A stretch of 64,000 bases of DNA from Pseudoleptotrichia goodfellowii. GTDB taxonomy: Bacteria; Fusobacteriota; Fusobacteriia; Fusobacteriales; Leptotrichiaceae. Positions 1 to 64,000 of this stretch are shown one piece after another (position 1 is the stretch's first letter; every line of letters begins with the position of its first letter). The notes under the pieces are model-generated. The model was not told where the DNA came from, did no database searches, and saw only the letters and a list, made by a program, of their open reading frames with translations. Location of the stretch: the NCBI RefSeq assembly GCF_007990505.1, contig NZ_AP019822.1:248001-312000 (forward strand), read 5' to 3'. The position numbers and the translations under genes are program-made.

Positions 1-1
1 A

Positions 2-79
2 GATGAAGAGTTTTCACAAATAAATGATATAGGAGAAGCTATTAAATCTATATTGCAAAAAATTCAAAATAAAAAATAA
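2..79 (+). CDS. C-terminal end of an unidentified protein (partial)
   Basis: An open frame enters from the left edge of the window and stops at TAA 77-79, leaving the last 25 residues. They are hydrophilic, with an isoleucine/lysine-rich tail that looks like an amphipathic helix. No motif allows a family call. A weak inverted repeat (CCGAA/TTCGG, 82-98) follows the stop, and yebC begins 55 bases downstream on the same strand. Confidence 0.5.
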   Translation, partial: DEEFSQINDIGEAIKSILQKIQNKK

Positions 80-134
80 TACCGAATATAAGTTTCGGAA
101 ATATTGATACAAATAAAATTATGGAGGTAAGTTT

Positions 135-884
135 GTGGCAGGGCACAGTAAATGGGCAAATATCCAACATAGAAAAGGAAGACAGGATAAACAGAGAGGA
201 AAGGCTTTTACAAGATTAGGAAAAGAATTGATGATTGCGGCAAGAATCGGCGGAGGGAATGTGGACTTTAATCCGAGATTAAGACTTGCCATAGATAAAG
301 CCAAAGCGGCGAATATGCCTAAGGATACTATTGAAAGAGCAATAAAAAAAGGAACAGGGGAACTTGAAGGAGTAGATTATATTGAAATAAGATATGAAGG
401 CTACGGACCCGGTGGAATTGCTTTTTTAGTGGATGTAGTTACCGATAATAAAAACAGATCGGCATCGACAGTAAGAATGAATTTTTCGAGAAATGACGGA
501 AACTTGGGAGAAACAGGTTCTGTTGCATTTATGTTTGACAGAAAAGGGATTTTTGAATTTGAAAAAGGAAAAGTTGATGAAGAAAAACTGATGGAAATCG
601 CACTCGAGGCGGGAGCTGAAGATGTAGCAGACAAAGAAAATTCTCTTGTTGTAATAACCGATCCTAATGATTTTGAAACAGTAAAAGAAACGTTGGAAAA
701 AGAGGGTCTAAAGACGGAAGAAGCTGAAATAACGATGTATCCTCAAAATGAGATAGATATTACAGATACGGAAACTGCAACTAAAATATTGAAGTTATAC
801 GACGATTTGGAAGATAATGAAGACGTTCAGGAAATATATGCCAACTTTAATATAAGTGATGAAGTTTTGAGTCGGATAGAGTAA
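135..884 (+). CDS. yebC: YebC/PmpR family DNA-binding protein
   Basis: This 249-residue protein belongs to the YebC/PmpR family, cytoplasmic proteins described as DNA-binding regulators and, more recently, as helping ribosomes through difficult (proline-rich) stretches. The N-terminus reads MAGHSKWANIQHRKGRQD, the family signature. It is followed by the conserved KELMIAARIGGGN block (about residues 30-43), and length is normal for the family. The start is GTG at 135, supported by GGAGG at 123-127, 7 bases upstream. Neighbours give no functional hint: an unknown gene lies before it and a long non-coding gap follows. The family call is firm. Its target in this organism cannot be told from sequence. 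Confidence 0.95.
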   Translation: MAGHSKWANIQHRKGRQDKQRGKAFTRLGKELMIAARIGGGNVDFNPRLRLAIDKAKAANMPKDTIERAIKKGTGELEGVDYIEIRYEGYGPGGIAFLVDVVTDNKNRSASTVRMNFSRNDGNLGETGSVAFMFDRKGIFEFEKGKVDEEKLMEIALEAGAEDVADKENSLVVITDPNDFETVKETLEKEGLKTEEAEITMYPQNEIDITDTETATKILKLYDDLEDNEDVQEIYANFNISDEVLSRIE

Positions 885-1223
885 GCGGAAATCATCTGCT
901 TTTTACTAAAAAAAGCAGCAAAAAATAACTCAACTCAAATTTTGCATACTTAAAAATGTCCGTTTGCTATGAAAACAAAAAAGATGTTTTCATAAACGCT
1001 CACTAGCACATTTTTTACGTTGTAAAATTTGAATGTTGAGAGAGAAATAAAATTCTGATATTGAAAAAGATAAAATCAAATAAAATTTCTAAAATGAAAA
1101 AAAATTTAAAAATTATTTTTGGTTAAAAAAGTTTTTCTTGATTTTCGATTTATAATATTGTATTTTAGTCATTTGATTGAAAGTAAAGTTAAAAAAATAT
1201 ATTAAAAAAAAAGATTTTAAATA
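885..1223. other. Non-coding gap between yebC and nagE
   Basis: The gap from yebC to nagE is about 430 bases and holds no credible gene. A short A/T-rich hairpin (CTGCTTTTT/AAAAAGCAG, 896-918) follows yebC but lacks a T run after it, so it is at best a weak terminator. Next come the 929-1040 palindrome, then about 180 bases of very AT-rich sequence leading into the nagE promoter. Confidence 0.6.
929..1040. repeat. 112-base composite palindrome in the yebC-nagE gap
   Basis: Nested complementary segments can be read here. CTCAAC (929-934) pairs with GTTGAG (1035-1040). CAAATTTT (936-943) pairs with AAAATTTG (1024-1031). AAAAATG (952-958) pairs with CATTTTT (1009-1015). CGTTT plus TATGAAAAC (961-976, with a GC bulge) pairs with GTTTTCATAAACG (986-998). 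The loop is 977-985. The arms fold into one long interrupted hairpin resembling a small non-autonomous repeat or a structured RNA rather than a simple terminator. I saw no second copy in this window. Confidence 0.6.
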
Positions 1224-1254
1224 TTGACATGAATAACATGAAGTGATATATATT
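1224..1254 (+). promoter_or_regulatory. Promoter of the nag operon
   Basis: A perfect -35 TTGACA lies at 1224-1229. It is followed after 17 bases by TATATA at 1247-1252, extending to TATATT. Placed about 60 bases before the nagE start, it is the obvious sigma-70-type promoter for nagE-nagB-nagA. No clear operator palindrome was recognised. Confidence 0.7.
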
Positions 1255-1315
1255 AAGTATAATAGTGTTTATATTCTACAGGAGTATGGATGAAAAGAAA
1301 AGGAGTTGGTTTGAA

Positions 1316-2752
1316 ATGATGAAGTATTTGCAAAAAATCGGTAAATCTTTGATGTTACCGGTGGCAGTTTTACCGGCAGCAGCGATTTTATTAGGGATAG
1401 GATACAGACTTGATCCTGTAGGTTGGGGAGCTAACAGTTCTATAGCAGCTTTTTTGATTAAGTCGGGAGCCTCTATACTGGATAATATGGGTATTTTATT
1501 TGCAGTGGGAATAGCAATAGGAATGACTAAAGAAAAAGACGGTTCATCGGCTTTAGCAGGATTGGTAGGATTTTTGGTTATAACTACTTTATTATCAAAA
1601 GATTCAGTAGCAGTTTTAACAAAAGTAGACCCCAATAATGTACCTTTAGCTTTTGCAAAAATGAATAACGGAAATGCTTTTATCGGAATATTAGTAGGAA
1701 TAATAGCCGGAGAAATATATAACAGGTTTCATAAAACTGAATTGCCTATGGCGTTTGCCTTTTTCAGCGGAAGAAGACTTGTGCCTATATTAACTGCCAC
1801 AGCAATGCTTGCATTATCACCGGTATTGTTCTTTGTATGGCCTGTAATATTCGGAGCATTATTAACATTCGGAGAAACATTCCTGAAATTGGGAGCTGTA
1901 GGAGCGGGGATATTCGGATTCTTTAACAGACTGTTAATACCGTTAGGATTGCACCATGCTTTAAATGCCGTTTTCTGGTTTGATATAGCAGGTATAAGCG
2001 ATATAAAAAACTTTCTTGGAGGAACGGGAACAAAAGGTATAACGGGAATGTACCAGGCGGGATTCTTCCCTATTATGATGTTCGGATTGCCGGCAGCAGC
2101 ATTTGCAATGTATCAAACAGCAAAGCCTGAAAAGAAAAAACAGGTAGCTTCATTAATGCTTGCTGCGGGAGTTACTTCGTTTGTTACAGGAGTAACAGAG
2201 CCTCTTGAATTTGCATTTATGTTTGTAGCACCTGTACTATATTTTGTACATGCCGTTTTGACAGGAATAAGTTTATTTATATCGGCACTTTTCCATTGGA
2301 CTGCAGGATTCGGATTCAGTGCGGGACTTATTGACTTTACACTTACTTCGGGAATGCCTATGGCAAATAATTCTTTGATGCTGTTAGTACAGGGATTGGT
2401 GTTTGCAGTAATTTATTACTTGTTATTCAGAATATTGATAGTTAAATTTAATCTTATGACACCTGGAAGAGAAGAAGATGATAATAAACAGGAAATGGAA
2501 ATAAGATCATCGAATAATAATCATGCCGAAGTTGCAAAAATTATATATGAAGCATTAGGCGGAAAAGAAAATGTTGTATCTATTGACAACTGTGCAACAA
2601 GATTAAGACTTGAAGTAAAGGATACATCGGCAATAGACGATAAAAAAATAAAACAGGTATCGGCAGGAATAATAAAACCTTCCAAAACAAGTGCTCAGGT
2701 AGTTATAGGACCTTTGGTAGAATTTGTTGCGGAAGAAATGAAAAAATTTTAA
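1316..2752 (+). CDS. nagE: PTS N-acetylglucosamine-type transporter EIICB
   Basis: This membrane permease phosphorylates its sugar during uptake, and N-acetylglucosamine is the expected substrate given nagB and nagA downstream. The glucose-family EIIC domain fills about residues 1-395 with many hydrophobic helices. The EIIB domain follows, with the phosphorylated cysteine C426 in an NCATRLRLEVKD motif. There is no fused EIIA domain (full NagE is about 650 residues, this one 478), so it must take phosphate from a separate EIIA elsewhere. The frame is open back to GTG 1265, but I chose ATG 1316 because AGGAG at 1301-1305 is 10 bases upstream and family members begin MKYLQKIGKSLMLPVAVLP. ATG 1286 has its GGAG only one base away. 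Confidence 0.9.
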   Translation: MMKYLQKIGKSLMLPVAVLPAAAILLGIGYRLDPVGWGANSSIAAFLIKSGASILDNMGILFAVGIAIGMTKEKDGSSALAGLVGFLVITTLLSKDSVAVLTKVDPNNVPLAFAKMNNGNAFIGILVGIIAGEIYNRFHKTELPMAFAFFSGRRLVPILTATAMLALSPVLFFVWPVIFGALLTFGETFLKLGAVGAGIFGFFNRLLIPLGLHHALNAVFWFDIAGISDIKNFLGGTGTKGITGMYQAGFFPIMMFGLPAAAFAMYQTAKPEKKKQVASLMLAAGVTSFVTGVTEPLEFAFMFVAPVLYFVHAVLTGISLFISALFHWTAGFGFSAGLIDFTLTSGMPMANNSLMLLVQGLVFAVIYYLLFRILIVKFNLMTPGREEDDNKQEMEIRSSNNNHAEVAKIIYEALGGKENVVSIDNCATRLRLEVKDTSAIDDKKIKQVSAGIIKPSKTSAQVVIGPLVEFVAEEMKKF

Positions 2753-2793
2753 TGTCGGGAAATGGAAAACAATAAGGAAATAAAAAAACAAAT

Positions 2794-2866
2794 CTCCTGT
2801 ATTGCCATAGCCAGTGTAATAGCTAAACTGTAGTGGCAGGAGTATGAGGGCAGCAACAGCCCTCAT
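2794..2866 (+). repeat. Structured intergenic repeat, copy A
   Basis: Copy A of a three-member family, 73 bases. An outer stem CTCCTG (2794-2799) / CAGGAG (2837-2842) encloses a variable region. It is followed directly by a strong hairpin ATGAGGGC (2844-2851) / GCCCTCAT (2859-2866) with an AGCAACA loop. It sits between nagE and nagB on the coding strand. It could act as a 3' end or processing signal, tuning nagE against nagB-nagA, but the run of T expected of a terminator is missing. Copies B and C are at 24925-24999 and 45657-45730. Confidence 0.7.
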
Positions 2867-2890
2867 TTAAGATTTTAGGAGGGAAGCAGA

Positions 2891-3724
2891 ATGAGAGTAA
2901 TAATTTTGAAAGATAAGCAGGAAATAGGAAAATGGAGTGCTTATCAAATAGCAAAAAAAATATTGAAGTTTAATCCTACAGCAGAGAAGCCTTTTGTTTT
3001 AGGTTTGCCCACAGGATCGACTCCTTTAGGAACATATAAGGAACTTATAAATTTGTATAAAGAAGGGATTATTTCCTTTGAAAATGTTATAACTTTCAAT
3101 ATGGATGAGTATGTAGGACTTTCTCCTGAACATGAGCAAAGTTATCATTATTTTATGCACGAAAATTTATTCAAGCATATTGATATAAAACCTGAAAATG
3201 TTAATATACTTGACGGACTGGCAGAGGATTTGACGAAAGAATGTCAAAGATATGAAGACAAAATAAAAAGTGTCGGAGGAATAAAACTGTTTTTAGGAGG
3301 TATAGGAGAAGACGGACATATCGCTTTTAATGAGCCGGGATCATCTCTCGCTTCGAGAACGAGGGATAAAGAGCTGACTTATGATACTATTCTGGTAAAT
3401 TCGAGATTTTTTGATAATGATGTAAATAAAGTTCCTAAACTTGCGTTGACAGTGGGTGTGGGAACGTTAATGGATTCCGAAGAACTTATGATACTTGCTG
3501 ACGGATATAAAAAAGCAAGAGCCGTATATCATGGAATAGAAGGCGGAATAAATCATTTGTGGACAGTGTCGGCATTGCAGTTACACAGAAGAGCAATTCT
3601 TGTCATTGACGAGTCGGCAGCTTCGGATATAAAAGTAAAAACTTACAGATATTTTAAAGAAATAGAAGCTCATAATCTTGATTTGGAAAAATACAAAGAG
3701 GAAATAATAAAATTAAAAAAATAG
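2891..3724 (+). CDS. nagB: Glucosamine-6-phosphate deaminase
   Basis: This enzyme converts glucosamine 6-phosphate to fructose 6-phosphate and ammonia in the cytoplasm, feeding amino sugar into glycolysis. The catalytic residues fall at the same numbers as in the E. coli enzyme: D72 in FNMDEYVGL, and D141, H143 and E148 in [13 protein letters not shown]. The phosphate-binding [11 protein letters not shown] loop is at about residues 39-49. Length (277) is slightly above the roughly 266 of E. coli. The ATG is preceded by GGAGGG. It lies between nagE and nagA in one operon, with repeat copy A in its leader. Confidence 0.96.
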
Positions 3725-3760
3725 TTTCAATACAAAATATAACTGAAGGAAGGTAATATT

Positions 3761-4909
3761 ATGATTATTAAAAATGCCAAAATTTTTGACGGAGAAAAAT
3801 TTACAGATAAAGATGCTGTAGTTATTGAAGACAAAAAGATAAAAAAAGTAGCAAATACATCGGAATTGTCTGAAGAAGAATTGAAAAATCATGAAGTGGT
3901 AGACATAAACGGAATGATCTTATCGCCGGGATTCCTTGATTTGCAGATAAACGGATGCGGAGGAGTTCTTTTTAATGACGATATTTCAAGAAAAGCATTG
4001 GAAATAATGAATGAGACTAATAAAAGATTCGGATGTACTTCATTTTTGCCTACACTGATAACATCTCCCGATGAAAAAATAGAAAAAGCATTAGATTTGA
4101 TAAAAGAAATGCAGGATAAAGAAGAAATAGGAGTTTTGGGACTTCATATAGAAGGTCCTTATATAAGTGTGGAGAAAAAAGGTATTCACAGACCTGAATA
4201 TATAAGAATTTTATCCGATGAAATGATACAGAAAATAGCAGATGCAGGACCTGAAGTAACAAAAATAATAACTATTGCTCCTGAAAAAGCTAAAGTTGAA
4301 CATTTGAAAACTTTGAAAAATGCAGGTTTAAATATAGCTGTAGGGCACACAAATGCTACTTACGAAGAATGTATGGAAAAGAAAGAATATTTTAACTGTG
4401 CAACACATCTGTACAATGCGATGAGTCCTTTAGAATCAAGAAATCCGGGAGTTATAGGGTTCTTATTTAATAATGATACTACAAACTGCGGAATAATAAT
4501 AGACGGGTTCCACATGGAATATCCTTCGGCGGAAATCGCAAAGAAAATATTGAAAGAAAGACTTTATCTTGTGACTGATGCCGTAAGTCCTGCGGGAACT
4601 GACAATATGACAGAATTTATGTTTGAAGGAAACAGAGTGTTGTATGAAAACGGAAGATGTTATTCTCCTTTAGGAACATTGGGAGGATCGGCTCTTGTTA
4701 TGATAGACGGAGTTAAAAATCTTGTGCAGCATGTGCATGTTTCTCAGGAAGAAGCACTGAGAATGGCTACTTCTTATCCTGCAAAAGCCATATCCGTAAA
4801 TGACAGATACGGATATATAAAAGAAGGATATATAGCCGATTTGACTTATTTTGATGATAATTATAAAGTCAAAGGAACAGTGGCAAAAGGAAATCTTACA
4901 AAATATTAA
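3761..4909 (+). CDS. nagA: N-acetylglucosamine-6-phosphate deacetylase
   Basis: This amidohydrolase removes acetate from GlcNAc-6-phosphate made by NagE and supplies NagB. The signature LQINGCGG is at residues 61-68. Metal ligands are recognisable as E131 (HIEGPYIS), H196 (VGHTNAT) and H217 (CATHLYNAM), with the catalytic aspartate D273 (VTDAVSPAG). At 382 residues it has the usual length. The start is ATG after GAAGGAAGG, 36 bases behind nagB. Together with nagE and nagB this completes the path from external GlcNAc to fructose 6-phosphate. Confidence 0.96.
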   Translation: MIIKNAKIFDGEKFTDKDAVVIEDKKIKKVANTSELSEEELKNHEVVDINGMILSPGFLDLQINGCGGVLFNDDISRKALEIMNETNKRFGCTSFLPTLITSPDEKIEKALDLIKEMQDKEEIGVLGLHIEGPYISVEKKGIHRPEYIRILSDEMIQKIADAGPEVTKIITIAPEKAKVEHLKTLKNAGLNIAVGHTNATYEECMEKKEYFNCATHLYNAMSPLESRNPGVIGFLFNNDTTNCGIIIDGFHMEYPSAEIAKKILKERLYLVTDAVSPAGTDNMTEFMFEGNRVLYENGRCYSPLGTLGGSALVMIDGVKNLVQHVHVSQEEALRMATSYPAKAISVNDRYGYIKEGYIADLTYFDDNYKVKGTVAKGNLTKY

Positions 4910-4923
4910 TAAAAGAGGAAGTT

Positions 4924-6516
4924 ATGGCAAAGGGTATATTACGTGAATTACATGATATTAATTCTTTAAAATCAAGAAGAAAAAGTACGGTTTTAATATT
5001 TTTCTGTTTTTTAACGGGAATTGTTACAGGAGGAGTTGTTGCTTCTTACAGATTACTACTGGATAAAATAGCATATTTCAGACACGATTTTTTTAAAGAT
5101 ATGTCTTTGGGAAGAGTGATTATCGGAATGTCGATTTTTATTCTCATAGGAATTGCTGTACAGTTTATGCTTTCAAAATATCCTATGATAAGCGGGAGCG
5201 GAATACCTCAGGTAAATGGTTTGCTGCAAAAGAAAGTCGGATTTAACTGGTTTCCCGAATTGATATGTAAATTTGTCGGAGGAGTTTTGGCAATCGGAAC
5301 AGGGATGTCTTTGGGAAGAGAAGGTCCTTCCATTCATTTGGGTGCATTAATAGGTGACGGGATAAATAAACTATCCAAGAGAACAAGTGTAGAAGAAAAA
5401 TATCTGGTTACATGCGGAGCAAGTGCAGGATTATCAGCTGCATTTAATGCTCCTCTTGCAGGAGCAATATTTGCACTGGAAGAACTGCATAAGTTTTTCT
5501 CTCCGTTACTGCTTATTTGTGTACTTGTAGCAAGCGGTGCTGCCAATTATGTATCAAGAACGATTTTGAAAACCGGAATTACTTTTCAGCATAATTTTGT
5601 TTTACCTGACGGTACTTCTCCTCTATTTGCTATTGTAACGACTGTAATTTTTTGTGTTATTATGGCAGTATCGGGAAAAGCTTTCGGATATTTTCTTGTT
5701 TATTTCCAGAAAAAGTACAAGGGAGTAAAGCTGAATAAATATTTAAAAATATCATGTTTTATGATAATTGCTTATTTGACAGCGGTATTTTTTAGAGAAG
5801 TAACAGGCGGCGGACACGATTTGATAGAAAATATGTTTCAAGCCGATGTTCCTCTGAAAATATTGTTCGTTATTCTGATTTTGAAGTTTTTTTACAGTAT
5901 GCTCAGTTACAGCACAGGCTTTCCGGGCGGGATATTTTTGCCGATGCTCGTAATCGGAGCATTAGTCGGAAAAGTGTACGGAGTGATTTTAGTTAATTAT
6001 TTTTCTGCTTCAAATGAATTTATAGTTCATTTTATGCTTTTGGGAATGGCAGCTTACTTTACGGCAGTAGTAAAAGCACCTATAACAGGGATTATACTTA
6101 TACTTGAAATGACGGGAAATTTTTCTTGTCTGTTTTTGCTTACGATAACTGCAACAATTACTTATATTTTGACTGAAATGATGAAAATGGAGCCGATTTA
6201 TGAAGTGCTGTTTGAAAATATGTTTGCTAAAAGTGAAACTGAAAAAAAGGGCAGCCACAGTCCGGGAAAAGAAAACAAAATTGTTACTTTGCTGATACAT
6301 GTAGGAGCCGACTCCGAATTGGAAAATAAAAAAATAAAAGATCTCAATTTGCCGAAAAAGCTTTTGATTGTGAGTGTCAGAGCTAACGGGAAAGAATATA
6401 TTCCTGACGGAGAGACCGTTGTAAGAAGCGGAAATCAGCTTGTAATTGTAACGGATTACAAAACTGCTCAGAAGTATGCTTATGATTTGAAAGATAAGGG
6501 GATAAAGATTTTATAA
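4924..6516 (+). CDS. ClC-type chloride/proton (or anion) antiporter with TrkA-C domain
   Basis: This is an integral membrane anion channel or exchanger of the ClC family. Family motifs are GSGIPQV, GREGPSIHLG carrying the gating glutamate, FALEEL carrying the paired glutamates that include the internal proton glutamate of exchangers (about residue 187), and FPGGIFLPML. About 440 residues form the membrane part. The last 80 or so (from TLLIHVGADSEL) look like a cytoplasmic RCK/TrkA-C domain that could bind a regulatory ligand. Having both glutamates favours an H+/anion exchanger over a channel. Only 14 bases separate it from nagA, so it probably shares the nag transcript. Any link to amino-sugar use is unknown; acid or ion balance is a guess. 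Confidence 0.9.
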   Translation: MAKGILRELHDINSLKSRRKSTVLIFFCFLTGIVTGGVVASYRLLLDKIAYFRHDFFKDMSLGRVIIGMSIFILIGIAVQFMLSKYPMISGSGIPQVNGLLQKKVGFNWFPELICKFVGGVLAIGTGMSLGREGPSIHLGALIGDGINKLSKRTSVEEKYLVTCGASAGLSAAFNAPLAGAIFALEELHKFFSPLLLICVLVASGAANYVSRTILKTGITFQHNFVLPDGTSPLFAIVTTVIFCVIMAVSGKAFGYFLVYFQKKYKGVKLNKYLKISCFMIIAYLTAVFFREVTGGGHDLIENMFQADVPLKILFVILILKFFYSMLSYSTGFPGGIFLPMLVIGALVGKVYGVILVNYFSASNEFIVHFMLLGMAAYFTAVVKAPITGIILILEMTGNFSCLFLLTITATITYILTEMMKMEPIYEVLFENMFAKSETEKKGSHSPGKENKIVTLLIHVGADSELENKKIKDLNLPKKLLIVSVRANGKEYIPDGETVVRSGNQLVIVTDYKTAQKYAYDLKDKGIKIL

Positions 6517-6624
6517 AATAATTTTTGAAAAATGTAACTATTGCTTGACTTTGTGTATTAGTTTTGTTTTTTCATTTTGAAAACAAAGAGAAATTCAGGT
6601 AAAATAACGGTTTATATATAATTT

Positions 6625-6669
6625 AAAAAATCCTGTGATTCATTAATAATGAAAATACGGGATTTTTTC
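6625..6669 (+). terminator. Terminator after clc
   Basis: Arms 6625-6636 (AAAAAATCCTGT) and 6657-6668 (ACGGGATTTTTT) form an 11-12 bp stem ending in a T run. It closes the nag-clc operon just before the insertion sequence. Confidence 0.7.
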
Positions 6670-6701
6670 TATATAATCCTTAAAACTAAGAAAATTAAAA
6701 T

Positions 6702-8432
6702 CCTAAATTTCCGAAGAATTATACATATGAAAAAAGGACATAGAATTAGTCTTTTTCTATAATAATTCTTCAGGAAATTTAATATCCATATATTTAAATA
6801 TTTCTTTCTGTTTCTTTGTTACTTCTCCCAATTTAAGTTTTTCATTACCTCTTTCATAACTTTCTATCAAGTCCAATTCATCAAGAAGTTCCTGTGTTGT
6901 GTATTTCTTATATAATTCTTTTTCACTCATCTTATTTTTTATATACGATAGCATTACTAATGACACGAATGTTACAAATATTTTTCCATCCATTGTAGGT
7001 TTTGATGATACTCTTAATCTTCTTGCATCAAGTCGGTCTTTTATATTATGAAATGCTTTCTCTGCTACATCTTTTTGTCTATATATACTTAATATTTCTC
7101 TTGCTTCAAGATTTTCATTACTTATCAAACTGAAATAACCATATTTTTTCATATGTTTTTCTATAATATCATCTTTTGCTACAGCAATTATATTTTCTTT
7201 TTCAACTTTAATATCGAAATATTTCCTATAGTCTTCGACTCTTTTTTCATTTTCTACATTATTTTCTATATCTGTTTTTAATTTAATCAGGTATTCTGTA
7301 AAATCTTTATCTTCTTTTAAAGCTTTTCATCATCAAAAAACACATACAAGTAAAGATACTTCTTATTTTCCTTGTCTGTATCGTCCCACATAAGTATTTC
7401 TTTTTTTACCATATATATTATATTCAGCTATATAATTAGTAAATTTCTTAATATCTTTTACTTTTCTATTCTTTCTTTTATTATTTTTGATGATGACTTT
7501 GTTCCTACAATAAATTTAAATTTATTATTCATGAGTTCATCTATATTGTTTTACTGTAGAATCCTCTATCCATCACTAATTTAGGTTTCTTAACTCCTAT
7601 ATACTGAACATCTTTTATTAATCTTCTAACTGTTGACACATCAACAATGTTTCCTGGTAAAACTCTATAGTAAAAAGGCAATCTTGACTTTTCTCCATAC
7701 AAAATTGCAAGATTGATTTGTGCTAATGTATCATTTTCCTTATTATATCCGTATCTCATTTGATTAATAGCTTTTGAATAAGATGATATGCTTGTTGTAT
7801 CATAAGCCCAATACTCATCTTCTTTCAACTGTTCAGCCTGTAATTTAAAGAAATTGTTTTTTCCGCTTTCATTTATTTCTGAAAACATTTCACTTATTCT
7901 TTGAGAAGTTAGTTCACTTCTGTTAAATGTTTTATGAATTTTACTCCATTTTCATATCTTGATATAGGACTATCTTTTCTAATATCAGATATTGTGCAAC
8001 AGATAAAATTTCTTTGTACAAATCAGGAAAACATTCTTTAAGATTAGAAGTCAGTCCCAATTTTTTAGCAATAAGATTTAAAAGCAGATTAGCACCATAA
8101 AATTTACGCTTATCATTTTGAGCTTTATTTTCTTCCAATTTCTTTTTTGGAGTGGAAGTAGGTACAATTTGTCCAGTAAGAGGGTCCTTAATACCGATTA
8201 ATTTTCTTTTAGATTTAGATTTTTTTTCAGATTTATCCCAATAGTTAATAGATTCATAAACATAAGTTTTATTGTATTTTTTATTATATAGAAAAACTAA
8301 AGAAGCCATAAGATTATCACCTATGTATAATTATACATAGAAATAAAGAAAAAGTCAAGAAAAAAATGTAGAAAAAAGCAATAAAATTAATCTTTTTTCT
8401 ACTTCATATGTTTATTTCTTCGGAAATTTAGG
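6702..8432 (-). mobile_element. IS1634-family-like insertion sequence, degenerate but with intact ends
   Basis: A 1731-base element bounded by inverted repeats: CCTAAATTTCCGAAGAA at 6702-6718 and its complement at 8416-8432. Similarity continues inward (ACATATGAA then an A run). TAAAAT lies immediately outside both ends (6696-6701 and 8433-8438), a 6-base target duplication in the range usual for this family. The element carries a single transposase reading leftward, broken by frameshifts. It separates the clc terminator from the leader of the giant autotransporter, so it may have altered that gene's upstream region. Confidence 0.85.
6757..8309 (-). pseudogene. DDE transposase (IS1634-like), frameshifted
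   Basis: Read right to left, three in-frame pieces (8309-7941, 7888-7541, 7152-6757) together make one transposase. The start is MASLVFLYNKKYNKTYVYES. Catalytic acidic residues lie in AYDTTSISS and VMDRGFYS and in the YRQKDVAEKAFHNIKD block. Rejoining the pieces needs single A insertions in A-runs, for example at GAAAAGATAG and TATGAAAATGG near 7960, AGTAAAACAATATAG near 7550 and GAAAAGTAAAAG near 7462. At least four such losses make it inactive as written. Neighbouring A-rich genes are intact, which argues for decay rather than sequencing error, but the homopolymer pattern leaves error possible. Confidence 0.85.
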
Positions 8433-8612
8433 TAAAATATAAAAGAAGTATAATTAAAATGATTATTTTTATTCCAATAAAGAAATTAAAATTAATAAAA
8501 ATTCAGTAAATATAGCAAATTTATTTGTAGATAAAAATAAAGTTTTATATTTGATGAAAAATATGAACAGATATTAAGTTTAATACTAATAAAAAACAAA
8601 GGAGTGATTATT
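8433..8612. other. Leader of the autotransporter gene
   Basis: These 180 very AT-rich bases lie between the insertion sequence and the autotransporter. They contain the ribosome site AAAGGAG (8598-8604). No convincing -35/-10 pair stands out, so either the promoter is weak or the insertion displaced the original one. Confidence 0.4.
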
Positions 8613-11600
8613 TTGAGTAATGAGCTGACAAGATTGGAGAAGGAATTGAGAAATTTTGCCAAAAGATGTAAAAATATAAAATACACAGGCGGACTTCTTT
8701 TGAGTTTTCTTTTTGCAGGAATGCTTACTTTTTCTGTAAATGTTGACAGCAATATCGTAAATGCAAGAAAAGATTTGAATACGTCAATAAATGATTTACA
8801 TGTGTCATTTAAACAGACGAAAAGGGAAAATAACAGATTGTTGAAAAATGCCAATTTGGAATTGATTCAATTAATGGAACAGGGAGACCATGTGGTAAAA
8901 TCTCCGTGGAGCAGCTGGCAAATAGGGATGAACTACTTCTACAGCAATTGGAGAGGGGCATATAAAGGGAGAGGTGATAAAGCCCAAAAATATCCTTATG
9001 AAGGAATATTTGAAAGAAGTACCAATGCTTTTGAAAGATACACATCTCCTTTAAGTCCGAGTTATGAAGAGTTAAACGGAATGTCGAATATAAGAAACGG
9101 ATTAAATCAGGGATACGGAATAGCCAGTACAACTCCGAAACAGGAACCTCTGGCAATTTTAAACGTGGATGCTTCAATAAAACCCAAAGATGTATTCAGA
9201 GACGCGGTAAATGCACCGACAGTCAGTGTGCAGGCTCCAAATCTGCCACCGTTGAATGTACCCAGTTTAACACCGCCCCCTGTCAGCGTTCCTACTCCTA
9301 ATGTACCGGAAAAGACAGTAAGTATTGTTAAACCAAATGCAAGTCCGTTTACTGGTTTCTTTTTTGATGGAAGTGCAAATGCTATTACTAAAGATAATAG
9401 CCAAGGTTTAATACCTACCGGAGCTGATGTAACATATGTTGCAACACAAGGTGTTACACTATATTCCGGAGTGGAACCGAGTGATATAAATGCAAATAAA
9501 TCTGCAGATCAAATGACACCTGCTGCAAAAACAGGTTATATAAAATCAGACAGAACTATTGTGGATGTTTCTAATACGAATACATCCCAAGGGAATAAAG
9601 TTGGCCGTACAACAAATATTTTATATAGAAGCGGATACACAAATGGAACTCCTCTTACATTGAAAGATTTAACACTGCATGTTAGAGGAAATTTTGACGG
9701 AACTGATAGCGGAGGAACAGGAACAGGCCCAACTGACAGTTATACAGATGTCGGCCGTGGAGCAGAAGGAGGAGCAGATACAGGAGGTCCTACCCGTGGA
9801 ACAATGGGAATACACACTTTATTAAATGTTAATATAGAAAACGCCACTGCAAATCTATACGGAAGAGCCGGATTTGTAACTTCTGAAACTTGGCGTAACG
9901 GTGTTGTTAATATAGTAGGAAATAATAATAAAGTAAATGTATACGGTTCGGAAAACTCGGTATTCTACATAATGCCTTCAGCTTACGGGACAATAACTTA
10001 TGGATATAGCAATTCTAATAGATGGGCTTTTTATCTTGGAAAAATTACAGGAAAGACTAATATAGATATATTCGGTACCGGAAATAATGTCTATCTGTCT
10101 TCAGGAATATCAGGGGCAAGACATATAGAAAATGATGGAGTAATCAATTCTTATGGAGCTTCAAATATAGTTTATTCAGGAATGAGCTATGTTCCGGACT
10201 GGTCAAAATCAGCTTACCAAACTATGGGACCTCATCCTGATAAAATGCAATCAAAAATACAACTATCGAAAGTTAATCTTTACGGAGATGAAAATGTCGG
10301 AATGTTTTTTGGTAGCAAAATGGGAGGAAATAATCCTAAATCTTGGGAACCCGGGCATAGAATCTCTGAAGATGGTGCAGGTTATATAAGAAAAGCCTCA
10401 TATATAGGAATATATCAGGGAGAAATAGATTTTGCGGCTAAAATAGGGACTCAATTAGGAGCTAATGCAAGTGATACGGCACAAGCTTCAGTGGGGAACT
10501 TAACAGGAAATAGTGATAAATGGGTTGAAGGCGGAGTTGGAGTATTTGCTCAGTCAGGGCAAAGAGAAGGAATAGATCCTATAAAAGATTTAGGAGTACC
10601 TTCAGGACTTGGAGGAGATTATGCACAAGCACCAACAATTGCAAATGATAAAATTCATGCACTGCAAGTAAGAAAGTTGGATATAACTTTCGGTAAAAAT
10701 TCTAAAAACGGATTTATGCTAATTTCAAAATTAGGAAGTGTCATAGATGTCGGAAACCCTGCTTCTTCAAATGATTATGTAACAGGTATAAGTTCTACAA
10801 TTACTGATGGAGTTAACGGTGCCAATACAAATGAAACTGATGCTTCAACCGGAACAGTTATAGCCTATGCTGAAGGAACTTGGGATCAGGCAAAACATCA
10901 ATTAGGCTCTAAAGCTGCAGAAAAAACTCAAAATGATAATGATGCAGTAGCTGTAAATAATGGAACAGCCAGAAAACCGTTGACAGACATTGCTGCTTCA
11001 ACAGCAGCTAAACTCCAGGGACTGGCTTCTGAAATAAATGTCTACCCTGATGTAGTCTTAGCTTCTAAAGAAGGAATTGCATATATGGGTGATAATCAGG
11101 GGATTGTCAATGCCAAAAAGACAACAGTAGCCGTAAGTCACAGTGCAATTATAGGATTTGCAAGAAACAAAGGAACGGTAAATATTGACGGAGATATTAC
11201 CGCATTGGATGCAAAGGTCACTAATGCTGATGATAAATATAAAAATATAGCAGGGTTGGCAACATTAAATACAACTGCATTATCGGGAGCAACAGTAGGT
11301 GGAACAGTTAATATAAACGGTAACGTAAATGTAAACGGTATGGGTGCACTTGCTTCAGGAAACGGTTCAACAGTAAACTTAAATAAGACAGGAAATATAA
11401 TTAATATAGGTAAAGAAGGCGGACTTGCTGCAGTAAAAGGAGGAAAAGTCAATTTTGCAGGAGGAACAATAAATGTGGGAGCTGATCGTTCGAGTTCCAC
11501 ACCTGTGTACGCAGATGAAGATCCGAATTCATCTGTTACTTTTAAAGACGGAGCAACTCCGACAAGTAAACCGACTACTATAAATATGTCAAGCGGTATT

Positions 11601-14600
11601 TTAATGACAGGAGAAGATACTGATTATTCTGCTGCAGCAACAGGTGTCGGAAAATACAAAGGAATGAAAAATGTTAAAGTAGTATTACAGGCAGACGGAG
11701 TAGTTTTAAAAACAAGTAACGGTAAAACGGTGACTTGGAACGGTTCAACAGCAGGATCAACAGCCGTAAAAAATGCAATGAAACTTGGAGAATTAGATAC
11801 AAACAATAAAAAGTTTAAAATATTTTATATAAACGGAACTTTTAATCTGGCAACTAATTTGAATCTTGATGATGCTACTGACGAATTTAATAAAAGTTTA
11901 GGTTTGTCTAATGAAGTGTTTAACATAGGAAGTGGAGTTACTGTAAGTTCTGCAGCAGGAAAAGGACTCGCAATGGGGTCAAATGATACGGCAACTTCCA
12001 ATGCAAGTAATGCGTATAACAATGACGGAACAATAAATATAACAAGCGGAACAGCAAATACATCAGCTTTAAATATCAGCTACGGAACTGTTGATAATAG
12101 AAATATAATAAATGTTGATAAAGGAATAGGAGTTTACGGAATAAACGGAAGCAGACTTGTAAACAATACTAACGGAACAATAACTGTCGGAACTGAAGGA
12201 GTAGGTATGGCAGGATTTTCATCAGCCTCGACTTTACAGATTTACGGAACTGATAAAAAAATAAAAGACGGTACGTTGGCTTCGACAGACAAAACTTTGG
12301 AATTGTTAAATAAAGGAACTATTACCGTAAACGGAAATAATTCTGTAGGAATGTACGGAGAAACAAATAAAGCTGCAGGAGCTCATGCAAGTACAAATAT
12401 AGCGGCAAGTAACGGACTTATAACAAATAGCGGTAAAATTACTATGACGGGTGATAACGCTGTCGGAATCGTATCCAAAGGATTCGGAAACAAAATTGAT
12501 TTAAGCGGAACGGGAAGCTCGGATATAGTAACCGGAGTGAATGGAATAGGAGTGTATGCTGAAAAATCCAATATCAATTTATTGTCAAATTACGGAATGG
12601 AAGTAAAAGATCAGGGAACAGGAATTTTTGTAAAAGACGGCAGTTCTGTAAGTGCGGGAACTTTAGAACTGAAATATAACGGTTCGAATACAGGAACAGG
12701 AGTAGGAATATTCTACGAAGGTTCGTCAACTGCAAATATGCTTAACAAAACCAATGTAAATCTTGTAGATAATACAGGAACAACAGGAGGACTGGTAGGT
12801 CTGTTTGCGAATAACGGAGGCATTTTAACAAATACAGGAAATATTGCGGGAGATAAAGGATACGGAATTATTACAAGCGAAACTGAAATAGTAAATAACG
12901 GTAATATAACATTGAACAATCCTGTAGACAATGCAACTAAAAAAGCGAGTGTAGGTATTTATACTCAAGGAAGTGACAAAATAACAAACAACGGAATAAT
13001 AACTGCAGGAGAAAACTCTGTAGGGATATTCGGATACACTGTAGTAAATACAAGTACTGTAAACGTAGGGAACGGAGGAACGGGTATTTACAGTACGGGA
13101 GGAAATGTTGATTTGCTTTTGGGTGCAATAAATACAGGAACAAATAAGGCTGTGGCAGTTTATACAAAAGGAAACGGACAAACAGTAACGGCTCATAACG
13201 GAAGTACTTTGAATATAGGAGATAATTCGTTCGGATTTATTAATGAAGGGACAGGGAATACAATAAACAGTAATATTTCAAGTCAATCGTTGGGAACTGA
13301 CACAGTTTATATTTATTCGACTGACAGAACAGGTACGGTAACAAATAATACCGCATTGACTTCAACAGGATCCTATAATTACGGAATGTATTCGGCAGGT
13401 ACGGTAACAAACAATGCCGATATAAATTTCGGAGCAGGATTGGGAAATGTAGGAATATACAGTACACATGGCGGAACGGCAACAAACTCGGCAGGAAGAA
13501 CAATTACAATAGGAAAATCATTTATAGATCCTGATGATGTAGAGAAAAACCGTTACGGAGTGGGAATGGCAGCAGGATTTACACCGACTGATTTGGAAAG
13601 ACTGGCAGGAAAAACCGATTATACAGGAAATATAGTAAATAACGGTACGATAAATGTAACAGGACAATACAGTATCGGAATGTATGGAACAGGAGCTGGA
13701 ACAAAAGTTTATAACGGTACTGCAATCGGTTCCGTTGCGACAATAAATCTCGGAGCAAGTAATACTACGGGAATGTATCTGGATAATGGAGCATACGGAT
13801 ATAACTACGGAACTATAAAAACAGTCGGAACGGGACTGGAAAAAGTAGCGGGAGTTGTTGTCAGAAACGGTTCCACAATAGAAAATCACGGAGATATAAT
13901 ACTGGATGCTAAATCGGCAGTGGGATTATTGGCTAAAGGAGATGTTTTAGGAAATAATTTAGGTATAATTAAAAACTATAAAAACATGACGATAACGGGA
14001 GAAGGCTCGGTCAATCAGCAGGAAGATACTAATAACAGCAGTTTCGGTAAAGGAATGGGAGGAGTTTCCATAGATGTACCGAAAGGTTCAAGTACAGGAA
14101 CGATAAACGTAAACGGAAAACCTGTAGTACCGACATTGGCAACGACTACTCGGGAAGAATATCAGGATATGAATGTCTCAAGAATAGGGATGTATATAGA
14201 TACCTCAAATAAAAGATTTACAAGACCTATAGCCGGATTGAGCAATCTCAGCAGTTTAAGAAAAGCCGATTTGATAATAGGAGTTGAAGCTGCTAAAAAT
14301 ACTACAAGTAAATATATTCAGCTGGATAAAAAAATACTGGATCCGTATAACGATATGATAAAAAGAAATACACAAATAAAAGATTGGAAAATATATTCGG
14401 GATCGCTTACATGGATGGCAACTGTAGCTCAAAATCAGACTGACGGTACAATGGAAAATGCTTATATGGCTAAAATACCTTATACTCAGTGGGCAGGGAA
14501 AGAACCGATGCCTGTGGAAGTAACCGATACGTATAATTTCCTTGACGGATTGGAACAAAGATACGGAGTAGAGGGGTTAGGAATGAGAGAAAAAACATTG

Positions 14601-15617
14601 TTTGATAAAATAAGCAGTATAGGAAAAAATGAGCAGAGATTATTCTACCAAGCTATAGACGAAATGATGGGACATCAGTATGCAAATGTGCAGCAAAGAA
14701 TACACGGAACAGGAGTATTGTTGGATAAAGAGTTCACTCATTTAAGAAAAGAATGGGATACTAAATCAAAACAATCGAACAAAATAAAAGTATTCGGAAT
14801 GAGAGATGAGTATAAAACAGATACTGCAGGAATAATAAATTACACAAGTAATGCTTACGGATTTGCATATTTACATGAAGATGAAACAATTAAGCTTGGA
14901 AACAGTTCAGGATGGTATGCAGGAGCTGTAAACAACAGCTTTAAATTTAAAGATATAGGCGGATCAAAAGAAAATACTACTATGTTAAAGTTGGGAATAT
15001 TTAAATCAACAGCTTTTGATAATAACGGAAGCTTGAAATGGACAGTTTTGGGAGAAGGCTACGTAGCAAGAACAAGTATGCACAGAAAATATTTGGTAGT
15101 AGATGAAATCTTTGAAGGAAAATCCGATTATAACAGTTATGGAGCAGCAATTAAAAATGAAATAAGCAAAGAATTCAGAACAAATGAAAGAACAAGTATA
15201 AAACCTTACGGGAGTTTAAAACTTGAATATGGAAGATTTAATACAATCAAAGAAAAAACAGGAGAAGTAAGACTTGAAGTAAAAGGAAATGATTACTATT
15301 CTGTAAAACCTGAAGTCGGAATAGAGTTTAAGTATAAACAACCGATGGCTGTAAAAACAACTTTTGTAACAACTCTTGGATTAGGCTATGAAAATGAGCT
15401 TGGAAAAGTGAGAGATGTTAAAAATAAAGGGAGAGTGGCTTATACCGATGCAGACTGGTTCAATATAAGAGGAGAAAAAGACGACAGAAAAGGAAACTTT
15501 AAAGCGGACTTGAATATCGGAATAGAAAACCAAAGATTCGGAGTAACATTAAACGGAGGTTATGACACAAAAGGTAAAAATGTAAGAGGAGGATTAGGGT
15601 TTAGGGTGATTTATTAA
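8613..15617 (+). CDS. Giant type Va autotransporter adhesin
   Basis: This is a surface protein of 2334 residues exported through its own C-terminal barrel. Residues 1-45 match the fusobacterial autotransporter N-terminal region (MSNELTRLEKELRNFAKRCK, then a hydrophobic span LLLSFLFAGMLTF), an extended signal. A coiled stretch follows (about 50-90), then a PWSSWQIGMNYFYSNWRG block (about 95-115) and a proline-rich hinge (about 205-240). The passenger (about 250-2030) is a long beta-helix-like array of N/G/T-rich repeats with recurring VGMYG, VGIFG and TGIF motifs. The last 280 or so residues form the beta-domain, ending GGLGFRVIY. I chose TTG 8613, 8 bases after AAAGGAG; GTG 8604 overlaps that site. 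A terminator follows. Adhesion or aggregation is the expected role, but the receptor is unknown. Confidence 0.93.
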   Translation: MSNELTRLEKELRNFAKRCKNIKYTGGLLLSFLFAGMLTFSVNVDSNIVNARKDLNTSINDLHVSFKQTKRENNRLLKNANLELIQLMEQGDHVVKSPWSSWQIGMNYFYSNWRGAYKGRGDKAQKYPYEGIFERSTNAFERYTSPLSPSYEELNGMSNIRNGLNQGYGIASTTPKQEPLAILNVDASIKPKDVFRDAVNAPTVSVQAPNLPPLNVPSLTPPPVSVPTPNVPEKTVSIVKPNASPFTGFFFDGSANAITKDNSQGLIPTGADVTYVATQGVTLYSGVEPSDINANKSADQMTPAAKTGYIKSDRTIVDVSNTNTSQGNKVGRTTNILYRSGYTNGTPLTLKDLTLHVRGNFDGTDSGGTGTGPTDSYTDVGRGAEGGADTGGPTRGTMGIHTLLNVNIENATANLYGRAGFVTSETWRNGVVNIVGNNNKVNVYGSENSVFYIMPSAYGTITYGYSNSNRWAFYLGKITGKTNIDIFGTGNNVYLSSGISGARHIENDGVINSYGASNIVYSGMSYVPDWSKSAYQTMGPHPDKMQSKIQLSKVNLYGDENVGMFFGSKMGGNNPKSWEPGHRISEDGAGYIRKASYIGIYQGEIDFAAKIGTQLGANASDTAQASVGNLTGNSDKWVEGGVGVFAQSGQREGIDPIKDLGVPSGLGGDYAQAPTIANDKIHALQVRKLDITFGKNSKNGFMLISKLGSVIDVGNPASSNDYVTGISSTITDGVNGANTNETDASTGTVIAYAEGTWDQAKHQLGSKAAEKTQNDNDAVAVNNGTARKPLTDIAASTAAKLQGLASEINVYPDVVLASKEGIAYMGDNQGIVNAKKTTVAVSHSAIIGFARNKGTVNIDGDITALDAKVTNADDKYKNIAGLATLNTTALSGATVGGTVNINGNVNVNGMGALASGNGSTVNLNKTGNIINIGKEGGLAAVKGGKVNFAGGTINVGADRSSSTPVYADEDPNSSVTFKDGATPTSKPTTINMSSGILMTGEDTDYSAAATGVGKYKGMKNVKVVLQADGVVLKTSNGKTVTWNGSTAGSTAVKNAMKLGELDTNNKKFKIFYINGTFNLATNLNLDDATDEFNKSLGLSNEVFNIGSGVTVSSAAGKGLAMGSNDTATSNASNAYNNDGTINITSGTANTSALNISYGTVDNRNIINVDKGIGVYGINGSRLVNNTNGTITVGTEGVGMAGFSSASTLQIYGTDKKIKDGTLASTDKTLELLNKGTITVNGNNSVGMYGETNKAAGAHASTNIAASNGLITNSGKITMTGDNAVGIVSKGFGNKIDLSGTGSSDIVTGVNGIGVYAEKSNINLLSNYGMEVKDQGTGIFVKDGSSVSAGTLELKYNGSNTGTGVGIFYEGSSTANMLNKTNVNLVDNTGTTGGLVGLFANNGGILTNTGNIAGDKGYGIITSETEIVNNGNITLNNPVDNATKKASVGIYTQGSDKITNNGIITAGENSVGIFGYTVVNTSTVNVGNGGTGIYSTGGNVDLLLGAINTGTNKAVAVYTKGNGQTVTAHNGSTLNIGDNSFGFINEGTGNTINSNISSQSLGTDTVYIYSTDRTGTVTNNTALTSTGSYNYGMYSAGTVTNNADINFGAGLGNVGIYSTHGGTATNSAGRTITIGKSFIDPDDVEKNRYGVGMAAGFTPTDLERLAGKTDYTGNIVNNGTINVTGQYSIGMYGTGAGTKVYNGTAIGSVATINLGASNTTGMYLDNGAYGYNYGTIKTVGTGLEKVAGVVVRNGSTIENHGDIILDAKSAVGLLAKGDVLGNNLGIIKNYKNMTITGEGSVNQQEDTNNSSFGKGMGGVSIDVPKGSSTGTINVNGKPVVPTLATTTREEYQDMNVSRIGMYIDTSNKRFTRPIAGLSNLSSLRKADLIIGVEAAKNTTSKYIQLDKKILDPYNDMIKRNTQIKDWKIYSGSLTWMATVAQNQTDGTMENAYMAKIPYTQWAGKEPMPVEVTDTYNFLDGLEQRYGVEGLGMREKTLFDKISSIGKNEQRLFYQAIDEMMGHQYANVQQRIHGTGVLLDKEFTHLRKEWDTKSKQSNKIKVFGMRDEYKTDTAGIINYTSNAYGFAYLHEDETIKLGNSSGWYAGAVNNSFKFKDIGGSKENTTMLKLGIFKSTAFDNNGSLKWTVLGEGYVARTSMHRKYLVVDEIFEGKSDYNSYGAAIKNEISKEFRTNERTSIKPYGSLKLEYGRFNTIKEKTGEVRLEVKGNDYYSVKPEVGIEFKYKQPMAVKTTFVTTLGLGYENELGKVRDVKNKGRVAYTDADWFNIRGEKDDRKGNFKADLNIGIENQRFGVTLNGGYDTKGKNVRGGLGFRVIY

Positions 15618-15643
15618 CAGATTTTAATATTCATTTTTGACGG

Positions 15644-15683
15644 AAAGGGTAATTTCAAAGATTGGAATACTCTTTCTTTTTTA
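15644..15683 (+). terminator. Terminator after the autotransporter
   Basis: GAAAGGGTA (15644-15652) pairs with TACTCTTTC (15669-15677), with one G-T pair, and runs into TTTTTT. The hairpin begins 26 bases after the autotransporter stop. Confidence 0.8.
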
Positions 15684-15733
15684 GGACAATAAATATATTA
15701 AATTTCTAATTTTTGGATATTTTTGGTAAAAAA

Positions 15734-15761
15734 TTGACTTTTTTGGTATATGAGGTATAAT
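15734..15761 (+). promoter_or_regulatory. Promoter of the nucleoside-to-DHAP operon
   Basis: TTGACT (15734-15739), a 16-base spacer and a perfect TATAAT (15756-15761). The -10 overlaps an upstream in-frame ATG (15760), which rules that ATG out as the start of the first gene. The DeoR-family regulator inside the operon is the likely controller. No operator was identified with confidence. Confidence 0.8.
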
Positions 15762-15801
15762 GTTAATAAGAAAACCAAAAAATCAAAAAGGAGGAAGCGG
15801 A

Positions 15802-16542
15802 ATGGCAGAAGAACTTTTACCTGGAATCAAATTGAGAAAAGGTGAAATATCTGAGAGAGTTTTAGTTTGTGGAGATCCTTTCAGGGCAGAAATGTTAGCA
15901 CAAAGGTTGGATGATATGAAATGTCTTGCAAAAGCGAGGGAGTATTGGACTTATTACGGTAAGTATAAAGGAGTCCCGATTAATATATCTTCTCACGGAG
16001 TCGGAGCAAGTGGAGCTATGTTATCCTTCATAAGTTTAATTAAAGGAGGTGCAGAAGTAATAATCAGACTGGGGACATGCGGTTCATTAAAAAAAGATGT
16101 GAAAGCAGGAGATATAATAATTGCTACAGCAGCGGCTAAAGAGGATGGATTAAGTAATATATATGTTCCTGTCTCATTTCCTGCGGTAGCAGATATTGAT
16201 GTAATTAATTGTTTAAGAGAAACAGGTATAAAACAGAATATAAAAAATATTCATACAGGGATAATAGTGACACAGGGGGCTTTTTACGGAGGAGTTATTA
16301 AAACTAATACTGAAGAACTTGCAGAATCCGGAGCAATTGGGTTAGAAATGGAAGTTGCCGCTTTATATACTGCGGGTTCAATTTATGGAATTAAAACAGG
16401 ATCGATATTATCAGTTGATGGAAATGCTTTAGCAGTTCTAGATTGTGCGGAGGATAATAATCCTGATCCTGAATTATTGAAAAAGACTGTTGAAAAATGT
16501 GCAGATATAGCATTGGAAGCTTTAATAAATGTCAAATTTTAA
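15802..16542 (+). CDS. Purine-type nucleoside phosphorylase (PNP/UDP family)
   Basis: This enzyme splits a nucleoside with phosphate into free base and (modified) ribose 1-phosphate. The 246 residues show phosphate-binding GDPFR (24-28), SHGVGASG (64-71), R89 in IIRLGTCG, and EMEVAALY (182-189). FPAVAD (127-132) is a uridine-phosphorylase-subfamily feature, but the GQER residues that hold uracil are replaced by GGVI (163-166). VDGN with D206 instead recalls the purine-binding Asp206 of Plasmodium falciparum PNP, an enzyme that also accepts 5'-methylthioinosine. A purine or 5'-modified purine nucleoside is therefore more likely than uridine (inference). The start is ATG 15802 after AAGGAGGAAG. 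It is first in its operon, 30 bases before the permease. Confidence 0.85.
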   Translation: MAEELLPGIKLRKGEISERVLVCGDPFRAEMLAQRLDDMKCLAKAREYWTYYGKYKGVPINISSHGVGASGAMLSFISLIKGGAEVIIRLGTCGSLKKDVKAGDIIIATAAAKEDGLSNIYVPVSFPAVADIDVINCLRETGIKQNIKNIHTGIIVTQGAFYGGVIKTNTEELAESGAIGLEMEVAALYTAGSIYGIKTGSILSVDGNALAVLDCAEDNNPDPELLKKTVEKCADIALEALINVKF

Positions 16543-16572
16543 TATAAAATTTAGTTTAATAAAGGAGGAAAT

Positions 16573-17901
16573 ATGTCAGGCAGTGAAAAAAAATTAAGTT
16601 TTTGGGAGTTAATGATTATTGGAATAGGTCAACTTATAGGTTCCGGAATAATGGTTCTATTATGTATTGCTATGGGAATGACAGGAAAAGGAGTTGCCTT
16701 TTCGTTTATAGTTGCTGCAGTAATAGTAATTATTCCATTGATTGCAATGGCTGCGTTGGGATCTGCAATACCGAATTCAGGAGGAATGTATGTCTATGTA
16801 AGAGATCTTATAGGAAAAAAGACAGGATTTTTTTATGTTACTTTATTAGTGTTTGGACAATTTATACTGGCACAGTATGCAATAGGGGTTGGAGAATATG
16901 CAAAAGAATTATGGTCTAATGTAAATGTCGGACTTATATCTATGGGAGTAATGACTTTTGTATTTATTGTAAATTTAATAGGACTTAAAACTTCAGTGTT
17001 GCTCCAAAGATTTGTTGTAGTTATACTCGTAGGTTCTTTATTAGTTTTTGTTATTTACGGATTTCCTCAAGTAAAAGATGTAGGCTCTTTTTTTCAAGCT
17101 TCCAATATATTGCCTAATGGCTTGGGAAGTTTTTTAGCAGCTTCTGTTTTAGTAAGATTTGCATTAATAGGTTCGGAATTTTTATCCGAATTTGGGGGAG
17201 ATGCTAAAAATCCGGGAAGAGATATACCGATAGCTATGATACTTTCAACAGTATGTGTAGCGGTGTTGTATGTTTTGATTGCCATAGTCGCTGCAGGAGT
17301 ACTTCCTATAGACGAAGTCGCTTTTAAAACATTGGGAGTTGTTGCGAAAAAAATATTACCTACATGGATGTATTTTGTGTTTATGATAGGTGGAGGAATG
17401 TTTGCATTAATATCATCATTAAATGCAGTATTTGCATGGGCAACAAAAGGAATCAAACAAGCTATAAAAGACGGTTGGTTGCCTGAAAAACTGGCAGAAG
17501 AAAATAAAAGATTCGGAACGGCACATTGGTTATTGTTGATGTATTATTTAGTAGGAATGTATCCTATTTTAATTGGACAGGAAATCAAAACTATTTCAGT
17601 TATAGGAACAAATATAGGATTGATATTTTCAGGATTCCCTGTTGTTGCTATAATGTTTCTTGCTAAAAAACGTCCGAAAGAATATGAAAATGCTCAATTT
17701 AAATTACCTAAATGGGCGATGTATACAATACCTGCGATAAGTATGTGTATATACGTTATAGGGGTTTTATCGAGTTGGGATTATTTGAAAAGTCAGGGAG
17801 CTATAACTCCTATTATAGTTTTTTGTATTATAGTAGCTGCTTATACATGGATCAGGGAACCTTATGTGAAAAATAAGCAAAGTCTTCAAAAGGAGGAATG
17901 A
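16573..17901 (+). CDS. APC-superfamily permease
   Basis: This 442-residue inner-membrane transporter has about 12 hydrophobic segments. The APC-type helix-1 motif is present near the start (IIGIGQLIGSGIMVL, about residues 17-31), as are PNSGGMYVYVRDLIG and a conserved GSEFLSEFGGDAKNPGRD stretch in the middle. It lies between the nucleoside phosphorylase and the isomerase, and its stop overlaps the ribosome-site region of the next gene, so it is part of this operon. Family members mostly carry amino acids, but the context suggests a nucleoside or a related sulfur or deoxy compound. The substrate is not determined by sequence alone. It starts at ATG after AAAGGAGGAA. Confidence 0.85.
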   Translation: MSGSEKKLSFWELMIIGIGQLIGSGIMVLLCIAMGMTGKGVAFSFIVAAVIVIIPLIAMAALGSAIPNSGGMYVYVRDLIGKKTGFFYVTLLVFGQFILAQYAIGVGEYAKELWSNVNVGLISMGVMTFVFIVNLIGLKTSVLLQRFVVVILVGSLLVFVIYGFPQVKDVGSFFQASNILPNGLGSFLAASVLVRFALIGSEFLSEFGGDAKNPGRDIPIAMILSTVCVAVLYVLIAIVAAGVLPIDEVAFKTLGVVAKKILPTWMYFVFMIGGGMFALISSLNAVFAWATKGIKQAIKDGWLPEKLAEENKRFGTAHWLLLMYYLVGMYPILIGQEIKTISVIGTNIGLIFSGFPVVAIMFLAKKRPKEYENAQFKLPKWAMYTIPAISMCIYVIGVLSSWDYLKSQGAITPIIVFCIIVAAYTWIREPYVKNKQSLQKEE

Positions 17902-17903
17902 AA

Positions 17904-18950
17904 ATGATTAGACAGGATTATAATCTTCCTTTTATGCTGAAATATGAAAATATTGCATGGTTTAATGAAGAAGGATATGTCAATATATTAGATAGAAGAA
18001 TATACCCTGAAAAAACAGTATTTGTAAAATGTAATACACATGAAGAAGTAGCAAAGGCAGTAAAAGATATGGTTACTCAAAGTGCAGGACCGTATACTGC
18101 AGTAGGTATGGGAATGGCCTTGGCCGCATTTGAATGTAAGAATATGTCAGTAGAAAAGCAAATAGAGTATTTGGAAAAAGCAAGTTATACATTGAGTCAC
18201 GCAAGACCTACCACTGCCAACAGAATGAGTAAAATTACGGAAGCATGTGTTGAAAAAGCTAAAAAAAATCTGGAAAATGGAGATAATGCATTTGAATCCA
18301 TAAAAAATGAAACAATAGATTCGTTAAACAGAAGATACAGTATAATGGAAGAAGTAGGAAGATATCTTGCAGATAAAATAAAAGACGGAGATAAGATTTT
18401 AACACAATGTTTTGGAGAAACTATAATAGGTATGCTTATAAGAATATTAAAACAACAAAATAAAAATAATGTGGAGTTTTACTGTGCTGAAACAAGACCT
18501 TATTTGCAGGGAGCAAGACTGACTGCAACATGTTTTGCTGAAGCAGGATTTAAAACAACTGTAGTTACAGACAATATGATAGCTTATTTAATGGAAAATA
18601 TAAAAATAAATTTATTCACATCGGCAGCTGATACAATAACAAGAGAAGGTTATATTGCCAACAAAATAGGCACATATCAGATAGCTTTACTTGCTAGAAA
18701 TTTTGGAATACCTTATTTTGTGACAGGGATTCCGGATATTGACAAATATGGGGAAAATGATATAAATATAGAATACAGAGATCCCAGTTCAGTTTTAGGT
18801 AATCATACTTTAAAAAATGTAAATGCGATATATCCGTCTTTTGATATAACACCTCCTTATTTAATAAGTGGGATAGTTACAGATAAAGGTGTATATTCTT
18901 CATATGATTTAGGCTCGTATTTTAAAAATGATATAAAAAGATTTTATTAG
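17904..18950 (+). CDS. MtnA / eIF2B-like sugar-1-phosphate isomerase
   Basis: This 348-residue protein belongs to the family containing methylthioribose-1-phosphate isomerase and ribose-1,5-bisphosphate isomerase. The catalytic pair is conserved: C169 in ILTQCFGE and D243 in AADTITREG. HARPTTAN (99-106), ETRPYLQGARLTA (197-209), NKIGTYQIAL and PSFDITPPYLI are family blocks. The usual phosphate-loop motif RGAPAIG is changed to QSAGPYTAVG (about 59-68), so the substrate may differ from methylthioribose 1-phosphate. Expected reaction: a ribose-1-phosphate-type aldose to ribulose-1-phosphate-type ketose. ATG 17904 is preferred (AGGAGG 7 bases upstream) over ATG 17898, which overlaps the permease stop. 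It sits between permease and aldolase. Confidence 0.85.
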   Translation: MIRQDYNLPFMLKYENIAWFNEEGYVNILDRRIYPEKTVFVKCNTHEEVAKAVKDMVTQSAGPYTAVGMGMALAAFECKNMSVEKQIEYLEKASYTLSHARPTTANRMSKITEACVEKAKKNLENGDNAFESIKNETIDSLNRRYSIMEEVGRYLADKIKDGDKILTQCFGETIIGMLIRILKQQNKNNVEFYCAETRPYLQGARLTATCFAEAGFKTTVVTDNMIAYLMENIKINLFTSAADTITREGYIANKIGTYQIALLARNFGIPYFVTGIPDIDKYGENDINIEYRDPSSVLGNHTLKNVNAIYPSFDITPPYLISGIVTDKGVYSSYDLGSYFKNDIKRFY

Positions 18951-18977
18951 AATACACAATATTGAAAGGAGATAAAG

Positions 18978-19004
18978 ATGTTTCAGAAAAACTGTAAAGA
19001 ATAA
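18978..19004 (+). CDS. Possible 8-codon leader peptide before the aldolase
   Basis: A strong ribosome site (AAAGGAG) stands 6 bases before an ATG that opens only eight codons (MFQKNCKE, then TAA). The aldolase gene 50 bases later has almost no ribosome site of its own. TTTCAGA (18981-18987) can pair with TCTGAAA (19041-19047) just before the aldolase ATG. This may be a leader that couples or attenuates aldolase translation, or a remnant. No function is demonstrated. Confidence 0.35.
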   Translation: MFQKNCKE

Positions 19005-19053
19005 AAATACAAAGATAATAATTATTTTTTCTCAGAGACATCTGAAATTTAAT

Positions 19054-19644
19054 ATGAATATTAGAAAAAAACTTGTAGAAGCAGGAAAAAGACTCTATAA
19101 TACAGGGCTGGTTGCAGGAACAAGCGGAAATATCAGTATGAGAAATTTAGAAAAAAAGGACAGTTATTTTATTACTCCGAGCAGTTTACCCTATAATGAA
19201 ATTAAAGAAGAAGATATTGTAGAAATAAATTCAAAAGGAGAACCTTATATAAGGGGACAAAAGCCTTCTTCAGAATGGCAAATGCATATATCTGTATATG
19301 AAAAATATAACAAATATAATGCAATAATTCATACTCATTCGACATTTGCAACGGCATTTGCTGTAATTGGAGAAAAAATACCTTTAATTCTGGTAGAGAT
19401 GAAACCTTTTCTTGGCGGTGATCTGGATGTGGCACCATATAAGCCAGCAGGAAGCAGAGAATTGGGTAAAGTAATATTACCGTATCTTGAAAACAGAAAT
19501 TCGTGTTTATTGGCAAATCATGGTACAATAAGTTGTGGAACTACTTTGGAAGAAGCTTTTATCTCTGCTGAATATGTAGAAGATGCTTCAAAAATATATT
19601 ATTACGCTAAAACAGCAGGAAAACCTAAAATATTGGATTTTTAA
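19054..19644 (+). CDS. Class II sugar-phosphate aldolase (fuculose-1-phosphate aldolase-like)
   Basis: This is a zinc aldolase of the fuculose/rhamnulose/ribulose-phosphate family, 196 residues. The catalytic/metal set is complete: E74 in SSEWQMH, H93 and H95 in IIHTHSTFA, and H156 in LANHGTIS. The phosphate-binding loop AGTSGNIS is at 21-28. Placed after an MtnA-like isomerase, it should cleave a ribulose-1-phosphate analogue to dihydroxyacetone phosphate and a two-carbon aldehyde: acetaldehyde, methylthioacetaldehyde or glycolaldehyde, depending on the 5' group. This is the step that defines the known DHAP shunt. The ATG at 19054 lacks a good ribosome site; see the mini-ORF upstream. The DeoR gene follows after 14 bases. 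Confidence 0.85.
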   Translation: MNIRKKLVEAGKRLYNTGLVAGTSGNISMRNLEKKDSYFITPSSLPYNEIKEEDIVEINSKGEPYIRGQKPSSEWQMHISVYEKYNKYNAIIHTHSTFATAFAVIGEKIPLILVEMKPFLGGDLDVAPYKPAGSRELGKVILPYLENRNSCLLANHGTISCGTTLEEAFISAEYVEDASKIYYYAKTAGKPKILDF

Positions 19645-19658
19645 ATTAGGAGAACAGT

Positions 19659-20420
19659 ATGATAAAAATAGAAAGACAAAATAAAATACTTCATTATTTA
19701 AATGTCAATGGAAGTTTATCCATATCAAAAATATCAAAAGAATTAAAATGCAGTGAAGAAACAGTCAGAAAAGATCTTGTAGAGTTGGAAAGAGAGTCAA
19801 AACTAATCAGAATACATGGAGGAGCTTATATTGAGGATAGATATGACAAGGGATTTTCTTCAAATATAAGAGAAACTTTATTAAAAGAAGAAAAAATGTA
19901 TATATCGGATATAGCTTTGGATTTTGTAAAAGATAGAAATACTCTAATGTTAGATTCCAGTACTACATGTATTGAATTTGCAAAAAAGATATTAAATTCT
20001 AAAATATATGTTACTATAATAACAAATTCGCTACAAATTGCAAATTTATGCGATTTTTCCGAAAATGCAAAATTAATACTTTTAGGAGGTAAATTTAGAA
20101 CTAGAAATAAGTCTTTTACAGGTTATCATACTACAGATATTTTGAAATTATATAATGCAGATATTTCTTTTGTAAGTTATCCTTCAATAGATATAAAATT
20201 GGGTTTAGGGGATAATAATTATGAAGAATTGAGAGTCAGAGAAACAATGTTGAAGCATTCCAAAGTAAAAATATTACTTATGGATCATACAAAATTTTCT
20301 GAAAACGCATCTATTGTATTTTCAAAGATTTCTAATATAAATTGTATAATAACAGATAAAAAGATAAATAAAAAATGGGAAGAATTTTTTAAACGGGAGG
20401 ATATAAATGTTAAATTTTAG
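19659..20420 (+). CDS. DeoR-family transcriptional regulator
   Basis: This cytoplasmic regulator of 253 residues has an N-terminal winged helix (about 1-60; SISKISKELKCSEETVRKDLVELE) with the DeoR signature RIHGGA at about 50-55. A sugar-phosphate-sensing domain follows (about 75-250; DSSTTC, TNSLQIA, LILLGG). Members of this family usually bind a phosphorylated sugar intermediate and repress their own operon. Here a pentose-1-phosphate or pentulose-1-phosphate from the phosphorylase/isomerase steps would be the natural effector (inference). The gene sits inside the operon between aldolase and dehydrogenase, overlapping the dehydrogenase by 14 bases. It starts at ATG after a weak AGGAG. Confidence 0.9.
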   Translation: MIKIERQNKILHYLNVNGSLSISKISKELKCSEETVRKDLVELERESKLIRIHGGAYIEDRYDKGFSSNIRETLLKEEKMYISDIALDFVKDRNTLMLDSSTTCIEFAKKILNSKIYVTIITNSLQIANLCDFSENAKLILLGGKFRTRNKSFTGYHTTDILKLYNADISFVSYPSIDIKLGLGDNNYEELRVRETMLKHSKVKILLMDHTKFSENASIVFSKISNINCIITDKKINKKWEEFFKREDINVKF

Positions 20421-21576
20421 TTATAAAAATAATACTAAATTAATTTTTGGTAAAAATTCCATAGATAAATTGGAAGACGAATTAAAAAAATATAATTCTA
20501 AAGTTTTGATGCTTATAAGTGGAAACGGGAAATATTTAAAAGATTTAGGAATATATAATAAAGTAAAAGAAAATTGTGAGAAACTTAATATAAAACTTAT
20601 TTATAATAATGAAGTTATCCCTAATCCTGAAGTGGAGTTAGTAAGAAAACTGGTTGATATATGTAAAAAAGAAAGTGTAGATTTTATACTGGCTGCAGGA
20701 GGAGGTTCCGTTATGGATACTGCGAAAGCTGTTGCAGTTGGAGCTTTATCTGATGAAGATGTATGGGAATTTTATTTATATAATAAAATTCCTGAAAAAG
20801 CATTGAATATAGGAGTGATTTCTACATTGCCTGCAAGCGGATCGGAAGCTTCAAATTGTTCGATAATTTCAAACGGAAAGTATAAACTTGGTTTAGAAAC
20901 AGATTTGATAACTCCCGAATTTGCAATATTGGATCCTGAATATACAAAAACTTTGCCGTTATATCAGACTTCTGTCGGAATATGTGATATATCAAGTCAT
21001 TTAATAGAAAGATATTATTCAGCAGTTAAGAATACAGATACAACCGACTATATGATAGAAGGACTTCTAAAAGCTTTAATAATAAATGGACTGAAATTAA
21101 TAAAAAATCCTGATAATATTGATGCCAGAGCAGAGGTGTTTTTAATATCTATATTCGCACATAATAATATATTGGATTCAGGGAGAATGGCAGACTGGGC
21201 ATCTCACAGAATAGAGCATGAGTTAAGCGGTGAATATGGAATTACTCATGGAGAAGGAATGGCAGTTGTTCTTGTAGCATACACAAAATATATGGCTAAA
21301 AAGAAGCCTGAAAAACTAGCTCAACTTGTAAATAGAGTGTTTGGAATAGATAGTTTTGATTATTCTTTAACGGAAATGGCTGAAATTTTAGCAGATAAAT
21401 TGGAAGATTTTTATAAAAAACTTCATTTGAGAACAAAACTTTCGGAAATGAATATAAATGACACTGATTTTGAGAAAATGGCAGATAGAGCAACTAAAAA
21501 CGGAAGTAATAAAATAGGTCATTATTTACCTTTAGGAAAAGAAGAAATAATAGAAATCCTTAATATTGCAAGATAA
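20407..21576 (+). CDS. Iron-containing alcohol dehydrogenase
   Basis: This is a 389-residue cytoplasmic NAD(P)H-dependent dehydrogenase of the Fe-ADH/butanol dehydrogenase (YqhD-like) group. The nucleotide-binding GGGSVMDTAKA motif is at about 98-108. Metal-binding residues appear in CDISSHLIERY and in the histidine-rich ASHRIEHEL plus ITHGEGMAV segments. It is last in the operon and overlaps the DeoR gene, so it is translated together with it. Its likely job is to reduce the aldehyde released by the aldolase, regenerating NAD+ in a fermenting cell. The product would be ethanol, 2-(methylthio)ethanol or ethylene glycol depending on the nucleoside used. An AACGGGAGG ribosome site lies inside the DeoR gene. 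Confidence 0.9.
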   Translation: MLNFSYKNNTKLIFGKNSIDKLEDELKKYNSKVLMLISGNGKYLKDLGIYNKVKENCEKLNIKLIYNNEVIPNPEVELVRKLVDICKKESVDFILAAGGGSVMDTAKAVAVGALSDEDVWEFYLYNKIPEKALNIGVISTLPASGSEASNCSIISNGKYKLGLETDLITPEFAILDPEYTKTLPLYQTSVGICDISSHLIERYYSAVKNTDTTDYMIEGLLKALIINGLKLIKNPDNIDARAEVFLISIFAHNNILDSGRMADWASHRIEHELSGEYGITHGEGMAVVLVAYTKYMAKKKPEKLAQLVNRVFGIDSFDYSLTEMAEILADKLEDFYKKLHLRTKLSEMNINDTDFEKMADRATKNGSNKIGHYLPLGKEEIIEILNIAR

Positions 21577-21597
21577 AGTCAATAAAGAATGTATTAA

Positions 21598-21631
21598 AGA
21601 GTTATCTTAATACTAGCAGATAACTCTTTTT
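21598..21631 (+). terminator. Terminator closing the nucleoside-to-DHAP operon
   Basis: A perfect 10-bp stem AGAGTTATCT (21598-21607) / AGATAACTCT (21618-21627) with a 10-base loop is followed by TTTT. It begins 22 bases after the dehydrogenase stop. Confidence 0.9.
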
Positions 21632-21796
21632 ATATAATTAATTTTGTCTTGTTTTCCTTTTGGTTGCATTTTCTTTTTCATTTGAGCGTCCTCACTACTT
21701 TTTATAATTTTTTCTTATCATCTTCCAAAAAAGTTCAGAATATGATAATATATGAGTGCTGATTAAATAACAAAGTACATTTGGAAATTATTCGGA

Positions 21797-21825
21797 TTGA
21801 TGTGATAGAAATAATAAAATATTAT
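21797..21825 (+). promoter_or_regulatory. Likely promoter of recG
   Basis: TTGATG (21797-21802), a 17-base spacer and TATTAT (21820-21825), ending about 28 bases before the recG ATG. Confidence 0.5.
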
Positions 21826-21853
21826 AATTTATTTGATAAAAGGAAAAATAAAA

Positions 21854-23929
21854 ATGGCAACATACAATTTATTGTTTAAAAGTTTGGAAGAATTGAAAAT
21901 CAAAGGGATAGGTAAAGTAGCCTTGAATAAATTTAATAAACTTGGGGTATATACTTTATATGACCTTTTTTATTTTTTTCCGAGAGCTTATGAAGACAAG
22001 GCCAATAGTAAAAATATATCTGAAATACTTCCTGAAGAGTTTGTCGTTATAAAAGGAACAGTTGTAAATGCCGTAAATCAATATATAAAATCGGGAAGAA
22101 CTATGTTTCGTGCAATGCTTAGAGATGAAACGGGAATTATAGAATTGGTATGGTTTAATAACAGATTTATAAAAAACAGCATAAAAACGGGAGATGAATT
22201 GCAGGTATACGGAAAAGTCAAAAGAGCGGCAAAGTTTCAAATGGTAAACCCTGAATATAAAAAAATACAGGCTGACGGAATGATAAGAGGAGAAGCAAGA
22301 CACGAACAGATATTGCCTATTTATCCATCAACGGCATCATTAAGACAGGAAGCGATAAGAAAAATTGTAAATGAAGCATTGCTTGATTACGGATATCTGT
22401 TACAGGAAAATATTCCTGAAGATTTGCTGAAAAAAGGAAGCCTGATTTCAAGAAAAGAAGCAATACTGAATATACATTTTCCTGAAGAATTTGAGAAAAA
22501 GGAAAAAGCGAAAAAAAGATTTATGATCGAGGAAATTCTGCTTCTGGAAATGGGGATTTTACAGAACAGATTTGAAACTGATAAGGAAAATAACAATATA
22601 TACGAACTGGAAGATAACAAAAAACTTGTGAGTAAATTTATAGAAAGTCTTGAGTATGAACTGACAAAGGCTCAAAAAAAAGTGATAAGCGAAATATATA
22701 AAGAACTTAAATCAGGAAAAATAGTAAACAGGCTCATACAGGGAGATGTAGGTTCGGGGAAAACGATAGTTGCTCTTATTATGTTGCTGTATATGGCTGA
22801 AAACAGCTACCAGGGAGTAATTATGGCACCGACGGAAATACTTGCTACACAGCATTATCTAGGAATTGTGGATATATTTAACGATCTTGATGTGAGAGTG
22901 GAACTTTTAACGGGGAGTGTCAAAGGTAAAAAAAGAGAAAAACTGCTCTCGGAGATAGAAAACGGTCTTGTGGATATTGTCATAGGAACACATGCTCTTA
23001 TAGAAAATGATGTAGTTTTTAAAAATCTCGGACTTATAGTTATAGACGAACAGCACAGATTCGGAGTAGTACAGAGAAAGCTTCTGAGGGAAAAAGGAAG
23101 TATTGCCAATCTTATAGTAATGAGTGCTACTCCTATCCCGAGATCCCTTGCACTTACCATATACGGAGATCTTGATGTTTCTGTTATCGATGAGTTGCCG
23201 TCAGGCAGAATGCCTATAAAAACTAAATGGATCAGAGATCTTGACGAAAAAAACAAAATGTATAATTTTATCGAAAGAAAGATAAAAGAAAGACGGCAGG
23301 TTTACGTAGTGTCACCGTTAATTGAGGAAAGCGAAACACTTAATGTAAAGTCGGCACAACAGACTTTTGAAGAATACAGTGAAATTTTTTCAAACAGACG
23401 GTTGGGGCTGATTCACGGGAGACAGAATTATAAAGAAAAACAGGAAGTAATGAGAAAATTTAAAAAACATGAAATTGATATATTAATATCCACAACGGTT
23501 ATAGAAGTGGGAGTAAATGTTCCGAATGCGTCAATAATGGTAATAAGAGATGCTCAAAGATTCGGTTTGTCATCACTTCATCAGTTGCGAGGAAGAGTAG
23601 GAAGAGGAAAATATCAGTCTTACTGTTTTCTCGAGTCGGAAACCGATAATGATTTATCCATGAAAAGATTGCAGGTTATGGAAAAGACTACAGACGGATT
23701 TAAAATAGCCGAAGAAGATTTAAAGTTAAGAAATTCGGGAGAGATATTAGGTACAAGACAAAGCGGTGTGTCGGATATGGTACTTACGGATATTGTCAAA
23801 AATGTAAAAGAAATAAAGGCGATAAGAGATTATGTAGTCGACTATCTGGAGAAAAATAACGGTAAAATAAATAATGAATATTTAAAAAGGGATATTTATG
23901 AGAAATTTCATAAAAAAATGATTGAATAG
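21854..23929 (+). CDS. recG: ATP-dependent DNA helicase RecG
   Basis: This superfamily 2 helicase remodels stalled forks and branched recombination intermediates. The 691 residues show an N-terminal wedge/OB domain (about 50-150, with GTVVNAVNQYIKSGRTMFRA), Walker A GDVGSGKT (about 297), DEQH box (about 398) and the C-terminal helicase block with VIEVGVNVPNA and QLRGRVGRG, typical of RecG. Length is normal. The frame extends to TTG 21833, but ATG 21854 has AGGA 9 bases upstream and gives the expected N-terminus. It follows a strong terminator and its own likely promoter. Confidence 0.96.
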   Translation: MATYNLLFKSLEELKIKGIGKVALNKFNKLGVYTLYDLFYFFPRAYEDKANSKNISEILPEEFVVIKGTVVNAVNQYIKSGRTMFRAMLRDETGIIELVWFNNRFIKNSIKTGDELQVYGKVKRAAKFQMVNPEYKKIQADGMIRGEARHEQILPIYPSTASLRQEAIRKIVNEALLDYGYLLQENIPEDLLKKGSLISRKEAILNIHFPEEFEKKEKAKKRFMIEEILLLEMGILQNRFETDKENNNIYELEDNKKLVSKFIESLEYELTKAQKKVISEIYKELKSGKIVNRLIQGDVGSGKTIVALIMLLYMAENSYQGVIMAPTEILATQHYLGIVDIFNDLDVRVELLTGSVKGKKREKLLSEIENGLVDIVIGTHALIENDVVFKNLGLIVIDEQHRFGVVQRKLLREKGSIANLIVMSATPIPRSLALTIYGDLDVSVIDELPSGRMPIKTKWIRDLDEKNKMYNFIERKIKERRQVYVVSPLIEESETLNVKSAQQTFEEYSEIFSNRRLGLIHGRQNYKEKQEVMRKFKKHEIDILISTTVIEVGVNVPNASIMVIRDAQRFGLSSLHQLRGRVGRGKYQSYCFLESETDNDLSMKRLQVMEKTTDGFKIAEEDLKLRNSGEILGTRQSGVSDMVLTDIVKNVKEIKAIRDYVVDYLEKNNGKINNEYLKRDIYEKFHKKMIE

Positions 23930-23998
23930 GGAAAATTGAGCGAAGAAAAAAGTATATACAGTATTTAAAAAAATCTCGGAAAGGAGTTTTGCAAAAAA

Positions 23999-24886
23999 AT
24001 GAAAAGACAACAGGCAGATATGGGATTGCTTTTGGTAGGAATATTGTGGGGATTGGGATTTGTTTTTGTGAAAATCGGATTGAATGAAGGAATAGACCCG
24101 TTTTATCTTCTCTCAATAAGATTTTTGGGAGGCTTTGCCATACTTTATGCGATTTTCCGAAAAAAAATGAAGAAGATAACTCTGTATGACATGAAAGCCG
24201 GAATAATAATAGGAATGTTTCAGTTTTTCGGTTATACTTTTCAGACATACGGAATGCTGACCACAACTGCCAGTAATAATGCGTTTTTTACTGCGATAAA
24301 TGTAGTAATAGTGCCTTATTTTTTCTGGCTTATATACAGAGAAAGACCTAACAGAAGTGCTTTTATCGCTTCGGTTTTATGTGTAGCGGGAATAGGAATC
24401 ATAAGTTTTGACAAAGATATGCATTTAACAAGTTTAAATAAAGGAGATATTTTAACTATAATCTGTGCGGTGTTTTTTGCGGCTCAGGTTGCATCAACAG
24501 GATATTACAGTGAAAGAGTCCATACACTGAACCTTGTTTTCATTCAGATGGTTACAGGAGGAGTGCTGTTTTTAGGAAACTTGGTGATTTTTTCCGGAGT
24601 AAGTGCAATAAAACCTTTACATGGAATGGCATTAATTGCTATACTTTACTTAACGATATTTTCAACAGCGATTCCGTTTTTGCTCCAGACATATTTTCAA
24701 AAATGGACTACTTCTACAAGGGCATCAATAATAATGACTACAGAATCACTGTTTGCTCCGTTATTTGCCTATTTTCTTTTAGGTGAAGTGCTTACTTTGA
24801 AAGTAATATTCGGAGCAGTATTAATACTTTCTTCGGTAGTTGTATCGGAGATTAAATTCGGAAAAAATGAAGTGGAAAAAGGATAA
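23999..24886 (+). CDS. DMT-superfamily (EamA) transporter
   Basis: This inner-membrane protein of 295 residues has about ten hydrophobic helices arranged as two EamA repeats (about 5-140 and 150-290). GILWGLGFVFVKIGL is the first-repeat signature, and the second repeat ends with FAYFLLGEVLTLKVIFGAVLI. Relatives export or import small metabolites such as amino acids and nucleotide precursors, and the substrate cannot be inferred. It lies 69 bases after recG with a good ribosome site (AAAGGAG). Repeat copy B and proS follow. A shadow frame on the other strand at the 5' end is not a gene. Confidence 0.85.
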   Translation: MKRQQADMGLLLVGILWGLGFVFVKIGLNEGIDPFYLLSIRFLGGFAILYAIFRKKMKKITLYDMKAGIIIGMFQFFGYTFQTYGMLTTTASNNAFFTAINVVIVPYFFWLIYRERPNRSAFIASVLCVAGIGIISFDKDMHLTSLNKGDILTIICAVFFAAQVASTGYYSERVHTLNLVFIQMVTGGVLFLGNLVIFSGVSAIKPLHGMALIAILYLTIFSTAIPFLLQTYFQKWTTSTRASIIMTTESLFAPLFAYFLLGEVLTLKVIFGAVLILSSVVVSEIKFGKNEVEKG

Positions 24887-24924
24887 AAATAAAATAAAGA
24901 AAGGAGAGTACTGTTTAAAAATAT

Positions 24925-24999
24925 TCCCGTATTTTCGGAGTCGACGGAGAAGCGGAGAACTTGGGTAGCGGGAGTATGAGGGTAGCAATGAGCCCTCAT
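24925..24999 (+). repeat. Structured intergenic repeat, copy B
   Basis: Copy B, 75 bases. The outer stem is TCCCG (24925-24929) / CGGGA (24969-24973). It differs from copy A (CTCCTG/CAGGAG) but still pairs, so the change is compensatory. The hairpin ATGAGGGT (24976-24983) / GCCCTCAT (24992-24999) carries the shared AGCAA loop core. It sits between the transporter gene and proS on their coding strand. Confidence 0.7.
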
Positions 25000-25015
25000 G
25001 AAGCAGTCATAGAAA

Positions 25016-26728
25016 ATGAGATTATCAAAAGCATTTTTAAAAACATATAAGGAGGCTCCTAAAGAAGCCGAAATAATAAGTCATCAGCTTATGTTAAGAG
25101 CTTCGATGATAAAGCAACTGACAAGAGGAGTTTACAGCTATTTGCCTTTGGGCTATAAAGTATTGAGAAAAATAGAAAATATTGTAAGAGAAGAAATGAA
25201 CAGAGCAAATGCACAGGAAATACATATGCCTGTATTGCAACCGGCTTCTTTGTGGGAAGAGTCGGGGAGATGGTTTGCTTACGGACCTGAATTGATGAGA
25301 TTGAAAGACAGAAATGAAAGAGAATTTGCTTTAGGGCCTACTCATGAAGAAGTTGTAACGGATATAGTGAGAAATATGGTGAGTTCGTATAAAGATTTGT
25401 CTTTTAATCTTTATCAGATACAGACAAAATTCAGAGATGAAATGAGACCGAGATTCGGACTTATGAGAGGAAGAGAGTTTCTGATGAAAGATGCTTACAG
25501 TTTTCATATTGATCAGAAATCTCTCGATGAAGAATACCTTAATATGAAATCTGCCTATGAAAGAATATTTAAAAGATGTGGGCTTAATTTCAGGGCGGTA
25601 GAAGCCGATTCAGGGTCTATAGGAGGAGATTCTTCTCACGAATTTATGGTGCTTGCAGATAGCGGAGAAGACGATATTTTATACAGTGACGTTTCAGGAT
25701 ATGCTGCAAATATTGAAAAAGCATCGAGTATAATAGAATTAGTTGAAAGTACTGAAGAAAAAAAAGAAAAGGAACTGATAGAAACTCCCAATGCCAAGAC
25801 GATAGAAGGACTGGCTGAGTTTTTGAATATACCTAAGGAAAAAACGGTAAAAGCTGTGCTGATGAAAGAAGTATTGCCTGACAGACAAAATTTCGTTTTA
25901 GGGCTTATAAGAGGAGACTTGGATATTAATCCGATTAAGTTGAAAAATGCTATGGGAGCTTCGATGGAGCTTGAAATGATGACCGAAGAGGACTGCGAAA
26001 AACTTGGGATTACTACAGGATATGTAGGATCTTTTGAGAAAAATGATAAATTGAAAGTCATTATGGACGAAACTGTAAAATATATGAGAAACTTTGTAGT
26101 AGGCGGAAATAAAAAAGGATACCATTATATAAATGTTAATCTTGAAGACTTGGCTTATGATTTAGTAGCAGATATAAGAGAAGCAAGAGCGGGAGATGGA
26201 TCTCCTGACGGAAAAGGGACGCTAAAAGTCGCAAGAGGAATAGAAGTGGGACATATATTTAAACTGGGAGATAAATATTCCAAAGCACTCAATGCCACAG
26301 TTCTTGATGAAAACGGGAAACAACAGATAATAGCTATGGGATGTTACGGAATAGGAATTTCAAGAGTAATGGCTGCCGCTATAGAACAGAATCATGACGA
26401 ATTCGGTATAATATGGCCGAAAAATATAGCACCTTATTTAGTTGATGTAATAATCGCCAATATAAAAGATGAAACACAGTTTTCGTTGGGAGAAAAACTT
26501 TATAAGGAATTATGCGATAATGGAATTGAAACAGTGCTTGATGACAGAAACGAAAGAGCCGGATTTAAGTTTAAAGATGCCGATCTTATAGGTATTCCGT
26601 TAAAAATAGTTGTAGGAAAAGGTGCAGCTGAGGGAAAAGTCGAGATTAAAGACAGAAGAACGGGAGAAAGTCGGGAAGTAAAAGCCGAAGAAGTAACTGA
26701 TTTTGTAAGAAGATTCATAGAAGAATAA
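25016..26728 (+). CDS. proS: Proline-tRNA ligase (bacterial type)
   Basis: This class II aminoacyl-tRNA synthetase of 570 residues charges tRNA-Pro. The N-terminal catalytic part has the class II motif 2 region (TKFRDEMRPRFGLMRGREFLMKD is split by the motif loop), followed by the inserted editing domain (about 225-385). The core then resumes with GCYGIGISRVMAAAIEQ (motif 3), and an anticodon-binding domain closes the protein. This is the long bacterial form, able to clear Ala-tRNA-Pro. The start is ATG 25016, which lacks a clear ribosome site; the only strong AAGGAG nearby is at 24900-24905, upstream of repeat copy B. I looked for a T-box leader and did not find one. Confidence 0.95.
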   Translation: MRLSKAFLKTYKEAPKEAEIISHQLMLRASMIKQLTRGVYSYLPLGYKVLRKIENIVREEMNRANAQEIHMPVLQPASLWEESGRWFAYGPELMRLKDRNEREFALGPTHEEVVTDIVRNMVSSYKDLSFNLYQIQTKFRDEMRPRFGLMRGREFLMKDAYSFHIDQKSLDEEYLNMKSAYERIFKRCGLNFRAVEADSGSIGGDSSHEFMVLADSGEDDILYSDVSGYAANIEKASSIIELVESTEEKKEKELIETPNAKTIEGLAEFLNIPKEKTVKAVLMKEVLPDRQNFVLGLIRGDLDINPIKLKNAMGASMELEMMTEEDCEKLGITTGYVGSFEKNDKLKVIMDETVKYMRNFVVGGNKKGYHYINVNLEDLAYDLVADIREARAGDGSPDGKGTLKVARGIEVGHIFKLGDKYSKALNATVLDENGKQQIIAMGCYGIGISRVMAAAIEQNHDEFGIIWPKNIAPYLVDVIIANIKDETQFSLGEKLYKELCDNGIETVLDDRNERAGFKFKDADLIGIPLKIVVGKGAAEGKVEIKDRRTGESREVKAEEVTDFVRRFIEE

Positions 26729-26849
26729 GAAGAATATCTGAAAAAATATGCAGCTACGTGGAAAGATTGCGATATTATAAAGTTCAGGAAACAGTATGTC
26801 ATTATTACCGATGTAAAAATAAAATATAATTAACAGATTGGAGAAAAGG

Positions 26850-27428
26850 ATGAGTATTAAAAATATAATATTTGATTTGGGAAATGTCCTTATAAATTTT
26901 AATCCGAAAGAGTATACAAATAATGAAAAGCTTTTAAAAGAAGTTTTTGCAAGCCCCGAGTGGCTTATGCTGGATAGGGGAACACTGACTTATGAGGAAG
27001 CAAAAGAAATATTTAAAGAAAGAGTTCCCGAAAAGGCTGAGAAAATTAATGAACTTTTTGACAGTAATTTTTTTGAGTTGTTGACTCCTATAAAAGAAAA
27101 TACCGAGTTATTGTCGCAACTGAAAGAAAAATATGATTTGTATATTTTATCCAACTTTCATAAAGGGGCTTTTGAAGAAATATATGAAAAATATGATTTT
27201 TTCAAGTGTTTTAAAGGGAAAGTAGTGTCATGTTACTATCATTTATTAAAGCCTGAAAAAGAAATATATGAAGAAATTTTGAATAAATATTCTTTGAAGC
27301 CTGAAGAAACAGTGTTTATAGATGATATGAAAGTAAATATAGATGCTGCGGAAAAACTGGGAATAAAAGGTATTCATTTGCCTGATTATACAAAATTAAA
27401 AGAAAAGTTAGAGGAATTTTTAAAATGA
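26850..27428 (+). CDS. HAD-superfamily (subfamily IA) hydrolase
   Basis: This soluble phosphatase-like protein has 192 residues. Motif I is FDLGNVLINF with the nucleophile aspartate at about residue 9. The second acid of DxD is replaced by glycine (DLG), as in the YihX-like group. Motif II is LSNFHK, motif III is the lysine in LKPEKEIYE, and motif IV is FIDDMKVNIDAA. YihX-like enzymes dephosphorylate sugar phosphates such as glucose 1-phosphate, but the substrate here is unknown. I chose ATG 26850 (GGAG 8 bases upstream) over TTG 26838. Its last four bases overlap the next gene (ATGA), so the two are translationally coupled. Confidence 0.85.
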   Translation: MSIKNIIFDLGNVLINFNPKEYTNNEKLLKEVFASPEWLMLDRGTLTYEEAKEIFKERVPEKAEKINELFDSNFFELLTPIKENTELLSQLKEKYDLYILSNFHKGAFEEIYEKYDFFKCFKGKVVSCYYHLLKPEKEIYEEILNKYSLKPEETVFIDDMKVNIDAAEKLGIKGIHLPDYTKLKEKLEEFLK

Positions 27429-28411
27429 TGAGAATAAGAAATTTATTGTTGGTATTGCTGTTAATAACGGCAAATATGATTTCGGGAGCTGAAAAGCAGC
27501 AGATAATAATACCTGAAGGCTTGAAACCGGGAGATACGATAGGTCTTATCGCTCCTGCAAATTACAAAGGAACTTCTGCCGATGCGGAAGTGGAATATCT
27601 TATGAACAGAGGGTTTAATGTAGTTTACGGAAGATCTTTCGATTCGGTATGGTACGGCTTCGGAGGTACTGATGAAGTAAGAGCCAAAGATATAAACGAT
27701 ATGTTTGCAAATAAACAGATAAAAGCGATATTTGCTATAAGGGGAGGATACGGGACTATAAGACTTGTAGATAAACTGGATTATGATTTAATAAAGAAAA
27801 ATCCGAAAATATTTTCCGGGTACAGTGATATTACTACTCTTTTGATAGCAATTAATGAAAAAACAGGACTTGTAACTTATCACGGACCTATGAGCTCTAA
27901 TTTTAAAGATATTCCTGTTGTTACCGAAAGTTCTTTTGATAAGACTTTTATAAATAAAGAATCTTTGAACTTAGCTGAATTTGACAGTGAGTATTTTGTG
28001 TTGAAAGGCGGTAAAGGCGAAGGACAGATAACAGGGGGGAATTTATCTCTTGTCATTGCATCGCTTGGAACTGAATACGAAATAAATACCGATGGGAAAA
28101 TATTGTTTATTGAAGAAGTGAACGAGCCTACTTACAGAGTGGACAGAATGTTAAAGCAACTGAAATTGGCGGGAAAGCTGAAAAATATAAAAGGGGTTCT
28201 TTTGGGAGATTTTAAAAATGCTAAAAGAGCAGAGCCGGGAGACATGTCTTTGGAAGATGTATTTGAAGATAATTTCGGGAAAATGAAAGTGCCTGTAATA
28301 AGCGGACTGAAATCAGGACACGTAAGACCTTTTATTACAATCCCTATAGGAGCTAAAGCAAAAATAGATACTTATAAAAATGAAATAATCATAGAACAAT
28401 CTGTAAAATAA
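27425..28411 (+). CDS. LD-carboxypeptidase (peptidase family S66)
   Basis: This 328-residue protein has an N-terminal hydrophobic signal (about 1-21, ending ISGAEK), so it is exported, probably to the periplasm. It resembles murein tetrapeptidase LD-carboxypeptidase (LdcA) and MccF. RGGYG is at about 106-110. The catalytic serine is S134 in SGYSDIT, with glutamate in FIEEVNEP and histidine in GLKSGHV completing the Ser-Glu-His triad. Removing the terminal D-Ala from tetrapeptides in cell-wall recycling is the usual role. LdcA is normally cytoplasmic in E. coli, so a signal peptide is a notable difference. Start overlaps the HAD gene by four bases. Confidence 0.88.
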   Translation: MMRIRNLLLVLLLITANMISGAEKQQIIIPEGLKPGDTIGLIAPANYKGTSADAEVEYLMNRGFNVVYGRSFDSVWYGFGGTDEVRAKDINDMFANKQIKAIFAIRGGYGTIRLVDKLDYDLIKKNPKIFSGYSDITTLLIAINEKTGLVTYHGPMSSNFKDIPVVTESSFDKTFINKESLNLAEFDSEYFVLKGGKGEGQITGGNLSLVIASLGTEYEINTDGKILFIEEVNEPTYRVDRMLKQLKLAGKLKNIKGVLLGDFKNAKRAEPGDMSLEDVFEDNFGKMKVPVISGLKSGHVRPFITIPIGAKAKIDTYKNEIIIEQSVK

Positions 28412-28419
28412 TCGAATAT

Positions 28420-28965
28420 TTACAGACTTCTCTTTTCGGTAATAACAAAATCGACTTTTACATCGTGGTCTTCCGAAGGAATGTTGTCCAATAACTGAAA
28501 ATCATAGCAAATACCTATAATTAAAGGATTGTTATGATTTTTTCTGATTTTATGTAAAAATTTGTCGTAATATCCTCCTCCAAATCCAATTCTATTTTTG
28601 GAAATATCAAAGGCAAGAGCAGGAACAATAATTAAATCAAGGATGTTTTCATCGCTAAAAATATCGGATTTTGATTCGTAATATCCGAATTTATGTAAAA
28701 CAAGTTCATTTTCATTATATCTGCTTATTTTCATTTCCTTGTTTGGCAGCGTTTTCGGGATATAAAAATTTTTATCAGAATACAGTTTTATTATTTTTGT
28801 AATTTCAACTTCATTTCCCATATTCATAAAAATCATTATATTTTCTGATTTTCGGATATAAATATCAAGTTTTTCGATAATGATATCGCTATTTTTTTCT
28901 ACAGTTTCTTTTGAAAGTAAGTTTCTTTTTTTAATCATATTTTTACGAATTTCATCTTTTTTCAT
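28420..28965 (-). CDS. 5-formyltetrahydrofolate cyclo-ligase
   Basis: This cytoplasmic ATP-dependent enzyme converts 5-formyl-THF to 5,10-methenyl-THF, returning stored folate to the one-carbon pool. The protein is 181 residues, the usual length. The hallmark is RIGFGGGYYDKFL near residue 125. The N-terminal KKDEIRKNMIKKRNLLS helix and a C-terminal DVKVDFVITEKRSL are also typical. It is read leftward from ATG 28965 with GGAG upstream. It ends 8 bases from the end of the convergent carboxypeptidase gene, with no room for a separate terminator. Confidence 0.92.
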   Translation of the reverse strand: MKKDEIRKNMIKKRNLLSKETVEKNSDIIIEKLDIYIRKSENIMIFMNMGNEVEITKIIKLYSDKNFYIPKTLPNKEMKISRYNENELVLHKFGYYESKSDIFSDENILDLIIVPALAFDISKNRIGFGGGYYDKFLHKIRKNHNNPLIIGICYDFQLLDNIPSEDHDVKVDFVITEKRSL

Positions 28966-29156
28966 GGTGTCGGAGCTCCTTTTGGACTTTATAATATTTA
29001 TAGTAGCATATAAAGTTTGATTTGGCTACTGTAGTAGTTTACAAAATAAGGGTATAATTATAAAAATGAAACTTTTTGTAATAAATGTTTACTAAAAGGT
29101 GTATCTTTTCAAATTTCTAAAACAGGGTATTATTTTAATGTAAGATGGAGGTATAA

Positions 29157-31262
29157 ATGATAGTTAATATAAGAACAATAGAACTTTATAGTTATATTTT
29201 GAATAATCCTTATAAAACTGTAAAAGAATTGGCACAAGACATGAGTGTTGATGAAAGAAAAATAAGATATGAAATTGAAAATCTGAATTTTTTGTTGTCG
29301 TTGAATAAAATTGAATACAAAATATTAAATTCAGTAGGAAAAATATCAATAGAAAAAAATTTGAAAACAGTAGAATTTTCTAAAATTTTATTGTCGCTGG
29401 AAAAACCTTCCCAAAAACAGCGAAGAGATATAATAATATTTAAGTATTTAACTGAATCAAAAATAAACATAAAAAGACTTACAGAGGAATTTGATGTTAG
29501 CAGAACGACATTGAAAAAAGATTTGAAATATATTGAAGAAAAAATTTTTAAAGAAAAGAAAATACATCAACCTTTAAAAATGTTGTTAAAAGATGAACAT
29601 GAATTGGAATTAAGAGGAATTTTAGTGAAAATATTACTGAAATACAGAGATAATTTAATGTTGAAGTTAAAATCAAATATGGTAACCGAGTTTATAAAAG
29701 ATAAAATTTCTCTTATAAATAAGAAATCAATAAAAAAATTTTTAGAAAAAATTTCAGGAGAAAAAGTATTAAAAAGTGAATTTTATGATTTTTTTTACTC
29801 GTATATGTTAGTGAGTATTTTAAGAATAAGTTCAGGAAAAAGTCTTAGTACAAGAATTTTAAATGCAAATTTTTTAAAAAATACCAAAGAATACGAAATA
29901 ATAACTAAATATATAAGTATATTGGAGAAAAATAATAAAATAATATTCAATGAAAATGAAAAATTACAACTCACGGATTATCTAATAGGATTTTTTTCCT
30001 ATTCATATAATACAAAAATTTTTGAAAAGTGGATAGAAGTAAATTTAATAATAAAAAATATGATTTACAAAATGGAAAAAGAAATGAAAATAAATTTTTC
30101 CGAAGATGAGGTTTTGCTGGAAGGACTTCTTAATCATATTAAGCCTGCAATTTATAGAGCTAAAAATAAAATTAATTTAGAAGAAACGGAATTATATCTG
30201 AATGAATCAGAATCTTTTGATAAAAATTTATTGGAAAAAGTAGAAGAAGAAGTAAAGAAAATAGAAAACTTACTTGATATTAATTTTAAAAGAGAAGAGA
30301 TAATTTTATTTATTGTTCATTTTCAAGCTTCTATGGAAAGAATAGCTGAAAGAATAAAACAAAATAAAAGAGTTTTACTTATGTGTATAGGAGGATATGG
30401 AACAACAACAATTTTGATGTATAAATTAAAAGAAAAATATGATTTGAAAGAATTAAAGCCGATTTCATATATGAGTTTATCCGATATAGATATTAGTAAT
30501 TATGATGCCGTAATAACAACTGTTAATCTGAAAAAAAGTATACAGGAAAATTTGAATATAAAGATTATAAAAGTTTCACCCCTTTTGGTTGAAGAAGATA
30601 TAAAAAGATTGGACAGTTATTTTAATAAAAGAAGAGTTAAAAGGATAGAATTGCCTGAAATAATAGAAAGCATTGAAAAATTTGTTGAGATAAAAAATAG
30701 AGAGGGACTGGAAAAGTCAATTGAAAAATTATTACTCGGCAAAAATTCAGATGTTATATCTGTTAATGATTTAAAAGAAAATCAAAATTTATATAGCTAT
30801 TTTTATTCAGGAAATGTTGAATATATTAAAGAAAAAATAGAAAATTGGGAAGAAATAATAGATATAGGAGTTAATATTCTAAAAAATAACAAAAAAGTCA
30901 ATGAGGAATATTCAGAAGACATAAAATCCTTAATTAGAAATTTCGGACCTTATATGGTAATAACCGAAGATATAGCTATTCCTCATTCGGAAACCAATAA
31001 AAATGTTTATGAAAAAGGTATAGCACTTTTAGTATTAAAATATCCTGTGTTTTTTCCGAAAAACAAGAGAGTAAAAATTTTGTTTTTTCTCTCTTCTAAA
31101 GAAAGAAAAGATAATTTAAAAATAATAGAAGATATACTTAAATTAATAGAGCAGTATGATTTTAAAAAAAGAATCGAAAAAATAGAAAATAAAGGAATGC
31201 TAGTTGAATTAATAAATGAAATTGGAAATGAGGTGAAAAATATTGGCAGAAATAATCAGTAA
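29157..31262 (+). CDS. PRD-containing PTS-controlled transcriptional activator (MtlR/LicR type)
   Basis: This is a 701-residue regulator. Order: HTH (about 1-65), second HTH (about 90-150; INIKRLTEEFDVSRTTLKKDL), two PRD domains (about 190-395), an EIIB-like domain with C410 in LLMCIGGYGTTT, and an EIIA-like domain with H610 in AIPHSETN. PTS proteins phosphorylate such domains to tune activity. PRD2 keeps its histidine (LNHIKPAIYR). In PRD1 the equivalent of the usual His in the LTLHLLG-like motif appears to be replaced (LQLTDYLIG). It lies directly before and overlaps the EIIA gene of the PTS it should control by 20 bases. The start is ATG after GATGGAGG. Confidence 0.9.
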   Translation: MIVNIRTIELYSYILNNPYKTVKELAQDMSVDERKIRYEIENLNFLLSLNKIEYKILNSVGKISIEKNLKTVEFSKILLSLEKPSQKQRRDIIIFKYLTESKINIKRLTEEFDVSRTTLKKDLKYIEEKIFKEKKIHQPLKMLLKDEHELELRGILVKILLKYRDNLMLKLKSNMVTEFIKDKISLINKKSIKKFLEKISGEKVLKSEFYDFFYSYMLVSILRISSGKSLSTRILNANFLKNTKEYEIITKYISILEKNNKIIFNENEKLQLTDYLIGFFSYSYNTKIFEKWIEVNLIIKNMIYKMEKEMKINFSEDEVLLEGLLNHIKPAIYRAKNKINLEETELYLNESESFDKNLLEKVEEEVKKIENLLDINFKREEIILFIVHFQASMERIAERIKQNKRVLLMCIGGYGTTTILMYKLKEKYDLKELKPISYMSLSDIDISNYDAVITTVNLKKSIQENLNIKIIKVSPLLVEEDIKRLDSYFNKRRVKRIELPEIIESIEKFVEIKNREGLEKSIEKLLLGKNSDVISVNDLKENQNLYSYFYSGNVEYIKEKIENWEEIIDIGVNILKNNKKVNEEYSEDIKSLIRNFGPYMVITEDIAIPHSETNKNVYEKGIALLVLKYPVFFPKNKRVKILFFLSSKERKDNLKIIEDILKLIEQYDFKKRIEKIENKGMLVELINEIGNEVKNIGRNNQ

Positions 31263-31704
31263 AAAATTAATAAACCTTGATTTAGAAGCTGAAAACTGGG
31301 AAGAAGCTATCATGAAAGGAGGTGAAATACTGATAAAAGAAGGATATATTGAAAAAAAGTATGTTGAAACTCTTTTGAAAATATCAAGAGATGAAGGTCC
31401 TTATTATATTATTACAAAAAATATAGCACTTCCTCATGTAAGACCTGAAGAAGGTGTTAAAAAAAGAGGATTCAGTTTTATCAGATTGAAAAGACCTTTA
31501 GATTTCGGAAGTAAGGAAAATGATCCTGTAAAATATATAATATTTTTAATGGCGTTAAATTCTGAGGAACATATTAATTTAATAAAATTTATTTCAAAAA
31601 TAATAGAAGATAAAAATTTTTTTGAATTGGTTGAAAAAAATAGACAAAATAATGAAAAAAATAGAGAAATTGTGTACAAGTATTTAAATAATATAATCGT
31701 ATAA
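31243..31704 (+). CDS. PTS EIIA component (mannitol/fructose-type fold)
   Basis: This soluble phosphocarrier of 153 residues passes phosphate from HPr to the EIIB encoded next. The active histidine is H65 in IALPHVRPEEGV. The whole protein is one PTS EIIA type 2 domain. The start is TTG 31243 inside the end of the regulator gene, with GAGGTG 8 bases upstream. The EIIB and EIIC genes follow closely. The partner EIIC is of the ascorbate type. The sugar is not known from sequence. Confidence 0.9.
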   Translation: MAEIISKKLINLDLEAENWEEAIMKGGEILIKEGYIEKKYVETLLKISRDEGPYYIITKNIALPHVRPEEGVKKRGFSFIRLKRPLDFGSKENDPVKYIIFLMALNSEEHINLIKFISKIIEDKNFFELVEKNRQNNEKNREIVYKYLNNIIV

Positions 31705-31725
31705 TAATAGAAGGAGATGATGGCA

Positions 31726-32004
31726 ATGAAAAGAGGACTGGTAGTTTGCAGAACAGGAATGGGAAGTAGTATGATGCTTAGAATAAAGCTTGAACAGGTT
31801 ATAGGAGAAAATAAATTTCCTTTAGAATTGGAGCATGATGTTTTAAGTGCAATAAGTAATTATGATGTAGATTGTGTTATTACTATGATGGATTTAGTGG
31901 AACAGATAAAAGACGAGGCAAAATATGTAATAGGAATTAATGATTTAATGAACAAAGTTGAAATGAAAGAAAAAATTGAAAAATTTTTTGAAGAAAATAA
32001 ATAA
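31726..32004 (+). CDS. PTS EIIB component (ascorbate/galactitol type)
   Basis: A 92-residue soluble domain. The phosphorylated cysteine is C8 in LVVCRTGMGSSMML, the P-loop typical of the SgaB/UlaB group. It transfers phosphate from the EIIA above to the sugar bound by EIIC. I chose ATG 31726, because GGAG 31713-31716 is 9 bases upstream; the ATGs at 31717 and 31720 lie too close to it. Confidence 0.9.
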   Translation: MKRGLVVCRTGMGSSMMLRIKLEQVIGENKFPLELEHDVLSAISNYDVDCVITMMDLVEQIKDEAKYVIGINDLMNKVEMKEKIEKFFEENK

Positions 32005-32028
32005 TTTAATAGAGAAGGAGTGAAAAAT

Positions 32029-33297
32029 ATGGAATTAATGAAAATCGTAGTATTTGATTTACTGGGTTCAGCACCTATACTTGTCGGATTAATGGCATTA
32101 TTAGGTCTTGCATTGCAGAAAAAGTCACCTGAAAAAATTATAAGTGGAACACTGAAAGCGATAGTAGGATTTTTAATATTTGCAGGAGGAGCCGGAATTG
32201 GAGTAACTGCTTTGAATAATTTTCAGAGTTTGTTCAGTGCAGGTTTTGGGTTAAAAGGAGTATTGCCGTTAGCTGAGGCGGTAACAGCATTAGCACAGAC
32301 AAAATTTGCGACTGTTGTTTCGTTGATTATGGTTTTAGGATTTTTTTGCAACTTATTAGTAGCAAGATTCACAAAATTTAAGTATATTTTTCTTACAGGA
32401 CAACATAATTTATATTTAGCTGCATTGTTGACTGTTGTATTGAAAGCTTTGAATTTCAGTAACGTGACAACAGTAATACTTGGTGGAATTATACTGGGAA
32501 TTGCTGCAGCTTTATACCCTGCATTGGCTCAACCGTATATGAGAAAAGTAACGGGGAATGATGATATAGCAATGGGACATTATGTAACAATTGCTTATGC
32601 TTTATCAGGCTGGTTAGGAGGAAAAGTCGGAAATCCCGATGAAAGTACCGAAAAATTGAAATTGCCCGGATGGCTTTCTATATTTAAAGATTATATTGTT
32701 TCGGTAAGTATTTCAATAATTGTATTTTTCTATATTGCTTCATTTGCAGCAGGAAAAGAAACAGTGGAAAAATTATCAGGAGGAGTAAGCTGGCTTGTTT
32801 ATCCGTTATTCCAATCTTTAACTTTTACTGCCTCACTTTACATTATTATAACAGGTGTGAGAATGCTATTAGGTGAGATAGTTCCTGCATTTGTAGGGAT
32901 TTCAGAAAAATTAATACCTAATGCAAAACCTGCACTTGATTGTCCTGTAGTATTTCCTTATGCACCGACAGCTACAGTAGTAGGATTTTTATCAGCATAT
33001 GCAGGAGGGTTGTTATGTATGATAGTATTGGCTATGCTTGGGATGACAGTTATTATACCTGTGGCAGTGCCTTATTTCTTTATCGGTGCGACGGCAGGAG
33101 TGTTCGGAAATGCTACCGGAGGTTGGAAAGGAGCTGTAGCGGGAGGTTTTGTTACAGGAATATTAATAGCTGTAGGACCTGCGTTATTATATCCGATTAT
33201 GGAAATTATCGGATTAAAAGGAACTACTTTCCCTGAAACAGATTTTGTCGCATTAGGTTTAGTAATTTATTATTTAGGAAAAATGTTCGGAAGATAA
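32029..33297 (+). CDS. PTS EIIC permease, ascorbate (SgaT/UlaA) family
   Basis: This 422-residue membrane permease is of the SgaT/UlaA family. Signatures are FLTGQHNLYLAALL (about 125-138), GHYVTIAYALSGWLGGKVGNP (split over about 184-204), PAFVGISEKLIPNAKPALDCP and GATAGVFGNATGGWKGA. ATG 32029 is preferred over GTG 32020 because AAGGAG ends at 32020. No ascorbate-pathway genes (ulaD, E, F, G) accompany it. A split transketolase follows instead, so its substrate may be a different sugar whose phosphate is a transketolase donor. Confidence 0.9.
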   Translation: MELMKIVVFDLLGSAPILVGLMALLGLALQKKSPEKIISGTLKAIVGFLIFAGGAGIGVTALNNFQSLFSAGFGLKGVLPLAEAVTALAQTKFATVVSLIMVLGFFCNLLVARFTKFKYIFLTGQHNLYLAALLTVVLKALNFSNVTTVILGGIILGIAAALYPALAQPYMRKVTGNDDIAMGHYVTIAYALSGWLGGKVGNPDESTEKLKLPGWLSIFKDYIVSVSISIIVFFYIASFAAGKETVEKLSGGVSWLVYPLFQSLTFTASLYIIITGVRMLLGEIVPAFVGISEKLIPNAKPALDCPVVFPYAPTATVVGFLSAYAGGLLCMIVLAMLGMTVIIPVAVPYFFIGATAGVFGNATGGWKGAVAGGFVTGILIAVGPALLYPIMEIIGLKGTTFPETDFVALGLVIYYLGKMFGR

Positions 33298-33319
33298 TTT
33301 ATAAAGATAGGAGAAGTTT

Positions 33320-34129
33320 ATGGAATATGATTTAGAACTTTTAAAAAAGAAATCACAAAAATACAGAAAAGCAATAATAGAACTGATATACAGAGCTAAA
33401 GCCGGACATCCTGGAGGTTCTTTGTCGTGTATAGACATATTGAATTATTTGTATACTTATAAAATTGATTTTAACAATGAGAATAGAAGTAGACTGGTTT
33501 TATCAAAAGGACATGTAACTCCGGCAATATATGCGGTTTTCATGGACTTGGGATTTATAAATGATGATGAGATTGACACTTTTAGGAGAGTAAATTCAAG
33601 ATTACAGGGACATCCCGATAGAAATAAAATTCCTGAACTTGATGCCAATACAGGGCTCTTAGGTCAAGGGCTATCAATAGGAATAGGAATGGCTTTAGGA
33701 AAAAAGTTAAAAAAGGATAACAGTAAAGTTTATGTTATTATAGGAGACGGAGAAATGCAGGAAGGACAGATTTGGGAAGGATTAATGAGCGGAGCACATT
33801 ATAATCTCAATAATTTGACAGTTTTTCTTGATTATAATAAATTGTCATCTAAAAATGATGTAAACAAAACTATGAATTTGGAGCCTATAAAGGATAAAAT
33901 TGAGGCTTTCGGATGGAACCTAATAGAAATAAACGGTCATGAATTTAATGAAATTAAAAAGAGTATAGAATTTTCCGAAAAATCTGAAGATAAGCCTACT
34001 TTTATAATAGCTCATACTGTAAAAGGAAAAGGTGTCAGTTTCATGGAAAATAATCCTAAATGGCACAGCAGTGCTTTAACACAGGAAGAGTATGACGTTG
34101 CAATAGAAGATATAGAAAGGGGGAACTAG
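33320..34129 (+). CDS. Transketolase, N-terminal (TPP-binding) subunit
   Basis: This 269-residue subunit carries the pyrophosphate-binding part of a two-chain transketolase. It shows HPGGSLSCIDIL (about 30-41), LSKGHVTPAIYA, and the TPP motif GDGEMQEGQIWEG with a following NLTVFLDYN. It lies 22 bases after the EIIC gene, with a good ribosome site, and only three bases before the C-terminal subunit gene. A dedicated transketolase in a PTS operon suggests that the imported sugar phosphate is processed directly by two-carbon transfer. Confidence 0.92.
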   Translation: MEYDLELLKKKSQKYRKAIIELIYRAKAGHPGGSLSCIDILNYLYTYKIDFNNENRSRLVLSKGHVTPAIYAVFMDLGFINDDEIDTFRRVNSRLQGHPDRNKIPELDANTGLLGQGLSIGIGMALGKKLKKDNSKVYVIIGDGEMQEGQIWEGLMSGAHYNLNNLTVFLDYNKLSSKNDVNKTMNLEPIKDKIEAFGWNLIEINGHEFNEIKKSIEFSEKSEDKPTFIIAHTVKGKGVSFMENNPKWHSSALTQEEYDVAIEDIERGN

Positions 34130-34132
34130 AAA

Positions 34133-35068
34133 ATGAAAAAATATGAATATATTTCACCTCGAGATTATATAGGAGATATTTTAATTGAATTGGGAGAAAA
34201 AAATGACAAAATAACAGTTATAGATAGTGATTTAGCATCATCAGTTACTACTCATAAATTTCAACAAAGATTCCCCGAAAGATTTTTTGAAATGGGTATA
34301 GCCGAACAAAATTCATTGGGAGTAACGGCAGGATTAGCAACAGAAGGATTTATACCTTTTTATGTAAATTTTGCTATTTTCAGTACAGGTACGGTGTGGA
34401 CACAGCTACGTCAATCCTGTTATGCAAATTTAAATATAAAAATAATAGGAACTCATCCGGGAATAGATAACGGACCTGACGGGGCTTCTCATCATGCTCT
34501 TGAAGATATTGCTTTATCAAGAGTTTTACCTAACTTAAAAGTATTCAATCCTTTAGATTTGGAAGACTTAAAGGCTGCAATAAAAAGAGCGATAGAAATA
34601 AAAGGACCTGTATATATAAGAGTTGCAAGAGATATAGTTCCTGTAATTTATAAAGAACTTCTAATTTTTAAAGAAGGAGTTTCCGAATTGTTATTTAATG
34701 AAGGAAATGATTATTTGCTTATTTTTGAAGGGACAGCTGCAAAACAGGCAGTGGAGGGCTTTAAACTTTTAAAAGAAAAAGGTTTTAAAAATAAGCTGTT
34801 AAATATAAAAAGTATAAAACCGCTAGATAAAGAAGGAATTCTGAACGAAGCAAAAAATATGAAAGGAATTATTACAATAGAAAACCATACTGTTAATGCA
34901 GGCTTAGGCGGAGCTGTTTCTGAAATAATTGCTGAAAGCGGCATGGGTGTTCCGTTAAGAAGAGTAGGCATTCAAGATACATTTACAGAATCTGGAAAAA
35001 CAGGTGATGTAAAACAAAAGTATGGTTTGTCTGGAGAAAAAGTGCTTGAAACAGTTGAAAAGTTCTAA
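34133..35068 (+). CDS. Transketolase, C-terminal (pyrimidine-binding) subunit
   Basis: This 311-residue partner of the preceding subunit has the pyrimidine-binding domain with the catalytic glutamate in FEMGIAEQNSLGVTAGLA (about 52-69), followed by GTHPGIDNGPDGASHHALED and the C-terminal domain with ENHTVNAGLGGAVSEI. Together the two chains match the length of a one-chain transketolase. They exchange two-carbon units between ketose and aldose phosphates. A strong terminator follows. Confidence 0.92.
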   Translation: MKKYEYISPRDYIGDILIELGEKNDKITVIDSDLASSVTTHKFQQRFPERFFEMGIAEQNSLGVTAGLATEGFIPFYVNFAIFSTGTVWTQLRQSCYANLNIKIIGTHPGIDNGPDGASHHALEDIALSRVLPNLKVFNPLDLEDLKAAIKRAIEIKGPVYIRVARDIVPVIYKELLIFKEGVSELLFNEGNDYLLIFEGTAAKQAVEGFKLLKEKGFKNKLLNIKSIKPLDKEGILNEAKNMKGIITIENHTVNAGLGGAVSEIIAESGMGVPLRRVGIQDTFTESGKTGDVKQKYGLSGEKVLETVEKF

Positions 35069-35079
35069 AATAGAATAAT

Positions 35080-35124
35080 AAAAAAATGAAGTGTTTATTT
35101 GTTTTTAATACACTTCATTTTTAT
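35080..35124 (+). terminator. Terminator after the PTS-transketolase operon
   Basis: ATGAAGTGT (35086-35094) pairs with ACACTTCAT (35110-35118), extended by flanking A and T runs and followed by TTTT. It sits 17 bases beyond the transketolase stop. Confidence 0.85.
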
Positions 35125-35151
35125 TAGATTCTGATTATTTAGAATCAAAAT

Positions 35152-35182
35152 TTGACATTCTGAAAAGATGTGGTATTATAAT
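35152..35182 (+). promoter_or_regulatory. Promoter of the rpiB/alsI-like gene
   Basis: TTGACA (35152-35157), followed after 16 bases by TATTAT (35174-35179); an overlapping TATAAT is at 35177-35182. The operator-like site 35191-35206 lies where transcription would begin. Confidence 0.65.
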
Positions 35183-35190
35183 AATATAAT

Positions 35191-35206
35191 TTACGTAAAC
35201 GATTTC
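35191..35206. promoter_or_regulatory. LacI-type operator, site 1
   Basis: TTACGTAAACGATTTC. Its first 11 bases are identical to the start of site 2 (35814-35824), and the core GTAAACGATTTC differs from the perfect dyad of site 2 by two bases. It lies just downstream of the rpiB promoter. It is probably bound by the LacI-family protein encoded next door. Confidence 0.65.
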
Positions 35207-35242
35207 TTAATATCAAAAAATAAAAAGGAAGGTGTGTTATTA

Positions 35243-35674
35243 ATGAAAATAGCAATAGGAAGTGACCATGTAGGATTGGAATTAAAACCTGTAATAGTGG
35301 AATATTTAAAAGAATTAGGACATGAAGTCGAAGATTTTGGAGCGTATTCAAAAGAACGAACAGATTATCCAATTTATGGAGAAAAGGTTGCAAAAGCTGT
35401 TATAGAAGGAAATTATGACTGCGGAATAGTTATGTGTGGAACGGGAGTAGGCATCTCCATAGCGGCAAATAAAATAAAAGGAATAAGAGCTGTCGTATGC
35501 AGTGAACCTTATTCGGCAAAATTGTCTAAAGAGCATAATAATACTAATATATTAGCATTCGGATCAAGAGTAATAGGAAGTGAATTGGCAAAGATGATTG
35601 TAAAGGAATGGCTGGAGGCTGAGTTTGAAGGTGGACGTCATGCGAATAGGGTGAATATGCTTGATAATATGTAA
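35243..35674 (+). CDS. rpiB: RpiB/LacAB-family sugar-phosphate isomerase (allose-6-phosphate isomerase candidate)
   Basis: This 143-residue aldose-ketose isomerase has the family start MKIAIGSDHVGLELK, the catalytic cysteine in IVMCGTGVGISIAANK (about residue 66) and the C-terminal EFEGGRHANRVNML. RpiB enzymes interconvert ribose 5-phosphate and ribulose 5-phosphate, and also allose 6-phosphate and allulose 6-phosphate. With alsE and alsK downstream under a matching operator, the allose role (AlsI) is the likelier main one here. The frame is open to 35168, but that extension runs through the operator; ATG 35243 has AGGAAGG 10 bases upstream. Confidence 0.9.
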   Translation: MKIAIGSDHVGLELKPVIVEYLKELGHEVEDFGAYSKERTDYPIYGEKVAKAVIEGNYDCGIVMCGTGVGISIAANKIKGIRAVVCSEPYSAKLSKEHNNTNILAFGSRVIGSELAKMIVKEWLEAEFEGGRHANRVNMLDNM

Positions 35675-35710
35675 AATATATGAGGAGAATTATACGGTCC
35701 TCATATATTT
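35674..35710 (+). terminator. Hairpin terminator after rpiB
   Basis: A 13-bp stem (AAATATATGAGGA 35674-35686 with TCCTCATATATTT 35698-35710) begins at the rpiB stop codon. T-rich sequence follows about 12 bases later. It separates rpiB from the regulator and transport genes. Confidence 0.6.
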
Positions 35711-35774
35711 GTATACGTATTTTTAAGTTTTTTTCTGTTATAAAAAATATAGAAAATTATTAAAGCTTTTCCTC

Positions 35775-35802
35775 TTGACAAATTAAAAAATCGAGGTATA
35801 TT
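35775..35802 (+). promoter_or_regulatory. Promoter of the lacI-alsACEKB operon
   Basis: TTGACA (35775-35780), a 16-base spacer and TATATT (35797-35802). Operator site 2 lies about 16 bases downstream, placed to block initiation or early elongation. Confidence 0.75.
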
Positions 35803-35813
35803 TTTATTAAGAG

Positions 35814-35829
35814 TTACGTAAACGTTTAC
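35814..35829. promoter_or_regulatory. LacI-type operator, site 2
   Basis: TTACGTAAACGTTTAC contains the perfect 12-base palindrome GTAAACGTTTAC (35818-35829) with a central CG step, as is usual for LacI-family operators. It lies between the promoter and the regulator start, implying autoregulation together with the downstream transport genes. Confidence 0.75.
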
Positions 35830-35846
35830 TGAAAATGAGGGGTAAT

Positions 35847-36851
35847 ATGAAAAACAAAAAAGTAGTATCTATCAAAGAATTGGCAGAAATGTCTGAAGTT
35901 TCTATAGCGACGGTTTCAAGAGTAATAAATAAAAAAGGAGGTTATTCTAAAGAAACTGAAGAAAAAATCTTAAAATTAGCAGAGAGCAAATCTTATCAGC
36001 AAAATGTCAATGCCAGAAGTTTAAGGACAAAAAAATCTCAAACAATAGGGGTTATTGTACCTGATATCAGTAATGAGTTTTTTGCTAAAATTATTCAGGC
36101 AGTAGAAAAACAGGCAATAAAATATAATTACTCGGTTTTTGTATGTAATACCGATGAAAATATTGAAATCGAAAAAAGACAGTTGAATAATCTTATAGGA
36201 CAGTTTGTAGACGGAATAATCTATATAGGAGGCGGAGTTCAGTTGGGAAATGAAACTCAGGCTTTGAAAATACCGATGATTTATATTGACAGATACATAG
36301 ACGATAAAGAGATATATATTGAATCTGATAATTTTCATGGAGGATATTTGGCAGGACAGGAGTTAATACAATCAGGCTGCAGAAAGATAGCTGTAATGAA
36401 AGATATAAGAAAAATATCTTCAGCACATAAAAGATATTTGGGGTTTTTAAAAGCTTTGAAAGATTCTAAAGTAGGATTTGATGAAAAATTATTATGTGAT
36501 ATTACAGTAATAAGCTATAAAGAAGCAAAAGAAAAAACTTTGGAATTACTTGATTCAGGGGAAGTTTTTGACGGAGTCTTTGCTACAAATGATACTTTGG
36601 CTTTGGGAGTAATGACGGCATTAAATGAGAGACGGATAAGAATTCCTAATGAAGTTAAAATAGTAGGCTTTGATAATATTTCGGCTTCGGAAATAGCAGG
36701 GATACCTCTTACAACAATAAATCAAAATAAAAGAAAAATGGGAGAACTTGCGGTAGAGTTGCTTATGGATAAAATACTGTCAAGAAAAAGCAATGTAAAT
36801 AATATAAAAATTCCTGTCAATCTTATAAGAAGAAAAAGTACGGAAAATTAA
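35847..36851 (+). CDS. LacI-family regulator of the allose operon
   Basis: This 334-residue regulator has a DNA-binding helix-turn-helix (about 8-30; VSIKELAEMSEVSIATVSRVIN) with its hinge, then a periplasmic-binding-protein-like sensor domain beginning TIGVIVPDISNEFFA. The family represses by binding short palindromes and lets go on binding a sugar or sugar phosphate. Two matching dyads (35191-35206 and 35814-35829) flank rpiB and this gene. In E. coli the als genes are controlled by an RpiR/SIS-type protein, so a LacI-type controller is a replacement. ATG 35847 (GAGGGG just upstream) is preferred to ATG 35835. Confidence 0.9.
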   Translation: MKNKKVVSIKELAEMSEVSIATVSRVINKKGGYSKETEEKILKLAESKSYQQNVNARSLRTKKSQTIGVIVPDISNEFFAKIIQAVEKQAIKYNYSVFVCNTDENIEIEKRQLNNLIGQFVDGIIYIGGGVQLGNETQALKIPMIYIDRYIDDKEIYIESDNFHGGYLAGQELIQSGCRKIAVMKDIRKISSAHKRYLGFLKALKDSKVGFDEKLLCDITVISYKEAKEKTLELLDSGEVFDGVFATNDTLALGVMTALNERRIRIPNEVKIVGFDNISASEIAGIPLTTINQNKRKMGELAVELLMDKILSRKSNVNNIKIPVNLIRRKSTEN

Positions 36852-36865
36852 AAAGGAGGACTGAT

Positions 36866-38395
36866 ATGAATAGTAATCCGTTAGTGGAAATGAAAAGTAT
36901 TACAAAAAAATTCGGTGTAGTAACTGCTTTGAATGAAATTTCTTTTAAAATAAACAGAGGTGAGGTCCATGTGCTGTTAGGTGAAAACGGTGCGGGGAAG
37001 TCTACTCTTATGAAAATATTAAGCGGAGTTTATCAGCCAACTTCAGGAAAAATTATTATAAATGGCCGGGATTATGATTTTCTTACACCGAAACTTTCTT
37101 TTGAAAATAAAATCAGTATAATATATCAGGAATTAAGTGTAATCGACGAATTATCAATACAGGAAAATTTATTTGTAGGGAAATTGCCTGTAAAAAAAGT
37201 TTTAGGTATAGAAACAGTTGATTATCAATATATGGAAAATGTAACAAAAAAAATACTTTCAAAAATAGGTCTTGATAAAGATCCGTATACAACAGTGGAA
37301 GAACTTACAATAAGTGAAAAACAACAGGTTGAAATTGCCAAAGCACTTGCGGCGAATGCGGATATTATAATTATGGACGAGCCTACAACATCTTTAACAG
37401 AAACTGAAACAAATCATCTTTTTAAAATAATAAGACAACTGAAACTTGAAGGAAAAGGGATAGTGTATATTTCTCATAAATTGAAAGAACTTAAAGAAAT
37501 AGGGGATATAGTAACAGTTTTAAAAGACGGAAAAGATGTAGGAACAAAAGATATTAAAACTGTTGATATAAAAGATTTAGTAACAATGATGGTCGGAAGA
37601 GAAATAAAATCAAGATATGATTCCAATAATCCTGAATTGGACAGAAAAGAAATTATTTTTGAAGTAAATGATTTGACCCGTTCTGATGAAAAAGTAAAAG
37701 ATATCTCATTTAAGATTCACAAGGGAGAAATACTCGGTTTTGCAGGACTGGTAGGTTCGGGAAGAAGTGAGCTTATGGAAGCGATTTTCGGTGTAGAGCC
37801 TATAAAAAAAGGAACAATAAAAATGTTCGGAAAAGAATCTGTTCCTAAAAGTGAATATGATTCTATAAAAAAAGGAATGGGTTTTGTTACTGAAAACAGA
37901 AGAGAAACAGGATTTTTCCATAACTTTGATATTAAGCAGAATATTTCCATACTTCCTTTTATAAAAAGTTCAAAATTTAAAGGGACTTGGGGACTTACAG
38001 ATAATTCCAAAGAAAAAGAATATGCATTAAAAGGGAAAAATCAGCTGAATATAAAATGTGCTTCAATAGATCAGAATATAACCGAACTGTCAGGAGGAAA
38101 TCAGCAAAAAGTAATTTTAAGTAAATGGATGATGGCTGATTCTTCACTCATAATATTTGACGAACCGACTAAAGGAATAGACATAGGAAGTAAAAGCGAG
38201 ATTTATACTATTATAAGAAAATTATCCGATGAAGGTAAAATCATAATGATGATTTCATCGGAAATGCCTGAATTATTAGCAGTATGTGATAAAATAGCCG
38301 TGTTTAAAGAAGGAAGAATAGCGGAAATTTTACCGATAGAAAAAGCTTCCGAGGAAGCGATAATGCGAATTTTAACAAGTGAAGGAGTGGAATAA
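36866..38395 (+). CDS. alsA: Sugar ABC transporter ATP-binding protein (allose/ribose type)
   Basis: This 509-residue cytoplasmic ATPase of the RbsA/AlsA family has two nucleotide-binding domains. The first has Walker A GENGAGKST (about 40-48) and Walker B IIIMDEPTTS. The second starts near 260 with the degenerate loop GLVGSGRSE, signature LSGGNQQKV and LIIFDEPTKGID. It energises the permease encoded by the overlapping next gene. The allose assignment rests on alsE, alsK and alsB in the same operon. The ribosome site is AAAAGGAGG. Confidence 0.88.
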   Translation: MNSNPLVEMKSITKKFGVVTALNEISFKINRGEVHVLLGENGAGKSTLMKILSGVYQPTSGKIIINGRDYDFLTPKLSFENKISIIYQELSVIDELSIQENLFVGKLPVKKVLGIETVDYQYMENVTKKILSKIGLDKDPYTTVEELTISEKQQVEIAKALAANADIIIMDEPTTSLTETETNHLFKIIRQLKLEGKGIVYISHKLKELKEIGDIVTVLKDGKDVGTKDIKTVDIKDLVTMMVGREIKSRYDSNNPELDRKEIIFEVNDLTRSDEKVKDISFKIHKGEILGFAGLVGSGRSELMEAIFGVEPIKKGTIKMFGKESVPKSEYDSIKKGMGFVTENRRETGFFHNFDIKQNISILPFIKSSKFKGTWGLTDNSKEKEYALKGKNQLNIKCASIDQNITELSGGNQQKVILSKWMMADSSLIIFDEPTKGIDIGSKSEIYTIIRKLSDEGKIIMMISSEMPELLAVCDKIAVFKEGRIAEILPIEKASEEAIMRILTSEGVE

Positions 38396-39348
38396 TGAAA
38401 TCGGAATTTAATACATTATGGCAAAAATATGGGACTTTCGGGATTTTAATTATAGTAATGGTAGTTTTCGGAATAGGGCAACCTGCTTTGTTTTTCTCGT
38501 TTGACAATATAACACAAATTATATTACAAAGTTCTGTAAATATATTAATAGCATGTGGTGAGTTTTTTGCAATTCTTATTGCAGGAATAGACTTGTCTGT
38601 GGGCTCAGTAATAGCTCTTACGGGTATGTTTACAGGAAAGCTTCTTGTAGCGGGAATGAATCCTATTTTTGCAATATTAATAGGAGGAATTTTGGCAGGA
38701 GCATTAATAGGATTGTTAAACGGATTTTTAGTTAATGTCACAGAACTGCATCCTTTTATAATTACTTTGGGGACACAGGCAATTTTCAGAGGAGTAACAC
38801 TTATTATTTCCGATGCAAGACCGGTTTTTGGATTTAGTCCTTTATTTGCAAAAATGATAGCAGGAAGAATTGTAGGAATACCGATACCTGCAATTATAGC
38901 GATTATTGTAGCTTTATTTTTAGGATTTTTAACGGCAAAAACAAAATTGGGAAGAAATATATATGCTCTCGGAGGAAACAAACAGGCAGCATGGTTTTCG
39001 GGAATAGATGTAAAACTGCATACTTTAATTGTATTTATTATATCCGGAACATGTGCAGGAATAGCAGGAGTGGTTTCTACAGCAAGAGTAGGAGCAGCTG
39101 AACCGGGTGCAGGAGCCGGATTTGAAACTTTTGCAATAGCTGCTGCAATTATTGGAGGAACAAGTTTTTTCGGAGGAAAAGGGAAAATATTCGGAGTAGT
39201 AATGGGAGGATTAATTATAGGAGTTATTAATAATGGACTAAACTTATTGACAGTACCTACATATTATCAGCAAATTGTAATGGGAGGATTGATTATATTG
39301 GCAGTTACTGCAGATAAAATATTTGGAGGCAAAAAGAAAGGAGAGTAA
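38395..39348 (+). CDS. alsC: Sugar ABC transporter permease (allose/ribose type)
   Basis: This 317-residue inner-membrane permease of the RbsC/AlsC family has about eight to ten hydrophobic segments. Family marks are GIDLSVGSVIALTGM (about 62-76), LNGFLVNVTELHPFIITLG (about 108-126) and GGTSFFGGKGKIFGVVMGG. Its ATG shares one base with the stop of the ATPase gene (TAATG), so translation is coupled. The epimerase gene follows after two bases. Confidence 0.9.
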   Translation: MKSEFNTLWQKYGTFGILIIVMVVFGIGQPALFFSFDNITQIILQSSVNILIACGEFFAILIAGIDLSVGSVIALTGMFTGKLLVAGMNPIFAILIGGILAGALIGLLNGFLVNVTELHPFIITLGTQAIFRGVTLIISDARPVFGFSPLFAKMIAGRIVGIPIPAIIAIIVALFLGFLTAKTKLGRNIYALGGNKQAAWFSGIDVKLHTLIVFIISGTCAGIAGVVSTARVGAAEPGAGAGFETFAIAAAIIGGTSFFGGKGKIFGVVMGGLIIGVINNGLNLLTVPTYYQQIVMGGLIILAVTADKIFGGKKKGE

Positions 39349-39350
39349 CA

Positions 39351-40031
39351 ATGGAAAAAATGAAATTTTCTCCGTCACTTATGTGTATGGATTTGACAAA
39401 GTTTAAAGAACAGGTGGATATACTCAATGAAAGGGCTGACTTTTATCATGTGGATATAATGGACGGACATTTTGTAAAAAATATAACACTATCTCCGTTT
39501 TTTGTAGAACAGTTGAATAAGATTACGAAACTTCCTATTGATGTACATTTAATGGTAGAATTTCCGGGAGATTATATTGATGAACTGGCGAAGTCGGGAG
39601 CAACGTATATATGTCCTCATGCTGAAACTATAAATAAAGATGCTTTCAGGGTAATTAATAAAATAAAATCTTTAGGCTGTAAAGCTGGAGTTGTTTTAAA
39701 TCCTTCTACACCTGTGGAATGGATAAAATATTATATTCATCTTGTAGATAAAATAACTATTATGACAGTGGATCCGGGATTTGCAGGACAGCCTTTTATT
39801 CCTGAAATGCTTGAAAAAATAAAAGAATTAAAAAAAATAAAAGAAGAAAATAATTATTCATATTTAATTGAGATTGACGGATCCTGCAATGAAAGAACAT
39901 TTAAAAGATTGACTTCAGCAGGAGCAGAGGTTCTAATAGTCGGAAGTTCGGGGCTATTTAATTTGGAAGAAGACCTTGTAGTTGCTTGGAATAAAATGAT
40001 AGAAATATTTAATCGAGAAATTGCCGAGTAG
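39351..40031 (+). CDS. alsE: D-allulose-6-phosphate 3-epimerase
   Basis: This 226-residue TIM-barrel epimerase of the Rpe family converts allulose 6-phosphate to fructose 6-phosphate. It matches E. coli AlsE from memory much better than Rpe: SPSLMCMDL at the start, VDIMDGHFV, LSPFFVEQ, MTVDPGFAGQPFIPEML and EIDGSCN. The two catalytic aspartates lie in HVDIMDG and EIDGSC. It lies two bases after alsC and 11 before alsK. The product joins glycolysis at the same point as the nag pathway. An alternative ATG three codons in (39360) has a poorer ribosome-site distance. Confidence 0.93.
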   Translation: MEKMKFSPSLMCMDLTKFKEQVDILNERADFYHVDIMDGHFVKNITLSPFFVEQLNKITKLPIDVHLMVEFPGDYIDELAKSGATYICPHAETINKDAFRVINKIKSLGCKAGVVLNPSTPVEWIKYYIHLVDKITIMTVDPGFAGQPFIPEMLEKIKELKKIKEENNYSYLIEIDGSCNERTFKRLTSAGAEVLIVGSSGLFNLEEDLVVAWNKMIEIFNREIAE

Positions 40032-40042
40032 GGAGGGCAACT

Positions 40043-40945
40043 ATGAAAGAACAGAAAGACTATGTTTTAGGGATAGATATAGGAGGGACAAACTTTAGGA
40101 TAGGATTGGTTTCCCAAAATTATGAAGTTGAAGAATTTCAAATAAAGCCTATTTTAGAGTTACAAAAAGGAGATTTTATAGATAATCTTTTAAAATATAT
40201 AAAATTTTATACAGATTTATACAGAGAAAAAATAAAGGCTATAGGAATAGGATTTCCCTCAATTGTAAGTAAAGACAAAAAATATGTCTATTCCACTCCG
40301 AATATAAAAAATCTGGATAATATAAATGTTACGGATACTCTTGAGAAAAAACTTGATATTCCTGTATATATAAATAAAGATGTGAATTTTCTTATGTTAA
40401 AAGATGTAAAAGAAAATAATATAGAAAATGATAAAATAGCAATAGGACTTTATATAGGAACCGGATTTGGAAATGCTATTTATATAAATGGAAAGATTAT
40501 CGAGGGAAAACATGGAGTAGCCGGAGAGCTGGGACATATTCCGGTTTTAGGTTCAAATGAAGTATGTGCATGTGGGAACACAGGCTGTATTGAAGCACAT
40601 GCTTCGGGAAAAGCTTTAAAGAAAATATGTGAAGAAAACTTTCGTGAAACAGATATAGATAATATTTTTTCCGAACATAGAGATACAAAAATTATGGAAG
40701 ATTTTATTGATACATTGTCAATACCTATTGTTACGGAAATAAATATTTTGGATCCTGATTATATAATTATTGCAGGGGGAGTACCTATAATGAAAGATTT
40801 TCCTATGGATAAACTGAAAAAATCGATTTATAAAAGGGCCAGAAAGCCTTATCCCGCAGAAGATTTAAATATAATTGTATCCAATCATGATCAAAAAAGT
40901 GGAATTTTGGGAGCGGCTTATTATATAAGAAACTATATGAAATAA
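40043..40945 (+). CDS. alsK: D-allose kinase (ROK family)
   Basis: This 300-residue cytoplasmic kinase phosphorylates imported allose. The ROK phosphate loop is GIDIGGTNFRIGL (about 10-22). GFPSIVSKDKKYVYSTPN resembles AlsK, and catalytic aspartate lies in INKDVNF. The ROK zinc motif is present as GELGHIPV followed by CACGNTGCIEAHASG. Its order after alsE mirrors the E. coli als operon. Ribosome site GGGAGGG. Confidence 0.92.
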   Translation: MKEQKDYVLGIDIGGTNFRIGLVSQNYEVEEFQIKPILELQKGDFIDNLLKYIKFYTDLYREKIKAIGIGFPSIVSKDKKYVYSTPNIKNLDNINVTDTLEKKLDIPVYINKDVNFLMLKDVKENNIENDKIAIGLYIGTGFGNAIYINGKIIEGKHGVAGELGHIPVLGSNEVCACGNTGCIEAHASGKALKKICEENFRETDIDNIFSEHRDTKIMEDFIDTLSIPIVTEINILDPDYIIIAGGVPIMKDFPMDKLKKSIYKRARKPYPAEDLNIIVSNHDQKSGILGAAYYIRNYMK

Positions 40946-41000
40946 ATAGGTAACAAATTTAACAGTAGTGATTAAATAATATTTTTATAGGAGGAAAACT

Positions 41001-41984
41001 ATGAACAGATTTTTAAAGAGCATTTTAATGCTTTTAGGATTATTTTTATTAGTATCATGTGGTGGAGGTTCAAAAGAAGCTGAAAAAACAGAAAGTGCAA
41101 AATCAGATTCAGGAGAAGGAAAAGCCGAAGTGGCAATTATTTTAAAAACTTTATCAAATCCTTTTTGGGTTAGCATGAAAGAAGGAATTGAAAAAGAAGC
41201 TGCCGCTCAGGGAATAAAAGTTGATATTTTTGCTGCAAATTCAGAAGAAGATGTTCAGGAACAGTTAAAACTTTTGGAAAATCTATTGGGAAAAGGTTAT
41301 AAGGCAATAGGAGTAGCTCCTTTATCTCCTGTTAATATGATACCGGGAATAGTAGAAGCTAATAAAAAGGGAATTTATGTTGTAAACATTGATGAAAAAA
41401 TAGACATGAATCAGTTACAGGCTTCAGGAGGAAGTGTTCTTGCCTTTGTTACTACGGACAATGTAAAAGTGGGAGCAAAAGGAGCAGAATTTATTATAAG
41501 CAAATTACCTGACGGTGGAGAAGTAGCTATTATAGAAGGAAAAGCGGGAAATGCTTCAGGAGAATATAGAAAACAGGGAGCAACAGAAGCGTTTAAAGCA
41601 AATTCAAAAATAAAACTTGTGGCAAGCCAACCTGCTGATTGGGACAGATCCAAGGCTCTTGATTTAGCTGCAAATTTAATTCAAAAATATCCTAATTTAA
41701 AAGCGATATATGCTGCAAATGACACTATGGCTTTAGGAGCTTTACAGGCTGTAGTAAATGCAAATAAACAAAATCAGATAATAGTAGTAGGAACAGACGG
41801 TGCACCTGAAGCATTGGATTCTATAAAACAGAAAGGATTAAGTGCAACAGTGGCACAGGATTCTGCAAATATAGGGGCGGAAAGTTTGAAAATTTTATTG
41901 GAAGCAATAAAAAATAAACCTGAGATATCTCCGAGTGCAACACCTAAAGAAGTTCCTGTAGAATCTAAATTAGTAACACAATAA
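41001..41984 (+). CDS. alsB: Allose-binding protein, lipoprotein form
   Basis: This 327-residue sugar-binding protein feeds the AlsA/AlsC transporter. Similarity to E. coli AlsB is strong by eye (ILKTLSNPFW, APLSPVNM, VNIDEKIDM, FVTTDNV, IIEGKAGNASGE, LVASQPADWDR). Unlike the soluble E. coli protein it has a lipobox (LLVSCGGG, with C20 as the lipidated residue) and a Ser/Lys/Glu-rich tether, so it should be membrane anchored. It is last in the operon, after a 55-base gap with its own AGGAGG. Confidence 0.93.
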   Translation: MNRFLKSILMLLGLFLLVSCGGGSKEAEKTESAKSDSGEGKAEVAIILKTLSNPFWVSMKEGIEKEAAAQGIKVDIFAANSEEDVQEQLKLLENLLGKGYKAIGVAPLSPVNMIPGIVEANKKGIYVVNIDEKIDMNQLQASGGSVLAFVTTDNVKVGAKGAEFIISKLPDGGEVAIIEGKAGNASGEYRKQGATEAFKANSKIKLVASQPADWDRSKALDLAANLIQKYPNLKAIYAANDTMALGALQAVVNANKQNQIIVVGTDGAPEALDSIKQKGLSATVAQDSANIGAESLKILLEAIKNKPEISPSATPKEVPVESKLVTQ

Positions 41985-41998
41985 TAATTTTTTGACAG

Positions 41999-42047
41999 AT
42001 CCCCTTGAATGCATAGTCTTTTCTACTATGTCTGTATTAAAGGGGAT
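41999..42047 (+). terminator. Two-part hairpin after alsB
   Basis: Outer stem ATCCCCTT (41999-42006) / AAGGGGAT (42040-42047) and inner stem CATAGT (42012-42017) / ACTATG (42025-42030), followed by T-rich sequence. It probably ends or attenuates the als transcript before the second PTS; no separate strong promoter was seen for that PTS. Confidence 0.55.
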
Positions 42048-42084
42048 TATTTACTTAATTTTTATTATATTTAAGGGAGTTATA

Positions 42085-42513
42085 ATGTTATATGAAATAT
42101 TGAAAGATAATATAATAATGCAGGAAAATGTTTCGGATTGGGAAGAGAGTATAAAAAAAGCTTCTAATTTATTGGAAAAAACGGGAAAAATTGAAAAAAG
42201 ATATATTGAAGCCATGATAAATGATATAAAACAAATGGGCTTTTATGTTGTGATAACTGATAAAGTTGCTATGCCTCATTCAAGACCTGAAAACGGTGTT
42301 AAGGAAACTGCATTATCATTGCTTAAATTGGAAAAACCTGTGAATTATGGAGAACATGAAGTAAATCTTGTTTTCATTTTAGCTGCTGAAAATAAAGAAA
42401 AACATATTGGCGTGCTAAAAGAATTATCAGATTTTCTTGATAGTGATGAAAGAATAGAGTCGCTGATAAATGCGAAGTCTATTGAAGAAATTGAAAAAAT
42501 TTTTAAAAAATAG
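42085..42513 (+). CDS. PTS EIIA component (second ascorbate-type PTS)
   Basis: A 142-residue soluble phosphocarrier with active H65 in VAMPHSRPENGV, the same position as in the first PTS EIIA (31243-31704); the two are clearly paralogues. The frame runs upstream to 41992, but that part crosses the hairpin. ATG 42085 has AAGGGAG 6 bases upstream. EIIB and EIIC genes follow immediately. No regulator is adjacent. Confidence 0.9.
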   Translation: MLYEILKDNIIMQENVSDWEESIKKASNLLEKTGKIEKRYIEAMINDIKQMGFYVVITDKVAMPHSRPENGVKETALSLLKLEKPVNYGEHEVNLVFILAAENKEKHIGVLKELSDFLDSDERIESLINAKSIEEIEKIFKK

Positions 42514-42523
42514 GAGGTAAAAA

Positions 42524-42808
42524 ATGTTAAGGATTTTAACAGTGTGCGGAAACGGAATAGGGAGCAGTCTAATGCTTGCAATGAAAATAGAAGAAATATG
42601 TAAAGAGGAGGGAATGGATAGTATAACAGTAGAATCATCAGATTTTAACGGTGCTAAATCTAAAGAAACGGACATAATTGTAACAGTTAAAGAAATAGCA
42701 GAACAATTTCCCGAAGATAAAAAAGTCATTGTAACAAGAAGTTATACAAATAAAAAGAAAATAAAAGAGGATATATTGGAAGAATTGAGACAATATTATA
42801 ATAATTAA
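42524..42808 (+). CDS. PTS EIIB component (second ascorbate-type PTS)
   Basis: A 94-residue SgaB/UlaB-type phosphocarrier with active C8 in ILTVCGNGIGSSLML. It receives phosphate from the EIIA gene product just upstream (10 bases away) and passes it to sugar on the EIIC encoded 14 bases downstream. Ribosome site AGGAGG. Confidence 0.9.
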   Translation: MLRILTVCGNGIGSSLMLAMKIEEICKEEGMDSITVESSDFNGAKSKETDIIVTVKEIAEQFPEDKKVIVTRSYTNKKKIKEDILEELRQYYNN

Positions 42809-42822
42809 GGAGGAAAAAAATT

Positions 42823-44181
42823 ATGAAAGAGATATTGTTATTTTTAAGAGATGTTTTAAGTCAGCCTGCTATATTATTGGGATTGGTTTCTTTTGTAGGG
42901 TTGATAGCTTTGAAAAAACCGGGACATAAAGTATTGACCGGAACTTTGGGACCTATACTCGGGTATATTATGCTGGGAGCAGGAGCGGATTTTATAGTAT
43001 CAAACTTGGATCCGTTAGGTAAAATGATAGAAAAAGGATTTAAAATCACAGGAGTGGTCCCGAATAATGAAGCTGTAGTTGCAACTGCTCAAAATTTGTT
43101 GGGAAAAGAGACAATGCTTATTCTTGTTGCAGGATTATTTGTAAATTTGATTGTGGCTAAATTTACAAAGTATAAATATATATTTTTAACAGGACATCAC
43201 AGCTTTTATATGGCATGTTTATTATCAGCAGTTTTAGGAGCTATGGGATTTTCCAATGTAGCGTTGGTTATTATAGGAGGATTTTTTTTAGGAACTTGGA
43301 GTGCTATTTCCCCTGCAATCGGACAAAAGTATACGTTGAAAGTTACAGATGAAGAAGAAATTGCAATGGGGCATTTTGGAAGTTTAGGCTATTATATTTC
43401 TGCGTGGATTGGAGGGAAAGTAGGAAATCCTGAAAATACGACTGAAAATATGAAAATACCTGAAAAATGGGGATTTTTGAGAAATACGACAATAGCAACA
43501 GCTATTACAATGATAGTATTTTATCTAATAGCAGGAATTGCTGCAGGAAATGAATATGTTTCAACTCTTTCAAACGGAGTTTCGCCATATCTATATGTAA
43601 TAATGTTGGGATTAAAATTTGCAGTAGGAGTAGCAATAGTTTATAACGGAGTAAGAATGATTTTAGCAGATTTAATACCTGCCTTCCAGGGAATTGCTAC
43701 AAAAATAATTCCGAATAGTATTCCGGCTGTGGATTGTGCGGTTTTCTTTACGTTTGCTCAAACAGCAGTTATAATAGGATTTATTTTCAGCTTTATCGGT
43801 GGAATAATAGGAATGATAATATTGGGAATTACCGGAGGAGTTTTGATTATACCGGGACTTGTTCCGCATTTCTTCTGTGGAGCAACAGCAGGAATTTACG
43901 GTAACTCTACAGGAGGAAAAAGAGGGGCAATGATAGGTGCGTTTATAAACGGATTACTTCTTTCGTTTTTGCCGGCAGCATTATTACCTGTATTAGGAAA
44001 ACTCGGATTTGCCAACACTACATTTGGAGATGTTGATTTTACAGTTATAGGAATTGTTTTAGGAACAATAAATAATTTCATGGGACATTTAGGAGTATAT
44101 ATAATTATTGCTATAATTATGATAGTATTAATTATACCTAATTTTGTAAAGACAAAATCGGAAACAATAAATAATATATAA
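42823..44181 (+). CDS. PTS EIIC permease, ascorbate family (second system)
   Basis: This 452-residue SgaT/UlaA-family permease has FLTGHHSFYMACLL, GHFGSLGYYISAWIGGKVGN (split by a turn), PAFQGIATKIIPNSIPAVDC and GATAGIYGNSTGGKRGA. The same landmarks occur in the first EIIC (32029-33297), but the two differ throughout, and this one carries about 30 extra residues at the C-terminus. The sugar is unknown. No metabolic enzyme accompanies it, although the allose operon lies directly before. A strong terminator follows. Confidence 0.9.
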   Translation: MKEILLFLRDVLSQPAILLGLVSFVGLIALKKPGHKVLTGTLGPILGYIMLGAGADFIVSNLDPLGKMIEKGFKITGVVPNNEAVVATAQNLLGKETMLILVAGLFVNLIVAKFTKYKYIFLTGHHSFYMACLLSAVLGAMGFSNVALVIIGGFFLGTWSAISPAIGQKYTLKVTDEEEIAMGHFGSLGYYISAWIGGKVGNPENTTENMKIPEKWGFLRNTTIATAITMIVFYLIAGIAAGNEYVSTLSNGVSPYLYVIMLGLKFAVGVAIVYNGVRMILADLIPAFQGIATKIIPNSIPAVDCAVFFTFAQTAVIIGFIFSFIGGIIGMIILGITGGVLIIPGLVPHFFCGATAGIYGNSTGGKRGAMIGAFINGLLLSFLPAALLPVLGKLGFANTTFGDVDFTVIGIVLGTINNFMGHLGVYIIIAIIMIVLIIPNFVKTKSETINNI

Positions 44182-44232
44182 TTGTATTTAAAAAATTATT
44201 TTGACTACAAATAAAGAAATTTATTTGTAATA

Positions 44233-44279
44233 GAAAAAACTGTTATAAAGTAAAAATTTTATTTTATAGCAGTTTTTTC
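44233..44279 (+). terminator. Terminator after the second PTS
   Basis: A 17-bp stem with one mismatch: 44233-44249 (GAAAAAACTG...) with 44263-44279 (...CAGTTTTTTC). The descending arm supplies the T run. Confidence 0.85.
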
Positions 44280-44292
44280 AAATATTCAATAG

Positions 44293-44320
44293 TTGACAAA
44301 AACAAAAAAAGTGATAGAAT
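44293..44320 (+). promoter_or_regulatory. Promoter of the M29 aminopeptidase gene
   Basis: TTGACA (44293-44298), a 16-base spacer and TAGAAT (44315-44320), about 88 bases before the ATG. Confidence 0.7.
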
Positions 44321-44407
44321 GTTATTTAAGAACAGAGCTGTTTTGATTTATTTTTCACAAGTACAGAAAAAATTAAAAAAATAATAATAGACAAAAGGAG
44401 ATAAACA

Positions 44408-45643
44408 ATGAAAAATTTAGATTTAAAACTGGATAAGTATGCACAGGTAATAGTAAAAATAGGAGCAAATGTGCAGCCGGGACAAAGAGTATGGATAAAT
44501 TGTACAACTGATTCGTTGCCTTTGGTGTATAAAGTGACAGAAGCTTCATATAAAGCAGGAGCAAGTGATGTTCACGTAAAATTATCCGATGATAAATTGA
44601 CACGTATGCACGCTGAATATCAACCTACAGAAGTATATTCACATGTACCTCAATGGTTAGTAGACGAGAGAAATGAATATTTAGATAACAATGTAGTATT
44701 TATACATATTTTAAGCAGTTCTCCCAATCTTCTTTCGGGAGTAGATCCGAAAAAACTCGGAGCATATACTAAAAATATGGGAGAAGCTTTTAAATACTAT
44801 CGTTCCCGTGTGATGACAGATGCAAATTCATGGACATTGGCAAGCTATCCTTCGGCAGACTGGGCAAAACTTGTATTTCCTGAAGAAAAAGATTCTGAAA
44901 AAGCTCAGGAAAAACTGTTGGATGCTATTTTGAAAACAGTAAGAGTAGACGGAGAAGATCCTGTAAAAGCTTGGGAAGAACACCATAAAATACTTTCGGA
45001 AAAGGCTGATTATTTGAATAAAAAAGCTTTCTCGGCTTTGCATTATACTGCACCGGGAACAGATTTAACAGTAGGATTGCCTAAAAATCATGTATGGATT
45101 GCAGCAGGAAGCAAAAATCTCAAAGGAGATCATTTTATGCCGAATATGCCTACAGAAGAAGTGTTTACAGCGGCAGATAAATACAGAATAGACGGATACG
45201 TTTCCAATAAAAAGCCGTTGTCTTATCAGGGAAATATAATTGATAATTTTAAATTGACTTTTAAAGACGGAAAAGTAGTTGATTTTCAGGCTGAAACAGG
45301 ATACGATATTTTGAAGCAGCTTCTTGATACTGATGAAGGAGCAAAAAGTATCGGAGAAGTAGCTTTGGTCCCTCATGATTCACCGATTTCCAATTCGGGA
45401 CTTTTGTATTATCAGACATTATTTGATGAAAATGCTTCAAATCATTTGGCATTGGGGGCAGCTTATCCTACAAATGTTAAAGGTGGAAAAGATATGAGCG
45501 AAGAAGAACTTGAAAAAGCTCATTTGAATCAGTCTATTACGCATGTAGACTTTATGATAGGAGATGCCGAAATGGATATTGACGGTATTAATGAAGACGG
45601 AACAAGAGAGCCTGTATTCAGAAAAGGAAACTGGGCATTTTAA
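44408..45643 (+). CDS. Aminopeptidase, peptidase family M29 (PepS/AmpS-like)
   Basis: This cytoplasmic metallo-aminopeptidase of 411 residues removes N-terminal residues from peptides. The zinc ligands usual in the family are recognisable in the C-terminal half: glutamates in MPTEEVFT and GEVALVPHDSPI, then histidines in ASNHLALGAAYP and THVDFMIGD, the last also giving an aspartate. Length is standard. It has its own promoter and ends in the convergent gap holding repeat copy C. The ribosome site is AAAAGGAG. It is unrelated to the sugar genes upstream. Confidence 0.92.
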   Translation: MKNLDLKLDKYAQVIVKIGANVQPGQRVWINCTTDSLPLVYKVTEASYKAGASDVHVKLSDDKLTRMHAEYQPTEVYSHVPQWLVDERNEYLDNNVVFIHILSSSPNLLSGVDPKKLGAYTKNMGEAFKYYRSRVMTDANSWTLASYPSADWAKLVFPEEKDSEKAQEKLLDAILKTVRVDGEDPVKAWEEHHKILSEKADYLNKKAFSALHYTAPGTDLTVGLPKNHVWIAAGSKNLKGDHFMPNMPTEEVFTAADKYRIDGYVSNKKPLSYQGNIIDNFKLTFKDGKVVDFQAETGYDILKQLLDTDEGAKSIGEVALVPHDSPISNSGLLYYQTLFDENASNHLALGAAYPTNVKGGKDMSEEELEKAHLNQSITHVDFMIGDAEMDIDGINEDGTREPVFRKGNWAF

Positions 45644-45656
45644 GAAAATGAAATAA

Positions 45657-45730
45657 ATGAGGGCTTATTGCTGCCCTCATACACTTGTTAACCGCCACTT
45701 TGTCGACTTTGTCGATTTCGGTAATGCGGA
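45657..45730 (-). repeat. Structured intergenic repeat, copy C
   Basis: Copy C, 74 bases, on the minus strand. The outer stem is CCGC (45729-45726) / GCGG (45695-45692). The hairpin ATGAGGGC/GCCCTCAT (45680-45673 with 45664-45657) has the AGCAA loop core. It lies between the convergent aminopeptidase and acetyltransferase genes, downstream of the latter in its own orientation. The final hairpin could serve as a terminator for both. Confidence 0.7.
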
Positions 45731-45738
45731 TAAAATTT

Positions 45739-46284
45739 TTAGAAAAACTTATTTTTATTTATAAAATTTAAACGATATAAACGAAATGTAACCTTAATAT
45801 CTTTAGGTTGCCACTGTTCTTCATAGGAATATTGATAACTCATTCCTAATTTTTTCATGACTTCTCCGCTACGGGGATTGTTGATGTCATGAGTAGCTGT
45901 AATGTAAGGTATTCCGTCTTTTTTCAGTTGTTCAATAACAGCTTTACAAGCTTCCGTTACGATTCCTTTATTCCAAAACTCTTTACGCAGTCCGTAACCT
46001 AAATCATAATTACTGTCCATATTTACATTTATATATCCTATAGGAATGTTATCGGTTTTTAAACAAATTGCATAATTATAGCCTAAAGGATTTTTATAAT
46101 TTTTTTCATATCTTTCAGCAAAAAACATTTCCGCTTCTTTTATAGATTTTAAAGAAAACCACGGTAAAAAAGTATTGACTTCTTCATCACTGTAAATTTC
46201 AAATATAGATTTTAAGTCATTTTTTGTAAATTTTCTTAATATCAGACGTTCTGTTTCTAAATTCGGAGTATTCTTTAAGTTCAT
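45739..46284 (-). CDS. GNAT-family N-acetyltransferase (RimJ/RimL type)
   Basis: This 181-residue acetyl-CoA-dependent transferase has LETERLILRKFTKNDLKSIFEIYSD split across the first 40 residues, as in RimJ/RimL enzymes. YLG-type core strands follow (IPIGYINV), then DLGYGLRKEFWNKGIVTEAC, the acetyl-CoA loop, and NPRSGEVMKKLGM. Targets may be a ribosomal protein terminus or a small molecule. The frame extends to 46311, but ATG 46284 has AAAGGAG 7 bases upstream. Repeat copy C lies just past its stop. Confidence 0.88.
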   Translation of the reverse strand: MNLKNTPNLETERLILRKFTKNDLKSIFEIYSDEEVNTFLPWFSLKSIKEAEMFFAERYEKNYKNPLGYNYAICLKTDNIPIGYINVNMDSNYDLGYGLRKEFWNKGIVTEACKAVIEQLKKDGIPYITATHDINNPRSGEVMKKLGMSYQYSYEEQWQPKDIKVTFRLYRLNFINKNKFF

Positions 46285-46325
46285 TTTTTGCTCCTTTGAA
46301 TTGTTCCGCAATCAGTTGTAATTTA

Positions 46326-46799
46326 TTAATTAGGCATTTTTGAAAAAACCAAAGATCCATTATCGGATTTTAGTGTAAGAATGTCACCTTTCAATTCAAA
46401 GGTTTTGACATTTTGGAGAATCTGGAAATAATTTTGTTCCGCTTTCATTAATTCAGTGAAACCTGCCCTTAGAGTGCTGCTTATTTGAGTAAGCGAAATA
46501 TTATTTCCTTTTATTTTATAACCTGCGGTATAGTTATTTACTCCGCCGCTTCCGTTAATTACATCAGATGAAAAATTGAGAGTAATCATAACATTTTCTT
46601 CTCTTCCCTCAATAACAACTTTTTTTAAGGCTTTTCCCGAGACACTTTTTAATTTCCATGAAGTATGCAAAAGTTTATTTGTATTCATGCTGTTGTTAAC
46701 GGATGTTCCTTTACTTACTTTACTTTTAGCTGCAAAGCCGGAAGTAAAAGTTAAAACAAGAAATATTGACATTAAAACTAAAACAGTTTTCGATTTCAT
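46326..46799 (-). CDS. META-domain (HslJ-like) exported protein
   Basis: This 157-residue protein has an N-terminal signal (hydrophobic about 5-22, ending SGFAAKS). The META/HslJ-type domain starts LLHTSWKLKSVSGK and continues with MITLNFSSDVINGSGGVNNY, then GNNISLTQISSTL, and ends with LTLKSDNGSLVFSK. Such proteins are envelope-located and linked to heat shock or antibiotic tolerance in other bacteria; the molecular role is not known. It is transcribed toward the acetyltransferase gene 41 bases away and has a GAAAGGAA ribosome site. Confidence 0.85.
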   Translation of the reverse strand: MKSKTVLVLMSIFLVLTFTSGFAAKSKVSKGTSVNNSMNTNKLLHTSWKLKSVSGKALKKVVIEGREENVMITLNFSSDVINGSGGVNNYTAGYKIKGNNISLTQISSTLRAGFTELMKAEQNYFQILQNVKTFELKGDILTLKSDNGSLVFSKMPN

Positions 46800-46908
46800 A
46801 ATAAAATCATTCCTTTCAAAAATATTTTTTATATTTTTATAATTTTTACAAAAATTTATATTGAATTTTAGTAATTTTAATTAATTTTACGATCATATAA
46901 TCCTGAAT

Positions 46909-47124
46909 TTATATATTTTTTATGTTTGTAACCAAATATCCTATAGATTTTATTAAATCTGAAATAAGTTTGTCATCGACATCCGAAGAAAAATCAACTT
47001 CGGAACATTTATTTTCAAGATTTATATTAACTTCTTCAGTTTCAGGAAGTCCGTATAAAGCATTTTCGACTTTTTGGGTACAATGACTACAATTCATGCC
47101 TTCTATTTCTATGATTTTTTTCAT
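46909..47124 (-). CDS. Heavy-metal-associated domain protein (copper chaperone type)
   Basis: A single 71-residue HMA domain with the metal-binding pair MNCSHC (C11, C14). It resembles CopZ-type chaperones that deliver Cu(I) to P-type ATPases. No metal ATPase or regulator gene is nearby, so the partner is elsewhere. It is read leftward from ATG 47124. The ribosome site is weak. Confidence 0.9.
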   Translation of the reverse strand: MKKIIEIEGMNCSHCTQKVENALYGLPETEEVNINLENKCSEVDFSSDVDDKLISDLIKSIGYLVTNIKNI

Positions 47125-47250
47125 TTGTTATTTTGTATAATTAATATGAATCTTATTTCTCAAGTATATTAAAAATACGACTCCTTTCTTTATACATTAA
47201 TAATTTTAGATGTATTATAAAGAATGAACTTTAAATTAAAAATTTTTATA

Positions 47251-47865
47251 TTACTTTTCAAAAGCATATCCGACATTCAAAGTGACAAAACCTTGATGTA
47301 ATGTAAATTTATCACTATAATTGTAAGCAGCTGTTTTATAGTTTCTTTTTACTCTTATTCCTTCCCAATTATAGCTTAAGTCCGTTGTAAAATTTTTATA
47401 TTGAATACCTAAACCTGCTGAAGCATATACGCCTCCTCCAAATTTTATTTCACCTGAATTTTTTTGATTTTCCCATTTTAAATTTCCATTTCTGAAAGCA
47501 TAACCTAATTCGTATCTGATATAAGGTGCTACTTTCCCATCTGTAAAATTGTTAAAAAGATTTCCTTTACCCACAAAATATATAGGTACCGAAACTATAT
47601 TTTTAGATTTGGAATTTTCAATAGATTTTAAACTATTATATTTTAAACCTATTCCTAGTCCTATTTCAAAATCATCTATGGAATCTCTTGCTTCAATCGA
47701 AGCTCCAAATCCATTTTTTACAATATCTTTTTTAGAAAAAGTGTTTCCTGAAAATTCATTTTTAAATTTACCTTTTGACAATAAATTTCCTCCGAATCTT
47801 ATTTCAGTGGTACTTGCATTAACTAAAACAGGTGCTAACAGAAATAAGAATAAATATTTTTTCAT
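47251..47865 (-). CDS. Small outer-membrane beta-barrel protein
   Basis: This 204-residue protein has a signal peptide (about 1-17, ending VNAST). The body alternates polar and hydrophobic residues in short strands with glycine turns (FEIGLGIGLKYN, YIRYELGYAF, GVYASAGLGIQY), ending FVTLNVGYAFEK. This suggests an eight-stranded OMP-like barrel. No specific family member was recognised. The ribosome site AGGAGG is strong. Barrel type is inferred from the pattern. Confidence 0.75.
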   Translation of the reverse strand: MKKYLFLFLLAPVLVNASTTEIRFGGNLLSKGKFKNEFSGNTFSKKDIVKNGFGASIEARDSIDDFEIGLGIGLKYNSLKSIENSKSKNIVSVPIYFVGKGNLFNNFTDGKVAPYIRYELGYAFRNGNLKWENQKNSGEIKFGGGVYASAGLGIQYKNFTTDLSYNWEGIRVKRNYKTAAYNYSDKFTLHQGFVTLNVGYAFEK

Positions 47866-47977
47866 TTGTTTACCTCCTGATTTTATTCGTAAAAAATAAA
47901 AACTAAAGATATTTTATAATTATATACAAATATCTAATGAAATATTACCAAAATTACTTTATCTTGTCAATTTATAT

Positions 47978-48006
47978 TTACAATTTTCGATATAAACTGT
48001 ATAATA
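47978..48006 (+). promoter_or_regulatory. Promoter of the RsmC-like methyltransferase
   Basis: TTTACA (47978-47983), a 17-base spacer and TATAAT (48001-48006), about 34 bases before the ATG. Confidence 0.7.
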
Positions 48007-48039
48007 ATATAAAATTACGAAAGGAATCCTATAATATAA

Positions 48040-48645
48040 ATGAATCATTATTTTTCGGAAAAACCGGATATAAAATCTCAAAGGAAAAAAATAAAATATA
48101 CGATAGAAAATAAGGAGATGGAATTTATTACCGATAACGGAGTTTTTTCAAAGTCGAAAATCGATTTCGGAACGGATCTGATGTTGAAAACTTTTATAAA
48201 AAATTTTAAAACTAAAAAAAGTTTTGATGTTTTGGATATAGGATGCGGCTACGGAATAGTTTCGGTTGTGTTAAAAACTTTTTATCCGTTATCTTCTGTA
48301 ACTTTATCCGATGTAAATGAGCGAGCTTTGGAATTAAGTGAAGAAAATTTGAAAAATCATAATATAAATGATTATAAAATAGTAAAATCTTTTGCTTTTG
48401 ACAATATTTCGGATAAATATGACATAATTATGTCAAATCCGCCGATTAGGGCAGGAAAAGAAACAATTTTTAAAATATACGAAGGAGCTTACGAGCATTT
48501 GAACAATAAAGGGGAATTTTATTGTGTAATCCAGACAAAACACGGAGCTAAAAGCACTCAAAAAAAACTGGAAGAGATTTTCGGAAATTGTGAAACATTA
48601 ACAATAGACGGAGGATATAGAATTTACAAGGCTAAAAAAAATTAA
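48040..48645 (+). CDS. Class I SAM-dependent methyltransferase, RsmC-like
   Basis: A 201-residue enzyme with SAM-binding DVLDIGCGYGIVSVVL (about 58-73) and catalytic MSNPPIRAGKE (about 130-140). The NPP motif suits methylation of an exocyclic amino nitrogen, as in the RsmC/RsmD 16S rRNA guanine N2 methylases. It lacks the extra N-terminal half of E. coli RsmC and corresponds to the single-domain form common in Firmicutes and Fusobacteria. It is monocistronic between divergent and flavodoxin genes. Confidence 0.88.
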   Translation: MNHYFSEKPDIKSQRKKIKYTIENKEMEFITDNGVFSKSKIDFGTDLMLKTFIKNFKTKKSFDVLDIGCGYGIVSVVLKTFYPLSSVTLSDVNERALELSEENLKNHNINDYKIVKSFAFDNISDKYDIIMSNPPIRAGKETIFKIYEGAYEHLNNKGEFYCVIQTKHGAKSTQKKLEEIFGNCETLTIDGGYRIYKAKKN

Positions 48646-48666
48646 AATAAAAAAAGAGATTTTAGT

Positions 48667-48695
48667 TTGACAATCAAAGTAAAATATGATAATAT
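48667..48695 (+). promoter_or_regulatory. Promoter of the flavodoxin gene
   Basis: TTGACA (48667-48672), a 17-base spacer and TAATAT (48690-48695). The gene begins 54 bases later. Confidence 0.75.
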
Positions 48696-48748
48696 CTATT
48701 TATAATTATTAAGGATTACTTTTAACATATATTTGGGAGGAAATAAAC

Positions 48749-49243
48749 ATGTCAAAAATTGGTATTTTTTACGGAACAACAACAGGGGTAACTGAAGATG
48801 CGGCTAATAAAATAGCTGATAAATTGGACGGAGCGGATGTATTTAATATTGCCGGAAATGAAGATAAACTCGGAGATTATGATGTTCTTATTTTAGGGAC
48901 TTCTACTTGGGGATTCGGTGATTTGCAGGATGATTGGCAAACAGCAGTGGATGAGTTGGCTAAGCTTGATTTGAAAGGTAAAAAAGTAGCTTATTTCGGA
49001 TGCGGGGATCAAATGACTTTCTCTGAAACATATGTTGACGGAATAGGGATTTTAAACGAAGAGATTGAAAAAACAGGAGCTGAAGTAATAGGTCAGACAA
49101 GTACTGAAGGATACGATTTCAGTGAGTCGAGAGCAGTTAAAAATTCAAAATTTTTAGGATTGGCGATTGACGAAATAAATCAGCCTGATTTAACTGATGA
49201 AAGAATAGATGTGTGGGTAGAAGAGTTAAAAAAAGTTTTATAA
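48749..49243 (+). CDS. Flavodoxin
   Basis: This 164-residue FMN-binding electron carrier is of the long-chain type. The phosphate loop GIFYGTTTGVTED is at 4-16. TSTWGFGDLQDDW and YFGCGDQMTFSETYVDG provide the flavin-stacking residues and the long-chain insertion. It can replace ferredoxin as electron acceptor of pyruvate oxidoreductase, whose gene (nifJ) lies 4 kb away. Ribosome site GGGAGGA. Confidence 0.95.
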   Translation: MSKIGIFYGTTTGVTEDAANKIADKLDGADVFNIAGNEDKLGDYDVLILGTSTWGFGDLQDDWQTAVDELAKLDLKGKKVAYFGCGDQMTFSETYVDGIGILNEEIEKTGAEVIGQTSTEGYDFSESRAVKNSKFLGLAIDEINQPDLTDERIDVWVEELKKVL

Positions 49244-49441
49244 AATAATAAGGAATTACCTCAGAACAGAAAATAGGAATATCACTGTTATGAGAAGGTT
49301 CTTTTCTAAAAAAGACAATAAGATATTTTTATAAATAAAAATAGGTCTGTTTAAAAGACGGGAAGCACATTAAATGTGATTTTAGCTATATTTTATATAT
49401 ATAACTAAAATAAATCAATTTTCACGAGTTGATTTTCTCTC

Positions 49442-49483
49442 CAAAAAGCAAACGGTCGACGTGTCCACAGCGTCGACTTTTTG
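49442..49483. terminator. GTCGACG hairpin with A/T flanks
   Basis: GTCGACG (49455-49461) pairs with CGTCGAC (49471-49477), flanked by CAAAAAG (49442-49448) and CTTTTTG (49477-49483). The form is that of a two-way terminator. It is about 200 bases past flavodoxin, so it may not be that gene's first terminator. Confidence 0.6.
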
Positions 49484-49575
49484 TTTTCCCAATATTTTTT
49501 AGGGACTTTGTTGTGTTTTGATGGTATCGGTAATATGGTCATTTTTTCTGAAAACTTCAATAAAATAACATAAAA

Positions 49576-49658
49576 CTTCAATATTTTGAAGTGCGGTAGG
49601 TATACCGTAGGTACACTTTAGAAATGATTTGAAAGATAATGACTTCAATATTTTGAAG
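49576..49658. repeat. Pair of identical 16-base palindromes
   Basis: CTTCAATATTTTGAAG occurs at 49576-49591 and again at 49643-49658, 67 bases apart. Each is a dyad CTTCAA/TTGAAG. A partial copy (ACTTCAATA) lies just before, near 49554. They could be protein-binding sites or paired ends of a small lost element. Confidence 0.55.
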
Positions 49659-49716
49659 CCGTAAATTTTTGTAAGTGTTTTTTAAAAAATCAATTTTTTA
49701 TAAATAACAAAAAAAG

Positions 49717-49735
49717 CTGCCAAATTAATTGGCAG
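49717..49735 (-). terminator. Terminator of the stress-module operon (minus strand)
   Basis: CTGCCAA (49717-49723) / TTGGCAG (49729-49735). On the minus strand the stem is followed by TTTTTTT, so it ends transcription coming from the oxidoreductase gene. Confidence 0.85.
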
Positions 49736-49834
49736 GTATCATTTTTCATAGAGTTGTTTTACTTATCCTTTAATCTTATAAGTACATTTTTATTATTTAC
49801 TATCTTTTTTCCAATTCTTTCATTGCTTGTTGTT

Positions 49835-50881
49835 TTATTTTTTCTTATTAAAATAATCTTTCACTATAGGAGCTACTTTTGTTCCGTATAACTCTATAGA
49901 TTTTAATACTTCTTCATGGGGCATCGAACCGATAGGAAGATGGAGCATAAATCTGTCCAATCCCAAATTTTCTATTATTTTAATAAGTTTGTCGGCAACA
50001 TGTTCAGGAGATCCCACAAACATTGCTCCGTCAGGACCGACTGACTGCAGATAGTGTTCTTTGCTCAATCCTCTCCAATGAGGTCTTTCTTTAGCTATCT
50101 GGTCTGTCAATACTTTAGTCGGATAAAAATATTTTTCTATCGCTTCTTCGGTATTATCCCAGACAAATCCCCATGAATGAGCAGCAACTTTAAGTTTTTC
50201 AGGGCTATGACCGTTTTCTACACCGAATTTTTTATAAATATCTATTAATTGCTTAAATGCAAGGGGATTTCCTCCGATTATTGCATAAACTATAGGCAGA
50301 CCTTTCTGAGCAATTCTTAAACTTGATTCCACATGTCCTCCTGTTGCGACCCAAATCGGAAAATCTTCCTGAACGGGACGAGGATAAACACCTCTACCGT
50401 CAATACTTTGTGTGAAATTGCCTTTCCAGTTCATAATCTCGTTTTTTTTCAGTTCAAGCATCATATTCAGTTTTTCATTAAACAGTTCTTCGTAATTTTC
50501 GAGTTTATATCCAAACAAAGGAAATGCTTCAGTAAAAGAACCTCTTCCAAGCATAATTTCTGCACGTCCGTTAGATATAGCATCTATTGTTGCAAAATTC
50601 TGAAAAACTCTCACGGGATCATTGGACGATATATTTGTAGTTGCACTGGACAGTTTAATATTTTTTGTATTTACAGCTCCGGTCGCAAGAACTATTTCAG
50701 GGGCTGATACTGCGAAATCAGAGCGATGATGTTCTCCTATGGCATAAATATCCAATCCTACTTTATCGGATAATTCTATTTCTTCAATCAAGTTTCTTAT
50801 ACGTTTGTCATGAGACAATACTTCTCCTGTTTTTTCTATGGGAGTTGTTTCTCCGAATGAACTTATTCCTAATTCTATCAT
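49835..50881 (-). CDS. Luciferase-like (LLM) flavin-dependent oxidoreductase
   Basis: This 348-residue FMN-dependent oxidoreductase of the bacterial luciferase-like superfamily has a TIM-barrel fold. It shows DIYAIGEHHRSDFAVSAPEI (about 45-64), IMLGRGSFTEAFPLFG, FPIWVATGGH and GSPEHVADKLI. The natural substrate is unknown; relatives act in dealkylation, quinone or sulfur compound metabolism. It is third in a leftward operon after the dioxygenase and esterase genes, 9 bases from the latter. I prefer ATG 50881 to GTG 50890; the ribosome site is GAAAGAAG. Confidence 0.85.
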   Translation of the reverse strand: MIELGISSFGETTPIEKTGEVLSHDKRIRNLIEEIELSDKVGLDIYAIGEHHRSDFAVSAPEIVLATGAVNTKNIKLSSATTNISSNDPVRVFQNFATIDAISNGRAEIMLGRGSFTEAFPLFGYKLENYEELFNEKLNMMLELKKNEIMNWKGNFTQSIDGRGVYPRPVQEDFPIWVATGGHVESSLRIAQKGLPIVYAIIGGNPLAFKQLIDIYKKFGVENGHSPEKLKVAAHSWGFVWDNTEEAIEKYFYPTKVLTDQIAKERPHWRGLSKEHYLQSVGPDGAMFVGSPEHVADKLIKIIENLGLDRFMLHLPIGSMPHEEVLKSIELYGTKVAPIVKDYFNKKK

Positions 50882-50898
50882 ATTTATCACTTCTTTCT

Positions 50899-51489
50899 TT
50901 AAAATTTATTTTTATAATATTTTTTCAATTTTTCTATTTCCTGATCATTAATTTCATGCCCTCCGTCAAGAAGAATGACATCAAATTTATCGTAACCGAT
51001 ATTTTCAAATTCTTTTTTCATTTTCATTACATCTCCTGCAGGAGCCATAAGATCTGTAGCTCCTGTTGTGACAATAATGACATTTTTTAAAGGTCTGCTT
51101 TCAAATTTCCAACCTAGATGACTTGGATGAAGCAGTATAGTTTTATCTGCAATATCGGGTCTTTTTTCCAGTATTGCCGTTATAAAATTTGCTCCGTTGG
51201 AATAACCTATAAATGTTATTTTTTTTCCTTTTGTCAGTTCCAAATTATCCCATTGAGTAAGAAATTTCTCTACTCTTTCTGCCAAGCCTTTTCTGTCAGG
51301 CTCTCTTTTTCCTATAAGTGGTGCAAAAAATCTTCTTTTTATTCCGACACCTGTATCTCCTGAAAAGCTCAATACACTTGCATAAGGATCCAGTTCTCCC
51401 GTCAAGAAAAGTAGACTGTTTTCATTGCCGCCTGTTCCATGAAACAGTACAAACATTTCGTCTGTTCCTTTTATATACATATATTCCAT
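50899..51489 (-). CDS. Alpha/beta hydrolase, carboxylesterase type (MhqD-like)
   Basis: This 196-residue serine hydrolase has oxyanion segment LFHGTGGNE (about 16-24), nucleophile elbow GYSNGANF (about 108-115), an acid near TGATDLMAPAG and final histidine in DGGHEIND. Order and size match the MhqD-type esterases that accompany ring-cleaving dioxygenases in quinone detoxification operons. The start is ATG 51489 after AAGGAGG. It is the middle gene of the leftward operon. Confidence 0.85.
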   Translation of the reverse strand: MEYMYIKGTDEMFVLFHGTGGNENSLLFLTGELDPYASVLSFSGDTGVGIKRRFFAPLIGKREPDRKGLAERVEKFLTQWDNLELTKGKKITFIGYSNGANFITAILEKRPDIADKTILLHPSHLGWKFESRPLKNVIIVTTGATDLMAPAGDVMKMKKEFENIGYDKFDVILLDGGHEINDQEIEKLKKYYKNKF

Positions 51490-51542
51490 AATTTCCTCCT
51501 TACTTTTTGCGGTTGTTATTCTTGTATTTTATTATTCCTGTT

Positions 51543-52502
51543 TTATTTTAATTCGTAGTTCACATTACGTTCTATTTCTTCTCTTCTGTTTTCCAAAAAT
51601 TCCGGTAAAAATAAAGGAATCTCATGAAACTGTTTTCCCTGCTCAGGAAAAGATTCTTTTTCTTTATTTAGGGGAGTTGCAGTTTCAAATAAATTGAAGT
51701 TAGGCTCTCTGAAATAACTTGAGACGATAAATTCTCTGTCTATAATTCCTGAATTTTGAACATTTTTATCTTCAAGTTCTTTTTGAAGAACTTTCAAATC
51801 TTCCACACTTTCCACTCCGAAAGCTATATGGTGTATTCCTCCTACGCCTAATCGCTGTATTTCTGAAGCTTTATCCTCAATAATATGTATTTCATGTTTG
51901 AAAGGACTGTTTTTAAATCTGAATAATGACACTTTCAAGTTATTTACTGTAATTTCGTCATATTTTTCAAATCCGTAATTTTTTTCAAGAATTTTTTGTG
52001 TGGGCTCTGTATATCTTACTCTCAAATGAATATCGCCGATTCCTAAAACAGCGTGTTCTTCAGGAATATCTTCTGCTACAAAAGGTTCCATTTCTCCGAG
52101 TTCTCCTTTTCTGTAAACAAGTCCCAGTCTTTGTCCGTCCTCATCTTCAAATCTCAATATCTTCTGCCCGTTGTATGTTTCGATACCGTAATGACATACA
52201 TTGAAGTCGTCAAATCTTTTTTCCCAAAAATAAAGTGATTTTTCGGATCTTACTAAAAACATTGTTCTTTCAATTGCATTTGTTCCGAATCTGTTTTCTT
52301 TCATGCCTTTCATTTCAAAAACAGTAAATTCCGTTCCGCCTCTCCCTGTTTCATCACCGAAAAACAGATGATACATATTCGGATCGTCCTGATTGACGGT
52401 TTTTAATATTAATTTCAATCCCAAAATGTGATGATAAAAGTAAAATGCTCTTTCTGCGTTACTTGACAACACCGAAACATGGTGCAATCCTGTATTATTC
52501 AT
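51543..52502 (-). CDS. Ring-cleaving dioxygenase, VOC/glyoxalase family (MhqO-like)
   Basis: This 319-residue protein holds two vicinal-oxygen-chelate modules (about 1-130 and 145-285). Likely metal ligands are the histidine in LHHVSVLSS, the histidine in GIHHIAFGV and the glutamate in NFFETATPL-like FNLFETATP. It resembles the MhqO/MhqE/CatE proteins that open hydroquinone or catechol rings. It is first in the leftward operon, with its promoter in the gap it shares with the divergent HxlR gene. Confidence 0.87.
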   Translation of the reverse strand: MNNTGLHHVSVLSSNAERAFYFYHHILGLKLILKTVNQDDPNMYHLFFGDETGRGGTEFTVFEMKGMKENRFGTNAIERTMFLVRSEKSLYFWEKRFDDFNVCHYGIETYNGQKILRFEDEDGQRLGLVYRKGELGEMEPFVAEDIPEEHAVLGIGDIHLRVRYTEPTQKILEKNYGFEKYDEITVNNLKVSLFRFKNSPFKHEIHIIEDKASEIQRLGVGGIHHIAFGVESVEDLKVLQKELEDKNVQNSGIIDREFIVSSYFREPNFNLFETATPLNKEKESFPEQGKQFHEIPLFLPEFLENRREEIERNVNYELK

Positions 52503-52547
52503 AATAAATCCCTCTTTTCTTTTTCTTTTATTTTTATGTACAAACGA

Positions 52548-52576
52548 ATTATATCATTCTTAAATTTAATATACAA
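52548..52576 (-). promoter_or_regulatory. Promoter of the dioxygenase operon (minus strand)
   Basis: Read on the minus strand: TTGTAT (52576-52571), a 17-base spacer and TATAAT (52553-52548). Its -35 box coincides with that of the divergent regulator promoter. Confidence 0.75.
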
Positions 52577-52600
52577 GTACGCACTAAAAAGTGCTATAAT
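52572..52600 (+). promoter_or_regulatory. hxlR promoter with internal operator-like dyad
   Basis: TACAAG (52572-52577), a 17-base spacer and TATAAT (52595-52600). The spacer contains the dyad GCACT (52581-52585) / AGTGC (52590-52594), placed where a bound HxlR dimer would block this promoter and, through the shared -35 region, the divergent one. Confidence 0.65.
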
Positions 52601-52639
52601 ATGAAAAAGTATACAAATTGAAATGAGAGGATTTGAGAG

Positions 52640-52996
52640 ATGTCTGAAGATATAAAAATTGAACCGAATTTGTGTCGGACTGATGACGGACTTGATACAA
52701 TTATTGGAAAATGGGAATTACCTATTTTATTACATATGATGAAAAACGGAACTATGAGGTTTTCAGACTTTATGAGAGCTATGCCCGAAATAACCCAGAA
52801 AATGCTTACAAAAAATCTGCGTGAATTGGAAGAAGATGATTTGATAAGCCGTTTTTCTTATCCTACAATTCCGCCGAAAGTAGAGTATTCATTGACAGAG
52901 CATGGAAAGGAACTTGAGCCGATTATTGATCAGCTACATAAATGGGGTATTCGTCATAAAGAGCATATACAGAAAAAGTGGCAGAATATGATTTGA
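52640..52996 (+). CDS. HxlR-family regulator (YodB/CatR-like)
   Basis: A 118-residue winged-helix regulator of the HxlR family. The N-terminal cysteine C12 (EPNLCRTDDG) sits where YodB-type proteins carry their quinone-sensing cysteine. Typical blocks follow: IGKWELPILLHMMKNG, FSDFMRAMPEITQKMLTKNLREL and the wing EYSLTEHGKEL. It is divergent from the dioxygenase-esterase-oxidoreductase operon and is its likely repressor, relieved by thiol-reactive compounds (inference). Start is ATG 52640 after GAGAGGA. Confidence 0.9.
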   Translation: MSEDIKIEPNLCRTDDGLDTIIGKWELPILLHMMKNGTMRFSDFMRAMPEITQKMLTKNLRELEEDDLISRFSYPTIPPKVEYSLTEHGKELEPIIDQLHKWGIRHKEHIQKKWQNMI

Positions 52997-53025
52997 AAAT
53001 TACCTTTATCTATTAAAGAATAAAA

Positions 53026-53079
53026 AATATGTACCTCTAAACTTTTCAGATATTTCTGTCAAGTTTTTAGGTACATATT
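53026..53079. terminator. Long two-way terminator between hxlR and nifJ
   Basis: AATATGTACCT (53026-53036) pairs with AGGTACATATT (53069-53079), with inner AAACTT/AAGTTT pairing. It lies between convergent genes. A second hairpin near 53103-53127 (GTGAGG with CCTCCAC) stands right after the nifJ stop and is followed by TTTTTT on the minus strand. Confidence 0.75.
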
Positions 53080-53129
53080 ATGTTTTTATTTGTCATAAAA
53101 AATGTGAGGGTGAAAAATCCTCCACACCA

Positions 53130-56100
53130 TTATTCCGCAGAATAGTCCATTGAAGCCATTCTTTTATAATAATTCCAAGTTTCTTTGGCATTTTTTAAGT
53201 TTAATTCAAATAATTCTTTTGCACGTTCGGGAAATTCCGAAAGAAGTGCCGAATATCTGCTTTCGCCTTTAAGGAAATTCTCGTATTTATCCCAAGCGGG
53301 ATCTTTTGAATCCAGCTGTAAAGGATTTTTACCTTTTTCAGCAAGCCTCGGATCATATCTCAATATAGGCCAGTATCCTACTTCGGTAGCGAGTTTTTCT
53401 TCATGCTGACCACGTCCCATTCCTTCTTTTATTCCATGGGCGATACAAGGCGAGTAAGCTATTATTATTGAAGGACCCGGATATGATTCGGCTTCCCTTA
53501 TAGCTTTCAGAGTCTGATTCTGATTGGCTCCCATCGAAACTCTTGCCACATAGATATTCCCGTAAGTCATCAGTATAGCAGCCAAATCTTTTTTCTTAAC
53601 AGGTTTTCCCGATGAAGCAAATTTAGCTAAAGCTCCTGCAGGAGAGGCTTTGGATGACTGTCCACCGGTATTGGAATAAACTTCCGTATCAAGAATCAGC
53701 ATATTTACGTCGTCTCCCGATGCCAGAACGTGATCGATTCCTCCAAATCCTATATCATAGGCCCATCCGTCTCCTCCGAACATCCAGACTGATTTTTTAA
53801 CCAGATATTGTTTTAATTCCAACAGTTCTTTTGCAGTTTTCCCTGTTTCTTTTTCAAGGAGAGGAACTATTTTATTTCTTAATTCCGTTGTTTTTTCTCC
53901 GTCTGATATATTTTCTCTCCATTCGAGAAATAAAGCGGCTAATTCAGGAGATACTTCATTTTCACATTCGATCATCATTTTAGCCATTCTGTGTCTTATA
54001 GTTTCCGTAGCCTGAAACATACCGTATCCATATTCGGCATTGTCTTCAAATAAGGAAGATGCCCATGCAGGTCCTTCGCCGCATGAATTTTTAGTATACG
54101 GAGTAGACGGTGCAGATGCTCCGTAAATTGAAGAACATCCTGTAGCATTGGCTATAAGCATTCTTTCCCCGAATAATTGTGTTACGAGCTTAATATAAGT
54201 AGTTTCTCCGCAACCCGCACATGCTCCTGAAAATTCAAATAACGGTTTTGCAAATTGAGAGCCTTTTACGGTATTTTTCCCCATTATATGGTCTTTGTAG
54301 GAAACTTCATTGTATAAATAATCACTGTATTCCACTTCATGTCTTTCTATTTGACTTTCAATAGGTTTCATTACTATAGCTTTTCCTTTAGGTGCAGGGC
54401 AGACATCTACACATGCGGTACATCCCGTACAATCCAAAGGAGACACCTGAATTTTATATTGTAAATTGTCAAATCCTCTCCCTAAAGCTTTTATTGTAGG
54501 CATTCCTTGAGGTGCTGCTGCCATTTCTTTTTCATCAATCAGAAAAGGTCTTATTGCGGCATGAGGACATACGTATGCACACTGATTACATTGTATACAC
54601 ATGTCAGGCTGCCATTCGGGAACTTCCACAGCTATTCCTCTTTTTTCATAATTTGCCGTTCCGTGCTCAAGAGTTCCGTCTTCATATCCGACAAATGCCG
54701 AAACAGGCAACTGCTCTCCTTTGATAGCATTAATAGGATCGGCTATTTTCCTTACATATTCAGGTTTTGCAGAATCTATTATTTCTTCGTCCACTTCCAG
54801 GTCAGCCCATGCAGGATCTACAAAAACTTCTTCAAGCCCTTCTGTTCCTTTATCTATTGCAGCCCAGTTTTTTTCAACAACATCTTTGCCTTTTTTACCG
54901 TAAGTTTTTTCAGCGTATTCTTTCATATATTTTTTTGCTTCTTCATAAGGAATTACTTCGGTCAAATAAAAGAATGCCGATTGCATAATGGTGTTTGTTC
55001 TGTTTCCGAGTCCCACTTCCAAAGCGAGTTTTGTAGCATTTATAATGAAGAATTTTGCTTTTTTTCTTGCCAGTTCACGTTTTATTTCATTAGGAATGTT
55101 TTTTACAAGTTTATCTTTATCCCAAATAGTATTTAATAAGAAGATTCCACCTTCTCTGAGTCCCGAAATCATATCGTATTTTCCTAGATAGGCAGGCACC
55201 GAACAGGCAACAAAGCTCGGTTTTGTAACTAAATAAGTCGATCTTATAGGATCTTTACTGAATCTTAAGTGAGATCTTGTTACTCCTCCGGATTTTTTCG
55301 AGTCGTAGGCAAAATATCCCTGTGCGTACAAATCGGTTTTATCTCCTATGATTTTAATCGAGTTTTTATTTGCTCCGACAGTTCCGTCAGATCCCAAACC
55401 ATAAAAAAGACACGCTTTTACATCTTTATTTCCTGCAAAAACAGGTTCTTCCAAAGCTAACGAACTGAACGTAACATCATCCACTATACCTATAGTAAAA
55501 TGGTCTTTAGGCTCACTCTGATCAAGATTTTTGTAGACTGCGAGTATCTGTTCCACAGTAGTATCTTTTGAAGAGAGTCCATAACGTCCTCCTACTATAA
55601 TCGGAGGATTTTCTTTGCCGTAATACAAAGATCGGACATCCATATACAAAGGCTCTCCCAATGCCCCCGGCTCTTTCGTCCTGTCCAATACAGCGATTTT
55701 TTTCACTGTTTCGGGCATTGCCTCGAAAAAGTATTTTTTTGAAAAAGGTCTGTATAAATGAACTGTAAGAAGTCCTACTTTAACTCCTTTTTCTGCAAGA
55801 AAATCGACAGTTTCCTTTATTGTTTCGTTGACAGACCCCATCGCAACGATAACTCTTTCGGCATCTTCGGCTCCGTAATAGACAAAAGGAGCATAGTGTC
55901 TTCCTGTTTCTTTGGTAATTTCTTTCATATAGTCATTTACAATGTCCGGTACGGCATCGTAAAATCTGTTTTGTGCTTCTCTTGCTTGAAAATAAATATC
56001 GTCATTCTGAGCACTTCCTCTTGTTACAGGATTTTCCGGATTTAAAGCTCTTTCTCTGAATTCCTGTAGAGCTTTTTTATCGAGCAATCTGTCAAATACT

Positions 56101-56666
56101 TCATAACCCATTACTTCGACTTTATTTATCTCGTGAGAAGTTCTGAATCCCTCAAAAAAATGAAGCACAGGTACTCTTGATTTTATCGCGGCAAGGTGTG
56201 CCACTCCTGCCAGATCCATTACTTCCTGAACGGAACTTGTAGCCATCATTGCCCAGCCTGTCATTCTTACGGCATAAATATCCTGATGATCTCCGAAAAT
56301 GGACAGTGCCTGAGCTGATATGGATCTTGCCGCCACGTGCATAACTCCCGGTAGCAGTTCTCCCGCTATTTTATACATATTAGGTATTTTAAGTAACAAT
56401 CCCTGAGAAGCTGTAAATGTTGTTGTCAAAGCCCCGGCCTGTAAAGAACCGTGAACAGTTCCCGCAGCTCCTGCTTCGGATTGCATTTCTACGACTTTTA
56501 CAGGTGCCCCCATTAAATTTGTTTTTCCGTAGGCAGCCCACTGATCGGTATATTCTGCCATTGTTGATGATGGAGTAATAGGATAAATCCCGGCTACTTC
56601 AGTAAAAGCATATGCCGCATGTGCAGCTGCCTGATTTCCGTCCATTGTCTCCATTACTTTAGCCAT
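53130..56666 (-). CDS. nifJ: Pyruvate:ferredoxin (flavodoxin) oxidoreductase
   Basis: This 1178-residue single-chain enzyme oxidises pyruvate and CoA to acetyl-CoA, CO2 and reduced ferredoxin or flavodoxin, the core of anaerobic fermentation. The order is canonical: pyrimidine-binding domain (GIYPITPSSTMAEYTDQWA near 27-45), CoA-binding and gamma domains, and two 4Fe-4S clusters (CIQCNQCAYVCPHA near 690 and CTGCTACVDVCPAP near 748). The TPP-binding C-terminus has CAGCGETTYIK, ATGCSSIYGAS and GDGWAYDIGFGG with DTEVYSNTGGQSSK. It is full length. ATG 56666 follows AGGAGGAAC, with its own promoter. Confidence 0.97.
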   Translation of the reverse strand: MAKVMETMDGNQAAAHAAYAFTEVAGIYPITPSSTMAEYTDQWAAYGKTNLMGAPVKVVEMQSEAGAAGTVHGSLQAGALTTTFTASQGLLLKIPNMYKIAGELLPGVMHVAARSISAQALSIFGDHQDIYAVRMTGWAMMATSSVQEVMDLAGVAHLAAIKSRVPVLHFFEGFRTSHEINKVEVMGYEVFDRLLDKKALQEFRERALNPENPVTRGSAQNDDIYFQAREAQNRFYDAVPDIVNDYMKEITKETGRHYAPFVYYGAEDAERVIVAMGSVNETIKETVDFLAEKGVKVGLLTVHLYRPFSKKYFFEAMPETVKKIAVLDRTKEPGALGEPLYMDVRSLYYGKENPPIIVGGRYGLSSKDTTVEQILAVYKNLDQSEPKDHFTIGIVDDVTFSSLALEEPVFAGNKDVKACLFYGLGSDGTVGANKNSIKIIGDKTDLYAQGYFAYDSKKSGGVTRSHLRFSKDPIRSTYLVTKPSFVACSVPAYLGKYDMISGLREGGIFLLNTIWDKDKLVKNIPNEIKRELARKKAKFFIINATKLALEVGLGNRTNTIMQSAFFYLTEVIPYEEAKKYMKEYAEKTYGKKGKDVVEKNWAAIDKGTEGLEEVFVDPAWADLEVDEEIIDSAKPEYVRKIADPINAIKGEQLPVSAFVGYEDGTLEHGTANYEKRGIAVEVPEWQPDMCIQCNQCAYVCPHAAIRPFLIDEKEMAAAPQGMPTIKALGRGFDNLQYKIQVSPLDCTGCTACVDVCPAPKGKAIVMKPIESQIERHEVEYSDYLYNEVSYKDHIMGKNTVKGSQFAKPLFEFSGACAGCGETTYIKLVTQLFGERMLIANATGCSSIYGASAPSTPYTKNSCGEGPAWASSLFEDNAEYGYGMFQATETIRHRMAKMMIECENEVSPELAALFLEWRENISDGEKTTELRNKIVPLLEKETGKTAKELLELKQYLVKKSVWMFGGDGWAYDIGFGGIDHVLASGDDVNMLILDTEVYSNTGGQSSKASPAGALAKFASSGKPVKKKDLAAILMTYGNIYVARVSMGANQNQTLKAIREAESYPGPSIIIAYSPCIAHGIKEGMGRGQHEEKLATEVGYWPILRYDPRLAEKGKNPLQLDSKDPAWDKYENFLKGESRYSALLSEFPERAKELFELNLKNAKETWNYYKRMASMDYSAE

Positions 56667-56714
56667 TGTTCCTCCTAAAATTTATCTTAAAAAATTGATG
56701 TTATTTTATAATTA

Positions 56715-56743
56715 ATAATATAATTAAAATGCGGTTTAGTCAA
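56715..56743 (-). promoter_or_regulatory. Promoter of nifJ (minus strand)
   Basis: Read leftward: TTGACT (56743-56738), a 17-base spacer and TATTAT (56720-56715), about 50 bases before the nifJ ATG. Confidence 0.75.
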
Positions 56744-57034
56744 GTTTTTATTTGTTTTCAGTATATTTTTCACTAATGTTTTTCGTAATTATTTTGATAT
56801 ACAAAATATATTTTACAGTTCTTTTTTGCAGTTCTTTTTCTTTTTTGTCCTATTTACAACATTTTTTGAAAAAATATTTTACTATCCAAAGTATTTTTTT
56901 AGCAAATAATATTGTTGAAAATATACAAAATTTATCGTACAACAATCAAAAATACATAAAATATATAGTTGCTTTGAAATAGAATATATTTTTTTAATAA
57001 TACATTAAATTTTTCTGTTATTTTAAAATGTTAT
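56744..57034. other. AT-rich divergent gap between nifJ and the DUF3298-like gene
   Basis: About 290 bases of very AT-rich DNA with no credible gene; a 76-codon frame inside it lacks a ribosome site and looks random. Apart from the two flanking promoters nothing specific is seen. Confidence 0.5.
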
Positions 57035-57063
57035 TTGCTTATTTAGGGAATTTATTATATAAT
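57035..57063 (+). promoter_or_regulatory. Promoter of the DUF3298-like gene
   Basis: TTGCTT (57035-57040), a 17-base spacer and TATAAT (57058-57063), about 49 bases before the ATG. Confidence 0.7.
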
Positions 57064-57111
57064 ATTTTCGTAAAATGAATTTAATAAATAAAATTTAGAG
57101 GTGATTTATAA

Positions 57112-57774
57112 ATGAAAAAATTAGGAATACTTTTAATGGCTCTGACAATCGTCAGTGTATCATACGGTGCAAAAGAAAAAGAAGATACTACATTTACGTT
57201 CCAAAACTATATTCCTTCAGCTCCTGATGCTGTAAAGGAAATAGCGAGAACTAAAAATTTGGACGGTTCTGTTGTTGCATATCCTGTATTTACGGGAAAT
57301 CTTAAAGTTGTCGAAAAAATGAATAAGACTGTAACAAAATTTGTAAATACTTTCAAAGGACATAAAGACAAAACTTACAAAGTGGAATATCAGGTTGTAG
57401 GAAGTAATGACCGTTTTGTCAGTATATTGTTCACAATAGAAAAAAATGATAAAAAAAATAATGTTATTACAAAATACAATGACGCTATTACTTTTAATGT
57501 AAAAGACGGAAAAGAAATGGGAATTAAGGATATATTTGTTCAAGGTTATGAAACAGCATTGAATGCTGCGATAAACGATAAAATTAAACAATTCGGACTT
57601 ACTGTAAACGAAACAGGAAAAAATAAATTCAAAGGTGCTGCAAAAGGAACAAAATTCTATATGGAAGATGACTCTATAGTTTTGTTTTACAATCAGGGAG
57701 AAGGTCTTGAATTTGCAGACGGACAGTTGTTTATTCCTTTTATAACAAGAGATCTTATCGGAATAATAAAATAA
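57112..57774 (+). CDS. Exported protein with DUF4163/DUF3298-like fold
   Basis: A 220-residue protein with a signal peptide (about 1-19, ending SVSYGAKE). The body resembles the DUF4163 plus DUF3298 pair found in RsiV and PdaC: YKVEYQVVGSNDRFVSILFTI (split in two strands), TFNVKDGKEMGIKDIF, then FYMEDDSIVLFYNQGEGLEF and FIPFITRDL. Those domains bind lysozyme or glycan in some relatives, but no enzyme residues are evident here. It is monocistronic with a clear promoter and terminator. Confidence 0.7.
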   Translation: MKKLGILLMALTIVSVSYGAKEKEDTTFTFQNYIPSAPDAVKEIARTKNLDGSVVAYPVFTGNLKVVEKMNKTVTKFVNTFKGHKDKTYKVEYQVVGSNDRFVSILFTIEKNDKKNNVITKYNDAITFNVKDGKEMGIKDIFVQGYETALNAAINDKIKQFGLTVNETGKNKFKGAAKGTKFYMEDDSIVLFYNQGEGLEFADGQLFIPFITRDLIGIIK

Positions 57775-57788
57775 GATAACATAACATG

Positions 57789-57828
57789 AAAAAATCGTTT
57801 CGGATCGTTTATTTCGGAGCGATTTTTT
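57789..57828 (+). terminator. Terminator after the DUF3298-like gene
   Basis: AAAATCG (57791-57797) pairs with CGATTTT (57820-57826), extended inward by TTTCG/CGGAG with G-T pairs and followed by a T run. Confidence 0.8.
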
Positions 57829-57953
57829 ATTGTAAAAAATCGGGAAATGTCGAGAAATGTTTCGGGAAAATTATTAACAAAAAATTAAAAAAATATATTT
57901 TAATTACTTTCATAATATGGTAAAATGTATTTATAAATTTTGAGGAGCTAAAC

Positions 57954-60638
57954 ATGAGAAATACCAAATGGGTTATAAAAAGTGTGCCCAAAGATAAAGA
58001 GATTAAAATAAATGACATTCCTGTGGATAAAGATATTTTGAAAATCCTGTCTTCAAGAGGAATAAAATCCGCCAAAGATATAAAAAATTTTCTCAATCCG
58101 AAACTGGAAAATATTCAGTCTCCTTACGGACTTTATGATATGGAAAAAACAGTGAAAGCGATTGAAAAAGCGGTAAATAAACAAAAAAATATCTGGATAT
58201 ATGGTGATTATGATGTAGACGGTATTACTTCCACGTCAATTTTGTATATGGCTTTAAAAGAGTTGGGAGCAGAAAATGTGAATTATTATATTCCTGTTCG
58301 TGATGAAGGATACGGGCTTAATAATGATGCTTTGAAAAAAATAAAAGATTCCGGAGGAGAGCTTGTCATCACTGTAGATTGCGGTATTACTGCTTTTACC
58401 GAAGTTGAGTATGCAAATTCTCTCGGACTTTCAATGATTATAACCGATCATCATAATTTACACGGAAATAAAATACCGAAAGCTCTTACAGTTATAAATC
58501 CTAAAAGAAGTGAAAATGACTTTTCTTTTAGTTCGTTAGCCGGAGTCGGAACAATATTCATGGTTATTCTTGCACTTTTTGAAAGAAAAGGAATAAAAGA
58601 AAAGGCATATAAATATCTTGATCTTGTAGCCATAGGAACGGTAGCCGATATTGTACCTTTACTTGAAGAAAACAGAATATTTACGAAATTCGGATTGGAA
58701 AAACTGCCTTTTTCGGAAAATAAAGGATTAAATTTTCTGTTATACAAGTTATTCAACAATGACAAAGGTTCGGTTAATGATCCGAAAGTTGAATATTCTA
58801 CTTATGATGTGGGATTTATTATCGCTCCGGTATTTAATGCAGCAGGTCGTCTGAAAGATGCCAAAATGGTAGTAAAACTTTTGATTTCCGACAATGACAG
58901 AGAAATAGACATTATAGTAAAAGAGCTTATTAATAAAAATTATGAGAGAAAAGAATTACAAAACAATATTGTGGAAAAAGTTGAAAAAAATATAGAAAAA
59001 CAGCATATAAATGAAGATTTTGTAATTATAGACTATTCTCCCGAATATCATCACGGAGTTATAGGGATTGCTGCGGCTAAAATAGTCGATACTTACTATA
59101 AACCGGTAATTATTATGGAAGTAAAAGAAGACGAGGGAATAGCTGTGGGATCGTGCAGAAGTATCGAGAATTTCAATATTTTGGAAGCACTTCAGTCTAT
59201 GCCCGAATTATTTGTAAAATTCGGAGGGCATTCGGGAGCTGCAGGTTTTACGATTCCTATTAAGAATATTGAACTGTTCAGAAAAAAAATCAATGACTAT
59301 GCAAAGAAAATATTAAAAGAAGAAGATTTTGTGAAAGTAATAAATATTGATAAGCAAATTCCCATACAGAAAATATCCTACGAATTTTTTCAGGTGATAG
59401 AGTTATTAAAGCCTTTCGGTTTCGGTAATCCGAGTCCTACTTTTCAGACGAAAAATATTCTTTTGGAGAATATAAAGTTTATCGGAGAAAGTAAAAATCA
59501 TCTTATGTTCGATTTGAAGCAGAAAGGATTTTCAAACAGAAATACCGTATGGTTCGGAGCAGGAGAATATTTTAAGGAATTAAGTCAAAATGTTGTTTAC
59601 GATATTGTATACAAGATGAAAGTAGAGTCTTTTCAAGACAGATATTACACAAAAGTTTATATAGATGACATCAAAGTGTCAGATTTGAAAGATGATACTC
59701 TTTCTTATTATCATTCTTTGTATAATACTTCTTTTCCATTAAAGTCGGTATTTTATACGAATATTGATTTGGAAAAAGACTCGCCCCTTACTGTAAAAAT
59801 AGAATTTGATCAGATTTCTCTTTTTCAGGGCAGAAAATTTGTCGGCAGACTTGATTATAATGTTTCAAATTTATTGATTTTATTGAATGAATATTATAAT
59901 CAGAATTTTAAAATAAAAATAGAAAATATAAGAAAAACAGGAAATCATAATATTGTCGATATTTTAATAAAGAGGGATTATAATTTTGAGTGCTATGATT
60001 ACACCGAAACTTCTATTTTCAGGAAAATAAAAGAATTTTTAATAGGAAATATGGAGTATGACAGCTATACGAAAAAACTTCTTTCGATATTTTTCAAGCA
60101 AAATAAGAATTTGATGATTAAAACGGGAAAATCTTCTCAAAATATACTGAATAATTTTTTGCTTACAACAGGGATTTACTACATGAAACAGACTGGAAAG
60201 AAAAGTAAAATTATTATAAAAAATGGCAAAAATACACCTTATGATAATCCTTTTATAAAAACTTATTTTGATATAATGCCTAAATATAAAAGTGATGGAG
60301 ATTGTCCATTTGTTTTCTTTTGTGATGAGCAGGCGAAATTTGAAAAATATATAGGTGAGAATAATTCGGGAACGAGATTTTGTTGTGTTTCAAATGTCGA
60401 TTTTGAAAAGGATTTTGCCGGAAAATCGGAGCAGTTGTCTGATGTCGAAATAATAGAAAATGTTGAGGAATTACCTGAAAATATAGTTTTACTGAGCAGT
60501 CTGAAAAAGTCCGAATTAAAAGATTTGAAAAATATTTTTGTGGAATATTTGCCTTTAAAGGAAAAAATTCGACTGAAAAAATTATTTCAGGATGGAGAAA
60601 CGATTTATTCTGATGAGGCGGTTAGGGAGATATTATAA
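57954..60638 (+). CDS. recJ: Single-stranded-DNA exonuclease RecJ
   Basis: This 894-residue 5'-3' exonuclease acts in recombination and mismatch repair. DHH-family motifs are complete: YGDYDVDGITSTS (about 83-95), TVDCGIT, TDHHNLHG, AGVGTIF, and the DHHA1 motif GGHSGAAGF (about 423-431), followed by the OB-fold domain. It is about 300 residues longer than E. coli RecJ. The C-terminal extension (from about 600) is lysine-rich and of unknown role, comparable to the long Firmicute form. It is preceded by TGAGGAG. A pseudopilin and comEC follow. Confidence 0.93.
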   Translation: MRNTKWVIKSVPKDKEIKINDIPVDKDILKILSSRGIKSAKDIKNFLNPKLENIQSPYGLYDMEKTVKAIEKAVNKQKNIWIYGDYDVDGITSTSILYMALKELGAENVNYYIPVRDEGYGLNNDALKKIKDSGGELVITVDCGITAFTEVEYANSLGLSMIITDHHNLHGNKIPKALTVINPKRSENDFSFSSLAGVGTIFMVILALFERKGIKEKAYKYLDLVAIGTVADIVPLLEENRIFTKFGLEKLPFSENKGLNFLLYKLFNNDKGSVNDPKVEYSTYDVGFIIAPVFNAAGRLKDAKMVVKLLISDNDREIDIIVKELINKNYERKELQNNIVEKVEKNIEKQHINEDFVIIDYSPEYHHGVIGIAAAKIVDTYYKPVIIMEVKEDEGIAVGSCRSIENFNILEALQSMPELFVKFGGHSGAAGFTIPIKNIELFRKKINDYAKKILKEEDFVKVINIDKQIPIQKISYEFFQVIELLKPFGFGNPSPTFQTKNILLENIKFIGESKNHLMFDLKQKGFSNRNTVWFGAGEYFKELSQNVVYDIVYKMKVESFQDRYYTKVYIDDIKVSDLKDDTLSYYHSLYNTSFPLKSVFYTNIDLEKDSPLTVKIEFDQISLFQGRKFVGRLDYNVSNLLILLNEYYNQNFKIKIENIRKTGNHNIVDILIKRDYNFECYDYTETSIFRKIKEFLIGNMEYDSYTKKLLSIFFKQNKNLMIKTGKSSQNILNNFLLTTGIYYMKQTGKKSKIIIKNGKNTPYDNPFIKTYFDIMPKYKSDGDCPFVFFCDEQAKFEKYIGENNSGTRFCCVSNVDFEKDFAGKSEQLSDVEIIENVEELPENIVLLSSLKKSELKDLKNIFVEYLPLKEKIRLKKLFQDGETIYSDEAVREIL

Positions 60639-60693
60639 TTTTAGAAAAATCATATTATTTACAATTTTATTAATATAATCGGGGGGATTAATT

Positions 60694-61236
60694 ATGAGAA
60701 AGATAAGAAACAACGGGTTTACACTCGTTGAAGTTTTGGTGTACATGTCGATTTTGACAATTTTATTTACGATTATTTTTAATGTTCTGCAAAATCAGAA
60801 ACAAAAACAGGAATTTACAATTCAGAAAAGAAATATCAGTCAATTCGTAAGAAAAATTCAGCAATATGCCCAATATAACAAAAAAGAGTATATATTGGAT
60901 TTTAAAATATCCGGAAATACTGCTTATTTTTTAAATGAAGAAAACGGAAAAACAGAAACTATAGGAAAACTTGAAATATCAAAAAATATATCGTATATGA
61001 CAAATAACACAAATAAAAATGCAGATTTTAAGAGAAGAACTACCAATGAAGGAAATTTTGAAAAAGGTTTTTCCATTTATCTGCTTGATAAAAAAGGCAA
61101 AAAAATATATTACAGAATATCTACGAATACTATAAATGCCGCAAAATATCCGATAATAAGTATTTACAGGGCGAAAACTCCTATTGATATAAATGACGAT
61201 TATACAAAGTCGATTTTATGGGAGGAGGAGCTGTAA
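60694..61236 (+). CDS. Type IV pilin-like protein (prepilin N-terminal cleavage site)
   Basis: A 180-residue protein with a class III signal: short basic leader MRKIRNNG, then FTLVEVLVYMSILTILFTII, with cleavage expected after G8 by prepilin peptidase and the conserved glutamate at +5. The rest is a variable, lysine-rich, strand-forming domain. It probably forms a minor pilin or pseudopilin of a DNA-uptake or secretion filament. The next gene, comEC, starts on the base after its stop, supporting a competence role. Confidence 0.85.
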   Translation: MRKIRNNGFTLVEVLVYMSILTILFTIIFNVLQNQKQKQEFTIQKRNISQFVRKIQQYAQYNKKEYILDFKISGNTAYFLNEENGKTETIGKLEISKNISYMTNNTNKNADFKRRTTNEGNFEKGFSIYLLDKKGKKIYYRISTNTINAAKYPIISIYRAKTPIDINDDYTKSILWEEEL

Positions 61237-62523
61237 ATGAACGAAGAAAAAGTATTTTCGGTGAAAGAGATAAATTTTTCAAATATTTTAAAATTCGGGA
61301 CATTATTGATATTTTCAGTTTTGCTGTTTGCTTTTTATATAAGTTTCGTAACATTTAAAGAAAAACTTGCAGGGGAGAAAATCTTATATGTGAAAATGGA
61401 CGGAAACAACGGCTCAGTTTTGAAAGTGAATAATAAATATCTTAAAAAGCAGGCGGTCATAAAAAATAGCAAAAATTTAAGTTACGGTTTTTATTGGATA
61501 AAGTATAAAATAAAGAATGTTAAAGAAAAAAACGGATTTATTACTATTGAAGGTAAAATTTTAGGATATAAAGAGTCAAGATTGAATGGGGTAAGAAGAT
61601 ATGTTCTGAATATATTTGATGAATTGTTTTTGACTGAAGATAATTTATATGCTTTTTCCAAAGCGGCAATACTCGGAGAAAAGTCGGATGTGTCTAAAGA
61701 TATGAATGATAAATTCAAATATACAGGACTTGCTCATCTTATAGTAATATCAGGCTCTCATATAAGTCTTGTCATAATGGGAATTGTGAAAATGCTGGAC
61801 AGTGTAAATGTCGGATATAAACTAAAATATGTATTATCCCTTGCAGCACTTACTTTTTACTGTGCACTTATAGGGATGTCGCCGGGGATATTAAGAGCTT
61901 ATATAATGGGTGCAATGATGATTCTTGCAAGAATTTTGTTCGAGCAGGAAGACAGTAAGAAATCTCTTATGATTTCTGCAATTATAATAATAGTTTTAAA
62001 TCCTTATTCGCTGTTTGATATTTCTTTGCAGTTGTCCTACGCTGCAGTTATTGCAATAATATTTATTTATCCGATTTTTGAAAAACTTTTACAGAAAAAA
62101 TATTTCGATAAAATGAAAGACGGAATAATAAAAGATGTCCTGAAACTTACACTGCTGAGCCTTGTAATACAGATGACGAGTATTCCTTTGTTTCTGTATT
62201 ATTTTGATAAACTTCCGCTTTTTTCTTTTTTACTTAATACAGTAGGAGTACCTGTGGGAACCGTTTTGATAGAGTTGCTTTTCGGAGTAACTTTACTTAA
62301 TATTCTTCAGATAAAAATACTGAATCCCCTTCTTGTAACGGTTTCAAAAATTATTTTTAATGCTTTTGAAGGGTTTATATATGCGGGAAGCAGACTTCCT
62401 CTTTTACAAATCGGAATTTCCGTGAAAATAAATCTGCTTTTTGTATTTATATATTACGGGATGTTGTTTTTTCTATGTCTGAAGCTAAATAAAAAAGATG
62501 AAAAATCTGAAAATGGAAGTTAA
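61237..62523 (+). CDS. comEC: ComEC/Rec2-type DNA-uptake channel, short form
   Basis: This 428-residue membrane protein has an N-terminal membrane span and soluble segment, then the Competence domain (about 150-420) with HLIVISGSHISLVIMG and GMSPGILRAYIMGAMMILAR, as in ComEC. Typical ComEC proteins (about 700-800 residues) end with a metallo-beta-lactamase-like nuclease domain; here it is absent and the frame ends in a normal stop soon after the last helix. The start abuts the pilin stop (TAAATG). It probably carries single-stranded DNA across the inner membrane. Confidence 0.87.
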   Translation: MNEEKVFSVKEINFSNILKFGTLLIFSVLLFAFYISFVTFKEKLAGEKILYVKMDGNNGSVLKVNNKYLKKQAVIKNSKNLSYGFYWIKYKIKNVKEKNGFITIEGKILGYKESRLNGVRRYVLNIFDELFLTEDNLYAFSKAAILGEKSDVSKDMNDKFKYTGLAHLIVISGSHISLVIMGIVKMLDSVNVGYKLKYVLSLAALTFYCALIGMSPGILRAYIMGAMMILARILFEQEDSKKSLMISAIIIIVLNPYSLFDISLQLSYAAVIAIIFIYPIFEKLLQKKYFDKMKDGIIKDVLKLTLLSLVIQMTSIPLFLYYFDKLPLFSFLLNTVGVPVGTVLIELLFGVTLLNILQIKILNPLLVTVSKIIFNAFEGFIYAGSRLPLLQIGISVKINLLFVFIYYGMLFFLCLKLNKKDEKSENGS

Positions 62524-62587
62524 AAAATAAAAGAAAGTACAAGAACTTTATATGACATGGAGATTTTACAAATTCTCTTTCCTTAGC

Positions 62588-62616
62588 TTGAAAAATAAAG
62601 GCAAATATGATAATAT
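62588..62616 (+). promoter_or_regulatory. Promoter of the DUF445-ruvB unit
   Basis: TTGAAA (62588-62593), a 17-base spacer and TAATAT (62611-62616), 62 bases before the TTG start. Confidence 0.65.
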
Positions 62617-62677
62617 ACAATGTAACAAAAATAATAGATACATTGATTAAAGTAAGGAAATTACGGAGGATATTAAA

Positions 62678-63301
62678 TTGAAACATTTAATAATACAGTT
62701 TGTAATAATGGTGTCGGTAGGAACATTGATAGGATGGTTTACCAATTATCTTGCGATAAAATTATTATTCAGACCTCACAGAGAGATAAATTTTCTGTTT
62801 TTTAAAATACAGGGGCTTATACCGAAAAGAAGAGATGAAATTTCCGAGAATATTGCGGGAGTTGTGGAACAGGAACTGATTTCGGTATCCGATATAGCGG
62901 AAAGACTTAAAGGCAGCAATCTTGACGAAGAAATCGTTGATGAACTTGTGGATAAAATAATAGGGGTTAAGCTTCAAAAAAGCATTTTGGAAAAAAATCC
63001 TTTATTGAAAATGATAGTAAACGATTCTTTAATGGATAAATTGAAATCTTATTTTAAAAAAGCGATTTTGGAGAACAAAGAAGAAATTCTTGCGGAAATT
63101 TTAAAAGTTGTAGAAGAAAAAATTGATTTTAAAGAAATTATGGTTGAAAAAATGACTAATTTTTCTTTGGATGAGATAGAAAATATAATACTTAAAATTT
63201 CAAAAAAAGAATTAAAACATATTGAAATAATAGGCGGAGTTCTCGGAGGAATTATTGCTGTATTTCAGTTTTTATTAATGATGCTGTTAAAACAGGTTTA
63301 G
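62678..63301 (+). CDS. DUF445-family membrane protein
   Basis: A 207-residue protein with hydrophobic segments at both ends: 1-30 (IIQFVIMVSVGTLIGWFTN) and about 183-205 (VLGGIIAVFQFLLMMLL). Between them is a charged, helical stretch with the DUF445 motif WFTNYLAIKLLFRPHREI (about 21-38) and IPKRRDEISENIAGVVE. Such proteins are thought to be membrane-bound, with function unknown. It starts at TTG 62678, with GGAGG 8 bases upstream. ruvB follows after 13 bases. Confidence 0.82.
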   Translation: MKHLIIQFVIMVSVGTLIGWFTNYLAIKLLFRPHREINFLFFKIQGLIPKRRDEISENIAGVVEQELISVSDIAERLKGSNLDEEIVDELVDKIIGVKLQKSILEKNPLLKMIVNDSLMDKLKSYFKKAILENKEEILAEILKVVEEKIDFKEIMVEKMTNFSLDEIENIILKISKKELKHIEIIGGVLGGIIAVFQFLLMMLLKQV

Positions 63302-63314
63302 TTAAGGAGTGTTA

Positions 63315-64000
63315 ATGGAAAATGAAAGAATATTGGCGTCTGAAGAATTAGGTGAAGACAATATTCAGAAAACTCTCCGACCTAAAACATTCAGTGAATA
63401 TATAGGTCAGGAAGATTTAAAAGAAAAAATGAATATTTTTATAAAAGCTGCAAAAATGAGAAACGAAGCTATGGATCATATACTGCTTTACGGACCTCCG
63501 GGTTTGGGGAAAACAACTTTGGCAGGAGTTATCGCTACGGAAATGGGAGTAAACCTTAAAATAACTACAGGTCCGGTATTGGAAAAAGCGGGAGATTTGG
63601 CAGCGATTTTGACATCTCTTGAAGAAAATGATATTCTGTTTATAGATGAAATCCACAGACTCAATACTTCTGTAGAAGAAATACTTTATCCTGCAATGGA
63701 AGACGGAGAGCTTGACATACTCATAGGAAAAGGTCCGTCTGCAAGAAGTATAAGGATAGAATTGCCCAAATTTACTCTTATAGGAGCAACTACGAAAGCG
63801 GGACAGCTCAGTACACCTCTAAGAGACAGATTCGGAGTAACCCACAGAATGGAATATTATAAGCTTGAAGAACTGAAAGAAATAATAAGACGGGGTGCAA
63901 ATATATTTCAAGTATCTTATGATGAGGACGGAATAACCGAAATAGCCAAAAGAAGCAGAGGAACACCGAGAATAGCCAACAGACTTTTCAAAAGAGCGAG
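63315..64000 (+). CDS. ruvB: Holliday junction helicase RuvB (partial, runs off window)
   Basis: An open frame from ATG 63315 (AAGGAGTGTTA upstream) runs to the right edge, giving the first 228 residues of Ruv[20 protein letters not shown] is at about 20-38, Walker [13 protein letters not shown] at about 60-71, Walker [10 protein letters not shown], sensor 1 IGATTKAG, and the arginine-containing RDRFGV follow. RuvB is the hexameric motor that moves Holliday junctions with RuvA. The end of the gene is beyond the window. Stop codon not seen, as expected. Confidence 0.95.

Follow-up and report, generated by a model that had tools for sequence, protein, structure and literature searches.

REP-like intergenic repeats of Pseudoleptotrichia goodfellowii join interchangeable 5' hairpins to a constant 3' hairpin

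Introduction

Three short, foldable sequences lie between genes in a 64-kb window (the whole stretch of DNA analysed here, 64,000 nucleotides) of the Pseudoleptotrichia goodfellowii genome. What are they, and how did they come to be there? An earlier note on this DNA had described them as members of a new family of repeats that fold and lie between genes, each with a variable middle, outer arms that differ in sequence and yet can pair, and a constant hairpin at the 3' end. It had taken the retained pairing to suggest selection on RNA or hairpin structure.

Results

All three elements are present in the window. Copy A (2794-2866, + strand, 73 nt) has a PTS EIIC/EIIB gene (1265-2752) on its left and a nagB-like gene (2891-3724) on its right. 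Its 5' hairpin (2794-2842), with the outer stem CTCCTG/CAGGAG, is followed by the constant 3' hairpin, hereafter P3, at 2844-2866; an intrinsic terminator was looked for at this copy and not found. Copy B (24925-24999, + strand, 75 nt; P3 at 24976-24999) separates an EamA-transporter gene (23999-24886) from proS (25016-26728). Copy C (45730-45657, - strand, 74 nt; P3 at 45657-45680) occupies the convergent spacer between a GNAT acetyltransferase gene (45739-46311, - strand) and an M29 peptidase gene (44408-45643, + strand), with P3 13 nt from the stop codon of the latter. In all three copies P3 has the form previously described.

A pattern for the 3' hairpin matched copies B and C within the window, where shuffles led us to expect 0.00 matches; copy A was missed solely through a loop one base shorter. 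The same pattern, run over the genome's single contig of 2,290,729 bases, gave 38 matches compared to 0 for a reversed control, which is far beyond chance. With a covariance model built from 30 copies, whose information is mostly sequence, the number of matches rose to 76 (E<=0.1) or 69 (E<=0.001), giving about 70 elements dispersed over both strands. The scan proposed in the earlier note has therefore yielded far more than three copies, and the claim of a new family with covarying stems stands: the arms pair with compensatory changes, as set out below, and no Rfam match was found. Using Rfam 15, nothing matched the element either at the gathering threshold over the 64-kb window or at E<=5 at two further loci (L013 and L092).

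Outside this genome, the covariance model found 65 matches in one congener (G001), 27 in another (G002) and 4 in a member of another genus of the family (G009), with no match in the rest of the 40 relatives apart from single marginal hits in three g3 genomes; these hits (L064-L066) were set aside as having little in common beyond the loop sequence. The 3' hairpin pattern occurred in 4 of 98 Fusobacteriota genomes (three of one genus and one of another) and was lacking in the other 94. Collections of genome contigs, viral contigs and plasmids, which may omit records near this genome, gave no matches to the element pattern, and a literature search on repeats in Leptotrichia returned nothing. The family is apparently undescribed and is confined almost entirely to one genus. 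Four G001 contigs (C82, C156, C197 and C133) carry copies within ~150 bases of their ends, which might mean that the repeat interrupts short-read assembly.

The element is ~65-90 nt long and has no gene of its own. Its variable 5' hairpin (P1-ATT-P2-P1') is joined by a linker near TAGCNGGAGT to P3, in which the arms ATGAGGGC and GCCCTCAT form an 8-bp stem around an 8-nt loop; over the copies, P3 ranges from 22 to 27 nt with a stem of 8-9 bp and a loop usually of 8 nt. For the commonest subfamily the consensus reads CCCGC ATT TTCGGAGTCGACGAAGTCGCGTAGAAC GCGGG TAGCGGGAGT ATGAGGGC GGCAATGA GCCCTCAT, where P1 is CCCGC/GCGGG. P2 is TTC/GAA in most copies of this genome, ACC/GGT in some and GTC/GAC in congeners. 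As P3 is nearly self-complementary, its hairpin forms in the transcript of either strand.

Compensatory changes support the P1, P2 and P3 stems. Among 97 distinct copies, 86% of stem cells were paired (80% when shuffled), two-sided changes occurred in 13 of the 16 stem pairs, and double-changed cells numbered 99 compared to 39 in shuffles, with all slid registers far worse; the alignment was fitted to a model, and the absolute values are accordingly biased upward. An alternative register, in which the left arm pairs with a second GCGGG, was supported too, with fewer double changes (77 cells). The outer arms do pair as previously proposed, but the earlier description mixed the two registers: in copies A and B the left arm was matched to a second GCGGGAG-type arm, and in copy C to the first GCGG. 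Both are compensated across the family, the first GCGG register more strongly. Likewise, the middle is indeed variable, yet it is largely a P1/P2 hairpin of its own with covariation. Such covariation would equally be expected of a hairpin in single-stranded DNA, and is therefore not proof of selection at the RNA level.

The 5' half of the element is exchangeable. In congeners it reads TCGGC-ATT-CAAAATTTT...AAAATTTTG-TA-GCCGA or consists of other hairpin sequences, and in this genome it can be replaced by a second, longer repeat (AAAAATGTGTTAGTGAGCG...CATTTTTGAGTATG); whichever of these 5' parts is present, a TAGCNGGAGT-like linker comes next, and then P3. RNA folding of nine single copies returned the two-hairpin picture, the same in different subfamilies, with z from -2.4 to -4.9. 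When folded as DNA, copy B was no better than chance (z = -1.0) and the other eight ranged from -2.7 to -7.0.

The second, longer structured repeat (AAAAATGTGTTAGTGAGCG...CATTTTTGAGTATGTAAAATTTG) also occurs in the window, at ~870-1032 (- strand), and was seen at 16 places in the stretches of this genome that were analysed, ending either in P3 or in a different TACTTTTTT/AAAAAAGTA hairpin. Four copies in this genome (1659838, 1631101, 188119 and 1704041) lack the 3' hairpin and keep only the outer stem CCCG.../...CGGG, followed in three of the four by a T-rich tail; these copies look like intrinsic terminators.

To describe placement, we used stretches around the copies and a longest-ORF rule, under which stops are reliable and starts approximate. 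The copies are mostly intergenic, lying for the most part behind stop codons and in convergent or same-direction spacers, and rarely in divergent promoter regions: 70 copies comprised 30 +E+, 20 -E-, 15 convergent and 2 divergent cases, with 3 undetermined. A position downstream of a gene on the element's own strand had been pointed out for A, B and C and is correct for them, but it is no general rule, holding for 48 of 70 copies. The stronger rule concerns P3, which tends to sit just past the stop codon of a gene on the opposite strand. In 34 cases the gene beyond P3 runs toward the element; in 19 of them its stop codon is 0-15 nt from the end of P3, compared to 7.2 expected from a uniform distribution over the spacer. 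This bias was replicated in the copies of G001, G002 and G009 (9/15 versus 2.1 expected). At the 5' end, the stop of a same-strand gene fell within 15 nt in only 3 of 29 cases (6.6 expected). Such a bias could mirror the insertion sites that are tolerated rather than a function.

Copy B has an unusual position, sitting between AAAGGAG (24900-24906, + strand), the likely proS Shine-Dalgarno sequence, and the proS ATG at 25016, 109 nt further on. Among the other genera of the family that were examined, most have the Shine-Dalgarno-like sequence of proS 5-11 nt from the ATG; two of the genomes compared lacked a canonical site, and in some others the start was not located. The gap is expanded in all three species of the genus, each by a different hairpin-forming insertion: copy B here (109 nt), an 11-bp hairpin in G002 (47 nt; contig C12) and a long hairpin in G001 (165 nt; contig C10). 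The gap minus its folded part comes to ~11-13 nt. When folded, the leader in this genome closes around copy B (z = -4.0), and copies at 104618 and 1084748 lie in similar Shine-Dalgarno-to-ATG gaps. That a ribosome might bridge the folded element is only one reading of these gaps, since the G002 Shine-Dalgarno sequence may instead serve a 12-codon leader frame. Elsewhere, AAAGGAG, a short perfect hairpin and ATG follow one another in several genes (G002:C1:260281, C2:126251 and C4:60368; G009:C1:159915). Hairpins in Shine-Dalgarno-AUG gaps showed a modest excess over shuffled spacers (10 versus 4 and 7 versus 2), as if they were recurrent in the family.

We next compared syntenic sites. Nineteen copies, three weak matches among them, had both flanks aligning to one G002 stretch, and the element was missing from 18 of these 19 spacers. 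The sole exception is copy A: G001 and G002 both carry it between the corresponding genes, its 5' hairpin there being a different one (e.g. CCTGC/GCAGG). Neither congener has copy B in its proS leader, and copy C survives in G001 as a relic, little more than P3. Judged from these alignments, the near-identical copies look lineage-specific and are probably recent, and A and C are older. Identity to the congener is only ~80%, and the divergence of its intergenic DNA leaves no empty site resolved to the base; lineage-specific copies are therefore not proof of transposition.

These data bear on the implication of the earlier note, namely that selection on RNA structure has multiplied a cis-acting RNA (a regulatory leader, mRNA stabiliser or terminator). 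Stem covariation and the position behind stop codons would agree with it, as would the conservation of copy A upstream of nagB in three species, which fits a functional RNA element and counts against a mobile repeat. Most copies are, however, missing at the syntenic sites of a congener, the neighbouring genes have no common function, both orientations are found (+E+ 30, -E- 20) and Rfam has no counterpart. With most copies looking like lineage-specific insertions, selection on RNA structure was not borne out, and we regard this explanation as unlikely.

What, then, might have moved the repeat? No target-site duplication was detected (flank identity 2.59 versus 2.65 in shuffled pairs), nor did mutual complementarity of the flanks exceed that of shuffled partners. 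The bases after P3 show an RAA bias, with A at +3 in 88% and a purine at +1 in 79%. Searches of this genome gave no Y1_Tnp (PF01797) and no RVT_1, and for the TnpB zinc ribbon only one broken, sub-threshold match, with no intact TnpB. Y1 transposase, reverse transcriptase and TnpB, being absent, broken or unlinked here, were rejected as mobilisers. Among relatives, G001 has no Y1_Tnp and G002 one disrupted copy.

A true REP/RAYT system, in which an IS200-type tyrosine transposase (RAYT) moved the repeat and has since been lost from the genome, would account for a G-rich, guide-like tag (GGAG) before a short palindrome and for many intergenic copies without target duplication. It seems improbable, given the distribution of Y1_Tnp in this genome, G001 and G002, the nine Y1_Tnp copies of a further relative (G004) that nevertheless has no comparable repeat set, and the absence of the REP-defining GT(A/G)G tag adjacent to the palindrome.

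The repeat also marks the 5' borders of orphan hemagglutinin-type toxin modules. Tandem modules at G000:C1:2108500-2132000 (2.108-2.132 Mb) and 724344-730596 (0.724-0.731 Mb) (L091 and L092) have a common N-terminal part (MNFPNGSRAYVDNQTTFILGEG...) and C-ends that vary, with small partner genes after each of them. Pfam gave no match for the modules proper, and a filamentous hemagglutinin repeat (PF13332) was found in one long relative; by context they are probably of the orphan CdiA-CT/immunity type (compare PMC3150448). Seven module ORFs start at the 3' end of an element, whose last bases AT together with G make the first ATG. Two further copies adjoin the parent sequence at other points, and some module ORFs in G002 read through the hairpin (MRAAMSPHG...).

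Might the element then be an attC-like recombination site, with the orphan toxin/immunity-type modules as its cassettes? Many module ORFs of this genome begin right at the element's 3' end, other copies adjoin the same parent gene at different points and several congener modules start at an element too, as such a cassette system would have it. Against this, most copies are single and lie between unrelated genes, the integron attC core sites RYYYAAC/GTTRRRY are absent from the consensus, and tandem duplication of a founding module accounts for much of the array, making a cassette system very unlikely. Alternatively, P3 alone might be what a mobilising enzyme recognises, one from a class that is not known to move palindromic repeats, any neighbouring hairpin being taken up as the 5' half and other segments, such as the orphan toxin modules, becoming attached 3'. 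We consider such a one-hairpin system for shuffling single-stranded DNA rather doubtful.

Discussion

We think the element is probably a REP-like, non-autonomous, palindromic mobile repeat that depends on an enzyme acting in trans and is able to affect mRNA 3' ends. A DNA-processing enzyme would recognise the folded single strand and join the 3' hairpin end to A-rich sites, leaving RAA directly after the element and no target duplication; transposition would thus proceed as single-stranded DNA. Once inserted within 15 nt of a stop codon, P3 could stall the terminating ribosome, as has been reported for E. coli REPs at such distances (PMC12306157), or could alternatively protect the mRNA 3' end.

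With its constant 3' hairpin, exchangeable 5' hairpins and many near-identical copies, this family makes the mover of transposase-less palindromic repeats testable by strain comparison. The association with stop codons and toxin-module borders in turn suggests effects on gene expression and on the toxin repertoire.

How does the element compare with known repeats? A modular build of constant and exchangeable hairpin-forming parts is also seen in the BOX elements of pneumococcus, with which we know of no sequence relation. Closest in many respects are the GTAG-tagged, RAYT-mobilised REPs (PMC3733652, PMC3686654), with which the element shares a short palindrome, an unpaired G-rich 5' tag, many intergenic copies, a lack of target duplication and a frequent position close behind stop codons; P3, in ~70 copies, agrees with the description of a REP as a 20-40 bp palindrome in many intergenic copies. 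REPs of this type are, however, defined by a 5'-terminal GT(A/G)G tetranucleotide directly beside the palindrome (PMC3686654), whereas here a GGAGT-type sequence precedes P3 and (N)TAG stands ~7 nt further upstream. The element also differs by its additional 5' hairpin, which covaries and whose sequence is exchangeable, and this genome has no RAYT, the cognate Y1 tyrosine transposase.

CGTC-tagged palindromic repeats (PMC3733652) likewise have apparently no dedicated transposase, but they carry CGTC at one end, which is not found beside P3, and form a single hairpin with a stem of 8-9 bp and a loop of 4-5 nt; the element has two hairpins, a loop usually of 8 nt, and a different stem and tail. 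MITEs such as Correia/NEMIS, RUP and ERIC (PMC2229807) are similarly small, non-autonomous, intergenic and foldable in transcripts. Unlike them, the element has no terminal inverted repeats, its ends CCCGC and CCCTCAT not being complementary, and no detected target duplication. As the defining features of REPs, CGTC repeats and MITEs are each lacking, the element is a REP-like variant rather than a member of any of these groups. To conclude, this is a real family of REP-like kind with an unusual modular plan, for which no mobiliser was found. Fusobacteria are not mentioned in two surveys of REPs (PMC3733652, PMC12306157), and the element therefore appears to be the first such family for the phylum.
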